In this document: positions 1 through 64,000 of the stretch, piece after piece
Numbering within the stretch: position 1 is the stretch's first letter
Layout: the number at the start of each line of letters is the position of its first letter
Source of the DNA: Thelephora terrestris
Taxonomy: Eukaryota > Basidiomycota > Agaricomycetes > Thelephorales > Thelephoraceae
Assembly (NCBI GenBank): GCA_015956445.1
Contig: WIUZ02000006.1
Coordinates: 248,001 to 312,000, forward strand
Reading direction: 5' to 3'
Length of the DNA: 64,000 nucleotides
The notes under the pieces: model-generated
Seen by the model: only the letters and a program-made list of their open reading frames with translations
What the model was told of the DNA's origin: nothing
Databases searched by the model: none
Position numbers and translations under genes: made by a program

Positions 1-300
1 TGGACGGGAGACGGAAATCGACGAGACGTTTGAGCCCGGGACGGTCTTATTTTCCGAACGTTGGTTCACCTTGAACGGAGAGGGCGCTCGGAAGGGGACA
101 GCGGACCTGGGAGAGGTGTTGGGTGTCTTCCGCACAGTGATGTTGGCGCTGAGGTTTATCTTGGCTTTCGGACGAGCGACGGGTGAAGGAGAAGGTAATT
201 TACTGGGAGATGGGGGGCGACTGGAGACATTTGGGCGTGATGAGACACCGTTCACCTTGAGAGGAGAGGGTGGTCGGACATGATCCAGTCTGGTGGTTAC
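1..300 (-). CDS. Partial Ser/Pro-rich protein, cut by window edge
   Basis: One minus-strand frame stays open for about 100 codons, from a possible 3' splice site (ccacag, just right of 300) to the window edge. The translation is rich in Ser, Pro, Arg and Lys. It contains a short motif twice, RPPSPLKVN and RAPSPFKVN, about 60 residues apart, which also shows as a DNA-level repeat (near 66-90 and 250-276). A possible first exon starts at an ATG near 373, but I could not find a splice that keeps its frame. The low-complexity style resembles disordered regions of fungal cytoskeletal or regulatory proteins, but no family is recognisable. It is also possible that this is not coding. Confidence 0.4.
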
Positions 301-464
301 CTGTGGCAAAATTGGTTGAGAATCTCAGGGGAGAAAAGGCGTCGGTGACCAACTTTCGCCTTTACGGTCGTCATGAGCCGGTGTCGCAACGGATTGCGAC
401 TCCGGGATCGTCTTAAGCGGTGGTGGTGGCTGAGAGGAAGCAAGTGGGATTGTGTAATTAACGA

Positions 465-1203
465 TTACTTGGATGATCTCAACGCGGCTGCTACACTCTT
501 CTGGACGTATTTCCCAAGCATATCAACCTCCAGATTCACCTTCGACCCAACCGTTTTCTTTCCTAGCGTAATCTTTTCTTGGGTGTGTTTGATGAGCATC
601 ACCCCGAATTTCCGTTGCTCGTCGTCGACGAAGGTGAGGGTGAGACTTGCTCCGTCTAGGGCAACGTAGCCCTTGGGTACCAAGTACGGGAGCATCGCCT
701 CGTCTGCAAGCTCGAACGTCAGGCGAATAGAGTCCCCGTCCGGAACCCTGTCGATAAGAGCGACGGTCGTGTCCACATGAGCCTGGACGAAGTGGCCTCC
801 GAACCGTACGTGCGCTGCCATCGCCCTCTCAAGGTTGACTTGCTCACCGACCACCCTATCGCCTGTTGGGCAGCCAATTTCAGAATACGATTAGGCTCAG
901 ACCTTTGTTGCGTACCGAGATCGGTTTTGTCTAACGTTTCGTTCGCAAGCCAAACTGTGAACCACCCTCCTCTCTCCTCCTTGTCGAACTCGACTACCGT
1001 CAAACACGCCCCGTTTACCGCAATTGAGTCTCCGATGTGGCAATCCCCCAGGATGGGTGCAGAGTCCCCGATGGTCAATGTGCACCCTCTTTCATCCCGT
1101 TTGATATCGACGACTGTTCCCAGATGCTCGATCTGCGGCAACTCGATGAGTAGGTAGAGGCTACGATAACACACGAGAGATTATTTACCAGCCCCGTAAA
1201 CAT
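465..1203 (-). CDS. RIB5: Riboflavin synthase (alpha chain)
   Basis: This enzyme makes riboflavin from two molecules of 6,7-dimethyl-8-ribityllumazine, the last step of vitamin B2 synthesis. Three exons are read: 1189-1203, 916-1132 and 465-862, with introns of 56 and 53 bp, giving 209 residues, within the usual family length. The first exon codes only MFTGL and splices to IEHLGTV, reproducing the conserved N-terminus. The protein is two repeated lumazine-binding barrels: the first has IAVNGACLTVV, and the second has VNLERAM, GGHFVQAHVD and DGASLTLTFV. The N-terminal Phe of the MFTG motif is important for catalysis in the family. The start is fixed by homology, because the longer ORF upstream reads through the intron. 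Confidence 0.95.
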
Positions 1204-1345
1204 ATTTGCCGTAGTCAACTCTAAAATGAGTCTTGTTGACCCGTCTTGCTTGAACGCCAGGAACGCCGTTAGCACCGTCTCCGTTCCGCTTTCCCACGTT
1301 TGCTTACTTTACGCTGGTAATCATCTGCGTCATCCGTCAGCCACA

Positions 1346-1624
1346 ATGCCGACGACCCCGCCTCCTCGTCCCCAGTCGCAACCCCAATCCGTTCGCAGCA
1401 GAGGGTTATGGCAGTCTTATGCCGGTGCGTGGACGCGGAAGGGAACTCGAAGCCGAGTCTGATGATCAAAGCAAGCCCTATCTCCCCAGACGCGACTCAG
1501 GGTCTCACTCGGCATTTGCACTGTAGCCCTCGTCGGAATATTCATCTCCGACATGCTGGAGGAAAGGCTATCACCCCCTTCGCCGCAAAAATCACAGCAC
1601 GCGGAACAGGCCGAGCACCAATGA
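1346..1624 (+). CDS. 75-residue single-pass membrane microprotein
   Basis: Two exons, 1346-1424 and 1476-1624, are joined over a 51-bp intron (donor gtgcgt, branch-like ctgatga, acceptor gcaag). The start has a good context (ccacaATG). The product opens with a Pro/Gln-rich basic stretch (MPTTPPPRPQSQ), followed by WQSYAALSPQTRLR. One hydrophobic helix follows, VSLGICTVALVGIFISDMLEE, trimmed here as roughly residues 38-55, and then a short polar tail rich in Gln, Glu and His. A basic N-side flank and a single helix fit a small mitochondrial or ER membrane protein. I do not recognise a named family. Neither exon alone makes a long ORF, so gene finders could miss it. It lies 142 bp from the divergent RIB5 start. 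Confidence 0.6.
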
Positions 1625-2447
1625 TTCAACCTCGATGCACGCATTGCTTGGAACGTAGGAGGTTTCTCGTTCGGACTTCGTAATGGCTGGCTGTTTTACT
1701 CGTAATGACCTTTGTTCGCATCTCTGACACTGTTGTGAGTATCTAGTCCGACGATCCCTTTCCGTTCAAGGAGGTCAGATCTGATTGAAGCATCGTGCAT
1801 CACGCACCAAAAGACGACGAGTATCTGTCGCGTCTTCAAGCTTCACCCACCACCGCGTAAGATTTCTCGAGCGATTCCGGTGACCGTCCCCTACATGTAC
1901 CTGGCGAGAAACCAATTTTCCACGGTTTGATCCAGCCCCGAAACGACCATGGCTCCCTCCGAACTTGAGGATTGATCTCACCCGGTCCCTCAAAACATTA
2001 TCGGATGTTTCGAATGATAAGAAATACAGGGTGCCCTTTTAATGAATGAATCTCAATATCCTGTGATCATCCAGGACCAGTAGTAAAATCGGGAAATTTT
2101 AGGAAGAAGTGCCACCGCAGGGATGCTGCATAGTGGATTGGGTGGTCGTTTCCCGCCACTTCCTCCATTTATTGGTCTACCCCAGCTCGTCGTCTCAATT
2201 TTCAGGAACTGCCAGGTTAATTGTGATCTCCTTTAATTTTCCCGCTACCGATTTATTGATGCTGCCGACGCCCAGTTGGCTTCATCGATATCCTGGTCTA
2301 CGGAATCGGTAGGAAACGTTTTATGCTCAAAGGAGACAAAGCGAAGCGCCACGCGAGCACAGCCACTAAGACAGAGCATATGATACGGGCCACGAGGTTA
2401 GTTGTTCCTAACTTGGCTCTAAACCTTCACCAACTCGAGTAAGACGC
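1625..2447. other. Intergenic, no gene seen
   Basis: Only short overlapping ORFs without family motifs or credible splice-linked exons are visible. The right part presumably holds the promoter and 5' leader of the gene starting at 2448. Confidence 0.5.
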
Positions 2448-3193
2448 ATGGCTAACCTCAACATGCCGTAAGCTTGTCCATTCACTGACTGTGTTGCACC
2501 TGTTGGATCATTATTGTTTGTAGAGGTGCATGGGAAGTGGAAGACGGTACCGGGGACGATAGCCTCAGCGAAGACGAATATGGCTTTCAGATGCCCAATC
2601 ACGACGGTGGCAGTGGCCGCGAGTTCGCCTCTGGGTCGGGAGGAGAGAAAGGACCTGAAGATCCAGAGTTCCATCCCACCCCAGGAGACATCGCCTTCGT
2701 CCGGTCCATCTTCCCACTCCCTGCGGAACTTGTCACTGAGATCTTGGATCTCGCGGAATATTGGGCCTACTCGCGAGTAATCTGCTCAGACGAGGGCCGT
2801 TTCCACGACGCCAACACACGATACCTACAATCCAACCCGATTCAGGGCGGAGATTTCGAGCACCCGCTTCGCCGTCTGGTCGTCACGACGCATTCGAAGG
2901 ATCAAGGCTGGAGTTCTTACCCCGAAAATAGGGGAACCCGCGATAACAGCTGGACTTGGTTCGAGCTCACTCTGGATGATGGGGAGACGGACGATGAGAT
3001 CGTGAGGGTGGAGGTCATGAGGAATATTCACGCGGGATCAGTGCTCGAAGAGTACCGGGCTACCATCGAAGACGAAAGGATTCTGAAGCAAGCGAAGAAG
3101 GGGGATCGACTGTCTGTGTGGGTTAGGGCGATGTTTCCCGGCTGGTGCAATGAAGTGCGGTCGGCGAAGATCGAAGCGTGGGCAGCTTGTTGA
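2448..3193 (+). CDS. Conserved fungal protein with F-box-like N-region
   Basis: Exon 1 (2448-2467) codes MANLNMP and joins exon 2 (2524-3193) over a 56-bp intron with a gtaagc donor and ttgtag acceptor, giving 229 residues. The only start inside exon 2 would be a GTG, so the spliced ATG is preferred. The N-terminus is acidic and disordered. It is followed by FPLPAELVTEILDLAEYW, which resembles an F-box helix pair. Further on are TTHSKDQGWSSYPEN and SWTWFEL, a motif set I recall from uncharacterised fungal proteins. The C-terminal part (ILKQAKKGDRLSVWVRAMFPGW) reads like a compact beta-rich domain. No enzyme motif is visible. A role as a ubiquitin-ligase adaptor would be a guess based on the F-box-like segment only. 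Confidence 0.75.
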
Positions 3194-3882
3194 TCTTCGT
3201 GGCTGGGGATACAGGTTACAGTGCCCTCTGAGATCTTAGAGCTTGTCCAGAAGTTGGGGGGTTTACATGCGGATTTTACGACGTAAAGTGTATCGAGTTA
3301 GGGCCACCAAGACAACGCGCTGTTGGCTATCTTGTATACTCTGGGGTTCAGCGAGTAGAACGCCACCCTTCTGGATGACTTAAGTTGACTGACGATCACC
3401 CAGCGTCCACAAAGTTTTATCATGATGGTAAAGTACTACGTGTACCCGTATGCCTACGGCTCGTCCACGAATCGCCCAGGTTGTCGTCTCGGGCGGTTAC
3501 CTCGGGGCTGGAGCAGAAAGGTGCACTTGTGCCTGGTATGGCGCATAAACGGGGGGGATGAGAGGCAAACCAAGCATCTTCGCTCAGGCCAAGATTCCTG
3601 GCATGGGGCACGATCCATTGGAGACTAGCAGGGACGGTTCAGACGCAAGGACAAAGGAGCAAAATAGATAACAACTAGAGCCCAGACCAGCCGGCATCAA
3701 TATCTCCGTTCTGTTCTTTGGTACGAAACCCTAGACTGGAGCAGTCTCTTTTCACGGAGTCCTGTCGGTCCGAGAGAGCGTCTTATGCCGCATAACGGTG
3801 TTGCCAGTCGGCTGACGAAGGATCTTGGACGGTCGTCAATCACTTCGGGATTAATAATCCCTAACGCCCCTCTCTCAAGGGG
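3194..3882. other. Intergenic, no gene seen
   Basis: No family motif, RNA gene or splice-linked coding segment was found. The right end is the presumed promoter of the YciI-like gene. Confidence 0.5.
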
Positions 3883-4477
3883 ATGATGACGATTATCAGA
3901 TCAGCGGTCTCAAGTCCCACTCGAGCGGCCCTACGAAAGCACCCGACGAACTTTCCTTCTCTCATCCCCTTCTCTCTATCCCAACTCCAAACCTTACGAC
4001 AGATGTCCACCTCCGAACAACTCCAGAAACACCATTTCATGGTCTACGCGCCGGATAGCACCGAACCGGGAACTTTGCAACGGCGCTTGGCCCTCCGCCC
4101 AGAGCACCTCGAGAGGATAAACACCCTCCGCACGAGCGGGGTCTTGAGTGCGTGTGTCGTCGTCGCGCGGTTTTTTATGTGGACGAGTGCCAATGCTGAC
4201 GTGTTTCGTGTAACTGCGTCAGAGGTCATCGGGCCAACTCTTACACCCGAATCTGTTCTTCCCGGTGCTGAACAGAAGCTCAACGGTTCCTTGCTCATTG
4301 CGGAAGCGTCTTCGATCGAGGAGGTGAAAAAAATCGTCGAGGGCGACGTCTTTTACACCGAGAACGTTGTGAGTCTACCCCCTTGCAGATTGCGTTGGGG
4401 GATTCCCTGACTTGAGGTGATAGTGGGACAAGGAAAAGATGATCATCACACCCATGATCTTGGCTCATCCCAAGTAA
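3883..4477 (+). CDS. YciI-like (YCII-related) domain protein
   Basis: Three exons, 3883-4147, 4223-4368 and 4424-4477, give 154 residues, with introns of 75 and 55 bp. The splices restore RTSGVLKVIGPTLTPES and FYTENVWDKEKM, both typical of the YCII ferredoxin-like fold: strand KHHFMVYAPD near residue 50, helix RRLALRPEHLERI, LTPES loop, strand NGSLLIAEA, helix SIEEVKKIVEGDVFY. About 40 residues precede the domain and are basic and Ser/Thr-rich, like a mitochondrial presequence. An internal start (MSTSEQL, 4003) would give a cytosolic form. The family is related to muconolactone isomerase folds, and the substrate here is unknown. Confidence 0.88.
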
Positions 4478-4646
4478 ATCTACGCTCAAGACAAATACCG
4501 TACCCGCACGCCTCGGCGTAAACATCGAACACGACCCGTTCCAGAACCAAATGTATAGTGTGAGCGACAATTAAACAGAGAAAGAAGTAAATACAGGGCA
4601 AAAGCTATCCTTAACACAGCGGTGTACAAGAAGAGCGTCAACGGGC

Positions 4647-5684
4647 CTAGAATGTGGACATTTTGGGCGGGGACAACGTAGAAGCCGTGAATTGGTCGCC
4701 AGTCCTTCCAACACCGGGAGAAAGACTCTTCGTTCCAAGCCTCGGAGAGGCCGAGGAAGAAGCGCGGTGCGAAAGCATGCTGAGCCTCTGCAGAAACGAG
4801 GGCCTCGAGGGGCGGTTTAACTGGCCGAACTCTCCGGCCGCAAATGCGCTTCCGCCGCCAGCGCCGATGCCAGCCTTTCCTGGCCCAAGCGTGCTCCCAT
4901 TCCCATAGAATACGTCGGTGGGATACCTGATGTTGCTCAGCCTCGCCGATTCTCTGATCTCTCGAGCCCATTTTCGGTTGGGACCTCCGATCGAGGTTTC
5001 GTAGTGCTTGTCCGGTAAGAAGTCCTCGTCACCGAGAGGATCCTGATTGCGGTGCGAGTGGCGACAGAGGAAGACGTCTCTGACGAACGCGGTCCACTGT
5101 TCGTAAAACAGAACGAGGAGTATCGTGAGACCAATCAGTGTAATGACAGAGACAGAGACTCCGACAGTCTTCCACACAGAGTTAGCGGAGATAGCAGAAG
5201 CGGGGACACCGGCCGAGGTCGATGAAGGAGTGACTGCAAGTTTCAAAGAAGTCATATCTGATGCCGTGGGATAGATGGACAGTGAGAATGCGGAAGTAGC
5301 GGGTGGAGTGGGCAAAACCGCGGCAAGTTTAGTAGTAGAGGATGAAGTGTGAGTCCGTGAGGGTGTGGATGTAGAGGTCAATGAGACCGTCGACGAGGCG
5401 GAAGAACTGCCCGTAGTCAGAGATAGGCTGGCCCGGGACAGGAAATCTCCGAGGTCAGGAGAAAGGGGGCTGGTAGTCGAAGTGGAGGAATCATGAGGAA
5501 CCAAGAGGGTGGGTATAATGATGCTCGTGGGCGTTGGCAGAGTCGTTTCAGTGTCGACAAGCCCCAAGCCAGCGAGGGGCCCTTGTCGTTTCCTGTCAGG
5601 GAGACGGGAAGGATTCTGGATAACTGCAGCACAAGAGACATAGGCCGCAAGACAAGCCGCAGTTGCTAGACTAGTGAGGTGCAT
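4647..5684 (-). CDS. Single-pass membrane glycoprotein, Ser/Thr-rich ectodomain
   Basis: A single exon codes 345 residues. Residues 1-19 (MHLTSLATAACLAAYVSCA) look like a cleavable signal peptide. The next 145 or so residues are rich in Ser, Thr and Pro, as in O-glycosylated fungal surface proteins. A transmembrane helix follows near residues 170-192 (VSVSVITLIGLTILLVLFY). The cytosolic tail of about 150 residues begins with a basic Trp-containing stretch, then a Gly/Ser-rich region. This layout (signal, mucin-like ectodomain, one helix, tail) resembles fungal wall-stress sensors in general, but no WSC cysteine domain is visible, so a sensor role is only inference. It is divergent from the EF-Ts gene. 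Confidence 0.8.
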   Translation of the reverse strand: MHLTSLATAACLAAYVSCAAVIQNPSRLPDRKRQGPLAGLGLVDTETTLPTPTSIIIPTLLVPHDSSTSTTSPLSPDLGDFLSRASLSLTTGSSSASSTVSLTSTSTPSRTHTSSSTTKLAAVLPTPPATSAFSLSIYPTASDMTSLKLAVTPSSTSAGVPASAISANSVWKTVGVSVSVITLIGLTILLVLFYEQWTAFVRDVFLCRHSHRNQDPLGDEDFLPDKHYETSIGGPNRKWAREIRESARLSNIRYPTDVFYGNGSTLGPGKAGIGAGGGSAFAAGEFGQLNRPSRPSFLQRLSMLSHRASSSASPRLGTKSLSPGVGRTGDQFTASTLSPPKMSTF

Positions 5685-5932
5685 GCTGTTGTCGAGTGTG
5701 AGCGTCGTTCCTGTTCAAGTTCAAGCGCGGTTCGTGTGCAAGAGAGATCGTATCGCAACTTGCAGATTTTACCGGCACGTGGTGAAAGATCTACATTTGC
5801 ACATCAGCAACACCGGCGACAAGACCATCATCGTCCGCGGCGAACTTCTGACCCTCTCAAAAAAAAATTGATCAACTCTGTGTGGTGAGTTCATGGGACC
5901 AAGATGAGCCCGCATAAGCGCCCAAAGCGACA
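5685..5932. promoter_or_regulatory. Shared divergent promoter region
   Basis: These 248 bp separate the starts of the minus-strand glycoprotein gene and the plus-strand EF-Ts gene. An A-rich tract (about 5861-5870) is the only marked element. Both promoters must lie here or overlap the coding ends. Confidence 0.5.
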
Positions 5933-6994
5933 ATGATCTTTCTCCGATCGCCACGACACGTCCCACAGGTGTTTGGCCATGCCTTCCGTTCCTTCTCTTC
6001 CTCCTCACCCTCCTTCACAAAAGCCGACATAAAACTCGTAGCTGAGCTTCGAAAACGCACAGAAGTCTCCCTCTCCAAAGCCAAGGAAGCTCTCACAGAG
6101 ACCAATAACGACGTGGGCGCTGCTCTCGAATGGCTCGAGAAGGATCTCATCGCCAGCGGGGCAAAGAAGAAGGAAAAGGTCCAGGATAGAATCGCCAGCG
6201 AGGGGTTGATCGGCGTCAGCGTCCTCTCGAACGGCCTCTCGACGCAGAACGCTGGAAGGGGCGTCCGAGCGGCCATGGTCGAACTCAATTGCGAGACGGA
6301 CTTCGTGTCGAGGAACCGGCTCTTTGGGGAACTTTTGGACGATATCGCCCACACCGCGGCGTTCATCTCCGACTTTGACGCTTACCGTACCATCGCGGAT
6401 TCAAAAGCTTTCTTGGACGAACGCCTTCTTCCGGCGCCGCTTCTTTCCGCTCGTGACCCCTCGCGAAAGCCTACCACGGAAGTTGGAGGTGCCGTTGACG
6501 CGTTGATCGCTAAAGTCGGGGAGAAGATTTTACTAAGCAGGGCCGTGTCTATTTCCCATCCCCTCCCTCCACCGCAATCGAGCGTCGCACTTCACTTGGC
6601 TTCGTACCTCCACGGTTCTGTCACTGGGGGTCTCACATCCCAAGGCAGAATTGGAGCTCTAGCTCTCCTAGCCCTTAAATCTTCTCATCTACCTACCGTC
6701 ACGGAAAGCCCAACCTTCTCGGAGGATATCGAGAAGTTGCAGAGAGCTCTCGCTCGGCAAATTGTTGGTTTCGAGACTCTGTCGGTCAAGGGTGACGGTG
6801 AAATCGCGTTGTACAATCAGCCGTTCATGATGTTCGCCGGGTCTGACCAACCTGTCGGCACGGTCCTCGAGCAATGGGCAACGGGGAAGGGCCTGGTTGA
6901 GCCAGGAGAACAAGGATCTGGCTTAGAGGTCCTGGAGTTCGCTAAATGGTCTGTTGGGGGCGGTGGGGTAATCTCAGGCGAAAAAGTTGGATAA
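5933..6994 (+). CDS. TSF1: Mitochondrial elongation factor Ts
   Basis: EF-Ts recycles EF-Tu from GDP to GTP form during mitochondrial translation. A single uninterrupted exon codes 353 residues. The first 27 or so residues are basic and Ser-rich (RSPRHVPQVFGHAFRSFSSS), a clear mitochondrial presequence. The UBA-like N-domain follows (LVAELRKRTEVSLSKAKEAL, then DVGAALEWLEKDL), then the core with the diagnostic ELNCETDFVSRN. Later the core repeats read EALYNQPF-like (IALYNQPFMMF). The length fits fungal mitochondrial EF-Ts. Absence of introns in the coding region is unusual compared with its neighbours. Confidence 0.94.
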   Translation: MIFLRSPRHVPQVFGHAFRSFSSSSPSFTKADIKLVAELRKRTEVSLSKAKEALTETNNDVGAALEWLEKDLIASGAKKKEKVQDRIASEGLIGVSVLSNGLSTQNAGRGVRAAMVELNCETDFVSRNRLFGELLDDIAHTAAFISDFDAYRTIADSKAFLDERLLPAPLLSARDPSRKPTTEVGGAVDALIAKVGEKILLSRAVSISHPLPPPQSSVALHLASYLHGSVTGGLTSQGRIGALALLALKSSHLPTVTESPTFSEDIEKLQRALARQIVGFETLSVKGDGEIALYNQPFMMFAGSDQPVGTVLEQWATGKGLVEPGEQGSGLEVLEFAKWSVGGGGVISGEKVG

Positions 6995-7246
6995 CTATGC
7001 GAAGAGTTGGAGGACGTCTACAGTTGCTAGATTGCGTGTATGCAAGAACGTGGTAGATGTCGTTGAAAAAGTATCTAGATTTGGTTTTAATTTAGCTCTC
7101 ATAATGCATCCTCACCACTCTACAGTACATGGTACAGGGGGGACATCAGAACAGAGGTAGCAGGCATGACGCACAGCAAGTATGAGGACAACATGAGTTC
7201 ACAGTGTGATGCTTTTAAAAGCAGTTGGTGGGGATACAATGACAGC

Positions 7247-8509
7247 CTATTCCGCTTTAGTGGCCGCGACGCGTTGGATCCTCGGGAGACCGAGCTTCCA
7301 CCCAATTGCGAAGTTAGTGTGGGAATCCTTGATGGACAAAGAACTTAAACAGGCAATATATGTTAGAAGAAGACGCGCGACGGATTCGACGTTTCCTCAC
7401 AGATCTGCAAAATCAGACCTTCCAGATCAGACCCAGAAGCTTTGAGGGACTTACAAGTCGTTCCCAACATCATCAAGTACGAGCCAATTGCCTGTGCAAC
7501 TCAGTTGAGATGGAGGCGAACCTACGAACTGAATATAACGCGTACGGTTAAAGCATGCCACCATGAGTGACCTATTTATATCTCAGCGGAGAGTACCGGG
7601 AGGTATTTTGGGCAAGGAGAGGTTCGCACCTTCGAGTAAGAAAGCGACGGGCCATCCTACAGCATGTTTCCACTCGGTCAAAGCACTGCAATAGATATTA
7701 TCCAGGTTCCAAACAGCAAATCCGGTCAAGAAGGTGAGCAACCCAATCTTATACATCTTGCTCATCTTCATTTTCGCTGCAGGAGGCACGTTCTTCGAGA
7801 GGTCCGAGCGCATAAGGTACACAGTACGAAGAACAGTGAAAAACATAAGCGTCGCAAAGACGGCTTGGTGATATACGGGGTTCCGGTATATGGCACTGGA
7901 GAATCGCCGCGTCAGCGCAAACTGGGGAAGCGAATGGTTCTTTCGACGTACTATGAGATGGGGAAGAGTATGTTGAACACGATTAGGGGAATAACACCTT
8001 GACCGATATCGAGTTTGAACCCCTCCCGCGCGTCTGATAAGATGAAGAGGGAGTAGGACGCGGCCAAAACCATCGGCAACTCGTCGGCGAGTTGCGCTTC
8101 ATACAACAAGGATGCATGGAATGCAAAGCTTCCTATTCCGACAACGGCGATACTCTGCGGGTCGTCCCAAGTCCGAAATGAACCCGTCACTCGACGATCT
8201 ACGCCCAATTGATGCAAAACGAGACAGACCAAGAATCCAAGCGAATACCGATTGGGAAGCTTCTGCTGCCAAGCGACATATCCACCGTACAGTCCGAGAA
8301 AGATAGTAACCAGGTTGGAGAAGCTATTGGCCATCTCCGCGATGAAAGGTGAGAACTGATAGTTAGCCTAGAGGAAGATTAGCGTCATTTGCCTACGTCG
8401 CGAACGAGTGTAGATGATGCGGGGGAAAATAACGATGGCAGACCTCACACCAGTCTATGGTTGCTGTTACTGGACCCCATATTCCAGCATGAACACTTGA
8501 GGAAACCAT
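7247..8509 (-). CDS. Alkaline (phyto)ceramidase, eight exons
   Basis: A membrane hydrolase that splits (phyto)ceramide into long-chain base and fatty acid in the ER/Golgi, of the YPC1/YDC1/ACER type. Exons read: 8444-8509, 8230-8367, 7952-8154, 7630-7895, 7546-7571, 7455-7491, 7401-7404 and 7247-7343, totalling 278 residues with frame kept throughout. Family signatures: GPVTATIDWCE and NYQFSPFIAEMANSFSN near the N-terminus, VGIGSFAFHASLLYEAQLAD with catalytic-site His and Asp, YRNPVYHQAVFATLM, WNLDNIYC, and EGHSWWHAL with the zinc-binding His pair. The C-terminus is IKDSHTNFAIGWKLGLP. The seventh exon is only 4 nt (ATCT on the minus strand), between introns of 50 and 57 bp. Without it the C-terminus is lost. 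Two introns use the rarer gtctg donor. Confidence 0.9.
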
Positions 8510-9146
8510 TTGCTAGCTTGAAGGTAACGGGAGGAGATGTACTCAGCCACAGTTGATGGGGGAGAAAGTGTGAGCTCGACTTTGATGGTTCTCGAGGCAC
8601 GACTGCCGATCACTGCCATTACTCAGCCACAGCGGGGAAAAATCACGTGGTGCACGCGTAAATACCTGGATGTCCCGATATTCATTCTGGTGGTGTGCAT
8701 CATGTATTGAGCGAGGATACGTGGTGCCATGACATCGTTTGAACCGGCTTTGCCCTCGATCCGACTCCGACGTCGACGGGTCTTAGATCACATCCGGATT
8801 CCGAACTTCCATCCCCAACTCCGACCTGGGTCCCCAGCCCTCAGGACAGTTTTTTTGTTTACACCGTGACATGCATAAACATTGAAACAAAGGTTTTTGA
8901 GCCCGAGGCCCTCTCAACTGAGCGCTCTCCGTCCCACGGCACCATCCTTCGGCACCCGGGTTTGATCTCCGTCCGATTTTGAATTCAAAGGTGTCACAAA
9001 ACTCTGTTCTGTTTTTCCAAAAACACGTCGATCGTTTTGCAACTCGCTGTAACCCAAAACTGCCATGTTTCCGCTAGCGCAGACTGAGCGTATAAGTCGC
9101 GGACTCCTACGCAAAATGCTCACTCTACCATCTACCCACCTACACT
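8510..9146. other. Divergent intergenic region, no gene seen
   Basis: Promoters of the ceramidase (leftward) and the kinase (rightward) must lie here. A 69-codon minus ORF at 8914-9123 has no family features and is not supported. Confidence 0.5.
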
Positions 9147-10481
9147 ATGAGTCTCGCCGATAACTTGGACACCCGTTGCCACAAGTCCTCCCTCATTGGA
9201 CAAGCGGTACAAGGTAGGTACCACGTCGAGAGCCTCATTTGTAAGGGCACTTTCGGCGACCTTTACAAGGTCGTCGATATCGAATCGTTCTCCCTGGTTG
9301 GTAAACGCATCCGTCGCGCCATGAAAGTCATCGACGTCCGAGCCAAACCTCGAATTTCACCCCGAAATTACACAAATCACCAACTCGCTCAAGCCCGTCG
9401 CGAAATAGATTACCACCTCCTCGTCTCTTCCCACCCAAACATCGTCACCCTCCACGAATGGTTCCACGACTCCAGCCGCGAAGAAATGGTCCTTATTCTG
9501 GACTATTGTGCTGGGGGTGATCTCCAGACATACATTACGAAAGACAGCGGCAACCCATTTGCAGAGGATGATAGGCAAATGAAGCAAATCATTCTCCAGA
9601 TCTGTGACGCCGTTGATTTCATCCATTCGAAGGGAGTGTTCCACAAAGACATCAAGCCCCAGAACATCCTCATTTCCCCAGATGGGTGGAAAGTCTTCCT
9701 GTGCGACTTCGGTTTGGCAACAGATATGCGTACAGACTGCCGCGGGGAAGGCACCAAGTCCTACATGAGCCCAGGTGAATAGCCCCATTCCCCACGTGAT
9801 GCGCACGTATTGACTTGGTTCCCAGAACTCCTTCAGGAACAAGGGTTCTATTGCCCCCAACGAGCAGATGTCTGGGCTCTTGGCGTCACCATCTTAGATA
9901 TGCTCGGGATCTGCCTTTGGAACAGCGCAACGATTCATAGCATAGGATTCCTCAAATTCATGCTCGTTGACGACTACCTCGTGTGCGCTCTATCCCGGTC
10001 CATCTCTGCAAAAGCCAACGATCTCATCCGCGATATCCTCCGTTTCCACCCCGAGCTTCGTCTTTCCATTCCGGAGATCTCCGCTCGGGTTCTTCAGCTT
10101 CCCTCGTTCTTCGAGCACCAACGCGCCAGTTTCTCAGCAGCAGAGCTGCAGGAGCTGGCGTCCTTGTATCAATGTACCCTTACGAGGATCGACCCGATCG
10201 CACGGAGAAGGAGGGAACTGGAGGATTTCAGGCGGATGGTCAAAAATTTGGCCTTCAACGACCTTACTGGTCGAACTCCCTACCCTCCAATCTGCACTCC
10301 AGGGGATCCGCATTCCAACTCATCACAGCATCATTATGGAGTACCTAGGCTGCATTGTGGGCCCATCTCTGGTTTTCCTGCTCAAGTGGAGATACTTTCT
10401 GAGCAACGTGCCGCTGTGCTCAAGCATTGGCGGAACGTGTTCGGCATGAGCGTAGCAGGTTATAAACAGTACTATTTCTGA
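9147..10481 (+). CDS. Serine/threonine protein kinase, Ran1/Ksp1-like
   Basis: Two exons, 9147-9774 and 9826-10481, are joined over a 51-bp intron placed inside the activation segment (SP|E of the APE motif), giving 427 residues. Visible kinase motifs: Gly-rich loop CKGTFGDLYKV, the ATP-binding Lys in RAMKVIDV, HRD-equivalent FHKDIKPQN (Lys replaces the usual Arg), DFG in LCDFGLATD, activation end GTKSYMSPE, and RADVWALGVTILDM. The Lys in the catalytic loop and the overall style recall the Ran1/Pat1 and Ksp1 kinases that restrain meiosis or nutrient responses. That assignment is inference. The C-terminal 100 residues lie outside the kinase fold and are not conserved in any way I recognise. 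Confidence 0.9.
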
Positions 10482-11220
10482 CCGCATCACGGCCACGGGC
10501 TTAGGTACAACATCGATCCTGCAGATGCCAAAGCACTATAACTTATGGTTGCAACCCAAGAAGTGCATTACTACCGCCCCGACATATTCCTGTACAATTT
10601 CTCTCATTGTCTGGGTATCAATGACAATAAAAACCATTGTGAAGTTGCCCAACCGTGAAAACATGCCACGCAGGAGTCGGCAGAACACATTTCCGCCACC
10701 CGCAACCCGCAACCCCAGGCCCCTTTTTTTTTTGCAGCAGCGGCACCGAGGTTCATAGTTTCCCGTATATTGTATAGATAAGGCCAAAGGTTTCCAGAGA
10801 ATCTCCGGCAGAGGATAGCGACGCCAGGAATCCGTACTGATCATGAGCAAATGGAAATGCAGGTTTTGATCATAGCTTCCGTGTTCTCCTGGAACCGGAT
10901 TACTCACCCGACCAACGCGTATTTGTCAATCAGAAATTGAGAAAGACGGTGATACTTTCTCCACAGTGTGTACTGTGAGGTTTAGTCACATTGGCAAGGT
11001 TGTTGTGTGCGGGTTGTTGAGGTAAGGTACAGAAGTTTCCCTGGTTCTACGCGCGCTCGCGTCGGATATTGGTGGGAAGTCCACAAAGCACTACCCAAGT
11101 CACCAAATCGTATTGCGATATCAAATGTGCTTGACCCAAGAGTCACTAGTACGATCGCACGGCTATCCGTTTAGCAAAAATCACCCCTCCAAGTTCCCCC
11201 GCTCACGAACAAACGACGAG
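10482..11220. other. Intergenic, no gene seen
   Basis: No RNA gene or coding exon is recognisable. A 123-codon minus-strand ORF (10536-10907) lacks motifs. The right end is the promoter of the disrupted NmrA-like gene. Confidence 0.45.
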
Positions 11221-11847
11221 ATGGTTTTCCGCTCTTTCGCTGTGGTCGGACCTGGGAATTTTGGGAATTTCATTATCGCTGAGTTGCTGAAATTGAAAAC
11301 TGTCGGAACCGTATCCTCGGTCGCTGTCGTCTCCCGATCGGTGGGCATTCCTCGTTTTCTGTGTATAATCGCTTTTGAGAGCCTGATACGCACTCGCGGA
11401 CGTGAAGGATGCAAGTGCGTCCAACCCTGAGTGGGTCGCACACGGTGCCAAGTTCGCCATCATCGACTACAACGACCGATCTACTCTTTTGGCGGCCTTT
11501 GGGGGCGTTGAAGTTGTGATCAGCACGGTCAGGGGCTCACCAGAAGCGATTCGAAGCCAAAAGGCTCTAGCGGATGCCGCACAGGCAGTCGGAGTCAAGA
11601 TATTTGTCCCATCGGAATTTGCAGGCGTCGCTACGGCTCCTCATGCAGCGTTGAAGATGAAAATCCTTGACTATCTCAAGGAAATCGGGCTGCCCTCTGT
11701 CGTTTTCTACACCGGGGCTTGGGCTGATGTGACATTTGGCCCGTGCGCCTCAGTTTGCTCTCTTCTGCACCTTAGGGATGCTCTCTCATATCTCTTTCGC
11801 TCAAAGGCTGCCTGGACTTAATTACGTGGACGGGAAGGTTACAGTTC
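11221..11847 (+). pseudogene. NmrA-like oxidoreductase, 5' part, split by a LINE
   Basis: Exons 11221-11340, 11408-11742 and 11807 onward code the first two thirds of an NAD(P)-binding NmrA/isoflavone-reductase-like protein. Evidence: the dinucleotide loop FAVVGPGNFGNFI, a strand with VVSRS, NPEWVAHGAKF, the VEVVISTVRG strand, FVPSEFAG, and LPSVVFYTGAWADVTFGP. Introns are 67 and 64 bp. The third exon runs LNYVDGKVTV and is then interrupted by the LINE. The rest of the exon resumes at 31714, about 20 kb away, in the same frame. All visible splice sites and codons on both sides are intact, so the insertion is recent. Members act as redox sensors or reductases, and the substrate here is unknown. 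Confidence 0.88.
11833..11847. repeat. Target-site duplication, left copy (LINE)
   Basis: GGAAGGTTACAGTTC here is repeated exactly at 31714-31728, directly after the LINE poly(A). One copy is part of the host NmrA-like exon. Confidence 0.93.
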
Positions 11848-11928
11848 GATGATCGAAACATCCCTTCTCTTCCCTTTACCACCACCATCCCACTTTAGCG
11901 CTCAAACATTTCTCTTGTTACTGTACCC

Positions 11929-14900
11929 ATGTCTCACCCAGGTCAATCTCCTGACAACCCTGGCTCTCACAACCCTCTGGAAGGGAACCACAGTCTGCAG
12001 ATCGTCTCCCCGAAGCCCAAGTCTCCGATCCGCACCGGATTCGCACTTACAGGTCCAGGCGACCCCCAAGCTAACACCACAGAATTCACCTTTGCCCCCC
12101 CTTCCCCTTTCCCCGAGTCTGCCGTCAGACTCTCTACCCTCCAGCATATTCCACCTTTCATGGACGGATTGCAGGGTAACAACAAGAGGAAGGACAGGCC
12201 CAACCCACCCACTCTTAACTTAAACGACCCGGTCTCTTTCCCTCGCCCTGCTTCCGTTGCGGGTTCGCGTGCGAACTCACCAGACTCCGTTAAAAAACCA
12301 AAAACAGCTCATACTAAAATCTCACAAACAAAGTCCATGGGCAAGAGGAGAATGTCTCTCCGCCTTAACGCTTCTCTCCCTTCCTCTCCTGTCATCAGTC
12401 GACGCGTTTCCTCCACAGACCCGGACAGAAACATTCGAGAACGAGAATCTATGGACATCACCCATAGGATGCAAGAACGCCTCGCCTCTCGAGAACGCAT
12501 GCGTAAACACGCCGACATCCTCGAGTTCGCCTCACTCAACCCGCCCACCATCCCTAACCCTTTCTCTCCCTCACAATCTGGCACCCCCATCTCTGGATGG
12601 GAACCCACGCCGACACCTCAACTCCCTACGCACCAGAAACAGGAGTCTCCCTCGCCTTTCGGGATTGACGCCCAGATCTGTCCCATCACAGGGTTGCCCC
12701 TCTTCCTCTCCCCTTCCGCCTCTCCCGGCCTCTCGTACGTGGCCCCGGAATATGCACAACCGACCCCCACGCCTGCCCCACTGGATTGAATGAGATCCTC
12801 AACACCAACTTTCGTACCTTCCATCCTCCAATGCCTCGATGTCCAGGTGGGATTTGTCTCACGAGATGACGGTCTGGGCTACATCCAAGAACACAAGGAA
12901 CGCATTGCAGCGGTCGTCATGGACCAATCATTCAAAGCCTCTGTCAGGACCATCGACGGGGGCGACATGTCCGGAGACCCCAAGTCCAAAGTCATCACCA
13001 ACAGAAGATTCTTTTCCGAACCCGTTTTGGCAATCGATACCGACACAGTCCACATCCCCTCAGACAGAACCGTCCATACTCTGGAAATCCCTATCCCGCC
13101 TGGCCCCCTTCCCCGCGCCAACTCTGCAACTATCGAAACTAGACTCACCAACCTTTCAGTAGCCGTTAACGGCCTCCTCGACAACAGCGCCATCCTCCTC
13201 CACCGCCAAGAATTCGCGATGGGACAGAACCTTGTCAATGGGGCCATCCTACAATCCAACGACAACAACCTCAAATCTATCAACTCCCACCTCGACGCTA
13301 GACTTGAACAGCTATGCGAAGATCACAAGACCCTCCACGAGTACGTAGGCGAATCTGCTAGACGCACAGGACAAGCCGTCGGCCAATTGATTGACGGATC
13401 AAATCAACAACGCGATGCCATTCTCCGCCTAGCAGCCACGGTCTACAACAGAACGGACGAACTCGAACGCATTGTCAAGGAACAACCCCAACCTATCCTC
13501 GATACCAAGTCTGCCATAGACTCACTGGCCACCCACATGGCTGCCATGCAAAAATCATTGTCTGACATGGAGAAAAGACTCGACTCTCTCCACAACAATC
13601 TCGCCGACTCTCCCTCACAACACCACAATATCCACACGCTGGCTTCCCCCCCTACCCCCTCCAGGGCGAATACCCCTCGACTCAGGACGCCCACTCCAAG
13701 ACCCCCCACTCCCAAGATCTCAACCAAACCTCCCTATAATCCTGCCACCCATAAAACCGAGCTCAATGATGACCAATACGTCACATGTTTCCAAAGCAAC
13801 CTACACGAAGGTTTCGAATGGTTTGTCCAGAATGTCTGGGACCTGGACGACGACCACATAAGCTGGTGGGCCAGAGTAGTAAGCCTCGGAAGATGGGGAT
13901 ACATCAACGAAAAAGGTTTCCCAACAGGCATAGGTTGGGGCGTCCAAACACAGAGGAAACGCAACTTCCTGTATCTTTCCATCCAACACGCCTTTGGAGG
14001 AGGCAATTACAACCGGTTCCTCCTTCCCCCTTCCAGCGCGATCACCACAACCGACGAAACTGAAATCTGTAACCAGTATAACTGGCAAACCTTCAGCGGA
14101 CGCTCAAGGTTCACAGACAAGCCCAAAATCGGTCCCATCTCTATCAACTGGGCTCCAGGATGGACGCGAGATGAGATGATCGCGAAATTGAATCACTACA
14201 GGCAGATGCTCCGGAACTCCAACCACGCCCAGTCCAAAGCTCCCTCCAACTACGACCTCCAAGCTGCCGGAGACCCACCACCACAACAACAAACGAGACA
14301 AGTCAGATTCGACGGTAAACTCGGCATCCCTGACACCTCCCCCCCTACTGCCTCTTCATCTAAGATCCCCTCCACCACCCCCTCCAACCCCTCCAACCCC
14401 TCAGGCGCCGAGTTTGGCACCGACGAATACTTCCCTCGTGTAGACCAAGACAACGACTCGGAATATTACGAGGACACTCACAAGGACGAGAACACAACGA
14501 AACCCGCCACCAAATCTTACGCCTCTGTCTCGGGAACAGTCAATGCCCCCCTGGTCTCCAAAAATCCTAATTCGAGATTTGGGCCTCCAGCTCAGGACCG
14601 CCGCAACATCTACGTTCTCAAATTCCCAAGAGGCAACAAACCTACCCCTGGAACACAGATCCCCCCCCCCCCCCCGCCGTCATCAGCAAAATCAACACAG
14701 CCTGCGAACAAGCCTACAACATCAAGGCCATGTTAGCCAAATGGACCCAGGCAGGCAATCTGTCTGTCACATTCTCCCCCCAATCCTCTATCAAGAGCAT
14801 CGACAACGCCTCCGGCACCATCATCAAGGAACTTGCCCCTGATTATCCAGGTGTCACTTTCGCCAAACCCTCCCCCTGGTCCAGAATAGTCTACAAAAGC

Positions 14901-15620
14901 GTACCCTGCAGAGCATACACTATGGATGAGGTCAACGGGGATGAAATGGCCCACAACGCCACATGGTCCAAGGAATCTCTCCTCAAGGAAGTCAAGGCTT
15001 CCCACCCTCTTCTGGCCACTGCCAAATTCATTCACGACCCTGACTGGACCCTCAAAGATGTTCCTGATGAACTCCAGCTCTTCAACCTCACCTTCACCAT
15101 TGAGGACCCGGATGGCTCCACTGCCCTCAACGTCCGACAATCCGAAATCCACATGTTCGCCACCCGCGTACGCGCAGTTGAGTGGACCGAGAAGATCCAC
15201 CTGAAACAATGCCCACGTTGTTGGATGCTGGACGCCACCCACTCTCACTGCACGGAAGTCTGTCGCCTTTGTGGAAGCACCAAACATACAGAACTCACCC
15301 ACAACACCAACTGCCAGAAATGCCTTGCCTCAAAGAAACCGATAGATGAGATCAGCTCAGCCAACTGGAGATGTATCCACTTCTCCTGCCGCGGATGTGG
15401 TCAAGCACACCCCTCTGACAGCTTAGACTGCCAATCCCGAAGCACTGCAATTGCAGAGGCCAGAAAGAAGAAGAAAGTCCCCATCGGACAAACCATCCTC
15501 GACCCAAGCACCCTACGAGTCCCCACCGCCGGTTGGAACACCGTCTCCCACCAGAAACCCTCTAACAAGTGTCGCCCGAATGGCCGTCCCTATGCCCTCA
15601 AACGAGGCGGAGGAATCTAA
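11929..15620 (+). pseudogene. LINE ORF1 (gag-like, zinc-knuckle protein)
   Basis: A very long ORF1 of about 1,230 codons. The N-terminal part (11929-12786) is Pro/Ser-rich and disordered. It is followed by an in-frame TGA directly abutting an ATG (12787-12792), after which the same frame continues. The middle has coiled-coil-like stretches (near 13140-13620). At 14661-14675 a run of 15 C residues coincides with a frame change. The frame then continues with WTQAGNLSVTFSP and a C-terminal set of Cys/His motifs, including CPRCWMLDATHSHC, CRLCGSTKHTELTHNTNC and CRGCGQAHPSDSLDC. These knuckles are expected to bind the LINE RNA. Either break could be a true lesion, slippage, or a sequencing error at the C run. 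Confidence 0.8.
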
Positions 15621-15677
15621 TCCCTCCCCTACTCTCCATTCCAAACCATATTCAATACGTCCAAGCAAACGTCCCTC

Positions 15678-17166
15678 ATGTATCAAGACGACCTCATTAT
15701 GGATAACTTATTAGCCGAACTAGACCGCTTTTCACCTAATATCGACGAAGACGACTTATATGTTCCCGCCTCCCAACCATCCTCCTCTTCCTACTCCCCT
15801 CCATTCCCTATCTCCTCCAACCAGCTTCGGGTATGCTCCCAGAACTGCAGGAAAGACTACAAAACCATCCACTCCTTACTCAACTCATTTGGTCCGGAAA
15901 CAGACATCTTCTTCATACAGGAAGTCTCCTACTACTGCATAGGAATGGATGTCGTTTCGGGCGAGCCGATCCTAGGCTTCCCCTCACACAAAGACTGGAT
16001 CAGTATCTCCCCTGACTTCGCACCTCCACACAGACCCTCAGTAGCGGTCTACGTCCCCAAGTCTCACCCGGGCTGGACCGTCCAGAACAGATCGGACATC
16101 ATCTCCAATCCTAATGTTCAAGCCCTCGAAATCAACTTCAATTCCTCGTCTATCTTATTCATCAATGTTTATAACCCTGAGGATTCTGCCTCTCTGCCCA
16201 TCATTTTCTCCGCCACACTCCCCTTCACTGAGATCATCATCACCGGTGACTTCAACCTCCACCACCCTCTCTGGTCCATAGAAGAACACGATCACAAACT
16301 CACAGACGAGTCCGATTCCCTGGTCCACTGGATGTCCAACCACGGCTTTTCTATCATTAACGACAAAGGTAATACGACCTTCTACAGATACAACAGCAAG
16401 ACACAAAAAGAGTACAAATCCGTACTTGATCTCACCTGGGCATCACCCTCCTCTGTCCCTCGGATCTCCGATTTCCAAGTCAACCACCACAGACACACCG
16501 GATCTGACCATTACCCCATCACGTGGAAGATCGGCTTCTCTCCCCTACCCTTCGACGACACCTCTTTCCTCTTTCATGACGACAACATGTCTGATTGGAC
16601 AAAAGCATTCAACAAGGAAGTGACTCTTCAATGGAGACGCTTCGCCATCCCCGGTGACATACTGGACAAGGACACCTTCACTTCAGCCGTTGACATCTTC
16701 ATGGATAGCATGATCTCCGCCTCGAAAGCAACATGTTTGAGGCACAAGTCATCTCCAAAGGCAGCCAAATGGTTTGACAAGGAAGTTAAATCCGCCCTTC
16801 ACACCGCCCAGAAAGCTCGAGACAAAGCAAGGTCCCAACCCTCTCCTCACAATTTCCTCAGAGCAAATGTCACAGACAAACAACTCAAGTACCAGATCAA
16901 GAAATCCAAGAGATCACACGCGATGAAATACGCCTCCGAAGTCACCACTACCACTAACTTATGGAGACTCAATTCTTGGTACAGAGGCCAACAGAAAACC
17001 CTAACCCCTGCTCTAAAGGACCATGATGGCTCTTGGGCTACGAACTCCAAAGACAAAGCCGAGCTTCTTGCGAACACATGGTTTCCTCTCTCCGGACCCA
17101 CCAGAGACGACACTGACACAGAACCCCCTCCCTCGAATCAATCTCCATCCTGCCCCTTCCTCCCGG
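15678..17166 (+). pseudogene. LINE ORF2, 5' part: AP-type endonuclease
   Basis: The endonuclease/exonuclease/phosphatase domain that nicks target DNA for target-primed reverse transcription. Visible active-site motifs: RVCSQNCRKD (Asn), IFFIQEV (Glu), ITGDFNLHHPLW (Asp, Asn), SVLDLTWAS and HTGSDHYPI (SDH). A linker of about 250 residues leads to the RT domain. The frame is interrupted at 17166 by the LTR element and resumes at 26426 (LPV|TEQEI across the junction when the insert and the duplicated CCGG are disregarded). An alternative start at 15702 is possible. Confidence 0.9.
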
Positions 17167-18195
17167 TGTCGTGACCGTATTTCGGACACTATCCGGAGTC
17201 GCGACCTTCTCTCGACTATCGACAACCGCTGCGCGAGGTCTGGATGACCTCCCTCAGCATTCTCGACTGTCCCGACGAGGATTTGCCTGTCCCTTCACTT
17301 CGCCACACGTCCCTCTCTCCCTATTCTCCCTCGCGACTTCCCGACGTTTTCCCTTTCGACCTGCGACTTAGACCTGCGACCTGCGACCTGCGCCCTTCGA
17401 CCTTAGACCTGCGACCCGCGTTCTCTAGTAGATAGTTTCTCTCAGACTCTTATTCCTTCACACCTCGTCCCGATTACGTCCCGACCAGTCCCGATCGTGT
17501 CCCGACCATTTCCCGATCCTCCATCACGGCTCTTACCTTTAGCTTTCCTTTCCCTATCTCCGTTTCCTGCGTCCCGATCACGTCTCGATCGATCGCTTCG
17601 CTCTCGACTCTAGGCCTCCCTCTGGTTCGTTTTCCAACCACATTCTTTTCCCTCGCTGTTCCCTTCGATCCCTTGCCTTCCCTATGTCATAGACGCGTCA
17701 TTAGGTCTTTTGACATCACTTTGGTTCGTTTCCTTTGGTCCCTTCGTTCTCAGAGCCCCCAGTATTGTATATAAAGGCCCCTGTATTCGATAGACTCCAG
17801 CAATCATTCAGCAGCGTTCCCTCTCTCTCTCTTCCTCTCTCTCTCTCTCTCTTCTGAGGCCTAGCAGCGTTGCTACGGTCCTCCCTTCGGTTCCCTCGTC
17901 GTCTCGCCCTCGTTCTCGTTGTCCCTCTGGTCTCTCGTGTCCCGCTGGTGTCCCGATTTCTGACTCTGTTGTCCCGACGTATCCCGACGTTTCCCTTTGT
18001 CTGTTATTGGTAGTTTCGTTCTCTGGCTTTCCCGTCGTCCTCTGCCTCGTTCTCCCGTTCTCTTCCTGACTTTCTCTCTCACCTTTCATTCGCTTCCCGC
18101 AGATTCCCTAGAGGCTCGCGCCTCTGAACCGAGGACCCGACCTTCTAACTGCCATCTCTGCCCTCTCGGACTCCGAAGGCTTTGTGGCTAGTTCA
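17167..18195 (+). repeat. 5' LTR of the Ty3/gypsy element
   Basis: The repeat begins TGTCGTGACC and ends GGCTAGTTCA, the usual TG...CA ends. A TATA-like gtatataaagg lies near 17767, followed by a CT-rich simple repeat (about 17819-17850). The minus-strand ORFs within it are shadows of this repeat-rich sequence. Confidence 0.95.
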
Positions 18196-18197
18196 TC

Positions 18198-18216
18198 TGG
18201 AACCCACGCCGGGACC
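18198..18216 (+). other. Probable primer-binding site
   Basis: Two bases after the 5' LTR lies TGGAACCCACGCCGGGACC, beginning with the TGG expected to pair with a tRNA CCA end. The tRNA cannot be named from the sequence alone. Confidence 0.5.
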
Positions 18217-18550
18217 GGTTTTTCCGCTCCTTTGACTCATTAAGTCTTCCATCATTCCCTCTACTCGCGCAGAGAAGCGTCTCTCTGACCTTCGGGATTA
18301 TCTGTCTGAGACAGTCCCACCCTTCCCACCCACTTTTAGTGATCCTTTCGTTGAAGGTTTCTCTCCCCCTTATCCCTCTGTTCCCGATAATTCTTTGGAC
18401 GTTCCCGACGATTTTGATCTTTTAGATTCCAGTTCCCTTACTTCCCTGATAGATTCATCGCGATCCCCGTTTCATATTCCCTCTTCCACGGTCTCTTTTC
18501 TTTCGTCCATAGCTTCACTTTCTCCCAGCCCTCCACCCACACAGCAGACC

Positions 18551-20716
18551 ATGGCAGCACCTCCCTTCTACATGCCTCTCTCGCACACTCGCGACGCTCC
18601 CAAATTCCGAGAGGATGAGCGAGGCTTCAAGGCCTTCTTCAAGAATGTCTCGGAGCTCGCGAAGCGTGCGGGACTCACAGACGCTGATGCTATTGAGTGG
18701 GCGATCTCCTATGGTGGCGACGAGAGCGAAAACTGGGAGAATGTCGCTTGCATGGCTCCTGGTCGCGTTCCCCCTCCTACCCTCGACGAATTTAGGGAGG
18801 AAGTACGTCTGCGCTACCCCCACCTACTCAGCGATCGTCGCTACAGCATCATGGACCTCCACAGACACATGGAGGCCACCCAGTGCTTCCGCACAATGTC
18901 TCAGGACGAAGTAGGCGCATACTATCGGAAGTTCACCACGATCTCGGACTATCTTATCGCGCAGGATCGTCTCTCCACTCGCGAGCGGAATGCCTTCTAC
19001 TTAAAGGGTTTCCCGCAGTTCATCCGCACCTTGATGAAGCAGAGGCTCGCGATAAAGAAGCCCGACGTTCGTCCCGCTGACGGCTATAGCTTGGAGGACC
19101 TCCACGAGGCCGCTATCTTTGCTGTGGATTCCCGAGATCCCGACAGCGAGATAAAGGTCGAACCGGAGATCAAGGTCGAGAAGAATGGACAGATGGAGGA
19201 ACTGCTGAAGATGATGGGCACCCTTCTCGCTCAGACTCAGCGCAACTCAGCCCCTCCCGTCGCGACGCAGCAGTATCCCAGGACGGATGGTTACCCTACT
19301 CCGGGAGGAGTAGCACAAAACCCCCCCCAGTGGGAGCCCCAGCCTCGTCCTCAGAGCTACTGCATGTTCTGCAACGCTCCCGACCACTTCCTCCGTGTCT
19401 GTCCCATCGTCGGGCAGTACCTCCAGCAGGGAAAGATCATTAGGAACAGCGATAACAAGATCACTCTTCCCGATGGTCGATTCCTCCCTCGAACGGTTCC
19501 TGGCAGTTGCATGCGCGAACGTCTTGACAACTACGCCGACTGGAAACGTCGCAACCCCCAGAGGAACCAGTACGAGCCCGCCGCGACCAACTTCTTCGAG
19601 AGCAACGACGAGTACGCCTTTGAGGTCGAGGTCTCTTCCTTTGAGCCCAATGAGACCGACGACGAGATCCAGGTTATGCACGCAAAGATAAACTCTCTTC
19701 TCGAAGCTCAGAAGGCTCGTCGCGAACAGTTCGATGGCGTTGAGGTCCCTCCTCGCAAGACTGGGTTCCCTTCCCGCCAGAAGGCCCCAGCTCCTCCTCC
19801 CGCTTCCTCTCCTGCTCCCGCTCCCCCTCAGCCGAATATCCACGGCCAGCGAGTTCCCCTAAAGCCATTCCCTCATCGGGATACCCCTCCTCACCTCGCT
19901 GGGAAGCCTGGAGCACCTGTAGATCCTCCCGCTCGTCCCCAAGGTCCTATGAAGCCTCTCGACATGCCCCCCAAGCCTTCTGCCGATGACTCGAAGCATC
20001 GCTACCACTCTGCGATTGAGTCCTCTGTCAATGTCAACGACGTCATTGACAGGGCTCTAGATGCTAAGGTCCAGATCTCAGCTCGCGAGATCCTGGCTGT
20101 CTCGACGGATGCGCGCAAGCATGTCAAGGACTTGGTCTCGACGCGAAAGGTTGCGGCAAACCTTATCGCGAAGGATTCTACGGATTCCTACCTTACCTCC
20201 TTCTTGGAGCCCGATTCTCCCGCAGTTTATCTCGACGTCCACAAATACGACCCGACGACTTCCTCTGCTGCTCCCTCCCTCCCGCTACGAGTCATCTATC
20301 CTACCTTCGCACCAGGAGTCGAACCTGAGTGCATTCTGGACAGCGGAGCGCAAATTGTCGTGATGCGGAAGGATATCTGGGAGAAACTTCGGTCCCCTAT
20401 CACTGCCAACAAGGCGATGGCTATGGAGTCTGCGAACAGTGGTACTACTCTGACCCTCGGGATGGTCGAGCAGCAACCTGTCACTCTAGGACAGATCACT
20501 GTTTTCTTGCAGATCCAGGTCGTTGAGGACGCTCCTTTTGAGGTTCTTCTTGGTAGACCCTTCTTTGACGTCCTATCTTGCATGGATATCAGCCACGCTG
20601 GCGGTATTCACAAGATTCATGTCAGAGATCCCAAGACTGGAACTCCCTACGTCTTCTCGACGAGCCCTCGTCCGCCCAAGCCTTCGCGAGGACCTGCCGT
20701 AAATTTTCGTTTGTAG
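18551..20716 (+). CDS. LTR element gag and aspartic protease
   Basis: Gag starts at an ATG with strong context (accATGG). It has an alpha-helical capsid-like region, then a CCHC zinc knuckle (CMFCNAPDHFLRVC) and a Pro-rich linker. A retroviral-type aspartic protease at the C-terminus has the active site ILDSGAQIVVM and a GRPFFDVL helix-turn. The pol frame overlaps its end by about 140 nt in the -1 frame, an arrangement this family commonly expresses by programmed frameshifting. Confidence 0.9.
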   Translation: MAAPPFYMPLSHTRDAPKFREDERGFKAFFKNVSELAKRAGLTDADAIEWAISYGGDESENWENVACMAPGRVPPPTLDEFREEVRLRYPHLLSDRRYSIMDLHRHMEATQCFRTMSQDEVGAYYRKFTTISDYLIAQDRLSTRERNAFYLKGFPQFIRTLMKQRLAIKKPDVRPADGYSLEDLHEAAIFAVDSRDPDSEIKVEPEIKVEKNGQMEELLKMMGTLLAQTQRNSAPPVATQQYPRTDGYPTPGGVAQNPPQWEPQPRPQSYCMFCNAPDHFLRVCPIVGQYLQQGKIIRNSDNKITLPDGRFLPRTVPGSCMRERLDNYADWKRRNPQRNQYEPAATNFFESNDEYAFEVEVSSFEPNETDDEIQVMHAKINSLLEAQKARREQFDGVEVPPRKTGFPSRQKAPAPPPASSPAPAPPQPNIHGQRVPLKPFPHRDTPPHLAGKPGAPVDPPARPQGPMKPLDMPPKPSADDSKHRYHSAIESSVNVNDVIDRALDAKVQISAREILAVSTDARKHVKDLVSTRKVAANLIAKDSTDSYLTSFLEPDSPAVYLDVHKYDPTTSSAAPSLPLRVIYPTFAPGVEPECILDSGAQIVVMRKDIWEKLRSPITANKAMAMESANSGTTLTLGMVEQQPVTLGQITVFLQIQVVEDAPFEVLLGRPFFDVLSCMDISHAGGIHKIHVRDPKTGTPYVFSTSPRPPKPSRGPAVNFRL

Positions 20717-23700
20717 GCGATTCTATGAGCCCCTCCCAACCACGTTTCAGTCATAGCGAAGCGTCTGGTCCCCTCCTAGAATCGTCGCGATCTTTCGGCT
20801 TCCTGCAGGCTCTCGATAGCAGAACTCCTCCCTCCTCTCAGCGATCATATAATCAGTTTTCATGCATGTCTCCCACGTTGCCTCTCTCCTCATATGCACC
20901 ACCATCGGCATCGTTTTCTGGCTCTTGTCTCCCTTTCTTTCCCGACCCTGTTCCTTCGTTTTCTTCAGATGTCTTGCCTTCGCCTCCCGGTCCTTCTCCT
21001 ACTTCCCGTTCCTTTTCGCGACTTGTTCCCGACCCTTTTGACTGTACTAATATTTCTTTGGACTCTTGTACTTCTTTGGACTTGGCACTTACTTTAGATT
21101 CTGACAATCAATCGTTTTCCTCTTATTCTGCGCATGACTTAAGTTCTCCCTCTTTGTTCTCCACAAGCCAGTTTGTTTCTCCCAACGTCTACTCCACTTC
21201 TTCTTGCTTTTCATTCTACGAACAGCCTTCTTTTGACATCTCCCCTCCCTTTTCTCCCGACGTTATTTCTACTCCCATTGGCTCATTCCCTATTGTACCT
21301 TCACCCTCCCGCACTATTCCCCTCCCTTCTCGACAGGTTCCCGATTTTAGATCTAGATTCCCTTCTCCATCTTCTCTTTGTAGTACTGGCCCTATTGTTT
21401 CCTCCACATCTTCCACTTCAGTAGATTTCTATAGTTCTCTCACCTCCTTCTTCACCTCCTTCCCCTCCATGGATCGTCGTGACGCCTTCCTGTCTTTTGC
21501 CGCCCTCCGTAACGCCATCCCGCCATCCCCTACAAATCCCTACACACCTCTCCAGCTTGCTAGCGTCTGGCTTACTGAGCACTTCACTCAGAGCCCCTTC
21601 CTGGATCTAGGTTCTGATGGCGACTTCGAATCCCTTCTCTACAAGAAGGTGGCAAACAAGACTAGGCCGGTAGCGACGACCCTGCCAGAGAACTTCCGGA
21701 TTGTCCGCCACGAGCATCCCGATCCCCTCGCGAATCTCCTCCCTCTCCCTTCTCATCCTCCCGACTTCATCCCGACGGGGAGATTCACTCGCGAGCGCCG
21801 TGACAAGATGGACATCGGGAAGGATCTTCTCTGGCCTGAAGAGATCAAACTAGCTGAGTGGATTGTTGCCCAGCATCACGCAGCTTTCGCCTGGACTGAC
21901 GAGGAACGAGGTGCCTTTGATCCCCAGTACTTCGCGCCCATCGAGATCCCTCATATCTCGCATGTTCCGTGGGTTCTGAAGCAAGGTCCTATTCCTCGTG
22001 GCATCCTTCAGGAGGTCATCAGGATCATCGAGGACAAGTGGCGGTCGGGTGTCTATGAACCCTCCTCTTCGTCCTACAATTCCCGATGGTTTTGTGTCTT
22101 CAAGAAGGATGGCAAGTCCCTCCGCCTAGTCCACTCTCTGGAGCCGTTGAACGCAGTCACTGTTCGCAATGCCGCGATGCCTCCCTACACCGAGATCGTT
22201 GCAGAGGACTTTGCTGCGCGATCTATCTACACCACTCTCGACCTCTATGTTTCCTTCGATCAACGCCAGCTTCACGAGAGGTCTCGTGACATGACTACCT
22301 TCAACACTCCTCTGGGTTCCTTCAGGCTCACCGTTCTCCCGATGGGCTGGACGAACTCTCCCGCCGTTCTTCAGGGTGACGTCACTCACATCCTAAGACC
22401 CGAGATTCCTCACTGGACTCAACCCTTTGCTGATGACGTCCCTATCAAAGGTCCTAAGTCTCGCTACGAGCTTCCCGACGGTTCTTACGAGACCGTTCCC
22501 GACAATCCCAATATTCGGCGATTTGTCTGGGAGCATCTCGAGGCTGTCCATCGGATCATCCAGCGAGTAGAGTCCTACGGAGCTACGTTCAGCGGGAAGA
22601 AGGCCTTTATTGGTGTCCCTCGTGCTGATATCCTCGGACATGTTTGTACTTACGAAGGCCGAGTTGCAGATCCTTCGCGCGTGCAGGCTATCCAGGACTG
22701 GCCCATCCCGAAGAGTGTTTCTGAGGTTCGCGCGTTTTTGGGCACTTGTGGAGTTCTCAGGATCTTCATCAAGGGCTACACGCTCGTCGCGAGGCCTCTG
22801 ATCCATCTCACTCGGAAGGGTATCACCTTCGAGATCGGCCCCCAGCAGCTAGAGTCTATGGCGAGACTCAAGGCTACCATCCTCTCCTCTCCCGCCTTGC
22901 GCCCCATCGAGTATGAGTCCGACAGACCAGTTATCCTCGCTGTCGACTCCTGCGCGAACGGTGTAGGGTACATTCTCTTCCAGGTCGGAGAGAATGGGAA
23001 GCGCTATCCCAGCAGGTTCGGTTCTATCACCTTCAACGATCGTGAGTCTCGCTACTCCCAGGCTAAGCTCGAGCTCTACGGCCTCTTTCGCGCTCTCAAG
23101 CACACTCAGATCTTCACCATCGGTGTGCAGAAGTTGGTTGTAGAGATGGACGCGAAGTTCGTCAAAGGAATGATCAACTCCCCCACCTTGCATCCTAACG
23201 ACGCCGTGAACCGCTGGATCTCGGCGATCCTCTTGTTTGACTTCGAGCTTGTCCATGTTCCCGCAGAGAGGCACACAGGAGCTGATGGACTGTCCCGACG
23301 TCCTCGCGCTCCTGAGGATCCTCCTCGCGACGATGGCGACGAGCTCGAGGACTGGATTGACTCGAACACTGGTTTCTATATTGACCTTCACACTCCCTCT
23401 TTTCATGACCCTCTTCTTTCCATAGTGCATTCCTATATTTCGGACTCACCCACTATTCCTTCGTCTGTAGTTCCCGCTTTCATGCTTCCCTCTTGCTCTC
23501 CTACTTCGCTTGCTTCTTCTTATTCCACTTCACATGTTCCTTCCCCTTCTATTCGCTCTCCTTCCCCTCTATCCTCTCCCCCTCTCGAGATTCCTCGCTC
23601 GGTGAAGGCCCTTCGTCGCGATGACAGAGTTTCCCTTATTCGCCAGTTTTTGATCGATCTTTCGCGACCTCCCGATCTTTCTGACGAGCAGTACAGACTC

Positions 23701-25001
23701 TTCATCCGACAAGCCACTGATTACTTTCTTTACGAAGGTAGCCTCTTTCGGAAGCGTCAGTCGGGATCCCCTCAGCTTGTCCCGAAGCCTAGTGAACGCC
23801 TCGAGCTTGTTCGCTATGCTCACGATGTTCTAGGACACAAGGGTATCTTCGCGACGACTCAGTCTCTCTCAGTCCGATTCTGGTGGCCCGAGCTTGCCAA
23901 GGATGTCCGCTGGTATACTAGGACTTGCCACGAGTGTCAGGTGCGACAGACCAAGTACTTTCACATCCCGCCTATCGTCCCGCCTGTCCCCTCGCTCTTC
24001 CGCAAGGCTCACATGGATACCTTCCTCATGCCTCGCGTCGGGAACTATCGCTACGTGGTCCACGCCCGCTGCGCGATGAGTTCTTGGCCTGAGGGACGTG
24101 CTACTACTGCGGACTCTGCTAAGGTCATCTCGACGTTCATCTTCCAGGACATCCTCTGCCGTTGGGGTGGTCTCGATGAGATTGTCACCGACAATGCTGC
24201 TCCCTACATTGCCGCTGTTGATATGCTTGGAGAACAGTATGGGATCCGACACATTAGGATCTCAGGCTACAACTCTCAGGCTAATGGGATTGTTGAGTCA
24301 AGCATTTTGACGTTCGCGAGGCTATCATGAAGACTTGTCAGGGCAACGAGGCCAAGTGGCGCGAGGTTCTCCCGCAGGTTTTCTGGGCTGAGCGTGTTAC
24401 TATCCGCAAGGCTACTGGCTACTCCCCCTACTTCCTGGCTCACGGTGTCCACCCCCTCCTACCATTTGACATCACCGAAGCCACCTACCTAGCCCCTACC
24501 CAAGACTTTGGCATCACTACTGAGGAGTTAGTCGCACTTCGTGCCCAGCAGCTCGCGAAACGTCCCGAAGATCTCGAAGACATGCGTCAGAGGGTTGCGA
24601 AGTCTCGTCGGAAGAATCTGGAGCAGTTCGAACTGCGCCATGGTTCCCGCATCGTTGATTTTGACTTCGAGTCCGGAGCTTTGGTTCTGGTGCGCAACAC
24701 TCGCGTTGAGGAGTCCTTGAATAGGAAAACCAAGCCTCGCTACCTCGGTCCAATGGTCGTTGTGCGCAAGACAAAGGGGACATCATATATCGTGGCCGAA
24801 CTCGATGGAGCACAGTCTCAGCTTCGCGTTGCAGGCTTCCGACTCATCCCCTACTTCCCGCGCACGGCTACCGATATCCCGCTGATCTCTGATCTGGACG
24901 ATGACGAGGACTTCACTTGGGACGATCCCGAGGATGTCCGCTACCTTTCTTCCCTTCCCGACGACCATTCCTATGTTTCCCTATCCCCTCCTTCCCTTTG
25001 A
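20578..25001 (+). pseudogene. LTR element pol: RT, RNase H, integrase
   Basis: A long Ser/Pro-rich N-region precedes the reverse transcriptase (palm motif FADDV). RNase H follows (VDSCANGVGYILF), then integrase with its HHCC zinc domain (HDVLGHKG and CHECQVRQTK), a catalytic core (IVTDNAAPY) and a GPY/F-like C-terminal module ([11 protein letters not shown]). No chromodomain was recognised. As a fossil it looks nearly whole, with about one break. Confidence 0.9.
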
Positions 25002-25385
25002 TTATCACATCCCATCCCTATGTTACGCTATTCCCCTTCCATCCCTCCCGACTCACTGCTATGCCTTTATATCATCCACTTCTACGTCCCGCCCATATTG
25101 TTCCTGACCACGGACTATCCCTCATTGTTTCTTGCTCCATTTATTCGTTCACTCTTCCTATCTACACGACTTTACTCTTTCATTTGGACTTTACTATCGG
25201 ACACTTTCTATATCCACAAAGCACCTCTTCTAGTTAGATTTCCTCTTGTTCCACACTTTTCTATCCCGACTTTTCCCCCTTTCTCACTATCCCTTTCTCT
25301 CGGCCTCCCGAGTTTCTATCAGAAGTCCCAAGGAGACTCCTCTTGCGCCTCAAGACAACCGAGGACGGTTGCTCTCTGAAGTCCC

Positions 25386-25392
25386 AAGGAGA
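25386..25392 (+). other. Short polypurine tract before 3' LTR
   Basis: A purine run, aaggaga, directly precedes the 3' LTR at 25393. It is short for a polypurine tract. The surrounding gaagtcccaaggaga also occurs about 55 bp upstream. Confidence 0.4.
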
Positions 25393-26421
25393 TGTCGTGA
25401 CCGTATTTCGGACACTATCCGGAGTCGCGACCTTCTCTCGACTATCGACAACCGCTGCGCGAGGTCTGGATGACCTCCCTCAGCATTCTCGACTGTCCCG
25501 ACGAGGATTTGCCTGTCCCTTCACTTCGCCACACGTCCCTCTCTCCCTATTCTCCCTCGCGACTTCCCGACGTTTTCCCTTTCGACCTGCGACTTAGACC
25601 TGCGACCTGCGACCTGCGCCCTTCGACCTTAGACCTGCGACCCGCGTTCTCTAGTAGATAGTTTCTCTCAGACTCTTATTCCTTCACACCTCGTCCCGAT
25701 TACGTCCCGACCAGTCCCGATCGTGTCCCGACCATTTCCCGATCCTCCATCACGGCTCTTACCTTTAGCTTTCCTTTCCCTATCTCCGTTTCCTGCGTCC
25801 CGATCACGTCTCGATCGATCGCTTCGCTCTCGACTCTAGGCCTCCCTCTGGTTCGTTTTCCAACCACATTCTTTTCCCTCGCTGTTCCCTTCGATCCCTT
25901 GCCTTCCCTATGTCATAGACGCGTCATTAGGTCTTTTGACATCACTTTGGTTCGTTTCCTTTGGTCCCTTCGTTCTCAGAGCCCCCAGTATTGTATATAA
26001 AGGCCCCTGTATTCGATAGACTCCAGCAATCATTCAGCAGCGTTCCCTCTCTCTCTCTTCCTCTCTCTCTCTCTCTCTTCTGAGGCCTAGCAGCGTTGCT
26101 ACGGTCCTCCCTTCGGTTCCCTCGTCGTCTCGCCCTCGTTCTCGTTGTCCCTCTGGTCTCTCGTGTCCCGCTGGTGTCCCGATTTCTGACTCTGTTGTCC
26201 CGACGTATCCCGACGTTTCCCTTTGTCTGTTATTGGTAGTTTCGTTCTCTGGCTTTCCCGTCGTCCTCTGCCTCGTTCTCCCGTTCTCTTCCTGACTTTC
26301 TCTCTCACCTTTCATTCGCTTCCCGCAGATTCCCTAGAGGCTCGCGCCTCTGAACCGAGGACCCGACCTTCTAACTGCCATCTCTGCCCTCTCGGACTCC
26401 GAAGGCTTTGTGGCTAGTTCA
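25393..26421 (+). repeat. 3' LTR of the Ty3/gypsy element
   Basis: Same length as the 5' LTR (1,029 bp) and, as far as I could compare line by line, identical to it. It is followed by CCGG, then the LINE resumes. Confidence 0.95.
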
Positions 26422-26425
26422 CCGG

Positions 26426-29284
26426 TGACAGAGCAAGAGATCAGTCTCGCTTTCAAAAACCTCTCCAACACGTCCGCACCTGGGATCTCCGGTCTAGGTT
26501 ACAAAGCACTCAAATGGGCCCACTCGAGTCAACCTGACAAACTAAACAGCATCATCAAAGCATCTGTCCAATTAGGGATCCACCACCCCAGATGGAAATG
26601 TTCCCTGGTAGTAGCTATCCCCAAGCCCAAGAGAGACCCATCAGCCCCACGCTCACACCGCCCAATCCAGCTTATCGAATGCCTCGGAAAATTGGTTGAG
26701 AAGATTGTCACAAAAAGACTTCTGTTCGACTCAGGGAAATTCGACCTCATGCCATTCAACCAATTTGGTGGAAGATCAAACGCATCTTGCCTGGATGCAG
26801 GCCTCTCCCTCATTCATGACATCCACACCGGAAGACAACAAGGTCTTGTCTCTTCTTTCCTAGCGATTGACATCAAGGGCTTCTTCGACCACGTCGACCA
26901 CAAGAAGTTGATATCCACCCTCTGGAATAAAGGTTTCCCAAGGGAAATCTGTAAATGGGCTGCCTCATTTCTGACAGACCGCCAAGTACAAATCCGTCTG
27001 GACGAATACCTTTCACCATCATTCCATCTCAAGGTCGGCGTCCCACAGGGCTCACCAGCCTCTCCTGTCCTATCGTGCATCTACGCCTCTGTAGTCCTGG
27101 AAACCATCAACGCCAATCCCATCCTCTCCTCCTCTGGCCTTCCCGTTGCCCCCCGGTCATACATCGACGATGTGGGCTTCCTCGCTATATCCGACTCATT
27201 AGACGAAAACATCATCACCCTCAAAGCCACGTTGGAAAAGGCCGAGTCCCTCTTCCACTCACTGGGCATGCACATTGATCCCGACAAATCAGACCTCATG
27301 CACTTCTCGTGGCGTCAGAAGCACAACTCTTCGCCCTCTTTGTCAACGGTCCTTGAAGGGAAACCTATCACCATCACACCACCCAAATACATCCGATGGC
27401 TCGGCTTCTACCTGGATAGGAAACTTTCCTTCAAAGATCACACCGATATACTCTGCAAAAAAGGGAAGAACATCATCTCCGGCCTTTCCTGTCTAGGCAA
27501 CACCGTCACAGGAATCAACCAGGAACACCTACGTCTCCTCTTCAAAACATGTGTCATCCCAGTCATCACCTACAGTTCCCAACTATGGTACAACCCCCAT
27601 CATCCCAAGAAGACTCTCATCAAGAAGCTCCAGACAGTCCAGAACCTGGGCTTACGAAGGGTCACCGGAGCATTTCGCACCTCACAGACAGAAGCTCTCC
27701 ACTTCGCCTCCTTTATCCCCCCATCGAAGTCACTATCAATAAGTTATTTGAATCCTCGGCAGCAAGACTATTCCGGCTACCGCTTTCATCCGAAGTCTCA
27801 CTCAGACTCCCACCATCATTCATCCCACCCTCCTCCCCACTTCACATCCGAGTCCCGGGAGCCCACCTAGGCCCCAAAACTCACATTCCTTTCATCAGAC
27901 CCCCTTTCCTTCGTGTCAAACCCACGAAGAACCCCCAAAAACATTCCCAGATCACACTCCTCGCCTCCACCCTCCAGCCCGACGCGGAGCGCCAATATCC
28001 CTACCACGACCACTGCGACCCTGCTTCCTTCTGCACCACCTCCCCCATGTTCAGCAATCGGCTCAATATCGACCCAGAAGTATGCGCCAAAGCGGATAGG
28101 AAATCCCTGGTCCACAATCAAAACATCACCTTCACACGCCGAAGACGAGACCCCTCCTGCCTTACCATATTCACCGACGGATCTAGACTCCCCAACAAGA
28201 GGAACACCGGTTACCATACTGGATACGCCGTCACAGGTTATCACCATGCCGTGGGAAAAGGGACGCTCAAGAAATGCTTCTCTGTTTCAAGACCTTATTC
28301 TGACAGGGCGTCGAACTTTGACGCCGAAATGTTCGCCATTTCATGCGGAGCCAGAGGGGCCCTTCAATACATGAAGAACCACCCCGAAATCAACAACATC
28401 AAGATGTACTCGGACAACTCCAGCGCTATTTCTGTCATCTTCGACCCTGCCCCACATCCTTCACAACAGTCCTCTATTGACTTTCGAAACGCCATCTTCG
28501 AGATGTTCACAATCAACCCCGAAATCACCTTTTCACTAGTCTGGACCCCAGGCCACGGAGGATCCAAAGGAATGGACATTGTGGACCGCCTCGCCAAGGC
28601 AGGTGCTAAGTCCAAACTCAAACCTATCCAATCCTTTGCCAGTCTTTCTCACGTCCTATCGGAGATCAGAGAGAAGAACCCCATCAAGAACTGGAAAGAT
28701 CACATCGAGGACCATCCTATAAAAGACGACTCCCTCTTTTTCAAAAACTCCCAAGTTCTACATCCCTCTCTCAAACCACCCAAGTGGTTCAAGAAAGTCA
28801 ACCGTCCCACCACCTCCCGCCTCACCCAGTTCATCACCGGACATGGCTACACAACAGAATATTTCGACCGGTTCAAGATTCCCAATCGAGGAACATGTGA
28901 TTGCAGCAAGACCAACGTTACCTCCTATCCACCAGTCCCCCTTTCGAGAGAACACGCAATCAAGGCATGTCCCCTTTTTGAAGATGCTCGGGGAGTCCTT
29001 CAACGACATGCGCCGCGAGTCACTCATCACAAGTGGCCAACGTCCAATCTCCTCAAAAAGGATTTTCTCGAACACCTCGTCACATTCCTCAATGAATCCG
29101 GCGCTCTTTCCCGGAAGTATTCGACGGCGACAGGAGAGCCCAGACCTAGTCCCAAAAATCGAACCAGTGACTCCCAAAATCCATTGGACCCCAACCACCC
29201 AACCAGAGGATCTAGCCCCACCATTATGGCAACAAACACGACAGAGAATCGACGAATGGAACGACAGATTCAACATCACTCCGG
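26426..29284 (+). pseudogene. LINE ORF2, 3' part: RT, RNase H, C-terminal zinc motif
   Basis: The RT domain begins TEQEISLAFKNL. It has the fingers/palm motifs VVAIPKPKRD, RPIQLIECLGKLVEKI, FLAIDIKGFFDHV, VGVPQGSPASPVLS and the catalytic RSYIDDVGFL. A frame change occurs at a C6 run (27717-27722), where SFIP would lead into PIEVTINKLFE. RNase H follows: LTIFTDGSR, FDAEMFA, MYSDNSSA and WTPGHGG...VDRLAK, giving the expected acidic residues and His. The C-terminal region has CDC...H...C spacing (CDCSKTN, REHAIKACPLF), typical of Tad1/I-type LINEs. The frame is interrupted at 29284 by a solo LTR. Beyond it the same frame would stop at 30602-30604. Confidence 0.88.
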
Positions 29285-30335
29285 TGACATGCCTCCATTC
29301 TCTGGAGTACTCGTCGGCGACATTCCCTACGTCCCTTTCCCTCGGGATGCTTCGCGACGTTTCGCGACGTTTCGCGACGTTTCTATACTCTCTATACCTT
29401 CCTACCCCCCCCCTATGCATCCCTATACTTCCCTACATACCCATATCTCCCTTTACCTCACTACTCCCTTCCCTATACTAACCTACTCGTCCCAATGCTT
29501 CGCGACCTTCCCGATGTTTTAGTATTCTCCCTATCTCTCGCTACCCCCCCCCCCCCGACCTCCCTATATCCCTCCCAACACTACACCATTCGCGACCCCT
29601 CCTATATCTTCTCCCGACTTCCCTATACCTTCGCGATATCTCCCTACACCATTCCCCTCGATCTCTCAATCCCTATGCTCGATCATTCCCTTTTGGTTCA
29701 TTTCTCAACCACATCTCTTTCCTTGGTCGTTCCCTTCAATCCCTCGCCCTCCCTATGTCATAGACTCGTCATTAGGTCTTTTGACATCATTTGGTTCATT
29801 CCCTCTTGCTTCCTACGTTCTCAGAGCCTCCTAGATTAGTATATAAGCCTCTGTATTCGATAGACTCACCAGAGACCAATCCAGGGGACTGATTCCCATG
29901 TTTTCCTCTCCCTATCGTTCTCCTCTCGTCGTCGTCGTCTCCCTATAGTCTCCTGCGTCTTCCCTATCGTTCTCATCGTCATACCTGCGTCCCTGCGTTC
30001 TTGTCGTCGTCTCTAGCTTCCTGTCGTCATCCCGAAGATCCCGACCTCCCGAAGTTCTCGTCGTCGTCCCGAAGTTTTCCCTTGTCGTTCCTTTGTCTGT
30101 TTCATTGATTCCCTTCTGTTGTCTTTAGTTATCTTTAGTTCCCTCTCGATATCTACTTCTCCTTACACATCCCGACGTTCCCGACCTTCCCGACGTTTCA
30201 CTACATTTCCCTACAGTTCCCTACGTGTCCCTACGGAGCTAGGAGGCATCGTACGACCAAGGACCACCTTCATCGACGTTGACAGGGCACCCCATCTTCT
30301 CCCCATCGGACCATAGCCCACATAGCTCCTGTTCA
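29285..30335 (+). repeat. Solo LTR, related gypsy subfamily
   Basis: A 1,051-bp segment starting TGACATGCC and ending CTCCTGTTCA, flanked by CCGG on both sides (29281-29284 and 30336-30339). Its promoter part closely matches the intact element's LTR: ccctatgtcatagac, cgtcattaggtcttttgac, a TATA-like agtatataagc near 29841 and ctgtattcgatagactc. Elsewhere it differs clearly, so it belongs to a separate or older subfamily. No internal region remains. Confidence 0.88.
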
Positions 30336-30360
30336 CCGGTCACGGAGATCGTCAGGAACA

Positions 30361-30965
30361 TGGGTCGAGATCCCTCCGAGTCGGACAACCAACTACAATC
30401 GAACTACCACCACGATCAATTCAGATCGTCACAACCCTTTTTCGACCTGCCCCAACGATCAGCGCCACCCCATCACTCCTCTCGCACGGTCCGACCCCCG
30501 ATCAGACACACGTCCAGGGTCATCCCCAACCATCAACGACCAGTTCAACCGATCCAATCAGAACGGAACGGACTATCTTACAGTCCAAGGACCCCACCAC
30601 CTGATCACCTTATCACTGATCCCATCACCAACCCCGTTCCAGCCCCTTGCCACGACTGCTGCCTAGCAGCCATCAAGAAGCAGAAGAACCCTAGGGTTCC
30701 CATCCACGTCGTCAATGTTTTCCCAGATAACTTGATCGAAAAGTTATTTAAGGAGGCACACGCCAAACGACCGGCTTCCCCCATTCCCAAACCCCCTCCC
30801 TCCCTTTCCCTTTCCTCCATCTCCTCTATCCCCTCAGGAGAACTTCTCTCATTTGCGGGCTTCCTGGTCTCCAAGGAAACCGTGGTCTACGTCGTAGACA
30901 GCCTCCCGCTCGCCCTCACATTTGCATGTTTTGTTTTGTTGGCGATTATTGCTTACAAGATTTGA
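30361..30965 (+). CDS. LINE ORF3 candidate with C-terminal hydrophobic tail
   Basis: A 201-codon ORF in the LINE downstream of the solo LTR, opening MGRDPSESDNQLQ. It overlaps the predicted end of ORF2 (30604) in another frame. The first 90 residues are polar and rich in Pro, Ser, Arg and His. A short Cys/His cluster (PCHDCCLAAIKKQ) is followed by IHVVNVFPDNLIEKLFKEAH. The last 25 or so residues are strongly hydrophobic (LPLALTFACFVLLAIIAYKI) and end at the stop, as in tail-anchored membrane proteins. It is not a shadow of ORF2, whose frame ends inside it. I know no standard LINE protein of this kind, so coding status is uncertain. Confidence 0.45.
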
Positions 30966-31693
30966 CAGCTTTACTTTCTTTTTCCTCCCTTATTTTATCC
31001 CACACTCCTTTATACGCACCTCACCATCACCAACAACCCGCTACCCTCTGGACACCGCAGTGTATAGGGTCCCCTTCTAAGACACATCGGAGACGCAAAT
31101 TGTCTCGTATTTGCGCTTTGCCTCCGCTGACGCTAGGGAGCTTGCACAGCTATTGGCCCCTCATGCCAACCTGCTCCCTCCTGATGCGCCGCTGGACAAG
31201 GATCCACACCCGGTAGCCCGCCCTTATCCCTTGCCTTTCTATGTAACTCCCGAACTTGAGCCTTCATCGGCACCGACACCACCTGCCCCTGACCGAGGGA
31301 CGGCAGGACATACAGGAATTCGACCAATGGAGGATCGTTCCCGCCTATTCTTCCTCATCTCTTGCTTCCTTCCCTCTATGGAACGCACACAATTTTTTCC
31401 CACAACAAACATGCAGGGCCAATGCCCCAAATTTTTTCCACACCCTGCCTCTTTCGCAGAGCATGCCCGAACCGGATTTGTTTTCCTCTATGCCCCTTTT
31501 TCTCTCTTATGTAGCTCTGAACCCCGAATTCGGTAGTTACATGGACTTTCTCTTTTTCCTCCCTACCTCCGCGTAGCTAAAATGGGATGCCTGTCTTTGT
31601 AGGAGTTTGGTATTACTTAGTGTTTTACCACATGTTCTGTCCATACGGATGAGCAGTAGGTTAGGAGTTGCTGTAGCACGTTAAATCAGAATT
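30966..31693 (+). other. LINE 3' region with a coding-like stretch
   Basis: From about 31085 to 31300 one frame reads SETQIVSYLRFASADARELA and onward to LEPSSAPTPPAPD. From about 31300 to 31577 a different frame reads DIQEFDQWRIVPAYSSSSL through SYMDFLFFLPTSA. Both look like protein, but no start codon or splice joins them clearly. It may be a decayed LINE ORF or a captured 3' flank. Confidence 0.3.
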
Positions 31694-31713
31694 AAAAAAA
31701 AAAAAAAAAAAAA

Positions 31714-31728
31714 GGAAGGTTACAGTTC
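31714..31728. repeat. Target-site duplication, right copy (LINE)
   Basis: Exact 15-bp copy of 11833-11847, directly after the poly(A). Confidence 0.93.
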
Positions 31729-32139
31729 CCGGAATCGGTGACACCCCAATCAGCTTCACCGGCAGAACCGATATCGCGCGGTACGTCGGATTCATATTCA
31801 CGAATATGCCAGTGGAGAAACTCGAATGGAAGGTGTTCCGCGTGGAGGGAGAGCGTACGGTCCGTGCGAATCGCGTTCTCGTCACGTCGTCGACAACTGA
31901 AAGCGAAGCGGTTCCGAACACCGTAGACGTTCAATGAAATATTGAGGTCTTATCAAAATAAGGCGGGAAAATCCTTGCAGATCACCCATATTCCCACTTC
32001 TGAGTTGGAGAAACGATCTGACGCCGCTTCTGGAATAGCCCTTCGCCGGGAGAGAGGCGAAGGCCTGGTTGGTGATCCGTTGGATAACGATCTTTATCCC
32101 GGATGGGATCCCAGAAAGGTGTTGGAATATCTCAAATAG
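31714..32139 (+). pseudogene. NmrA-like oxidoreductase, 3' part
   Basis: The host exon resumes with VPGIGDTPISFTGRTDIARY and VGFIFTNMPVEKLEWKVFRV up to 31859. A 67-bp intron (gtccgt...cgtag) follows. The last exon (31927-32139) codes TFNEILRSYQNKAGKSL through PLDNDLYPGWDPRKVLEYLK and stops. This matches the C-terminal half of NmrA-like proteins, including the DIARYV motif. The frame is continuous with the 5' part when the LINE and one duplication copy are disregarded, giving a protein of about 320 residues before insertion. Confidence 0.88.
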
Positions 32140-32451
32140 ACTAGATTTCGTGATACCGCCTCGAAGTTGTATCTTTATCGATACCCCGTCATTAGAATTG
32201 GCCTCGGAGCTCACTTGGCTGGATCGGTTTTAGACACGACCACTTTGTCACCGCCCCAGAGTCGTCAAGGCCACCGCGATGTGGCACCCTGATTTGCTGA
32301 TGTCCATTGCAACCGTAGGGGAAAAAGCGCCCCGGCAAGGTCAGCCTGAACAGGGTTCGGGGAGATGTAAAATTGCCTCCGCGTTCGCTGGGTATGGGCC
32401 CTGCTGAACTTCTGTGCCTGCAATGATGGATGATTTTCATGAAATCGACTG
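32140..32451. other. Intergenic, nothing recognised
   Basis: Short ORFs only, between the NmrA-like stop and the tRNA terminator. Confidence 0.5.
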
Positions 32452-32457
32452 AAAAAA
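32452..32457 (-). terminator. Pol III oligo-T terminator
   Basis: Six T on the minus strand (aaaaaa on plus), four bases after the tRNA-Cys 3' end. Confidence 0.75.
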
Positions 32458-32460
32458 GGT

Positions 32461-32533
32461 AGACCCCACCGTGGTTCGAACACGGGACAACACGATCTGC
32501 AATCGTATGCTCTAACCACTGAGCTATGGAGTC
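32461..32533 (-). tRNA. tRNA-Cys (GCA)
   Basis: A 73-nt cloverleaf without intron. The acceptor stem GACTCCA pairs with TGGGGTC (one G-T), the D arm is GCTC...GAGC, the anticodon stem is TACGA/TCGTG with loop TTGCAGA giving anticodon GCA, and the T arm is CCGTG-TTCGAAC-CACGG. The B box (GTTCGAAC) is intact. It lies 106 bp from the divergent MPP-alpha start. Confidence 0.95.
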
Positions 32534-32639
32534 TTATGAGTTTCCTGGCCCGTGACAATTGAGTCCAAAAATTTCCACCATCCCGCGATCGAATTTCAAT
32601 CCGTCTTCGTCATCCGAGGTCACCTCAACCGGATCCTTC

Positions 32640-34337
32640 ATGAAGGCCGTCGGTCGCTCCCTCCCTCGCAACAAAATCCTCTCTCGTCGGCTTCATGTCG
32701 CTTCGCGTCCTTCTACGACGCAGGTCACGACCCTGCCCAACAAAATCCGGGTTGCAACCGAGAACACTCCAGGTCACTTTACTTCCCTAGGGCTGTATAT
32801 CGATGCCGGAACCCGATACGAGACCCCTCTGACATCTGGAGTTAGCCATTTTTTGGATAGGCTCGCCTTTAGGGTGAGTCGTGGAACTTATGTTTACCTA
32901 TCTTAGTACTGAGCAGAGGAATCGTTCGTTCTACAGTCTACCGAGACACGCTCTGACGAGGACATGCAAGCAGCTACCAGCGTTCTTGGTGGGAACATCA
33001 TGTGTTCTGCGTCGAGGGAGGCCATCGCGTACCAATCCGCCCACTTTCAGAAAGCAACACCGCTCGCCGTATCTCTCATCGCAGATACCATCACCAACGC
33101 TCAGTTCAATCCGGAAGAAGTCGAGGCTCAGCGTGAAGCTGCTCGTTACGAGATTCGTGAATACAAGTCGAAACCAGAGGTTTACCTTCCCGAAGTCCTC
33201 CACGATGTCGCGTATAACGGCGAAACCCTTGGAAACCCACTGTTCTGCCCCGAGGAGAGGATCGAGAGGATCGACACTAAACTTCTATTGGACACGAAGA
33301 AGGACTGGTATCGACCGGAGAGGATGGTGATTGCTGGATCTGGCATTGACCATCAGGAGCTGGTTGAACTTGCTGAGAAGCATTTTTCTTCCTTGAAGCA
33401 CATTCCTTCGGTTACACCCCAACTGAGCACAACAACCCGTTCGACCTCTACGCAGGCACAAATACCTCCGCATCTCCTTGCTCCTGGCCAGCCCTCATCA
33501 CTTTACAAGTCGATGACTCGTGCAGCTTCCTACCTCTACAACCCCGGTGCACAACCCCAACTTGAAATTCCGCCGTCGATGATCAATCCTCGCTCGCCGG
33601 TAAATTACACCGGTGGTCATCGTTTCATTCACGATCCCTCACTCGAGTTTGACCATCTCTACCTTGCCTTCGAAGGTTCGGGTGTACACGATCAGGACAT
33701 CTATGCCCTTGCTACCATCCAAGTCCTCCTTGGCGGCGGTGGAAGCTTCTCGGCAGGTGGTCCTGGGAAAGGCATGTACTCTCGGCTGTACACCCACATC
33801 CTTAATCACTACGCGCAAATCGACCATTGTGCCGCGTTCCATCACATTTACACTGATTCTTCGCTATTTGGATTGTTCGCCTCGTTCCTCCCGAATACCC
33901 CGCACAGCCACGGAAACACGGCAAAAGACATTCTACCTCACCTCGCGCACCAACTTTCCCTGCTGTTGTATACGCCGATCCCAACGACAGAATTCAACAG
34001 GGCGAAGAACCAGTTGAAGAGCAGTATGGTTATGGCATTAGAGAGTAAGAGTGTGGAGGTTGAGGATTTGGGTCGACAGGTTTGTCTGCCTTCCTTTTGC
34101 TCTGAGATTATCCCATTCACATTACCCGAATAGCTTTTGGTTCTCGATAGGAAAGTCCCTCTGGAGGAGATGTGCGAGAGGATTGACGAGGTGACAACCG
34201 ATACACTCCGCGATGTGGCCATGAAGGTATTTGGCCCTAATATCACAAAACAAGCTACCGTCGTATGCATGGGTCACGACGACGCTGGTGATTGGAAGTC
34301 TGTTCTCAGCAAGTACGGTGTTGGCGGTGGCAATTGA
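32640..34337 (+). CDS. MAS2: Mitochondrial processing peptidase, alpha subunit
   Basis: The alpha subunit of the matrix protease that removes presequences from imported proteins. It binds substrate while the beta subunit holds zinc. Three exons, 32640-32873, 32937-34079 and 34134-34337 (introns 63 and 54 bp), give 526 residues. The N-terminus is itself a basic presequence (MKAVGRSLPRNKILSRRLH). M16-family features: LGLYIDAGTRYE, GVSHFLDRLAFR, then a degenerate metal site as expected for alpha. The diagnostic glycine-rich loop LLGGGGSFSAGGPGKGMYSR distinguishes alpha from beta. The C-terminal exon holds RKVPLEEMCERIDEVT and ends GVGGGN. It converges with the Brh2-like gene. Confidence 0.95.
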
Positions 34338-34524
34338 GAAAATACAAAGGTTAAACCCAGTGCTAGAGGTATTTATTGCCCGAGTCATGCTTTCCTACAC
34401 CACCACCGCATAGTGTATCCACGCCGTAATTAATGACACTTACAATAATAATGACGACCCCGTGCCCGGAATCATGAACAGGGTGCAGAAGGGTCGAACC
34501 ATGCAGTGGGGTGGGAACACTGTG

Positions 34525-37500
34525 TCACCGTCGACACAGAGTCCAATGAGTCCGCTTTCCAGTCGCAAGGTACACTATACCATCCGCGTTGGTGGAAGGC
34601 TTCATCCAGGACCCTGGTTGGTTAGGAAGCAAGTTTGTGACCTGATTGGGGTTGGTGAGCCTTTCTCTCAACAATTGTTGGTCGATGCGACGCACCAAGA
34701 ACGTTTGCCCAGCTTTGAAACCACCCCTTTCTCCCCCTTCCTCGTGTATGAGACTCATCACGTTCCATACAGTTATCTGTGTTGTCGAGTTCGCAGGCTT
34801 ATGGTGGGTTCGCGCATCCCTCGCGACCACGACTCTAAAGTCTTTTACGTCTCGCGGTGGATAGAGGGCCTAGGATGATTTGAAAGATTTATCAGTCCAG
34901 TACTGGGGTAAGGCGAAGTCGAAGGAAACGCACATTAAGTTCAGATTCAATTTCGTCCCCCGCTCTCTCCTTCTCCTTGACAATGTTTTCCCTTATGGTC
35001 CTCGAGAGCCACCCAGCGTCTTTCGCCGTCACACGAGAAAGCACGTCGAAAGCTTTGGTTTGTGAGTGTATCGACTGCGAATGAGAAAATCCCTCAAGTT
35101 GCTCGTAAAAGTCTTCGACGACCTCAGGACAAGTATCTGCCCAATTGTCGTGTCAAAATGATCAGCAAGCACCGAGAAGCGATGCACGGGGGTCACACCA
35201 TCTTCTCTGGGGATAAACCTATCGCCAAACTTCGTGTCCATCCTATCCGCGTAACCATCGAGCGTCGAAATCCGGGCTTCCAGCTCGTTCCTGAGTCTCA
35301 CTGCTTCTTTATCTCTCTTTGCCTGCGCAAAGCAAGCCCATCGCTCAATCAGCGCAGGCCTTCAACAATCAAACCTGAGCCACCCACCTGCCAAACATCC
35401 CTCGCAGCCATCTCTTCCTTCTCACCCATTGGCCCAATCCTCCTCCGCCTGCCATCGTCATCCTGGATGAATTCCAGATATGCTATGGGATATACCTGAA
35501 TGGGTATTTTCAGATGTTTGCTACCGCAATGAAAAGGGGGGCATACCTTCTCAATGCGGAGGTTCATCATAGCAATGTTCCCCCCATCCGAAGTTAAACT
35601 GCCTAAAGTGCACACGGTAGCACAACTTGTGAAGCCGAGTTTGGCGTGCCACGGCACTAGATGGGTCGAGTTCCCAGAAAGTCCGAGCTTGACGCTATCG
35701 TAAGCCTCAAGGACCTCTGAGGGTTCCTTGCGCTCCGACACTAGCTACACGCCGTCAATTGGTCATAGACTGTGTACAGGAAAGTTGCGCACCTTGGCAT
35801 TGACGACGCCGATCTTCCTTCCGACCCTGATTATCCTCCTACGGATGGCACGAGCGAGAGGTGCGTCAACCTCAGCTCGTAGCCTGTACCACCCATCGGT
35901 TATCTCCAGCTCTGGAACACGGTCTACTGTCCCATCAGGATTCCGCTGATTTTCCATCCAAATCACTTTGGAGATGCATAGGACCATCGGAAAAGTCGGG
36001 GGCGAGTCACCCGCTGTGATGAGCTTGAACGGCGGTCTAGACCCTCCTTGAAGTTCCTTCTCGTACCTGTATTGCACTATCATCGGGACTGTAAAGACCA
36101 CAACTTTGGGTTGAAGCGTACCTATATCGTAATTGGTTCATTGTCTCTTCCCAGCTCCATCTCTTGGCTTCAGTGGGTTCAAGACACAACATCCCAGCTT
36201 GTTTCCAGAGTATTAGACCCCAATGATTATGAACCCAGTCCTCGGTTGCCAAGGTGCACCCTGCGTTCCGAAGTTCTGTAAAAGCGGCCGCTGGACCGAG
36301 AGGACCAGAAGGGGAGTAGAAGGAGTAGTGTATTGCTGTCTCGGGCGTGATTTGGCTCATCTCTTCGACATTTCTATGAAGCACGGCCACTGAGTGGTGA
36401 ATATGGAGGGCGCAAACGACCATGTGATGCTTACATCCCCATAGATTCGAGCTCGTCCCTAGAATATGACTGGGGCACTTTGCCGCAAGCAGCGAGTGAA
36501 TTCCGGTTTGGTGGCGATGCTGGGGTAGAGTCTCATCACCAAAGCCTGTGATCATAACCGCCAGAGAGACCTACTGAGGTCAAAAAATTGATATTCCTTT
36601 GCCTTTTCTTTGCCTTTCCGACTGCCTGATGGCGATTTCAAGGAGGGAGGAGCCTCATAAATTGGCTTCCGGGGTGGTGAATGGATTTGAATCTGAGACA
36701 CTTGATCTGTTTGTCGTTCTTGTAATCGTTTCCTCTCCTGACCCTCTTGAAATTTTGCCCTTCCAGGTTCTCCCGGCCGCATTCCAAGTTTGAAGGGAGT
36801 GGTAAACTTCTTGACGGATCCTGGTCGCTGAACCCCACCAGGCCTCACTGGCGAGCGAAAAGCAGAGTCAGTAGTTACCCTGGAGGGTGTCATAGGTTTG
36901 GGAATGGTTGAAGCAGAAGTGGATGACAGTAGTGGTGGCTTGAATAGAGGCACTGAGCCCTTGGATTGAGCAGGGGAGAAGGGAGAAGTAGGCACTGAGC
37001 TGGTTAGATTCGTCTTGTTCGACAGCAATGGTGGCTTGAACGGCTTTTGTTTAGCGGGTCGAGTGGAATTCGTGTTTTGTGGTGAAATAAGTCGAGAAGG
37101 TGTGAGGGTTGGCGACAATGGATTCTTATCCAGGCTCAAAGATGGTCTTGGGGGCGTAACTGGTCGTTGAGGCAAGGCAACTTCTAATTGAGAGGTTGCG
37201 GGTGATATAAAAGATAGCTCTTCTTCGATGTCAGCTTCCCAATCTCTCATACGTTTCTTCAACTTCTGGATGGCAGCGTCGGAGGGTTGAATGGTAATGC
37301 CCTTCCCCACAGAGGTAAAACCAACGAATCCGGTTCCGCTTGTAGCAGAGACGGGCTGAAACCCAACGAGGGCAGGGATATCGGTTGAGGTCGTGTTAAA
37401 CCATGCGTCGTGGTCTTGTTCTGGGGGTGACTCTTCTGGACTTGAAGGACGGTAGTCACTGTTGGTAATGTTGCCAGCAATAGCGCGGGCTGGGGCAAAG

Positions 37501-37901
37501 CCGGAGGTGATCGCCACCGACGGACCTGAATGTATCCCACCATTCGAGGCCATTCGAGCGGACGTAGGCAATGCTCGGGTCGTGACTGGACCATCATTTA
37601 CTTCCGAGGCCAACTCCGACGCTCGTCGCTTATCCCCTGTTGGCTGTGATAACCTTGAGCCCTCAGCGTGAATTTCTGAAGAGGTAGGTGGCTGAATGGG
37701 GGCTACGGAGTAGTCGCTTTGCGAAACAGCAGCATCGATCTCGGATAAACTCTGCAGGTCCTCCGGAGACAAATCCTCGATGAATCCGGGGTAGATTGGA
37801 GACGACATCCTCCGCTTCTTGTGCAGATGGGATGAGCCTACTAAAATCGGTAAATATGGGGTTGTCCGAAGGCCAGAGAGGGAGAAACGACCTTGGCTCA
37901 T
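34525..37901 (-). CDS. BRH2: BRCA2 family recombination mediator (Brh2-like)
   Basis: Loads Rad51 on single-stranded DNA in homologous recombination. Ten exons (36575-37901, 36435-36519, 36122-36373, 35793-36066, 35547-35744, 35388-35495, 35199-35322, 34934-35136, 34696-34869, 34525-34641) sum to 953 residues. One BRC-like element is visible in exon 1 (GFVGFTSVGKGITI). Two FKPPLLS motifs (KPFKPPLLS, LFKPPLLS) follow. The helical domain has SQITPETAIHYSF, LGPAAAF and WVHNHWGLILWKQAG. OB1 has FPMVLCISKVIW, ITDGWYRL and DAPLARAI. OB2 has SGNSTHLVPWHAKLGF and IAYLEFIQDDDG. A short coiled insert (RLRNELEARISTLDG) and a C-terminal OB part (TTQITVWNVMSL) follow. The start may instead be 37808 (MSSPIYPGF), giving 922 residues. 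Divergent from the taxilin gene. Confidence 0.92.
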
Positions 37902-38211
37902 TATCCGCGCGTTGAGGTCGATGGACGCGTCTTTGAAAGTGGTGACAGCACGTGCCTTGCGGCATCCACTTGAAACTCAAGCCACAGAAAGTTGGTTGAC
38001 AGCATTTCGTTCACCTCATCTCTCCTGTCAACCCAACAGCAGACAAGCCCCTCACTATTTTAGTGAAACTTTCTGCAGGTTTGTCCCGATTTTTTTGCAT
38101 TCTCCTGGCTAATTTTCACTCCTCACAGCCCACTTCTTTGGTCTTTGCCCCGTCATTCGTCTGAGGAATAGATAACTCTTCGCATTTAGTTGCACACTGA
38201 ATGCTCAGGTG
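37902..38211. promoter_or_regulatory. Divergent promoter, Brh2-like / taxilin
   Basis: These 310 bp separate the two starts. A short T-run (ttttttt near 38090) and several ttggtc/caacc stretches are the only features seen. No proven element. Confidence 0.45.
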
Positions 38212-40309
38212 ATGAGTGGCGTCTCCCAAGCCCAGACACAACGGCCGAAAGTACCTGCCGGTCCTGCGCCAGTTAATGCTCCACCCGCACCTCCAACACA
38301 GAAACCGACCCCAAGTTATCAACACCCGAGCCACCCCCGTCCAAACCCACAACCAAACACACAGCCCCTCGCCAACCGCAGTCAACCCACAACCAATGGT
38401 CAGTATTCAAAGAACAAAAAGAAAACCGACCCTGCACCAGTTGATCCCGCTGTCATGTACGAGAGCTTGAAGAACAGGATCGCGGCGTTAGAGGAGGAAG
38501 AGACGCACGAGGAAGAAGAAGAAAGAAAGTTTGGTGCGTGCTTTACGACCTCTACGCTATCAATTGCAGAAGGGTTGATCAAGCGCACGCGTTACGTTTT
38601 CGCAGCTGAGGAGGCCCAGAAGTCTGTAAAGGGTGTTCCGGACAACCTTGTTCATGCAAAGTATGTTGAACTGGTATGACCACCTTCCTCGAGTCTGTAG
38701 CGGGGTTCGAATTCAACACTGATTTGTTGCCCCTCAGTTCGCCGAGTTCAAACGGCTTGAGAGGGACCACGCCAAGGAGAAACAGAAGCTAACCAAGGAC
38801 AAGGATGCAGGTTAACGATTAATGTCGGCGCATATATTCCAATCCCTGATCCCGTCCTCAACGTTTGTAGCCAAGGGCCAGCTTACGAAAGTGAATCAAA
38901 CCAAAGTCAAGATGGAGAACCTGGCTCGCGAGTTGCAGAAGGTCACTTCATCTAGTATCTACATCCTCTGTTATTCCTGACAGATTTCCCCAGGACAACA
39001 AACGACTAAGGGTAAGCCCGATTCCTGTTTGGTTCTGAAAGAAGAAGTAAACTCTGCACAAAGGAAGATGGCAAACGACTGACTCAATGCGTCGAAGATG
39101 CACAAGGGGAGATCGCTCAAATGAAGAACGATATGGCCAGGCGAATGGAACGGGCAAAGCTGCAAGATATCAAGTACCGCGATTCCCCCGACATTGTAGT
39201 GAAAGTCGTATGCAAATACAGGGCAGAGTTGTATTTCAAGGTCTCGCGGAAGATCAAGTTTTCTCGACTGTTCCATGCTTGGAGTGACCGGATGGACAGT
39301 GTACTGGCCACGGGCGGCGGACTGGGAGCGGCTAATGCAACTACCGTGGGGACAGCTGGGAAAGGGGGGAGGCAGTTGTTGTCGGCTGAAAAGCCCAACG
39401 GTGCCGCCAAGTTGGATCCAGCAAAAGGAGAGTCTAATGCCATACGATTCATCTTCTCACACGGCGGGCGGACAATAGAGCAAGATCAGACGCCAGAAGA
39501 GATGGGGATGGAAACAGGTGATGAGATCCTTGCGGTAGAGTTGATGGACTTGACGGAAGGACCAGGGACAGAAGTCGTCGTAGGTGACATTCCATTCGCA
39601 CCTATCTCACTGAGGTGGTTTGACAACTGATCCCCACCGCGGGTTAGGACGAAGGTTCGCCTGAACCGAGGCGGCAGAGACTGATTAAGAACTGGACGGA
39701 GGATCCCAAAGAGTAAGTCTGCGCAATCTGTAGAGCGTTCCATATATCTGACCCGCACACTGCCTCAGGGCCAAGAGGGCGATGGAGGAGCTCTTCGACA
39801 ACGTAGTGCGTGAACGGCTCAAGGATATCCTGCGTCAGTACGAACTTCGCGAACGACACTTTGAATGTGTAATACGTTCGAAGGAACTTGAGGTCCTTCT
39901 CTCGAGAGCGAGAGCGGCGGAACAACAACAGTTGGCTGAGGGGCAGGCAAACAGAGCATTGAAGGCGGAACAGGAGGTATAGATGTCTCTCGCAATTCCT
40001 TGTCCAGGACTGACCGTGCTGACTTGACCGTAGAACGAGCAACTGCGGAAAGACCTCGAGCAGTCTCAGAATGGCCAAACAATGCTCATTGATAAGTTAA
40101 TTGCGTGCTGTAAAGAGGTACGTATGACCCCGGTAAATCACGCGTACTCGCTCCTCGTCCCTCCAAACATCTTCTGACTTTCACTTACCTTGTCGCGCTC
40201 TCCCGCCGCGAATCTCCAGCCGAATGCGGAACGGACACAACGGCTGTTCGCATCGTTACGAGAGGAGCTGGAGAAGAGGGGAACAAAGTTTACAACTAGC
40301 GGGGATTGA
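38212..40309 (+). CDS. Taxilin-family coiled-coil protein with internal SUMO-like domain
   Basis: Taxilins bind syntaxins and microtubule or ribosome partners. Nine exons (38212-38673, 38738-38810, 38871-38941, 38994-39011, 39064-39579, 39648-39712, 39769-39976, 40034-40117, 40220-40309) sum to 528 residues. The N-terminus is Pro/Gln-rich. The taxilin part runs KGQLTKVNQTKVKMENLARE, EDGKRLTQCVEDAQGEIAQM, and later RQYELRERHFECVIRSKELE and QTMLIDKLIACCKEPNAERT. Between these halves, inside one exon, lies a Rad60-SLD/SUMO-like fold: IVVKVVCKYRAELYFKVSRK, LFHAWSDRM, a Gly/Ala linker, then IRFIFSHGGRTIEQDQTPEE and GDEILAVELMD. It lacks a C-terminal GG, so it is not a conjugated modifier. Splices on both sides keep the frame. 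Exon 4 is only 18 nt. Confidence 0.88.
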
Positions 40310-40496
40310 CCGACGCAATGCGACTCCGCCGCCACTCGTTTCCAATCGCGTGTGAATGAGACCGTGAGATGACGATGCGTTACCCTTCAACGGCCTCAGA
40401 TTGATCAAGTGCCAAGGAGAGTTGACATAACCAAGAGTCCATCTTGACTAAAAGTACACGAAACCCGACATCCAACAAAAGTTCCAGTCCATTGAG

Positions 40497-42032
40497 TTAA
40501 ACCAATGTATCCAAATCCTTCAAGCTGTTCAAGATGCCTGACTTCTTGATAACCTTACCCCTCACGCCTTCCAATCCATCGCCGGCGTAGCTGACAAGCG
40601 GAGACACCTCAACCTCGACCCCCTCTTCAAGCTTCGCACCGGCAGCCTCGAGCCACCTCTTATGCTGGGATAGGAGGTCCATCCTACTCGTCTCTGGATC
40701 GTCCGAACCAGTTCCAGGGGCGTTCTTTAGTGGACTGAACTCTTCCGACCGCGAAACTTCTAACACGGCGAACCGTTTTGTAAACGGGAAGACGTCGAAT
40801 ACGAACAACTCGAGCTTCATCCCATTCGGCTTGGTGGGCTTCACGATCTCTCCGGTAGACGTATCGATGTGTGGAATCTTCTTGCGAGCGATATGGTATG
40901 CGAGATTATCTTCGAAATCTTCGACTTCGTTGAGGAATTGGAGGGTATAAAAGTGGTTCGCGATGTTTCCGGCCCTGAAAGCGAGTTCACCGGTCTTGAG
41001 GTCGATTTGCTCCGCTTGGGCCTGGGTGATCTCGGAATACTCGACCACGCTGTACTTTTGTTGACGGAGAGCAACGACGCCAACGGATTCCGTTGGGCTG
41101 GATTTTGGTACGACCTTGGCTGCGCAGTCGGATTGTTTATGAACGCAGTAACCGATGAAGATGGGATCTGCGACCTTTACAAGACAGTTGTCGACGCAGT
41201 AACTGTGGATATATCGGATCTTTCGCGAAGCGAGATCAGAGAGGACGGTCCGAGTAGCATCTTGTGGTTTGGAAGAAACTGGTTGACGCAGAGCGGCGTA
41301 GAGACCACCGTTACCGTCTGGGGCAACCGCAACATGGGATTTGGCGTCGAGGATAACTTTTCCGTCCATCGTCAGGCATGGAAGCGTCCCTGTGGTTATG
41401 ACATTAGCGCGTGAAGATCAAGCAGCAGCCCATCGCATACCTTGCTCAAACAAGATAACATTCGATGAGTCGAGCCCGAAATATGAATTCTCGGCGAAAA
41501 ACGTCTCCGTGGCTGGGCGAGTGGGACCACTGGTCATCACATACCAAGGGATGATGACGGATCCCTTCGCCTTTCCAAACTCGGTTTCTGCCACAGTTTG
41601 CAGCCTGGCGATCCTCTCTGCTTGGTACTGGAATAGAGATTTATGTGAAGGTAGCCCGATGTCGTAGCACCCCTTGGGAGCGCTGCTTCCCAGTCTAGTC
41701 CCTTGCCCACCAGCCATCAATAAAACGCCAACCTCTCCTTCCGCGATTGCGCGCAGGCCGAGTTGTCTCCATTCCGACTCTGCAGCGGGATCGTTTGTGG
41801 AGGACGAAGCGTCCTCAGGCAAGGGCTCGATGATCTCCGACGAGGCACCCTCGGTGGTAGCTTTTTCGACCTCGAGGGCTTTGGCATGGATGCGGTTCAC
41901 GCGTTTGATATCGATGGAATCGAGTTGGGTGAGAAGAGCTGATTGTTCCGATGATGATAACGAAGACCAAAATTGGAATAGGTGACCTTGACCAGCATCT
42001 TCGTACAACTTGCGCGTTGATTCGTAAGTCAT
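40497..42032 (-). CDS. UAP1: UDP-N-acetylglucosamine pyrophosphorylase
   Basis: Makes UDP-GlcNAc from GlcNAc-1-phosphate and UTP, the precursor for chitin, GPI anchors and N-glycans. Two exons, 41441-42032 and 40497-41389, are joined over a 51-bp intron (EQG|TLPC), giving 494 residues. The signature nucleotide-binding loop is LLMAGGQGTRLGSSAPKGCY. Other family motifs are PWYVMTSGPT, VAVAPDGNGGLYAAL, RYIHSYCVDNCLVKVADP and GNIANHFYTL. The start at MTYEST (42032) is chosen because the longer frame upstream begins only with GTG. It converges with the taxilin gene, with 187 bp between stops. Confidence 0.95.
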
Positions 42033-42887
42033 TGTGGGCGAGGTATCGTGCGGGTTCAGAGAGGTCAATGGGCAGGTGGTGGTCACTTAGGTCAACTCCC
42101 GGGCGTGATCATCTCTTATATGCTCTGCCAATAATAGAAGGTTGAAATGAACCGAGAAAACAAACGCCGATTGCCCTCGTTCTCTGTGGTACGCGCGATA
42201 GCATCGTTCCGATGGACTTTTCAAAAAGCGGTAAGGTAGAAGTATCTATCGACTTTGAATCCTACAAGTTACACAAGTAAAATATCCCAGCTGGAGAGCG
42301 ATATCGTTGGCTGCGCAAGATATGAAAATCAACATGATCGCCACGGTTGGTTTAAATAAATGAACGGTCACTGCAGTTCTTTTCCAACGTTTTTCGAGTT
42401 CGGAACACTTCCGTCTTGCAACATAGAGCGTTGGGCTGTGTACGCTCAACTACCTCAAGGGGAGGACCGTCCGAGTACCTGCGCAGGGCCAAGAAACAGG
42501 GCGTTATATGTTCATTATACGTATGTGGTACCGAAGAAAAGAGATCCTGAGAAGAGAGCTACAGCGGGGTATATCAGTTATGGGTATATTGGACGGAAGC
42601 AGGAGGCAGCAAAGAGTGCACAATATCCCGTGGGGCAGGTGTAGACGGAAGTGTCAAGCCGTGATTAGAAAGGGCGAATCAAACAGATTGGGGGTATATC
42701 AGGATAGATAGCCAAGGAAATCCATGGAACCAAAAGACCAGGCGGCGAGTAACTCGAGGACAGATCAAACGTGTTGGTTCCTCAGGTAGTCCATCGAGAT
42801 CAAAATTGAAGTTGGCAAAGGCAAGGGTCAAGTGGCCATTGCGTCGAGCTGGAAGTAGGGCAAACCCGTTGATGTAGTCTCACGAGC
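42033..42887. other. Intergenic, no gene seen
   Basis: UAP1's promoter lies at the left. The plus-strand ORFs around 42360-42711 overlap in several frames and show no family motif. Confidence 0.45.
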
Positions 42888-45284
42888 TCAAGGATTTTCG
42901 ATCTTGGTCCAGAGGGTTCCGCAAGTCTTTAACCATTGCCGAATACTCGGTGTGAAAGGTTCTTCGGAAACACGTTCTCCTATGAGAAGGCACGTGGTCA
43001 TCAGCTATTCGTTGTCAAGATCACAGTAGTTTTAAGGCATACCTTCCCGTGAGAGGGAGCTGGAGACTTTGAAGAGGCAAACAGAGCAGAAACTTTCCTC
43101 GCTTTGGGCTTCTGCTTGCTCTTCGTCAAAAAGTTCCACCGCGAACTTACCGAGGGTATTAGACTAGATCGTGGTGGCAAATCCGGCGAGGGTGAGCGAT
43201 CGTGAGAATCGACTATAACCGAGGTGGTGTTCGCTATAGGAGGGCGATGAGGGGATGAGTGGCGGAAGTGTGACTGGCCGCTCTGAAAACCCACAGCTTT
43301 GAGAAGATGACCCATAGTACATAGAAGAATCTCGCTCTAGTTCATGAGCAGAACCCGCTAGGTTGCAGTCAATTCAAGTCCAGTTAGGACGCAATGCGGA
43401 TTGTTTAGTGAGTGGATTACTCACGGGTGCTCCTCGACAAAGAGCTGTGTGACTCATTTCCGCGTTCCAGGCGTGTTCGTAGGGCTTGTGGAGAGCTTGC
43501 TAAAGATGGCAGAATCAGTACTTACGATGGTCCAAGGGATTGCAAACTCACGAGTGCTGTCAGGAGTTGGTGATAAAGAGGGCCATGAGAACGGGCTTTT
43601 GATGCCCAATTTCTTGAGAAGGGAGGGTGGTCGAACGGGAGCTAGGGAGGGCATAAGTTTACTGCTAAGTACTACAGAGTAACAAAAACGACGCAGAACG
43701 AGGTCTTACCGGGTTTCGGAGGAGCAGGAAAGGCAGACAGGAGACCGAGATCGAACTCTCTGGTCAAAGATTCCAGGGAAATAACCTCGAGCAACGAAAA
43801 GGGCGTCCGCTCTTCGCTGGTGTGACTGACCTGACCAGGATCTGACTGAACGTGAGGAATTGTTCGCCTCCCTGAGATCCTTTCAAACGGCCTAAGGAGA
43901 GTAGGCTCGGATATATCCAGAGAGAGGCGTGGGTGCGATAACTCCGTTTTAATTGATGATGTGTCCGAGCGGGGAGTTGGTGAAGGTCCCTCTCGTTGGT
44001 TAGGGTAGATAATTTCTGACCAGGATTTGTCAATATAGTCCGCGAGATGGAATGAGTTGGCGTTAGGGAGTATGTGTGGGTGGACGACATCAGGGGCCTG
44101 CGGTTGTACCGCGGGCTGAAGCTCAAGGATGGGGAGTGATGGAATAAATTTTCTTTTGGCTTTTGGTTCCGCCAGCTCAACTTTGGGGCCATCTTCGGAT
44201 CCGGATGATGAGGCGAGGCGGGCGTGAGTTCGGAACCAACGAAATAACAACACCTCTGTAGCCTCACGAGAGGTTTGAGCTTCTATCATAAGTGGCTGTC
44301 GTCGTACTGTCCGGATTCCGGAGGTGGGAGGCGGCAGAATAAATGTAACTTTGGAGGAGTATCGGACGAGAATCGTTGCAAAATAAAGGAACCATAAGGA
44401 AAGTTCTTTCAGATTCGTTTCGTCATCTGGAGCGCATGGGGTAGATTTTGTGGGAATGAGGGATGAAGCAGAGATCCAGGAGAGAACCAAACTTCGATGG
44501 CGGTCCTTCGGCGTGCGAAACTCGAGGCTATTTGGGATAGAGGCGCTCGCATCAAACGACTCCAGATACCTAACCACGGGCTCGCCGAAAACCTGTAGGC
44601 AGAGGATCGGGATCAAAGGAGATAATAGTCAAAGTCGTGGCGTACCATTAGGCACTGGACGATGATCATCGTCGAGGTCATCGCAGACAACAAGCATGAG
44701 GGTCCAACTGAGTTACTTGGGATTTCATCTTTCCTCGATTTGAATCCTTCCGACTTCCTAGGCGCATTTCTGGTGTCCAGGGACAAGAAGAACGCGTCAT
44801 TGTATGGAGTTGGGTTGTACCCGATGGGAGAAGCGGCGATTGCTGAGCCAGTGCGAGTAGCGGATGTGTTGAGAATGAGCGTTGGGGTGGGTGTGGTAGG
44901 GCTATCGAGGGGGTGACATGTGCCGTCAGTTCGTAACGGCGACAGCCGGCAGACGTCGATTCTCCCCGCCGAAGAGAAGCGTTTCTCTGCAGACAGAGAA
45001 CTTGTTACGAAGCTGAAGCAATATGAAAGTAATGTGGTAGAGGTGGTCGAATGAATGTGGGAGATCAACGAAACGACATTCATGTTGAGAGCGGACCAAC
45101 GCTCCTGTGATCCTGGGATAGTCACTGCGAGCAGATAGGCGATGAGAGTGAAGTAGAGCACGTAGCATATCTGCATTGTGGGGTCGTTGCACGAGGGGCG
45201 AGATGGAGTGGACGAGATGCGAGTGGCAGAATCCGCTGAGGAGGTCGAGAGGGGATAGAAACAAAGCAACTTAATGGGTAGCAT
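42888..45284 (-). CDS. Uncharacterised protein with hydrophobic N-region
   Basis: Coding-like exons: 45284 to about 44645, then about 44592 to 43709 (intron gtacgc...cctacag, QCLM|VFGEPVV), then from about 43651 (APVRPPSLLKKLGIKSPFSW), and a C-terminal part reading KFAVELFDEEQAEAQSEESF, then over a gtatgc intron to ERVSEEPFTPSIRQWLKTCG and a stop at 42888. Hydrophobic segments lie near the N-terminus (YVLYFTLIAYLLAVTIPG) and mid-protein (LSLWFLYFATILVRYSS). The rest is Ser/Pro-rich and disordered. I could not resolve the exons between about 43600 and 43190, so the gene may be two genes. No family is recognised. The start lies 8 bp beyond the stop of another possible coding segment, so the true N-terminus is uncertain. 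Confidence 0.5.
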
Positions 45285-45291
45285 CCTGGTT

Positions 45292-45510
45292 TCACTGCAT
45301 TAAGTATTGCAGAGACTCAGGGGTGGTTTTGCAACCGAGTTGAGTCTGTGAGTCCGGTCCGCCCGGAGCCGCAGAGACCTTGAGAAATTCGAACGTGTCT
45401 GACAACGCGCTAAAGCTCTCCGTAAAGATATTCTTCGCATGGCCTAGTCAGAAGGAGTATTAATCATGGTGGTCGAGAACAAACCTAGGGAGAGCTCCGA
45501 TAATGATCTA
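45292..45510 (-). CDS. Possible terminal exons of a small gene
   Basis: A minus-strand segment 45292-45443 stays open and reads GHAKNIFTESFSALSDTFEF and onward to TTPESLQYLMQ before a stop. It is preceded by an intron-like stretch (gtttgt...gactag, about 41 bp) and a short segment ending SLSELSLG. No start exon was found, because the 5S rRNA gene lies immediately upstream. It may be an exon of the neighbouring minus-strand gene or of a short unannotated gene. Coding status is not secure. Confidence 0.3.
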
Positions 45511-45626
45511 CTGATTGCGGATATGTTAGTTGCAGTAAGTTACTTTGATTGAGAGGGCACGACTTATCCCCAAGGAAATTAGGGTTGGGAAACCTGGTAC
45601 ATAAACTAGTAGGCGACGTAACATAC

Positions 45627-45744
45627 ATCCACGGCCATAGGACCTTGAAAGCACCGCATCCCGTCCGATCTGCGAAGTTAACCAGGGTGCCGCCCAGTTA
45701 GTACCACGGTGGGGGACCACGCGGGAATCCTGGGTGCTGTGGTT
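45627..45744 (+). rRNA. 5S ribosomal RNA
   Basis: About 118 nt starting ATCCACGGCCATAGGACC and ending near GGGTGCTGTGGTT. It has the internal control region (GCATCCCGTCCGATCTGCGA, AGTTAACCAGGGTGCCGCC) and the conserved AGTACCACGGTGGGGGACCA. A T-rich stretch follows (ggttttgttttt). It stands alone between protein genes, outside any rDNA unit visible here. Confidence 0.95.
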
Positions 45745-46001
45745 TTGTTTTTGGCAGATTGAACTGACTTATTTTGCGACTATCGCAGAATTGTTTACTT
45801 TCCCTGTATTCACTCCACAGGTGACGATAAGGGTGCACCAATAGAACTCATAGAAGGCTGGTCTCATGGTTTCCCTCGAGCTCAAGATGTACCGTTGTTC
45901 GCAGATGACACCACCAACTTGAGATTCATGCACGAGCAACAGCGATCCACAAGTTTGGGTGTATGCGAGGTACAGTATAGTCAGAGTACAAAAACATCGT
46001 A

Positions 46002-46951
46002 TCAAAATGGAGCAGCAGACTCTCCGAAGGTCTCTTCCTGGAACCCTTCTTGTGGTGGTTGCTGATAAGTCTCCTCCACGGGGGCAGGCGGGGGGACGTT
46101 CGCGGGTTCCTTTTGCTCGGATGACGGCTCCGATACATGCTTGTCCACAGGCGGATCGAGGATTTGGACGGAGTCTGGAAGGGGTTTCTTCGGGCCAGTC
46201 AGACCTTCGGGATCCCAACCCTTCATACTGTGGACGACGATAAGCGTGACGCTTGGAGGGCAATCGCGCGTAAGACGTACATCTTAACTTTAATGCCAAG
46301 CACACCCTGCCTGAGCATGACGTGCCTGACGGCGTGGTCGACGAAATCAACAGCGGGTTGACCGGAGTGAATCATGAAACCGTCAGTGAACTTCATGGAC
46401 TTCGCACGGGCGGCACGAAGCTTTCCGGAGACGACGACCTCACAACCCTTGGCATTGGACTCCATAACGAAGCGGAGAACACCGTAGCAAGCCCTGACAA
46501 TAATCGTTCAATCGCCAGGTAGAACCCGATCGAATACGAGTATCACCTGCGGACAGCGAGACCGTTGAGTAGCTTATACCTCAGACTCTCACACTGGGCA
46601 ATAGCGGAAAGACCACGGTGTTGAACCTTCTCAGCGTACATCTCGAGCGAGTTTTCGGGGAAGCGGAAACGTTTTTGAACGAGAGCAGTAAGTTCACGGA
46701 TCCGGCGGCCCTTCTCACCCAAGACTTCCTGGGTGTGGGTTGCACGAATGATAATCTACCAGATAGTGATATGGTCAGGACTTGAAACAAGACATCAGTC
46801 GAGCAATTACCTCGGTACGGGCATGGGTCACTCGGACATCGCAGCCAGAGTATCCCTCCTCGGAAAGCTCTCGGGTAAAGAAATCATTGAGCTCAGCACG
46901 GAAAACACCGTCAGCGACGAATTTTTTCCTCTTGCTGATTTGGGTAGACAT
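46002..46951 (-). CDS. RPS3: 40S ribosomal protein S3 (uS3)
   Basis: A small-subunit protein at the mRNA entry channel. Four exons, 46811-46951, 46547-46755, 46281-46493 and 46002-46227 (introns 55, 53 and 53 bp), give 262 residues. Start [22 protein letters not shown]-domain region [20 protein letters not shown]. The C-domain has [20 protein letters not shown] and [20 protein letters not shown], then [14 protein letters not shown]. The C-terminal tail is extended and rich in Pro, Gln and Glu, ending GESAAPF, as in other fungal S3 proteins. Large antisense ORFs across it are shadows. Confidence 0.96.
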
Positions 46952-48107
46952 TTTGGTGAGGACTGGATGTACGGTTCTTGGCGAGACTTGACGCTTATCA
47001 GCTGTGGACGGTGTAGGATCCCAAAACGGGTACGACTTTACAGTGCTCGGGGTATCCCGATGAGACTGGCAAATCCCGATCAGGGTGCCCCATTTGCGGT
47101 CGATTCTCGATCGGACTTTTTTTCTGGTGTAACTAATGCCTGGTCATGTTCGAGAGACGTTTGGTCTCAGTCATCCTCACCTGTTTCTGAGCCAAGAATT
47201 TTCTGTGACGCATGCGCAAGGTGAGACTTCTCCAATTTCTTCGAGGCTTTCACGTTGTCGCTTTACATGACGAGTGTTGTTATACAACCGTACTGGCACC
47301 TCTTAGTCGACCCGAGGTGCAACCTCTTGAATCTTAACTTTCAAGGTTGCATTTCGCTGACATGAATGACTTTCTGATTCTGCGTTCATTATTCTGCCCT
47401 TGTGATTCTACGTGGACAACCATTGCTGACTATTCCCCATGGCCGCCCAATAGGTACAATTCGGCTTTAGCTAAGGAGCTCTCACTTGGCATAGCCTCAA
47501 GGTTGATTTTTACCGCGTCTTTTTGAGCAATGCATGTCCCAAATGAAACCGTTGCTCTCGACGGCCCGCATTGAACGAGTTTCTTCAGCTCAGCGTCGAC
47601 CAATCGGCCTGTTCGCAACCCATACGCGTTTACGGAAACCGAGGCGGGACAGTGTGACCTGCGCAGAAAGAGCAGACCTCTGAAGAATTCGTATGAATAA
47701 AATGAACATTTGCTAGGAGAACCGGATCGAAGTGATGTAAACTTGACCGCGACCACTCAGACACTCTGTAAACAGAACTTGTTGCTCGGAGGATTTTAAA
47801 TCTGTCAGATATGCAGAAAACGGAGGAATGCTCCTCTCCGGTCAGAAGACCCATTTGCCCACCAAGGAAGATATCAGGTCAATCCTCGTGGGTGTGAGAT
47901 TCTAGAACTGGAATAGGTTATGCAACAACAACTCGAAAGCGTAGAATTATAACAGTCTCTTTGTAGACTCGGAGGGTTAGTCCTAGATGGGGATGGGAAG
48001 AAGTCACGAAAGCAGATTCGTGCGGAATAAGGGAGACCTGGATGAAGTGTTAGCATCCTTGGATGAGTCTATAAAATATGGGGCGTGCAGCTACGAACAA
48101 AGGAGGG
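46952..48107. other. Intergenic, nothing certain
   Basis: RPS3's promoter lies at the left. A 108-codon minus ORF (47430-47756) shows no family motif or clear splice partner and is left unassigned. Confidence 0.4.
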
Positions 48108-48556
48108 TTATGCCGAGGTACCTGAGGCAGTCTTGCCAAAGTACTCCCACTGACCAGGTGCGGGTTCCTCTTCTAATGATTCCCAGCTGGAACCCCGTCA
48201 GTACTGTCGCAAGCTAGAAGTAGATGAAAGACTCACGCCTTCCATTCAATCATCTTGGAAACCAGGCCGAGTTCATCCTTGGCCGCATCCAACGCCTGTT
48301 CTATCAGACCTTCATCCAACTTCCTCTCTGCAGCCACAATGTCACCATTCGCCTCCTGGACGATTTTCAGCTTGTTCTTTGTCAATGCTTCGACACCCTG
48401 ACGATAAACGGAGGTTTCGGGGATGGTGGAGAGAAGATTGAGCGTAGATTCATACGCCTTGGTCAACTCAGGAAGCGGATTTGGGTGAACGGCGAGTCCA
48501 GTAAGGCCGGTGGAGGTCCGGATGGCCTGGAAGAGCGGACGTGTAAGCCTGAACAT
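48108..48556 (-). CDS. NADH dehydrogenase (complex I) subunit NDUFA5-like
   Basis: An accessory subunit of the peripheral arm of mitochondrial complex I (29.9-kDa/B13 family). Two exons, 48237-48556 and 48108-48186, are joined over a 50-bp intron, giving 132 residues. The start MFRLTRPLFQAIRTSTGLTG is the usual presequence-like N-terminus. It is followed by LAVHPNPLPEL, SVYRQGVEALTKNKL and KDELGLVSKMIEWKAW. The C-terminus reads EEEPAPGQWEYFGKT, matching the family's PxPGQWxYF end. It starts 139 bp from the divergent mitochondrial L32 gene. Confidence 0.93.
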
Positions 48557-48695
48557 TGTCGTTGTAGGTTAACAACGTCGGAGTTGAACGTTGAGATCTA
48601 GACCTCGGTACTGGAGAAAGCAGTGGAGTTTGACGTTGAGACGGATCGAAACGGGAATTAAAAGCTCCGTTCGCACGCCTGCGACCAACACCCTA
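48557..48695. promoter_or_regulatory. Compact bidirectional promoter
   Basis: 139 bp between two divergent genes whose products both act in mitochondria (NDUFA5-like and bL32m). No canonical TATA box is visible. Confidence 0.55.
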
Positions 48696-49098
48696 ATGGC
48701 CACGACCATCGCACTCTCAACACGCGCCCTATTCCCAAATCTCGCGCATTTCTTTCCCCAAGCACCGACATGGGCGTCATTTAGGTGGACTGCATCACCC
48801 CTCGACTCATTGCTGGAGTTGTTCCCACCATTCTTGCTTGCCGTACCCAAGAAGAAGGTATCACATTCTCGTAAGGCGATGCGTAGTGCCAACAAGGGTC
48901 TCAAGGACAAGCGTAGTGCGTATTTCTCGTCTGCTCTTCCGCCATAACCCTCTAACTTTTGTGATAGATATTGTGCATTGCCCGGCATGTGGATCACCAA
49001 AACTCGCCCACAATCTTTGTCCAAATTGTTACTCAACTCTGAGTCGTGGGTGGAAGGCTCAGGCTAGGGCAGAGACAGGGCAACCCCCGAGTTCGTAG
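48696..49098 (+). CDS. MRPL32: Mitochondrial ribosomal protein bL32
   Basis: A large-subunit mitoribosome protein. Two exons, 48696-48912 and 48968-49098 (55-bp intron), give 115 residues. The N-terminal 50 residues are a presequence, removed in yeast by the m-AAA protease. The mature part begins VPKKKVSHSRKAMRSANKGL and contains the zinc ribbon CPACGSPKLAHNLCPNC (C-x2-C...C-x2-C). The splice restores KDKHIVHCPAC. It ends with a Gln/Ala-rich tail. Confidence 0.95.
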
Positions 49099-49216
49099 AT
49101 CTGGACGTGCCTAAAGTTACAGACACAACATATTTTCCGGGTAGACTACTGTAGGGTCCACAATAGATTTACTCCCGTGACCGGACGCACGGACATCACC
49201 CCCTCCGACCCAAATA

Positions 49217-50978
49217 ATGACAACTGCCCCGGATCTCCAACCTTACTCTAAGACCGCAATGTTCTCCGGTCCTTTGAAGCGTGTCACCTGCCCTCAATTG
49301 CTCCGGCAATCCTTGGCCGCAGGTTATGCCTCTGTTGCCCGCACTCCACCAAAGGGTTTGCGCGAGATCCTCGAGAAGCGGCCAGAGGATGTTGTCATAA
49401 CCTTCGCCAAACGCACTGCTATGGGCCGAGCGAAGAAGGGTCAGCTCCACAACATCCCCGTTGACAAACTCCTCCACTCTTTGTTCAAGGTGAGATTAAG
49501 TGGACGGACTGCGTTGCCCAACCACTGACTGGACTTGGCTCACAGGCGACCCTCGAGAAATTCCCCCTAGACCCTTCAAAAATCGATGACATCTGTGTAG
49601 GTGGGAGTATTGAGGTCGTTCTGGCATTCCAGGTCTGAATAGTACACCCAATCCAGGAACTTGCCATCCTCCGTCGCCTCTATACATCTCTCGCGCGGCA
49701 GCAATTGCAGCCGGAATTCCGCACGAGGTTCCCATCTCCACTGTAAACCGCCTATGTTCCTCGGGTTTAATGGCTATTCGCAACATTGTGCATTCCATTC
49801 AGAGCGGAGAAGCTGAAGTTGGTTTTGCCGTTGGGGTGGAAAGCATGTCCGTGAAGTGAGGTTGTCGTTGTCCTCAATGCGATCGAACTTCTGGAATGCG
49901 AAATTTACAGCCCTCGACCAACGCCGGAGATTACGGATGTTGTGAGCGGGAACTCAAGATCTCACGATTGTGTCCAGGTGAGCGGCGCTCTCCCGATTCA
50001 CGCCGAGCGCACTGACGTTGGCGCTAGCCGATGGGTTGGACCTCAGAAATTGTAGCCCAGACTTATAACATCTCGCGAGAAAAGCAGGATCACTATGCAT
50101 ATATCTCTCACTCCCGTGCTGAAAACGTGGGTATTACCATCGCCTTATGTTTCTGCAGTGTCTTCTAATTCATACCCTCCAGGCCCTTAGAGCCGGTAAA
50201 TTCGCATCGGAGATAATCCCTATCGAGGTCGATGGCAGAGTCATCGGTATTGATGATACTATCCGGCCTGGCGTGACAGCTTCGTCGCTCGCCGCCCTAA
50301 AGCCTGTCTTTCCTCAGTGGGGTCTAGGCGAGAATATGGGCGAGGCGACAACTACAGCCGGAAACGCCAGCGGGGTAGGCGATGGCGCTGCTCTTTGTGT
50401 ACTCACAACACGCTCTCGAGCCCAAAAGGAAGGATGGGACGTGTTGGGTAAATGGGTGTCGAGCTCGATTGTCGGCGTCGAGCCAAGGGTGATGGGTATT
50501 GCTCCTGTCGTGGCCATTCCGAAGTTGTTGGAAAGTACTGGATTGAAGAAGGAGGATGTAGATTTGTGGGAAATTAATGAAGCTTTCGCGAGCCAGTTCG
50601 CATATTGCGTGGAGCAGTTGGGCGTTCCGATTGAGAAGATAAATCCCAAGTGAGAGGATTCGTTGTTCCGATCTCTGGTTGTCAAAGTACTCAATACGTT
50701 ATAGTGGTGGTTCTATCGCGCTAACTCACCCACTCGGAATGAGTAAGCCCTTTCCACTGCTGGTCGAACCCCACCTAGTTGACGTACTCCACAGCTGGGG
50801 CGAGGCAAGTGGTTACAGGGCTTTCAGAGCTTCAGAGAACAGGCGGCCAGGTGCTGATTACGAGTATGTGCATCGGCAGCGGTATGTCCATGTATCCCCT
50901 GCGTAGTACACGGCGCCCTAGCTAACGCTCGTTTAAGGCATGGGTGCGGCAGGTCTCTTCGTGAATGAACGAGTTTAA
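49217..50978 (+). CDS. POT1: 3-ketoacyl-CoA thiolase, peroxisomal type
   Basis: Cleaves 3-ketoacyl-CoA in the last step of fatty-acid beta-oxidation. Nine exons (49217-49489, 49546-49600, 49657-49855, 49911-49977, 50028-50126, 50183-50649, 50705-50742, 50795-50881, 50938-50978) sum to 441 residues. Motifs: FAKRTAMGRAKKG, the acyl-accepting Cys in VNRLCSSGLMAI, VGVESMS, MGWTSEIVAQTYNISREKQD, WEINEAFA with the Glu/Ala site, NGGSIALTHPLGM with the catalytic His, and CIGSGMGAAG with the second catalytic Cys. The N-terminal 40 residues could carry an import signal. An internal start at MFSGPLKR (49259) would leave a basic, presequence-like N-terminus, so the compartment is uncertain. Clear PTS2 or PTS1 was not seen. 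Confidence 0.93.
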
Positions 50979-51245
50979 GACGTGGTATCAATGTCTCAAG
51001 TTGAAGCTACACAATACTACATAATATCATGACGAAATTACCGTTTGAGTTACACGTAGCGGGGAGGAGAACACCATTGCGCGAAGTACTGAGTACCGAT
51101 ACAAGATACAGGAGATTTCAGTCTAAGATTTGTTGTTGCGTCCAGCGTAGATGCGTAAGGGCGTGGACAGGGAAGCATATGAAAAGCGGGAAGGTGCATG
51201 TTGAAGTACGAGGCAACACAAGGGAAGGGAACCTCGACTCCACGC

Positions 51246-53143
51246 TCAATCGAGGTCCGGGTTATCCCAGGAGTGGGTGTTCCTTCTCTGGTTGTTTCTA
51301 TCCCTGCGCCTTTCCCTCTCGCGATCATGACCGCCCCGTCGATAGCTTCCGGGGTTTTGGGAGTTCCGTTCGCTAGTGGGATCCCCGCGAGGATCACGGC
51401 TGTTGGCACTCGTGCTGAGCGGTGCATCCTGTCTGTCATGGAAGGGAGTTGTCTGGGAGCGTCTCGGTCCAGAGCTGGTATGTGTTCCACCCAGGGGGCG
51501 ATTGAGAGAACTCCTCGTCTGAGGCGACCTATTTCCAAACTCTGGGCGAGAGCTGGGATCGGGTTCCCAGCTTCCAGGCAAGGTGTCGGGCCCTGAGTCG
51601 GAACTAGAAGGTTCTGGACCAGGGGTTTGGTGGCCACCTCCGAATGAATGCAGAAGGTTCCCAAACATGCCAAGAAGTCCGCCACTGTCCGTCCTGTCCG
51701 GGGTTTCCACGTGACCACGATTGCGATACGACGCTGACGAGTTTGAGGGAGATGAATCGTTTCTTGGTTGAGTCCACGGATTCGTGAATGGGGTGGGTCG
51801 AGGTGGGTTGGAGGTGCTAGCCGATGGTAAGGGCCCACTTGCAGAACTGTCGTTTGTACTCGACGTAGAACTGGGCTGAGGAGCGAGTTGGTGCCGACAA
51901 GTAGGACAAGTACCGTTCTGCTTCAACCATGGAAGGATGCAAGGGGAATGGAAAGGGTGTTTACAAGGCAGAGTGATGACAACTTGTTCGTCTGGATCCT
52001 CCGTCTGCAGGGAGAATTGATCCTTGCAGACTGCACAACCCTTTTCAAGAAGGGGGGCTAGGGACGAGAGTGAGTAAAGCGAGGTCTGCAAGGCAAACAG
52101 ACCACGCACATCCTTCTTCGAGCACTTCATGATCCAACCTGTCGATTATCTGTTCTGTGGCAGGCACAGGCCGATGGGCATTTGAGTTTTCCATCAATGC
52201 AGTCATGATCTGATCCAGAGCTACCCGAGGTATTTGTTTCGCCTCTTGTTTGGTCAATGGACGGTGCTTACCTTGTTGATTGAGCACATAATCGCCGAGC
52301 CTACCCGCCTCTGAACCTCCTTGATGCATCCCGAGAAGTTCTGCGAATGGGTTTGGTCCGCCTGCACCGCTTCCGCCTCGGTCCGTGTACCGCCGAGCAA
52401 GCATCCCAAGGATTTGATTCATCATGAACTCTTGAGGAATCTCGCCACCGGGACCTGAACCCTCTCTCATGGCCCTCCAGCCCCCGTCTCCAGCCGTTTC
52501 TTCGAGGAATCTACGCTCAGATCAGTTCACTGGAGTATTGAGATTGTGGCGGCGGCGTACTCCGTCAGCGGCATCACTCTATCTGGCCCGATCTCTGTTT
52601 GTCCTGGCCTGCCAAAAACAAACGTGCGGGTGTTTCTACTGGGAGACGAAGAGCGGTTAATGGCCAAGGTGAGCCCACGACCGCTGGGCCTTTGGCCGGG
52701 GAATACATCTCGCAGTTGGGCTAGGAATAGTCTGAGTCCTAATCAGGAAACAAGTCCGACAAACAGTCACCAGTTAAATCGTCAAAGTCACCATCGTCAC
52801 CCGGTCTTGTATTTTGCCAAGCTCTGGGATCGTCTTCGGGGCTTTCTACCTGGAAAGTTTACAACGGATGTCATGAATTGGTTCCCCCCGGTATTTGTGA
52901 TGAGTAAACTTGCCATTTCAACGAATGTTCCGTTGCATGATGCACAATGAGGATCTGGGACCTACACATCCAAGTGCCCGTCAGAAGATCGTCAGGTGAG
53001 CTGTCCGCGCAGCAGTCATACCATGAGTGGCCGCATTTCAGACCCGCACTGGGAGACATCGGGGTGAGCACAATGAGGGGCAAGATATCGGGATGGAGAC
53101 TGACTTCGTGACAATACCACATCGGGTCACTGTTTGGTGGCAT
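51246..53143 (-). CDS. RING-H2 E3 ubiquitin ligase, RNF126/RNF115 type
   Basis: Seven exons (53105-53143, 53022-53048, 52914-52961, 52771-52849, 52561-52720, 52110-52510, 51246-52057) sum to 521 residues. The N-terminal zinc ribbon is split over three tiny exons: MWYCHE, CGSEMRPLM and DPHCASCNGTFVEM, giving C-x2-C...C-x2-C. The middle holds DDDP-like acidic stretches and MMNQILGMLARRY. The RING-H2 finger is CAVCKDQFSLQ...LPCKHPFHSPC...CPTCRHQL. The last 190 residues are Ser/Pro/Arg-rich and basic at the end. In mammals this ribbon binds ubiquitin or BAG6 for quality control. The intron after FVEM (52850-52913) seems to use a GC donor (gcaagt). The start is MPPNSDP, and a longer upstream frame exists. 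Confidence 0.9.
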
Positions 53144-53540
53144 ACTAGCTTGCAGGTATGGATGGTGGCGGTACGGAGGAAAGCGTTGGTGTCCAGATCC
53201 GCTCCATGGCCACCCTAGTAAGGTCACCCCATGTCACGTGCAAGGCCACCCACTTCCCTCTCTACCTCCAACTTGGCAAAGGCAAAGGCGAGTATTTGAC
53301 CCATCCTAATCCTTCATTGAGGATGTACGCCGCTGTTCCCTATTATACGATGTCGCAAATGAGATCCAAACCGCAACATACTATCTGAATCGCCTTGACA
53401 TGTCATCCTACGCCTCGTGTTTCGACTGCTAACGATGCCTTCTCCCCTTTCTCTAGGTTTGGACGCATTACGATAGCTTAGCGTGCAATTACAGCTGAAT
53501 ACAGTGTAATCCCGTCGAATTAGTGGGCATTATCGCCCGA
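53144..53540. other. Divergent intergenic region
   Basis: Promoters of the E3 ligase (left) and the ABC transporter (right). No gene seen. Confidence 0.5.
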
Positions 53541-56500
53541 ATGTCAACCGAGTCTCCGAGCATGTTCTATTGGGTTCGTCAACCCACTCGGCGTTCTGAA
53601 GGCAGCGGCTCTTGCTAACTCCACCCCTCACCGCAAACCCAAAAGTCACAGAGAGAGTGGATATCAACGTCAACTGTGGTATGGTGGCTGGGCACCATAA
53701 CACCGTGCGTGATCATTGCATATCTGGTCTTGCTCGACCTGGCATGCCGCCTTAAACCTCTGCGACGACTCTTCCAATGGATCGCCGTCCCTTTCACCAA
53801 TTTTCTCGCACTAGAAGACCTCCTTGACCCCATCGGAAAAATCATCCAACCCCCGGCCTGGAAGCGACACACCTTTGTTACCTTGCCTGCTCTGGAAGCG
53901 CTGTCATGGGTTGCCGTGTTTTTCTACACGCTCTTAGTGTCCGATCCCTCGTGGCTTGTGCGTTCTGGGGTATCTGCCATTCTTTGGGTGCGCATACAAC
54001 GCATAGTCAACGCGCATCGCTTCCTGATTTTAATTGCCAATTCCAGAGCGGTATTGCGATCGGACTTACGGCGCGCTCCCCCTCCTCCCCCCCATATCTC
54101 CTACTTCTTTTCTTCCTTGAGGCTTTCATCACGGCAATCGGCGACCTGTACCTTGCGGTCTCTGAACTCCCGGACCGGATCGGGTACACGCTATTGAGTG
54201 TATTCTGGGTAATCATTCCATTCCTCCTGGTATATCTCCTAGGAACTTTACCGCTACAACCGGCCCTCCCTGCCGTAAATGTTGCACGAGTCGGCGAGGT
54301 GAAGAACCCCGTTTAATGCGCATGTACCATGCTAATTTTGGTATATACGCGTAGCCGTCTTCGAACGAGGAAACCAATCCTGAAGACGCGGCGAGCCTCT
54401 GGCAATGGATAAGTTTCTCGTATATCGAACCCATCTTTCAGTCAGCTGGAGACCACACGTTAAACGAAGAGGATGTTTGGACACTGTCGCCGTTCTTCAC
54501 GCACAAGAACATCTTTCACAAGTATTTGGAGTATTTTCAGCTGTACGCTCAAACGTTGCGAAGTATTCCACCGAACTCACACCATCCAGGCATCCAACGC
54601 ATTCGCTACTATGCTTCCTCATAGTATCCAACTCTTTGGATTTAATGTACTACACCTTATCACAGGTTCCCCTCTGATTCGCTGACCATAACATCTTTGT
54701 AGATTGGACCTTACACTGGAACTATGGAGCGCAATCATAGGTATGTGGCTCACCGGATCCAATCCGATAACTTCTTGATTCCTGCCAGGTTTCGTACCTC
54801 CGTTCGCTCTCCAACAGATTCTCGCCGCGATCGAAGATCCTTCCCCAAGTACAAAGCGAATCGCGTACTTTTATGCCCTCATCACCTTTGTAGCCAACCT
54901 ATCCTTTGCACAAAAGGACATGTTTCAGACATGGCATACTCGGAGGTGTTACGAACGCACCCGTGGTCAACTATTCTGCGCGCTGCACTACAAGGCGCTG
55001 AAGCGACGCGATATTTCTGGACAGCATAGCACTTCCTCAAACCACGACGGGGCAGAGGAGGCGAGCGCTGACTTGGGAAAGGTTGTTAATCTTATGCAGT
55101 ACGTCACGCCGAGTTTCCACCTCTCATTCGAGTTCTAAAAATTTCCAGGGGTGACGCATACGCTGTTGCTCAGCGGTTTTGGGAGTTCTCTGGAATATTC
55201 GCTGCTCCAGTAAGGCTGGCGATTGCTGTTGTGTTTCTTTATAGGTCAGTTTTCGCGCGTGGTTAATCCACCTTCTTTTCTTTGACACCAGCCCTCGATA
55301 GAATCTTGGGCTGGAGCTCCCTGGCCGCTGTTGCAGTTGTAGTCGTCGTCTGGATCTTGAACTGGCCGTTGGCGACGTACAATATTTCTGTGAGTGGGGA
55401 TTTTGCCTTCATCACATTCTCCATTCTGAACCCGCAGCTCCTTTGTGTATAGATAACCCGTGCCTCTTGGCAAGCAAAAGACAACAGGATGAGCATTGTA
55501 AATGAGCTATTCCAAAACCTCCGGCTGCTGAAGTGCTACGGATGGGGTAGGTTCTACCTGCCGTGCTACTTCCTTCGCTGAGTATCTTGCCGGGGGTCAT
55601 AGAAAGCTTCTGGGAGTCGAAAGTCGCGGGCGCACGAGAAGAGGAGCTCAAGTGGAGAGTGCGGGAAAATGTCGTCGCAACTCTCACAGGTTTTATCTGG
55701 TTTGCATTTTCCCGTCAACATTACTTACAGCAAAACTGACGAATATCAGGACTTGGATCCCTTCTGCTACGGCGCTGTCGACCTTCCTTTGCTACACTCT
55801 GCTGGCAGGGGAGAAGTTATCCGTCTCTAAGGCTTTTACTGCAATAGCACTCTTTTCTTATTTACAGGAACCAATGACTGCACTCCCAGGTCAAGTGTTC
55901 GCTCTTTTGCACGGTATGGACTCCTTCATAGGGGCTTCTATGATGTCTCTGTGGGACTGATCAGAAATCCAACCTAGCCTACGTTTCAATGCAAAGGATC
56001 GAGGCTTTCCTCAAGGAAGACGAGGTTCCCGAATGGGCTACGTCATTGAAGAGGAAATCCACTGAGGGAAAGCCCCTCCCGGCCCTGCCCTCGATGTCAT
56101 CACAGTCTCCTCAACCTAGTCGTGGGAAAGGGAAAGACGTGGGCATCGGGTTCGAAAACGGAATCTTCACTTGGAGCACTTTCCCAAGAGGACACCAGCA
56201 TATACCGTTCAAACTTGGTCCGCTGAACCTCGACTTTCCCACTGGAGAGCTGAGCCTTATCAGCGGTGCCACTGGCTCCGGAAAGACTGCGGTGTTGCTT
56301 TCGCTCCTTGGAGGTAAGCCATCTGCTTTTTTTCTCGTGGTAGTCTCCTGAAACCTTTTCCCTCCCAGAGATGGCATGCTTGGATGGCAAAGTGTCTATG
56401 GACAAGAGCGGCGGAAAAGTAGCGTACTGCGCCCAAACACCATGTGCGTTGGACTGGATGCGCAAACATTGAAGGCTGACTGGACCTTAGGGCTTGAACA

Positions 56501-59500
56501 TGCCACGATCCGAGATAATATCATCTTCGGCTCCCACTTTGGCCCTTCTGGTGATGGATTTGATGAAGCGCGGTACGATGCTGTCCTAGAAGCATGCACT
56601 TTGGAGAGGGACCTTGCAATATTCGAAGCCGGAGACCTCACAGGTAAGCGTCGGAACGTGGGAGCGTGGATTCGATCATAATCAAGTTATCGCAATCAGA
56701 GATCGGGGAAAAGGGTATCACACTTTCCGGCGGGCAAAGGGCGAGGATTGCACTGGCAAGGGCACTATATTCGCATGCATCGGTAAACCAAATTTCAGTC
56801 TGCTTAGCTAGCGTGCAGCTAAGAATATCCAGTGTATCCTGCTGGATGATCCGCTCGCAGCTGTCGACATGCACACAGCCCAGCACCTTGTTTCTGCGCT
56901 CTCTGGTCCACTCTGTAAAGGCCGCACCATCATCTTGGTCACCCACCATATCAGCTTGTGCCTTCCCATCTCGTCCTTCCTCGTTGAACTGTTTCAAGGT
57001 AGCGTGAGAAGGTCCGGATCGATAGAGGAACTGCGGAAGAGTGGGTACTTGAAAGAGGTCATCGAAAGGGAAGACTTGATGCCCGATGCCTACAAACCCG
57101 CGCATGAATTCCCTTCGGCTTCATCGACCGCGGCACTCACCCCGGATGGCGACCCAAACCCACTTTCAGGAACCCCTCCCGAGCACGAGGTCGCCTCTCC
57201 TGTCCTTGATCAAGGACAGAGCAAGAAGAGAGGTAGCTTGATCGAGGCTGAGAAGAGAGCCGAAGGGAGGGTTTCGTATAGGACGTACTGGACATATATC
57301 CGCGCGGCAGGGATATGGACGTGGATGGTTACGGTTTTCTTGATGATATTCATACGCCTCGTTACTGTCGTCAATCAGGTTCGTGGTACCACTTTCCACT
57401 GCGTCGGTTGCTCAGCTGTATACCCAGGTGTTCATCGCCGCGTGGAGCGGGGCATATGGTCCCGATGAAGACCAGCTGTGGCCTGGATTAGCAACTATCC
57501 AGGAGGCTGCAATAGGAGTGTACGCTTCTGCTACCGTACCTGTCGCTTTTCCGAAGTTCGAAGTACCTTGGAAGAAGTTCCCCCCGCCCGAAGTCAGTGT
57601 TCGCCCTTGGGTCATCACATTCTCGATCATCTGCACCATCGGTGCAGTCCTATTGCTTGTGTACACTGCTCTTGGCTACTACGCTAGTTTGCAAGCTTCA
57701 AGGTCGTTGTTCCTGAAGATGCTCAAGCGGCTCGTGAGAGCTCCGTCGAGGTTTTTGGACGTTACTCCGATCGGAAGGATTCTCAACCGGTTCACAACAG
57801 GTCTGAGTCTCACGCCTTTTTGTTCGTCAGCTGACAAGGAAGCCCTAGACATCAACACTGTGGATGGAGCACTCCAGAGCTCTGCGCGGGGTGCGATAGG
57901 TGGAATGTTAAACTTCTTGATCTCCTCGATCGTCATTATCTGGGTTGTGCCGACATTCGCACCAGTGGCGGTGGTCCTTGCTTGGTTCTATGTCAGGATT
58001 GCACTACCCTACATCCGAGCTTCGAGAGATCTCAGGCGGTTAGAATCAATATCCTTGTCTCCAGCCTTCGCAGGGTTCGACGAATTGCTGAACGGCTTGC
58101 CGCACATTCGGGCATTCGCGATGGAAGAAAGATACCAAGAATCGTTCTACAAGAAGGTCGACAAGTTCCAAGGCTTTGATCATGTCTATGTATGTCTTGA
58201 GAAGTTCGACGTTTTGTGCGAAGCTTACAATGACTGACAGTGGCTTTGCTCGGGGTGGTTGAGGTGGAGATATGATTGTAAGATTCCTTATCATCATACT
58301 CTACATACATCGCTTAACTTGCCGTTCCAAAGGTCTGGGATCTATCGTGGTATTATTCGCTACAACCTTTGCTCTATTAGCAAACGTTTCGAACGGCCTC
58401 GCTGCCATCGTGATCGTCCAGTCCGCAGTCTTCGCCGAGGCCTCGCGTCAACTAGTCCGCGTACTTGCGCAGGTTGAGCTAGACTTTAACTCTGTCGAAC
58501 GTATTGTCGAATACCTCGAGGTCCCACAAGAAGGACCTCTTATTATTAACGACCGAAGACCTCCCGCGTATTGGCCTTCGACTGAAGGACAGGTTCATGT
58601 TGAAAACCTCCTTGTGAAGTATTCGGAGAATCTGCCACCCGCACTGGATCACGTCAGTTTCACCGTCCGGTCGAGAGAGAAAGTTGGGGTGGTAAGTATC
58701 CACTACTACAATTTTTTCCGCTGTTTCTGATGCAGGACTACAGGTGGGACGCACAGGATCAGGTTCGCTACCCTCGCCACGTTAACAGCCAGTTATTTGA
58801 ACTCTATTCCTTTCTCAGGGAAATCGACGCTTGCCTTGTCGCTCCTACGAATGGTAGAAGCAACCGAAGGACGGATAATGTATGCACCCGTATCCAAGGT
58901 ATTGGTTCCGAACTGACCTACGTGCGTTCAGCATCGACGGAATTGACATCTCGACCATTGGATTGGAGGATCTGCGGAGCAGGATTGTGAGCCACAACGC
59001 CGATCTGCTGGCACCTCTGCTGCTAACGTTCGTTCGATAGACCATGATCAGTCAGGACGTAGCTCTTTTCTCTGGAACCATCCGGAGTAACCTGGATCCC
59101 TTCGAACAATACTCCAACGTCGAGTGCATGGATGTCTTACGGAGGTGTCATCTCACTGCCCTATTGGAGAGAAGGCACAGGACCACTTCCAACATCTTGG
59201 ATATGCCTATCGACAGAGGGGGATCGTTAAGTGCCGGGGAAAGGCAATTGATGGCATTGGCTAGGGCTATCCTCCGGCGCACTAGCGTCATCATCATGGA
59301 CGAAGCGACCTCGCAGATCGATGTCGAGCTGGATGAAGAGGTGCGTGGGTCCCGGGTGCAATCGATCGACACGCGAGGCTAATTGCTTGCTCCTTAAGAT
59401 CCAACGTACGATCCGTGAGGAACTCCAGGGAACGATCGTGCTCACTATCGCACATCGCCTCAATACAGTGCTCGACTATGATCGGGTATTGGTCTTGGGA

Positions 59501-59629
59501 GATGGGAAGGTTATAGAGTTCGATGCCCCTGGCGCCTTGTTAAAGAATCAGGGTGGAGTGTTCAGGACAATGTGCAGGGCTAGCTCCGATTGGCCGAAGA
59601 TGAAGGAGAGGGTGAGGGTAACGTTTTAG
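53541..59629 (+). CDS. ABC transporter, subfamily C (MRP-like)
   Basis: A full-length ABCC exporter in many exons (I traced about 20 introns, mostly 50-65 bp). The N-terminal TMD0 helices include LGTITPCVIIAYLVLLDLAC and LLLLFFLEAFITAIGDLYLA. The first core domain has SLWQWISFSYIEPIFQSA and NELFQNLRLLKCYGW. NBD1 has Walker A GATGSGKTAV, signature ITLSGGQRARIALARAL and CILLDDPLAAVD. A charged linker follows. TMD2 has LFLKMLKRLVRAPSRFLDVT. NBD2 has Walker A GRTGSGKSTL (on a 19-nt exon), signature SLSAGERQLMALARAI, Walker B VIIMDEATSQID and switch His in LTIAHRLNTV. ABCC pumps export glutathione conjugates or organic anions at vacuole or plasma membrane, and the substrate here is unknown. The first exon (MSTESPSMFYW) is inferred with low certainty. 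Confidence 0.88.
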
Positions 59630-60131
59630 AGTGCACAATCTATCTCGAGGCGTGAGGCCGACCAGCGGCGAAGCCTGGGGAGTATGCGGGTCCGCTCGAC
59701 AGCACCGCTAGGCAGTATTTAAACGGGAGATCCAACGTGTTGCTCACTTCGGTTGGGTCGTGTTGGGTGTGCTTGGATTGTTTGGCTCATATCTATTCAA
59801 AACCTCTTTGAATATACGTTGGAGACTAGGAAGGTCGTCGTAGTGCATGTGCCTGGAACCAACACCCACGGGCCAGTTGTCTATGAGTGCTGGTCCTCCC
59901 ACTTTTCATCACAATGTTATCGCATTGACGGGGGAATGGCGTATGTTGGAACTGGTCAACGTTGAATCCCAAATCCAGAACTCTGATCTTATGTACACCA
60001 TTGCCCCCCGCTCTGCATCGGAGGGCGGAGTATAAGCTAGGAAACGGTCCGGAGATGGCGACCTAAACCACGGCTTCGGGATAAAGGTGGCTACATCTGG
60101 ACGCCCGCAAACCAGGGAGACATGACAATGC
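59630..60131. other. Convergent intergenic region, no gene seen
   Basis: 3' ends of the ABCC gene and cullin-4 face each other. Short ORFs only. Confidence 0.5.
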
Positions 60132-63100
60132 CTAAGCCAAATACACAAACAAATCCTTGACGTCCTCATCTCTCCTCAAATACTCACTCTCCACCAAACA
60201 ATCTACACGTTGTTTGATATGCTTAATTTCCGGTACGAACCGTTTCTTTACGGCGACGATAACCTCCGACTTGATTTGTTCGAAGGCCAGCTTCTTCTTC
60301 GCCTTCATTATTCGAACGATGGCGGCATCTAGTTCCTGTTTCCGGTCGGCCTCGATATAAGCTTCTGTACGTTTGTTTTCCTCCGGCTGATGGCCCCCAC
60401 GTCAGTTCACCAGTTGGTTCAGACGGATTTTGAGGTCGAAAGTTTCCACGCACCGTTTCTTTCACCTGGATAGAATCAATCCTCACTTGATATCTTGGAT
60501 TCGTGTAATCTTCATTGAAATAGAAGATGTCCGATTCGTTGATGTCGGGTCCCGTAGGCTTCTTCTTCAGCACCTTCTGCTTGCCGCACGCAAGGCTTTG
60601 GAGGGTTCTCCTCAAATCCATATCGGCTGGGGGTTGATCATAGCACATCGTAAGTCAACAATGACCGTCGAGTTACCAAACAACAAAAATAAAACTCACG
60701 CATCCGGGTCGCCGTTTTTATCTCGTTGTACCCCATGGTTCCGAAGTTCTCATTGAATTGTAGAAGGATAATCGCCTGGTAAAGGCTGACAAGCAGCTCC
60801 TTTTTACCCCCTTTAAAATTACCGATCACAGAAGCGTTGCCGAGAGAGTGATCCCAGCTCAACACCCTGTTCGCGTGCTTCTTCTTGTAAAACTCAGTAA
60901 AACTGCTGAGCTGTTCCAACATCTGAGACAGCACGATTAGCCTCGTGGGACTACGATAGGGGGTGGATATGATTGCTTACATATGGCGGCAGATCTGCAT
61001 CTTCGCCCTTTGGAGCAAATGGCCACGATGAAGCTTGAAGTACCATGAATGTGGCTTTGGGGCCATCGTCGCTCCTTGCCTTTTGCTTGCCCTTATCACG
61101 AGGGGCGAGGGAGCGTTTCTCCATACTCTCCCTGTAAGCGGTCACTAAGTCACGGGAAAGTGCCATATCCTTGAACATAGCCTCTCCCTTTGCGAAATCT
61201 GGATCGTATTCTACAATTGACAAATTCAGTAGTCCGACCGACAAAAATATTCAGGTCCATACCATCAGTCAACTTCTTCAAAATCGCGATCTCGAACGCA
61301 TCGTTTGCGCTACGGGACAACAGCAACCTCTTGGCCAGAGCACGCATGAAGTAGGTCCTGAAGACGTCCTTGTCGTCCGTGAACCTATACAACTGCAAGA
61401 CCCTCTCAAGGAGGCTCATGAACTCCGTGTCGGTGGCATTTTGTTGTCCTTTTCTCATCGCCCTATCGAGATACTTTGCGATGACCTCTGCTGGTTTGTT
61501 CCTGCGTTTAGAAAAGCCAGATTGGAACGCATCGCGTATGGCGTGGTTGTACTGCACATTCGGAGTGCCCTTGTATTGCTGAATGGCATTGTTTGAGGTG
61601 GAAGCACCGGTAGTAGACAGCGGGATATAGTCCACGAAAGCTGTGGTCGCAGCTTTCTCTGCAAATGCTTTGAATTTGAGGAGCCGCTCTACCATTTCCC
61701 CGTCCCGCGGCAGATCGGTGACAATGAGAACCACCGTGCTCTAGGATTTGCGTTCAATGCCTGATAATCAAACGGCTTACAACTTCGTGGCTCACGTGAA
61801 CATAATGCTTGAACGAGCGGAGAATCTCGTCCGCACATTTGACTCGGGTGAACGCAGTGTATATCTCACCCAGTTTTTCCAGGTCTTCATCATCCATGAG
61901 CTTAGGCAGGGCTAGAGGAAGCGGTATTAGGCAAACGGATGCGGATGCTCTGACAAAATCACCATCTATGGCGACCCAAGAATGACTTGATTCGAATAAC
62001 GCGATCTCGCAAGCAGCCTTGACCTTTTCCCAGCTGTCTTCGACAAACATCACCTTTGCTCTGTCCACCTCTTGCTTCACCCTCTCTAGGCAAAGTTTCA
62101 TGAACCCCACAGGATCGGATTTCAACGCCTTCATGAGTCTTGCACTCTCGTCCGCATAATAGGACGCCGTCATCTTGAGGAACGGGCTTTCGAACGCGGG
62201 GAAATACATAGAATGAGTCCGAAGGTGGGCAATCAGTGACTTTATTTCTGGGCGAAGGTCGTGCGCCAACCCGCTGGCGTTAAACAAGATAATCAATTTT
62301 TGGTCTGCCAGAAAACAAGGGGGCTTTACCCATTTTCTCGCTCCCATTGAGACCATTCTTCAATGCCTGCACTGAGGCGGCTAAACATTCTGGGCGTGCG
62401 GAAGATCCGGTCCGCAAATAACTCGTACGCGAGAGCCCTGGGTGCGCCATAAGTAGTCTAGCTTGGGAAAGAGAGCGCGTGAAGCAGCTGACTTGAGATC
62501 CTTCTGGTCTTTCCCCCGGCTTGTGTGATCTAGGTAAGCAAACAGCTTCTGGACCATTTCCTACGTGAAAATGCACTCGAGCCTGGAATCAAGGTATCAT
62601 CCAGTTCGCACTCACGACTCGTCCCTCGAACCAATCACAGGTCTCGTTGAACGGCCTGATCCACTGCACGCCTTTCTCCTTTCTATCATCCAAGTCCTGA
62701 GCCAACTCTCCGATACATCTCTCGAACTGCATCCTCACTTGATCGTACAAGTCTATCGGGTCCTTCATAGTAGACACAATCGTACGGCAAGCCGTAAATA
62801 TGTTTTCGAACGATAAATTTGGAGGTGGGGGAAGTGCAGCTGCGGCCGACCGCGGTTTTGTGAGATAGTACCGGAGGAACCTGGTGACGAGGCTAATACA
62901 TTCTGAGGAGTACTTGCCAAGGAGAGGCAGAGGCTTATCTAGAGTGGCGTCAACCTCGGGATGGGCTGGGAGATAATGGGTTCGCGGAAACGCACACGGA
63001 GCCCCTTCGACTTTCAACACAACGGAGACGATAGCATCTTCATCTGTAGCCTCCGCCATAATCACGTCGTCACCTTCCCTGATGTCATCATCTACGTTCC

Positions 63101-63308
63101 TGCCCGCAGATGATGCAGCAACCCGGGATCTCGATGCACTTGCTGAATCTGCATCTCGCGTCAGCCTTGGGGCCTTGCGCGGGTGAGTCTGCGGCGAGAA
63201 CTTCTCAACCCCTTTGTTCTTGAAAGCGGTCAGGATCTTCGGATGAGTCGAAAACGCATCTGACGTTTCCGGCAAGCCGAGGAGACAGTCGTAGTAGAGA
63301 GCGGACAT
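60132..63308 (-). CDS. CUL4: Cullin-4 (CRL4 ubiquitin ligase scaffold)
   Basis: Scaffold that links the DDB1 adaptor to the RBX1 RING protein. Multi-exon (about eight introns). The first exon (62589-63308 region) has a long disordered N-extension (SASASRSRVAASS), followed by the first cullin repeats (DLYDQVRMQFERCIGELAQD, NETCDWFEGR). Middle exons hold FESPFLKMTASYYADES, KVMFVEDSWEKVKAACEIAL and KCADEILRSFKHYVHVSHEV. The cullin homology region has YFMRALAKRLLLSRSANDAF. The C-terminal winged helix carries the expected NEDD8 acceptor lysine in IVRIMKAKKKLAFEQ, then SEYLRRDEDVKDLFVYLA and stop. CUL4 rather than CUL3 is inferred from the spacing and the C-terminal sequence. Not every intron boundary was resolved. 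Confidence 0.88.
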
Positions 63309-63546
63309 CTTTCAGGCAGGTTGGTTGATCGCCGATCATCGAACTGGTTCGCGACTGTCGCGGCCCAGGCGCACATGGGCCATTCCGTGGCCCCAGTGGG
63401 TCAATGTCACCAAAAAAAAATGGAGCCAGAAGAGATAAAAATCCTGTAAGCTATACACTATAGAGCGCGGATTTTCATCTGAAATAAAGATAAATCGCAT
63501 CAAACCCCTACAAGTCCTTACAAAATAAATAAGCAAATAAACAAAC

Positions 63547-64000
63547 TCAGTTACAAAAGTTGGTCCCGATCCACTCGCCTTGGTACGGGCCTAAGTGGTC
63601 GGTTATGTCGCTGGCGAAGACATTAGGGACTTCGCTGATGGTACAGCCAGGCTCTGTATCGTCGTCTCCGCTGCATGAGTTCCATTGGTCCGGCCCGATG
63701 ATGTGAATTTCACCGGCGACGTGGCTGAAGCCCAATTCTCGGCCAGGAACGATGGGGATGGGGTCCAAGGCGTGGTTAATGCGCCTGAAGTTATCCACCT
63801 GTAGCCTGAGATGAGAAAGGTGCCCAACGAATGAATTAATATCTGAGAGTGGTATACCTTTGAATCAAAGTAGTCAGCGAAAGCAGGTACACCAACCCTC
63901 GGAGTTCCGTAGGTAACACCTCTCACAGAGATGCTGGATGGAAGATTCAACCGAAGGAAGAGGGTGTCAAGTTCGGCAATAGCTCCCCCAAGTGAGTGGC
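63547..64000 (-). CDS. Class 3 lipase, C-terminal part, cut by window edge
   Basis: A secreted fungal triglyceride lipase or feruloyl-esterase-like alpha/beta hydrolase. Exons 63858-64000 (continuing past the window) and 63547-63798 are joined over a 59-bp intron (FDSK|VDNF). The nucleophile elbow HSLGGAIAELDTLF is at the very edge. It is followed by RGVTYGTPRVG with the catalytic Asp expected in NHALDPIPIVPG, FSHVAGEIHI, a CSGDDDTEPGC loop likely disulphide-bonded, and a C-terminal DHLGPYQGEWIGTNFCN with the catalytic His. The signal peptide and first half are outside the window. Confidence 0.92.

Follow-up and report, generated by a model that had tools for sequence, protein, structure and literature searches.

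A taxilin gene of Thelephora terrestris is predicted to encode a coiled coil interrupted by a SUMO-like domain. The window analysed, a 64,000-nt stretch of contig WIUZ02000006.1, carries this gene on the plus strand, from an ATG at 38212 to a TGA ending at 40309. At the sequence level the arrangement was confirmed as real, with the corrections given below. We put slightly below even odds (about 0.45) on its best explanation, namely that in this taxilin orthologue the helical rod is broken by a single complete SUMO-like domain that cannot be conjugated; as a permanent mimic of SUMO, this domain would dock partners with SUMO-interacting motifs (SIMs).

The spliced model contains nine GT-AG introns and ten exons, giving 504 residues and one terminal stop (Table 1). 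The original prediction had announced a protein of 528 residues, a figure to be replaced at the same locus, and nine exons all keeping frame: the frame is indeed kept to the single terminal stop, but the exons number ten. The introns measure 52–102 nt (n = 9) and seven of the nine carry a CTRAY box, the exceptions being introns 1 and 5. Exon 6 was found, as claimed, to be open throughout and to pass without a break from taxilin coil (EDGKRLTQCVEDAQGEIAQM...) to the SUMO-like domain. The protein then returns to taxilin in frame, again as claimed, but not via the next splice: two splices are needed, with the small exon 7 between them. The introns concerned, 6 and 7, look normal, with GT-AG ends, a CTGAY box and 17 nt after the A of the box.

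Table 1. Coordinates, in the window, of the taxilin gene and of the domains in its product
Feature	Position	Strand	Description and basis
Exon 1	38212..38533	+	ATG, proline-rich N-terminus, coil begins; spliced model and composition
Exon 2	38606..38673	+	Spliced model
Exon 3	38738..38810	+	Spliced model
Exon 4	38871..38941	+	Spliced model
Exon 5	38994..39011	+	18 nt, DNKRLR; spliced model
Exon 6	39064..39579	+	516 nt, phase 0-0, open throughout; taxilin coil into SUMO-like domain
Intron 6	39580..39647	+	68 nt, GTAGGT...TTAG; CTGAT, 17 nt after its A
Exon 7	39648..39712	+	65 nt; linker DEGSPEPRRQRLIKNWTEDPK; spliced model
Intron 7	39713..39768	+	56 nt, GTAAGT...TCAG; CTGAC, 17 nt after its A
Exon 8	39769..39976	+	Spliced model
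Exon 9	40034..40117	+	Spliced model
Exon 10	40220..40309	+	Ends TGA; last third of Taxilin profile unmatched here
Taxilin N-terminal piece	38617..39120	+	Residues 112-203, Pfam profile 7-106; spans exons 2-6
SUMO-like domain, first half	39184..39294	+	Residues 225-261; phmmer, Pfam, hhalign
Gly/Ala-rich loop within SUMO-like domain	39295..39438	+	About 48 residues (262-309), low complexity; composition, hhalign
SUMO-like domain, second half	39439..39537	+	Residues 310-342; Pfam, phmmer, hhalign
Taxilin C-terminal piece	39708..40078	+	Residues 377-462, profile 123-212, RQYELRERHF included; spans exons 7-9

On the spliced protein, the Pfam Taxilin profile (PF09728) matched in two stretches with an E-value of 1.9e-17 and 63.8 bits, against a cut-off of 30.3. 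Each half alone exceeded this cut-off (41.2 and 33.9 bits), and the C-terminal arm scanned by itself again matched Taxilin over residues 377-462 (E 2.5e-8). Between the two pieces, about 173 residues stand in place of 16 profile positions and the uninterrupted coiled-coil middle is absent. Since the pieces are collinear and almost adjacent in the profile, they bear the signature of an insertion within taxilin, as first proposed, and not of a fusion at one end or of two neighbouring genes. The match stops at position 212 of 302, leaving positions 213-302 unmatched. In a crude and weak heptad test, only the N-terminal arm passed the 99% null, the C-terminal arm failing to do so. Searched in six frames with the Taxilin model, the genome of the fungus (60 contigs, 40.6 Mb) gave a single match at E ≤ 0.001, which was exon 8; this search missed the gene's own N-terminal piece, made of short exons, so another taxilin in small exons could be missed too. 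With the coil preceding the insert as protein query of the same genome, the taxilin locus was the sole match.

For the insert, the Rad60-SLD profile (PF11976, cut-off 23.8) scored 29.2 bits in the whole protein (E 8.3e-7) and 32.7 bits in the excised segment (E 6.7e-8), and the two halves scanned apart matched profile positions 1-34 (E 0.028) and 38-68 (E 7.4e-5). In a six-frame scan of the genome exon 6 reached 21.2 bits, below the cut-off, because the second half alone matched. Both Pfam models exceed their cut-offs in one spliced protein, as the original prediction would have it, and chance would be a poor explanation for the two matches together. The NCBIfam search returned no match. Against the PDB, phmmer aligned residues 227-262 and 309-341 in order to SUMO-type chains (best E 5.6e-4), two of the 55 sequences listed having E < 0.001. 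The insert was aligned by hhalign with three SUMO sequences over 70 columns (probability 97.8%, identity 34%); the alignment has a single long gap, which indicates a complete domain that a loop of some 48 residues divides. A profile including the insert found 165 PDB sequences at E ≤ 0.01, with SUMO or SMT3 in the label of 55 of the 60 shown; this adds little, because two of the three profile rows were other SUMO-like domains.

An AlphaFold2 model of exon 6 alone, made without relatives, was of low confidence (mean pLDDT 42.6, pTM 0.30); it has a helix at 2-30 and then five strands in an order compatible with a beta-grasp, the long helix being absent. The 27 PDB entries that Foldseek matched to this model at E ≤ 10 include no SUMO and no match with E ≤ 0.001, a result that carries little meaning because the model is poor. 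The beta-grasp fold predicted for the insert draws on the sequence profiles, where the evidence is strong.

We then compared the insert with two SUMO-type domains of the same genome, from a separate SUMO gene (C34:621868-622169) and from an ORF ending in a RENi-like domain (C15:312734), both named by eye from their translations. The insert scored 22.5 bits against SUMO, the best of 200 shuffles reaching 5.2, and -0.9 bits, within its shuffles, against the RENi-like domain. It is thus, as far as such scores tell, nearer to SUMO, and the Rad60-SLD label of the original prediction misleads, although the model match itself is above cut-off. Used as a protein query of the genome, the insert found itself plus two matches at E 0.5 and 0.7, which were taken as chance. 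The RENi-like domain (L019 1300-1593; G000 C15 around 312734) has about 20 extra residues of its own at about the place of the 48-residue loop. Ubiquitin-type matches, polyubiquitin-looking (L009/L010, G000 C8 and C22; L013/L014), scored the same on each of two contigs, so the assembly may contain a duplicated block or two haplotypes.

The computation establishes that the frame holds after splicing, that taxilin is present in two collinear pieces, that the SUMO-like domain is complete and has a long loop, and that the genome gives a single match. On the likeliest reading, the insert would serve in the taxilin rod either as a fixed SUMO mimic or as a folded spacer. As in other taxilins, the helical arms would make up a rod, with the domain sitting halfway along it. 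The insert has no C-terminal di-glycine: the domain is followed by ELMDLTEGPGTEVV, the linker and taxilin. Its residues E-L-Y-F-K-V...L-F-H-A-W...R align over E-V-F-F-K-I...L-x-x-A-Y...R of SUMO, positions which we take to be the SIM-binding strand and helix of SUMO (strand 2 and helix 1). Most of the groove positions for SUMO-interacting motifs look fairly well kept, to judge by one sequence. The insert would then give the taxilin rod a fixed SUMO surface. As the least certain steps of the proposed mechanism, the domain would behave as a permanent SUMO mimic and would dock SIM-carrying partners onto taxilin's traffic or nascent-chain work. The genome holds 25 E2-model and six SNARE-model matches beside the SUMO gene identified by eye, which makes SUMO and SNARE partners plausible. 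Because the groove strand and helix look kept and the turn taken to contact Ubc9 is altered, we infer from this one sequence a ranking with SIM docking first, an inert spacer second and Ubc9 recruitment third.

The second reading, possible if somewhat doubtful, is that the domain derives from a SUMO gene, has lost SUMO-type binding under relaxed constraint and now serves the rod as no more than a folded spacer or a hinge. This reading is favoured by the divergence of the insert, which shares 33-35% identity with the genome's own SUMO and 38-42% with two PDB SUMO-type chains, versus 49-55% among those three, as well as by the 48-residue low-complexity loop and by the turn between strands 3 and 4, where a two-residue insertion puts S-H-G-G in place of the D-G of SUMO. 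Strands 1 and 5 of a beta-grasp are parallel and the ends of the domain leave on opposite sides, so a SUMO-like domain can sit in line with the rod, and this also counts for a spacer. Against it, the SIM groove looks fairly well kept at its strand 2 and helix 1 positions in the single sequence at hand.

A role like that of the second SUMO-like domain (SLD2) of Rad60, Esc2 and NIP45, by which the insert would recruit the SUMO E2 enzyme Ubc9 to partners of taxilin, seems improbable. The contact is described as acidic in Schizosaccharomyces pombe Rad60 (E380) and Saccharomyces cerevisiae Esc2 (D430) (PMC7891725). We place the equivalent of these two residues, by assumption, at the strand 3-4 turn. 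In the column so equated with Rad60 E380, the genome's own SUMO and RENi-like domain both have D and the insert has S-H; the acidic Ubc9 contact appears lost on this assumed mapping, which makes recruitment in the Rad60/Esc2 manner less likely. The lack of detectable closeness to the RENi-like domain also speaks against it. In its favour, SLD2 of these proteins binds Ubc9 (PMC2946365, PMC7891725).

The weakest alternative, a gene-model artefact in which two transcripts are joined or the insert is lost from the main mRNA through a long intron or skipping of exon 6, is very improbable: 57 in-frame GT-AG pairs in the scanned range would excise most of the domain, but the five with a good donor would make introns of 333-494 nt, whereas the gene's nine introns measure 52-102 nt; exon 6, a 0-0 cassette, can be skipped alone without loss of frame, so that an isoform without it is possible, but skipping would also delete taxilin coil; and although exon 6 read unspliced continues to a stop ending at 39630, and its codon bias supports the forward frame weakly (out of 2000 shuffles, 6, 52, 13 and 82 reached the scores of its four parts, and one reverse frame does equally well), introns 6 and 7 look normal, and homology marks the SUMO-like domain as coding, in the coil's own exon and frame. 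The original view that no artefact is involved holds in that we found no obvious one, the pieces being collinear and the two introns GT-AG with a CTGAY box.

Queries with exon 6, the whole protein and the C-terminal arm found no relative of the same architecture in the viral and prokaryotic collections. In viral contigs, these three queries, a three-sequence SUMO alignment and a QYELRE DNA pattern found no taxilin. In the genome contigs one locus came up, L025, bacterial by its MAG title; its 43% identity falls within query residues 1-50, which are coil, and was taken as coil similarity. The IMG/VR 'viral' contig L033 carries at 917-1174 a SUMO exon that is eukaryotic-looking and may end at an intron, and this contig may be of host origin. 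In the literature, a search directed at papers other than subscription ones gave nothing for a taxilin with an inserted ubiquitin-like domain in its coiled coil, for a SUMO-like domain with a coiled coil in basidiomycetes or for the taxilin Pfam family in a fungus. Within this search, none of the titles and abstract openings among the matches listed shows the domain order Taxilin, SUMO-like, Taxilin. The one listed paper with both names, PMC11515202, treats taxilin and Rad60-SLD as separate proteins. Both domains are already known; the order, not met in the literature matches listed, may already stand in public protein databases.

Upstream, in head-to-head orientation with the taxilin gene, lies a BRCA2-like gene on the minus strand (35349-37976), with BRCA-2_helical (5.5e-7) and BRCA-2_OB1 (3.1e-23) matches in successive ORFs; an adjoining 474-aa ORF (36552-37976, minus strand), which has no Pfam match, may be its N-terminus. 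Downstream, tail-to-tail with taxilin, is a UDPGP-family gene (8.9e-25) consisting of two long minus-strand ORFs (40497-42086), presumably a UDP-N-acetylglucosamine pyrophosphorylase. Neither of these two neighbours has a SUMO-like match from which the insert might have come. Farther away, the plus strand of the window carries retroelement pieces between 15621 and 29522: one of endonuclease-reverse transcriptase type (15621-17174), one with aspartyl protease, reverse transcriptase (RT), RNase H and integrase (18236-24330) and one with RT and RNase H (26338-29522).

A wider possibility, which we regard as unlikely on present grounds, is that the architecture is clade-wide, a taxilin with a captured non-conjugatable SUMO at mid-rod that would link SIM partners without any SUMO enzyme. 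To our knowledge, SUMO-like domains built into larger proteins come mainly from the chromatin-associated RENi family. If the wider possibility is true, fixed SUMO fusions would come in two kinds, that family and the clade-wide protein, the latter at work in vesicle traffic or nascent-chain handling and away from chromatin. A SUMO-like domain inside taxilin would extend the fixed-fusion idea to the cytoplasm, and a rod-like coiled coil would be seen to tolerate a globular domain inserted at one defined point. A domain removable on its own would also give a simple handle on fungal taxilin function.

Taxilin is normally one long coiled rod, acting in traffic and in protein making. The protein described here resembles the Taxilin family (alpha-, beta- and gamma-taxilin) in its two collinear matches, its RQYELRERHF core and its one genome match; unlike the family, it is interrupted by the segment with the SUMO-like domain and leaves the last third of the Pfam profile unmatched. 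For mammalian taxilins, three papers report binding to syntaxins, sorting nexin 4 and NAC, and joining of alpha- and gamma-taxilin via their coiled coils (PMC3972091, PMC4650556, PMC8816381), and an Arabidopsis alpha-taxilin-like protein is found in a ribosome cross-linking set (PMC12330729).

Compared with SUMO/Smt3, the insert is a full domain by hhalign, with detectable similarity to the genome's own SUMO and the strand 2 and helix 1 pattern; unlike SUMO it is internal, without a free C-terminus or terminal di-glycine, and has the long loop and the changed strand 3-4 turn. With the RENi family (Rad60, Esc2, NIP45) it shares the principle of a non-conjugatable SUMO-like domain built into a larger protein. 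RENi proteins, as presented in PMC549199, typically have two C-terminal SUMO-like domains, with a helical stretch between them in the fungal members, and have been proposed as SUMO mimics in the form of non-conjugatable fusions. The taxilin studied here differs in having one such domain and not two, placed internally and not at the C-terminus, and in that its helices are those of taxilin; its insert shows no detectable closeness to the genome's own RENi-like domain, and appears to lack the acidic Ubc9 contact.
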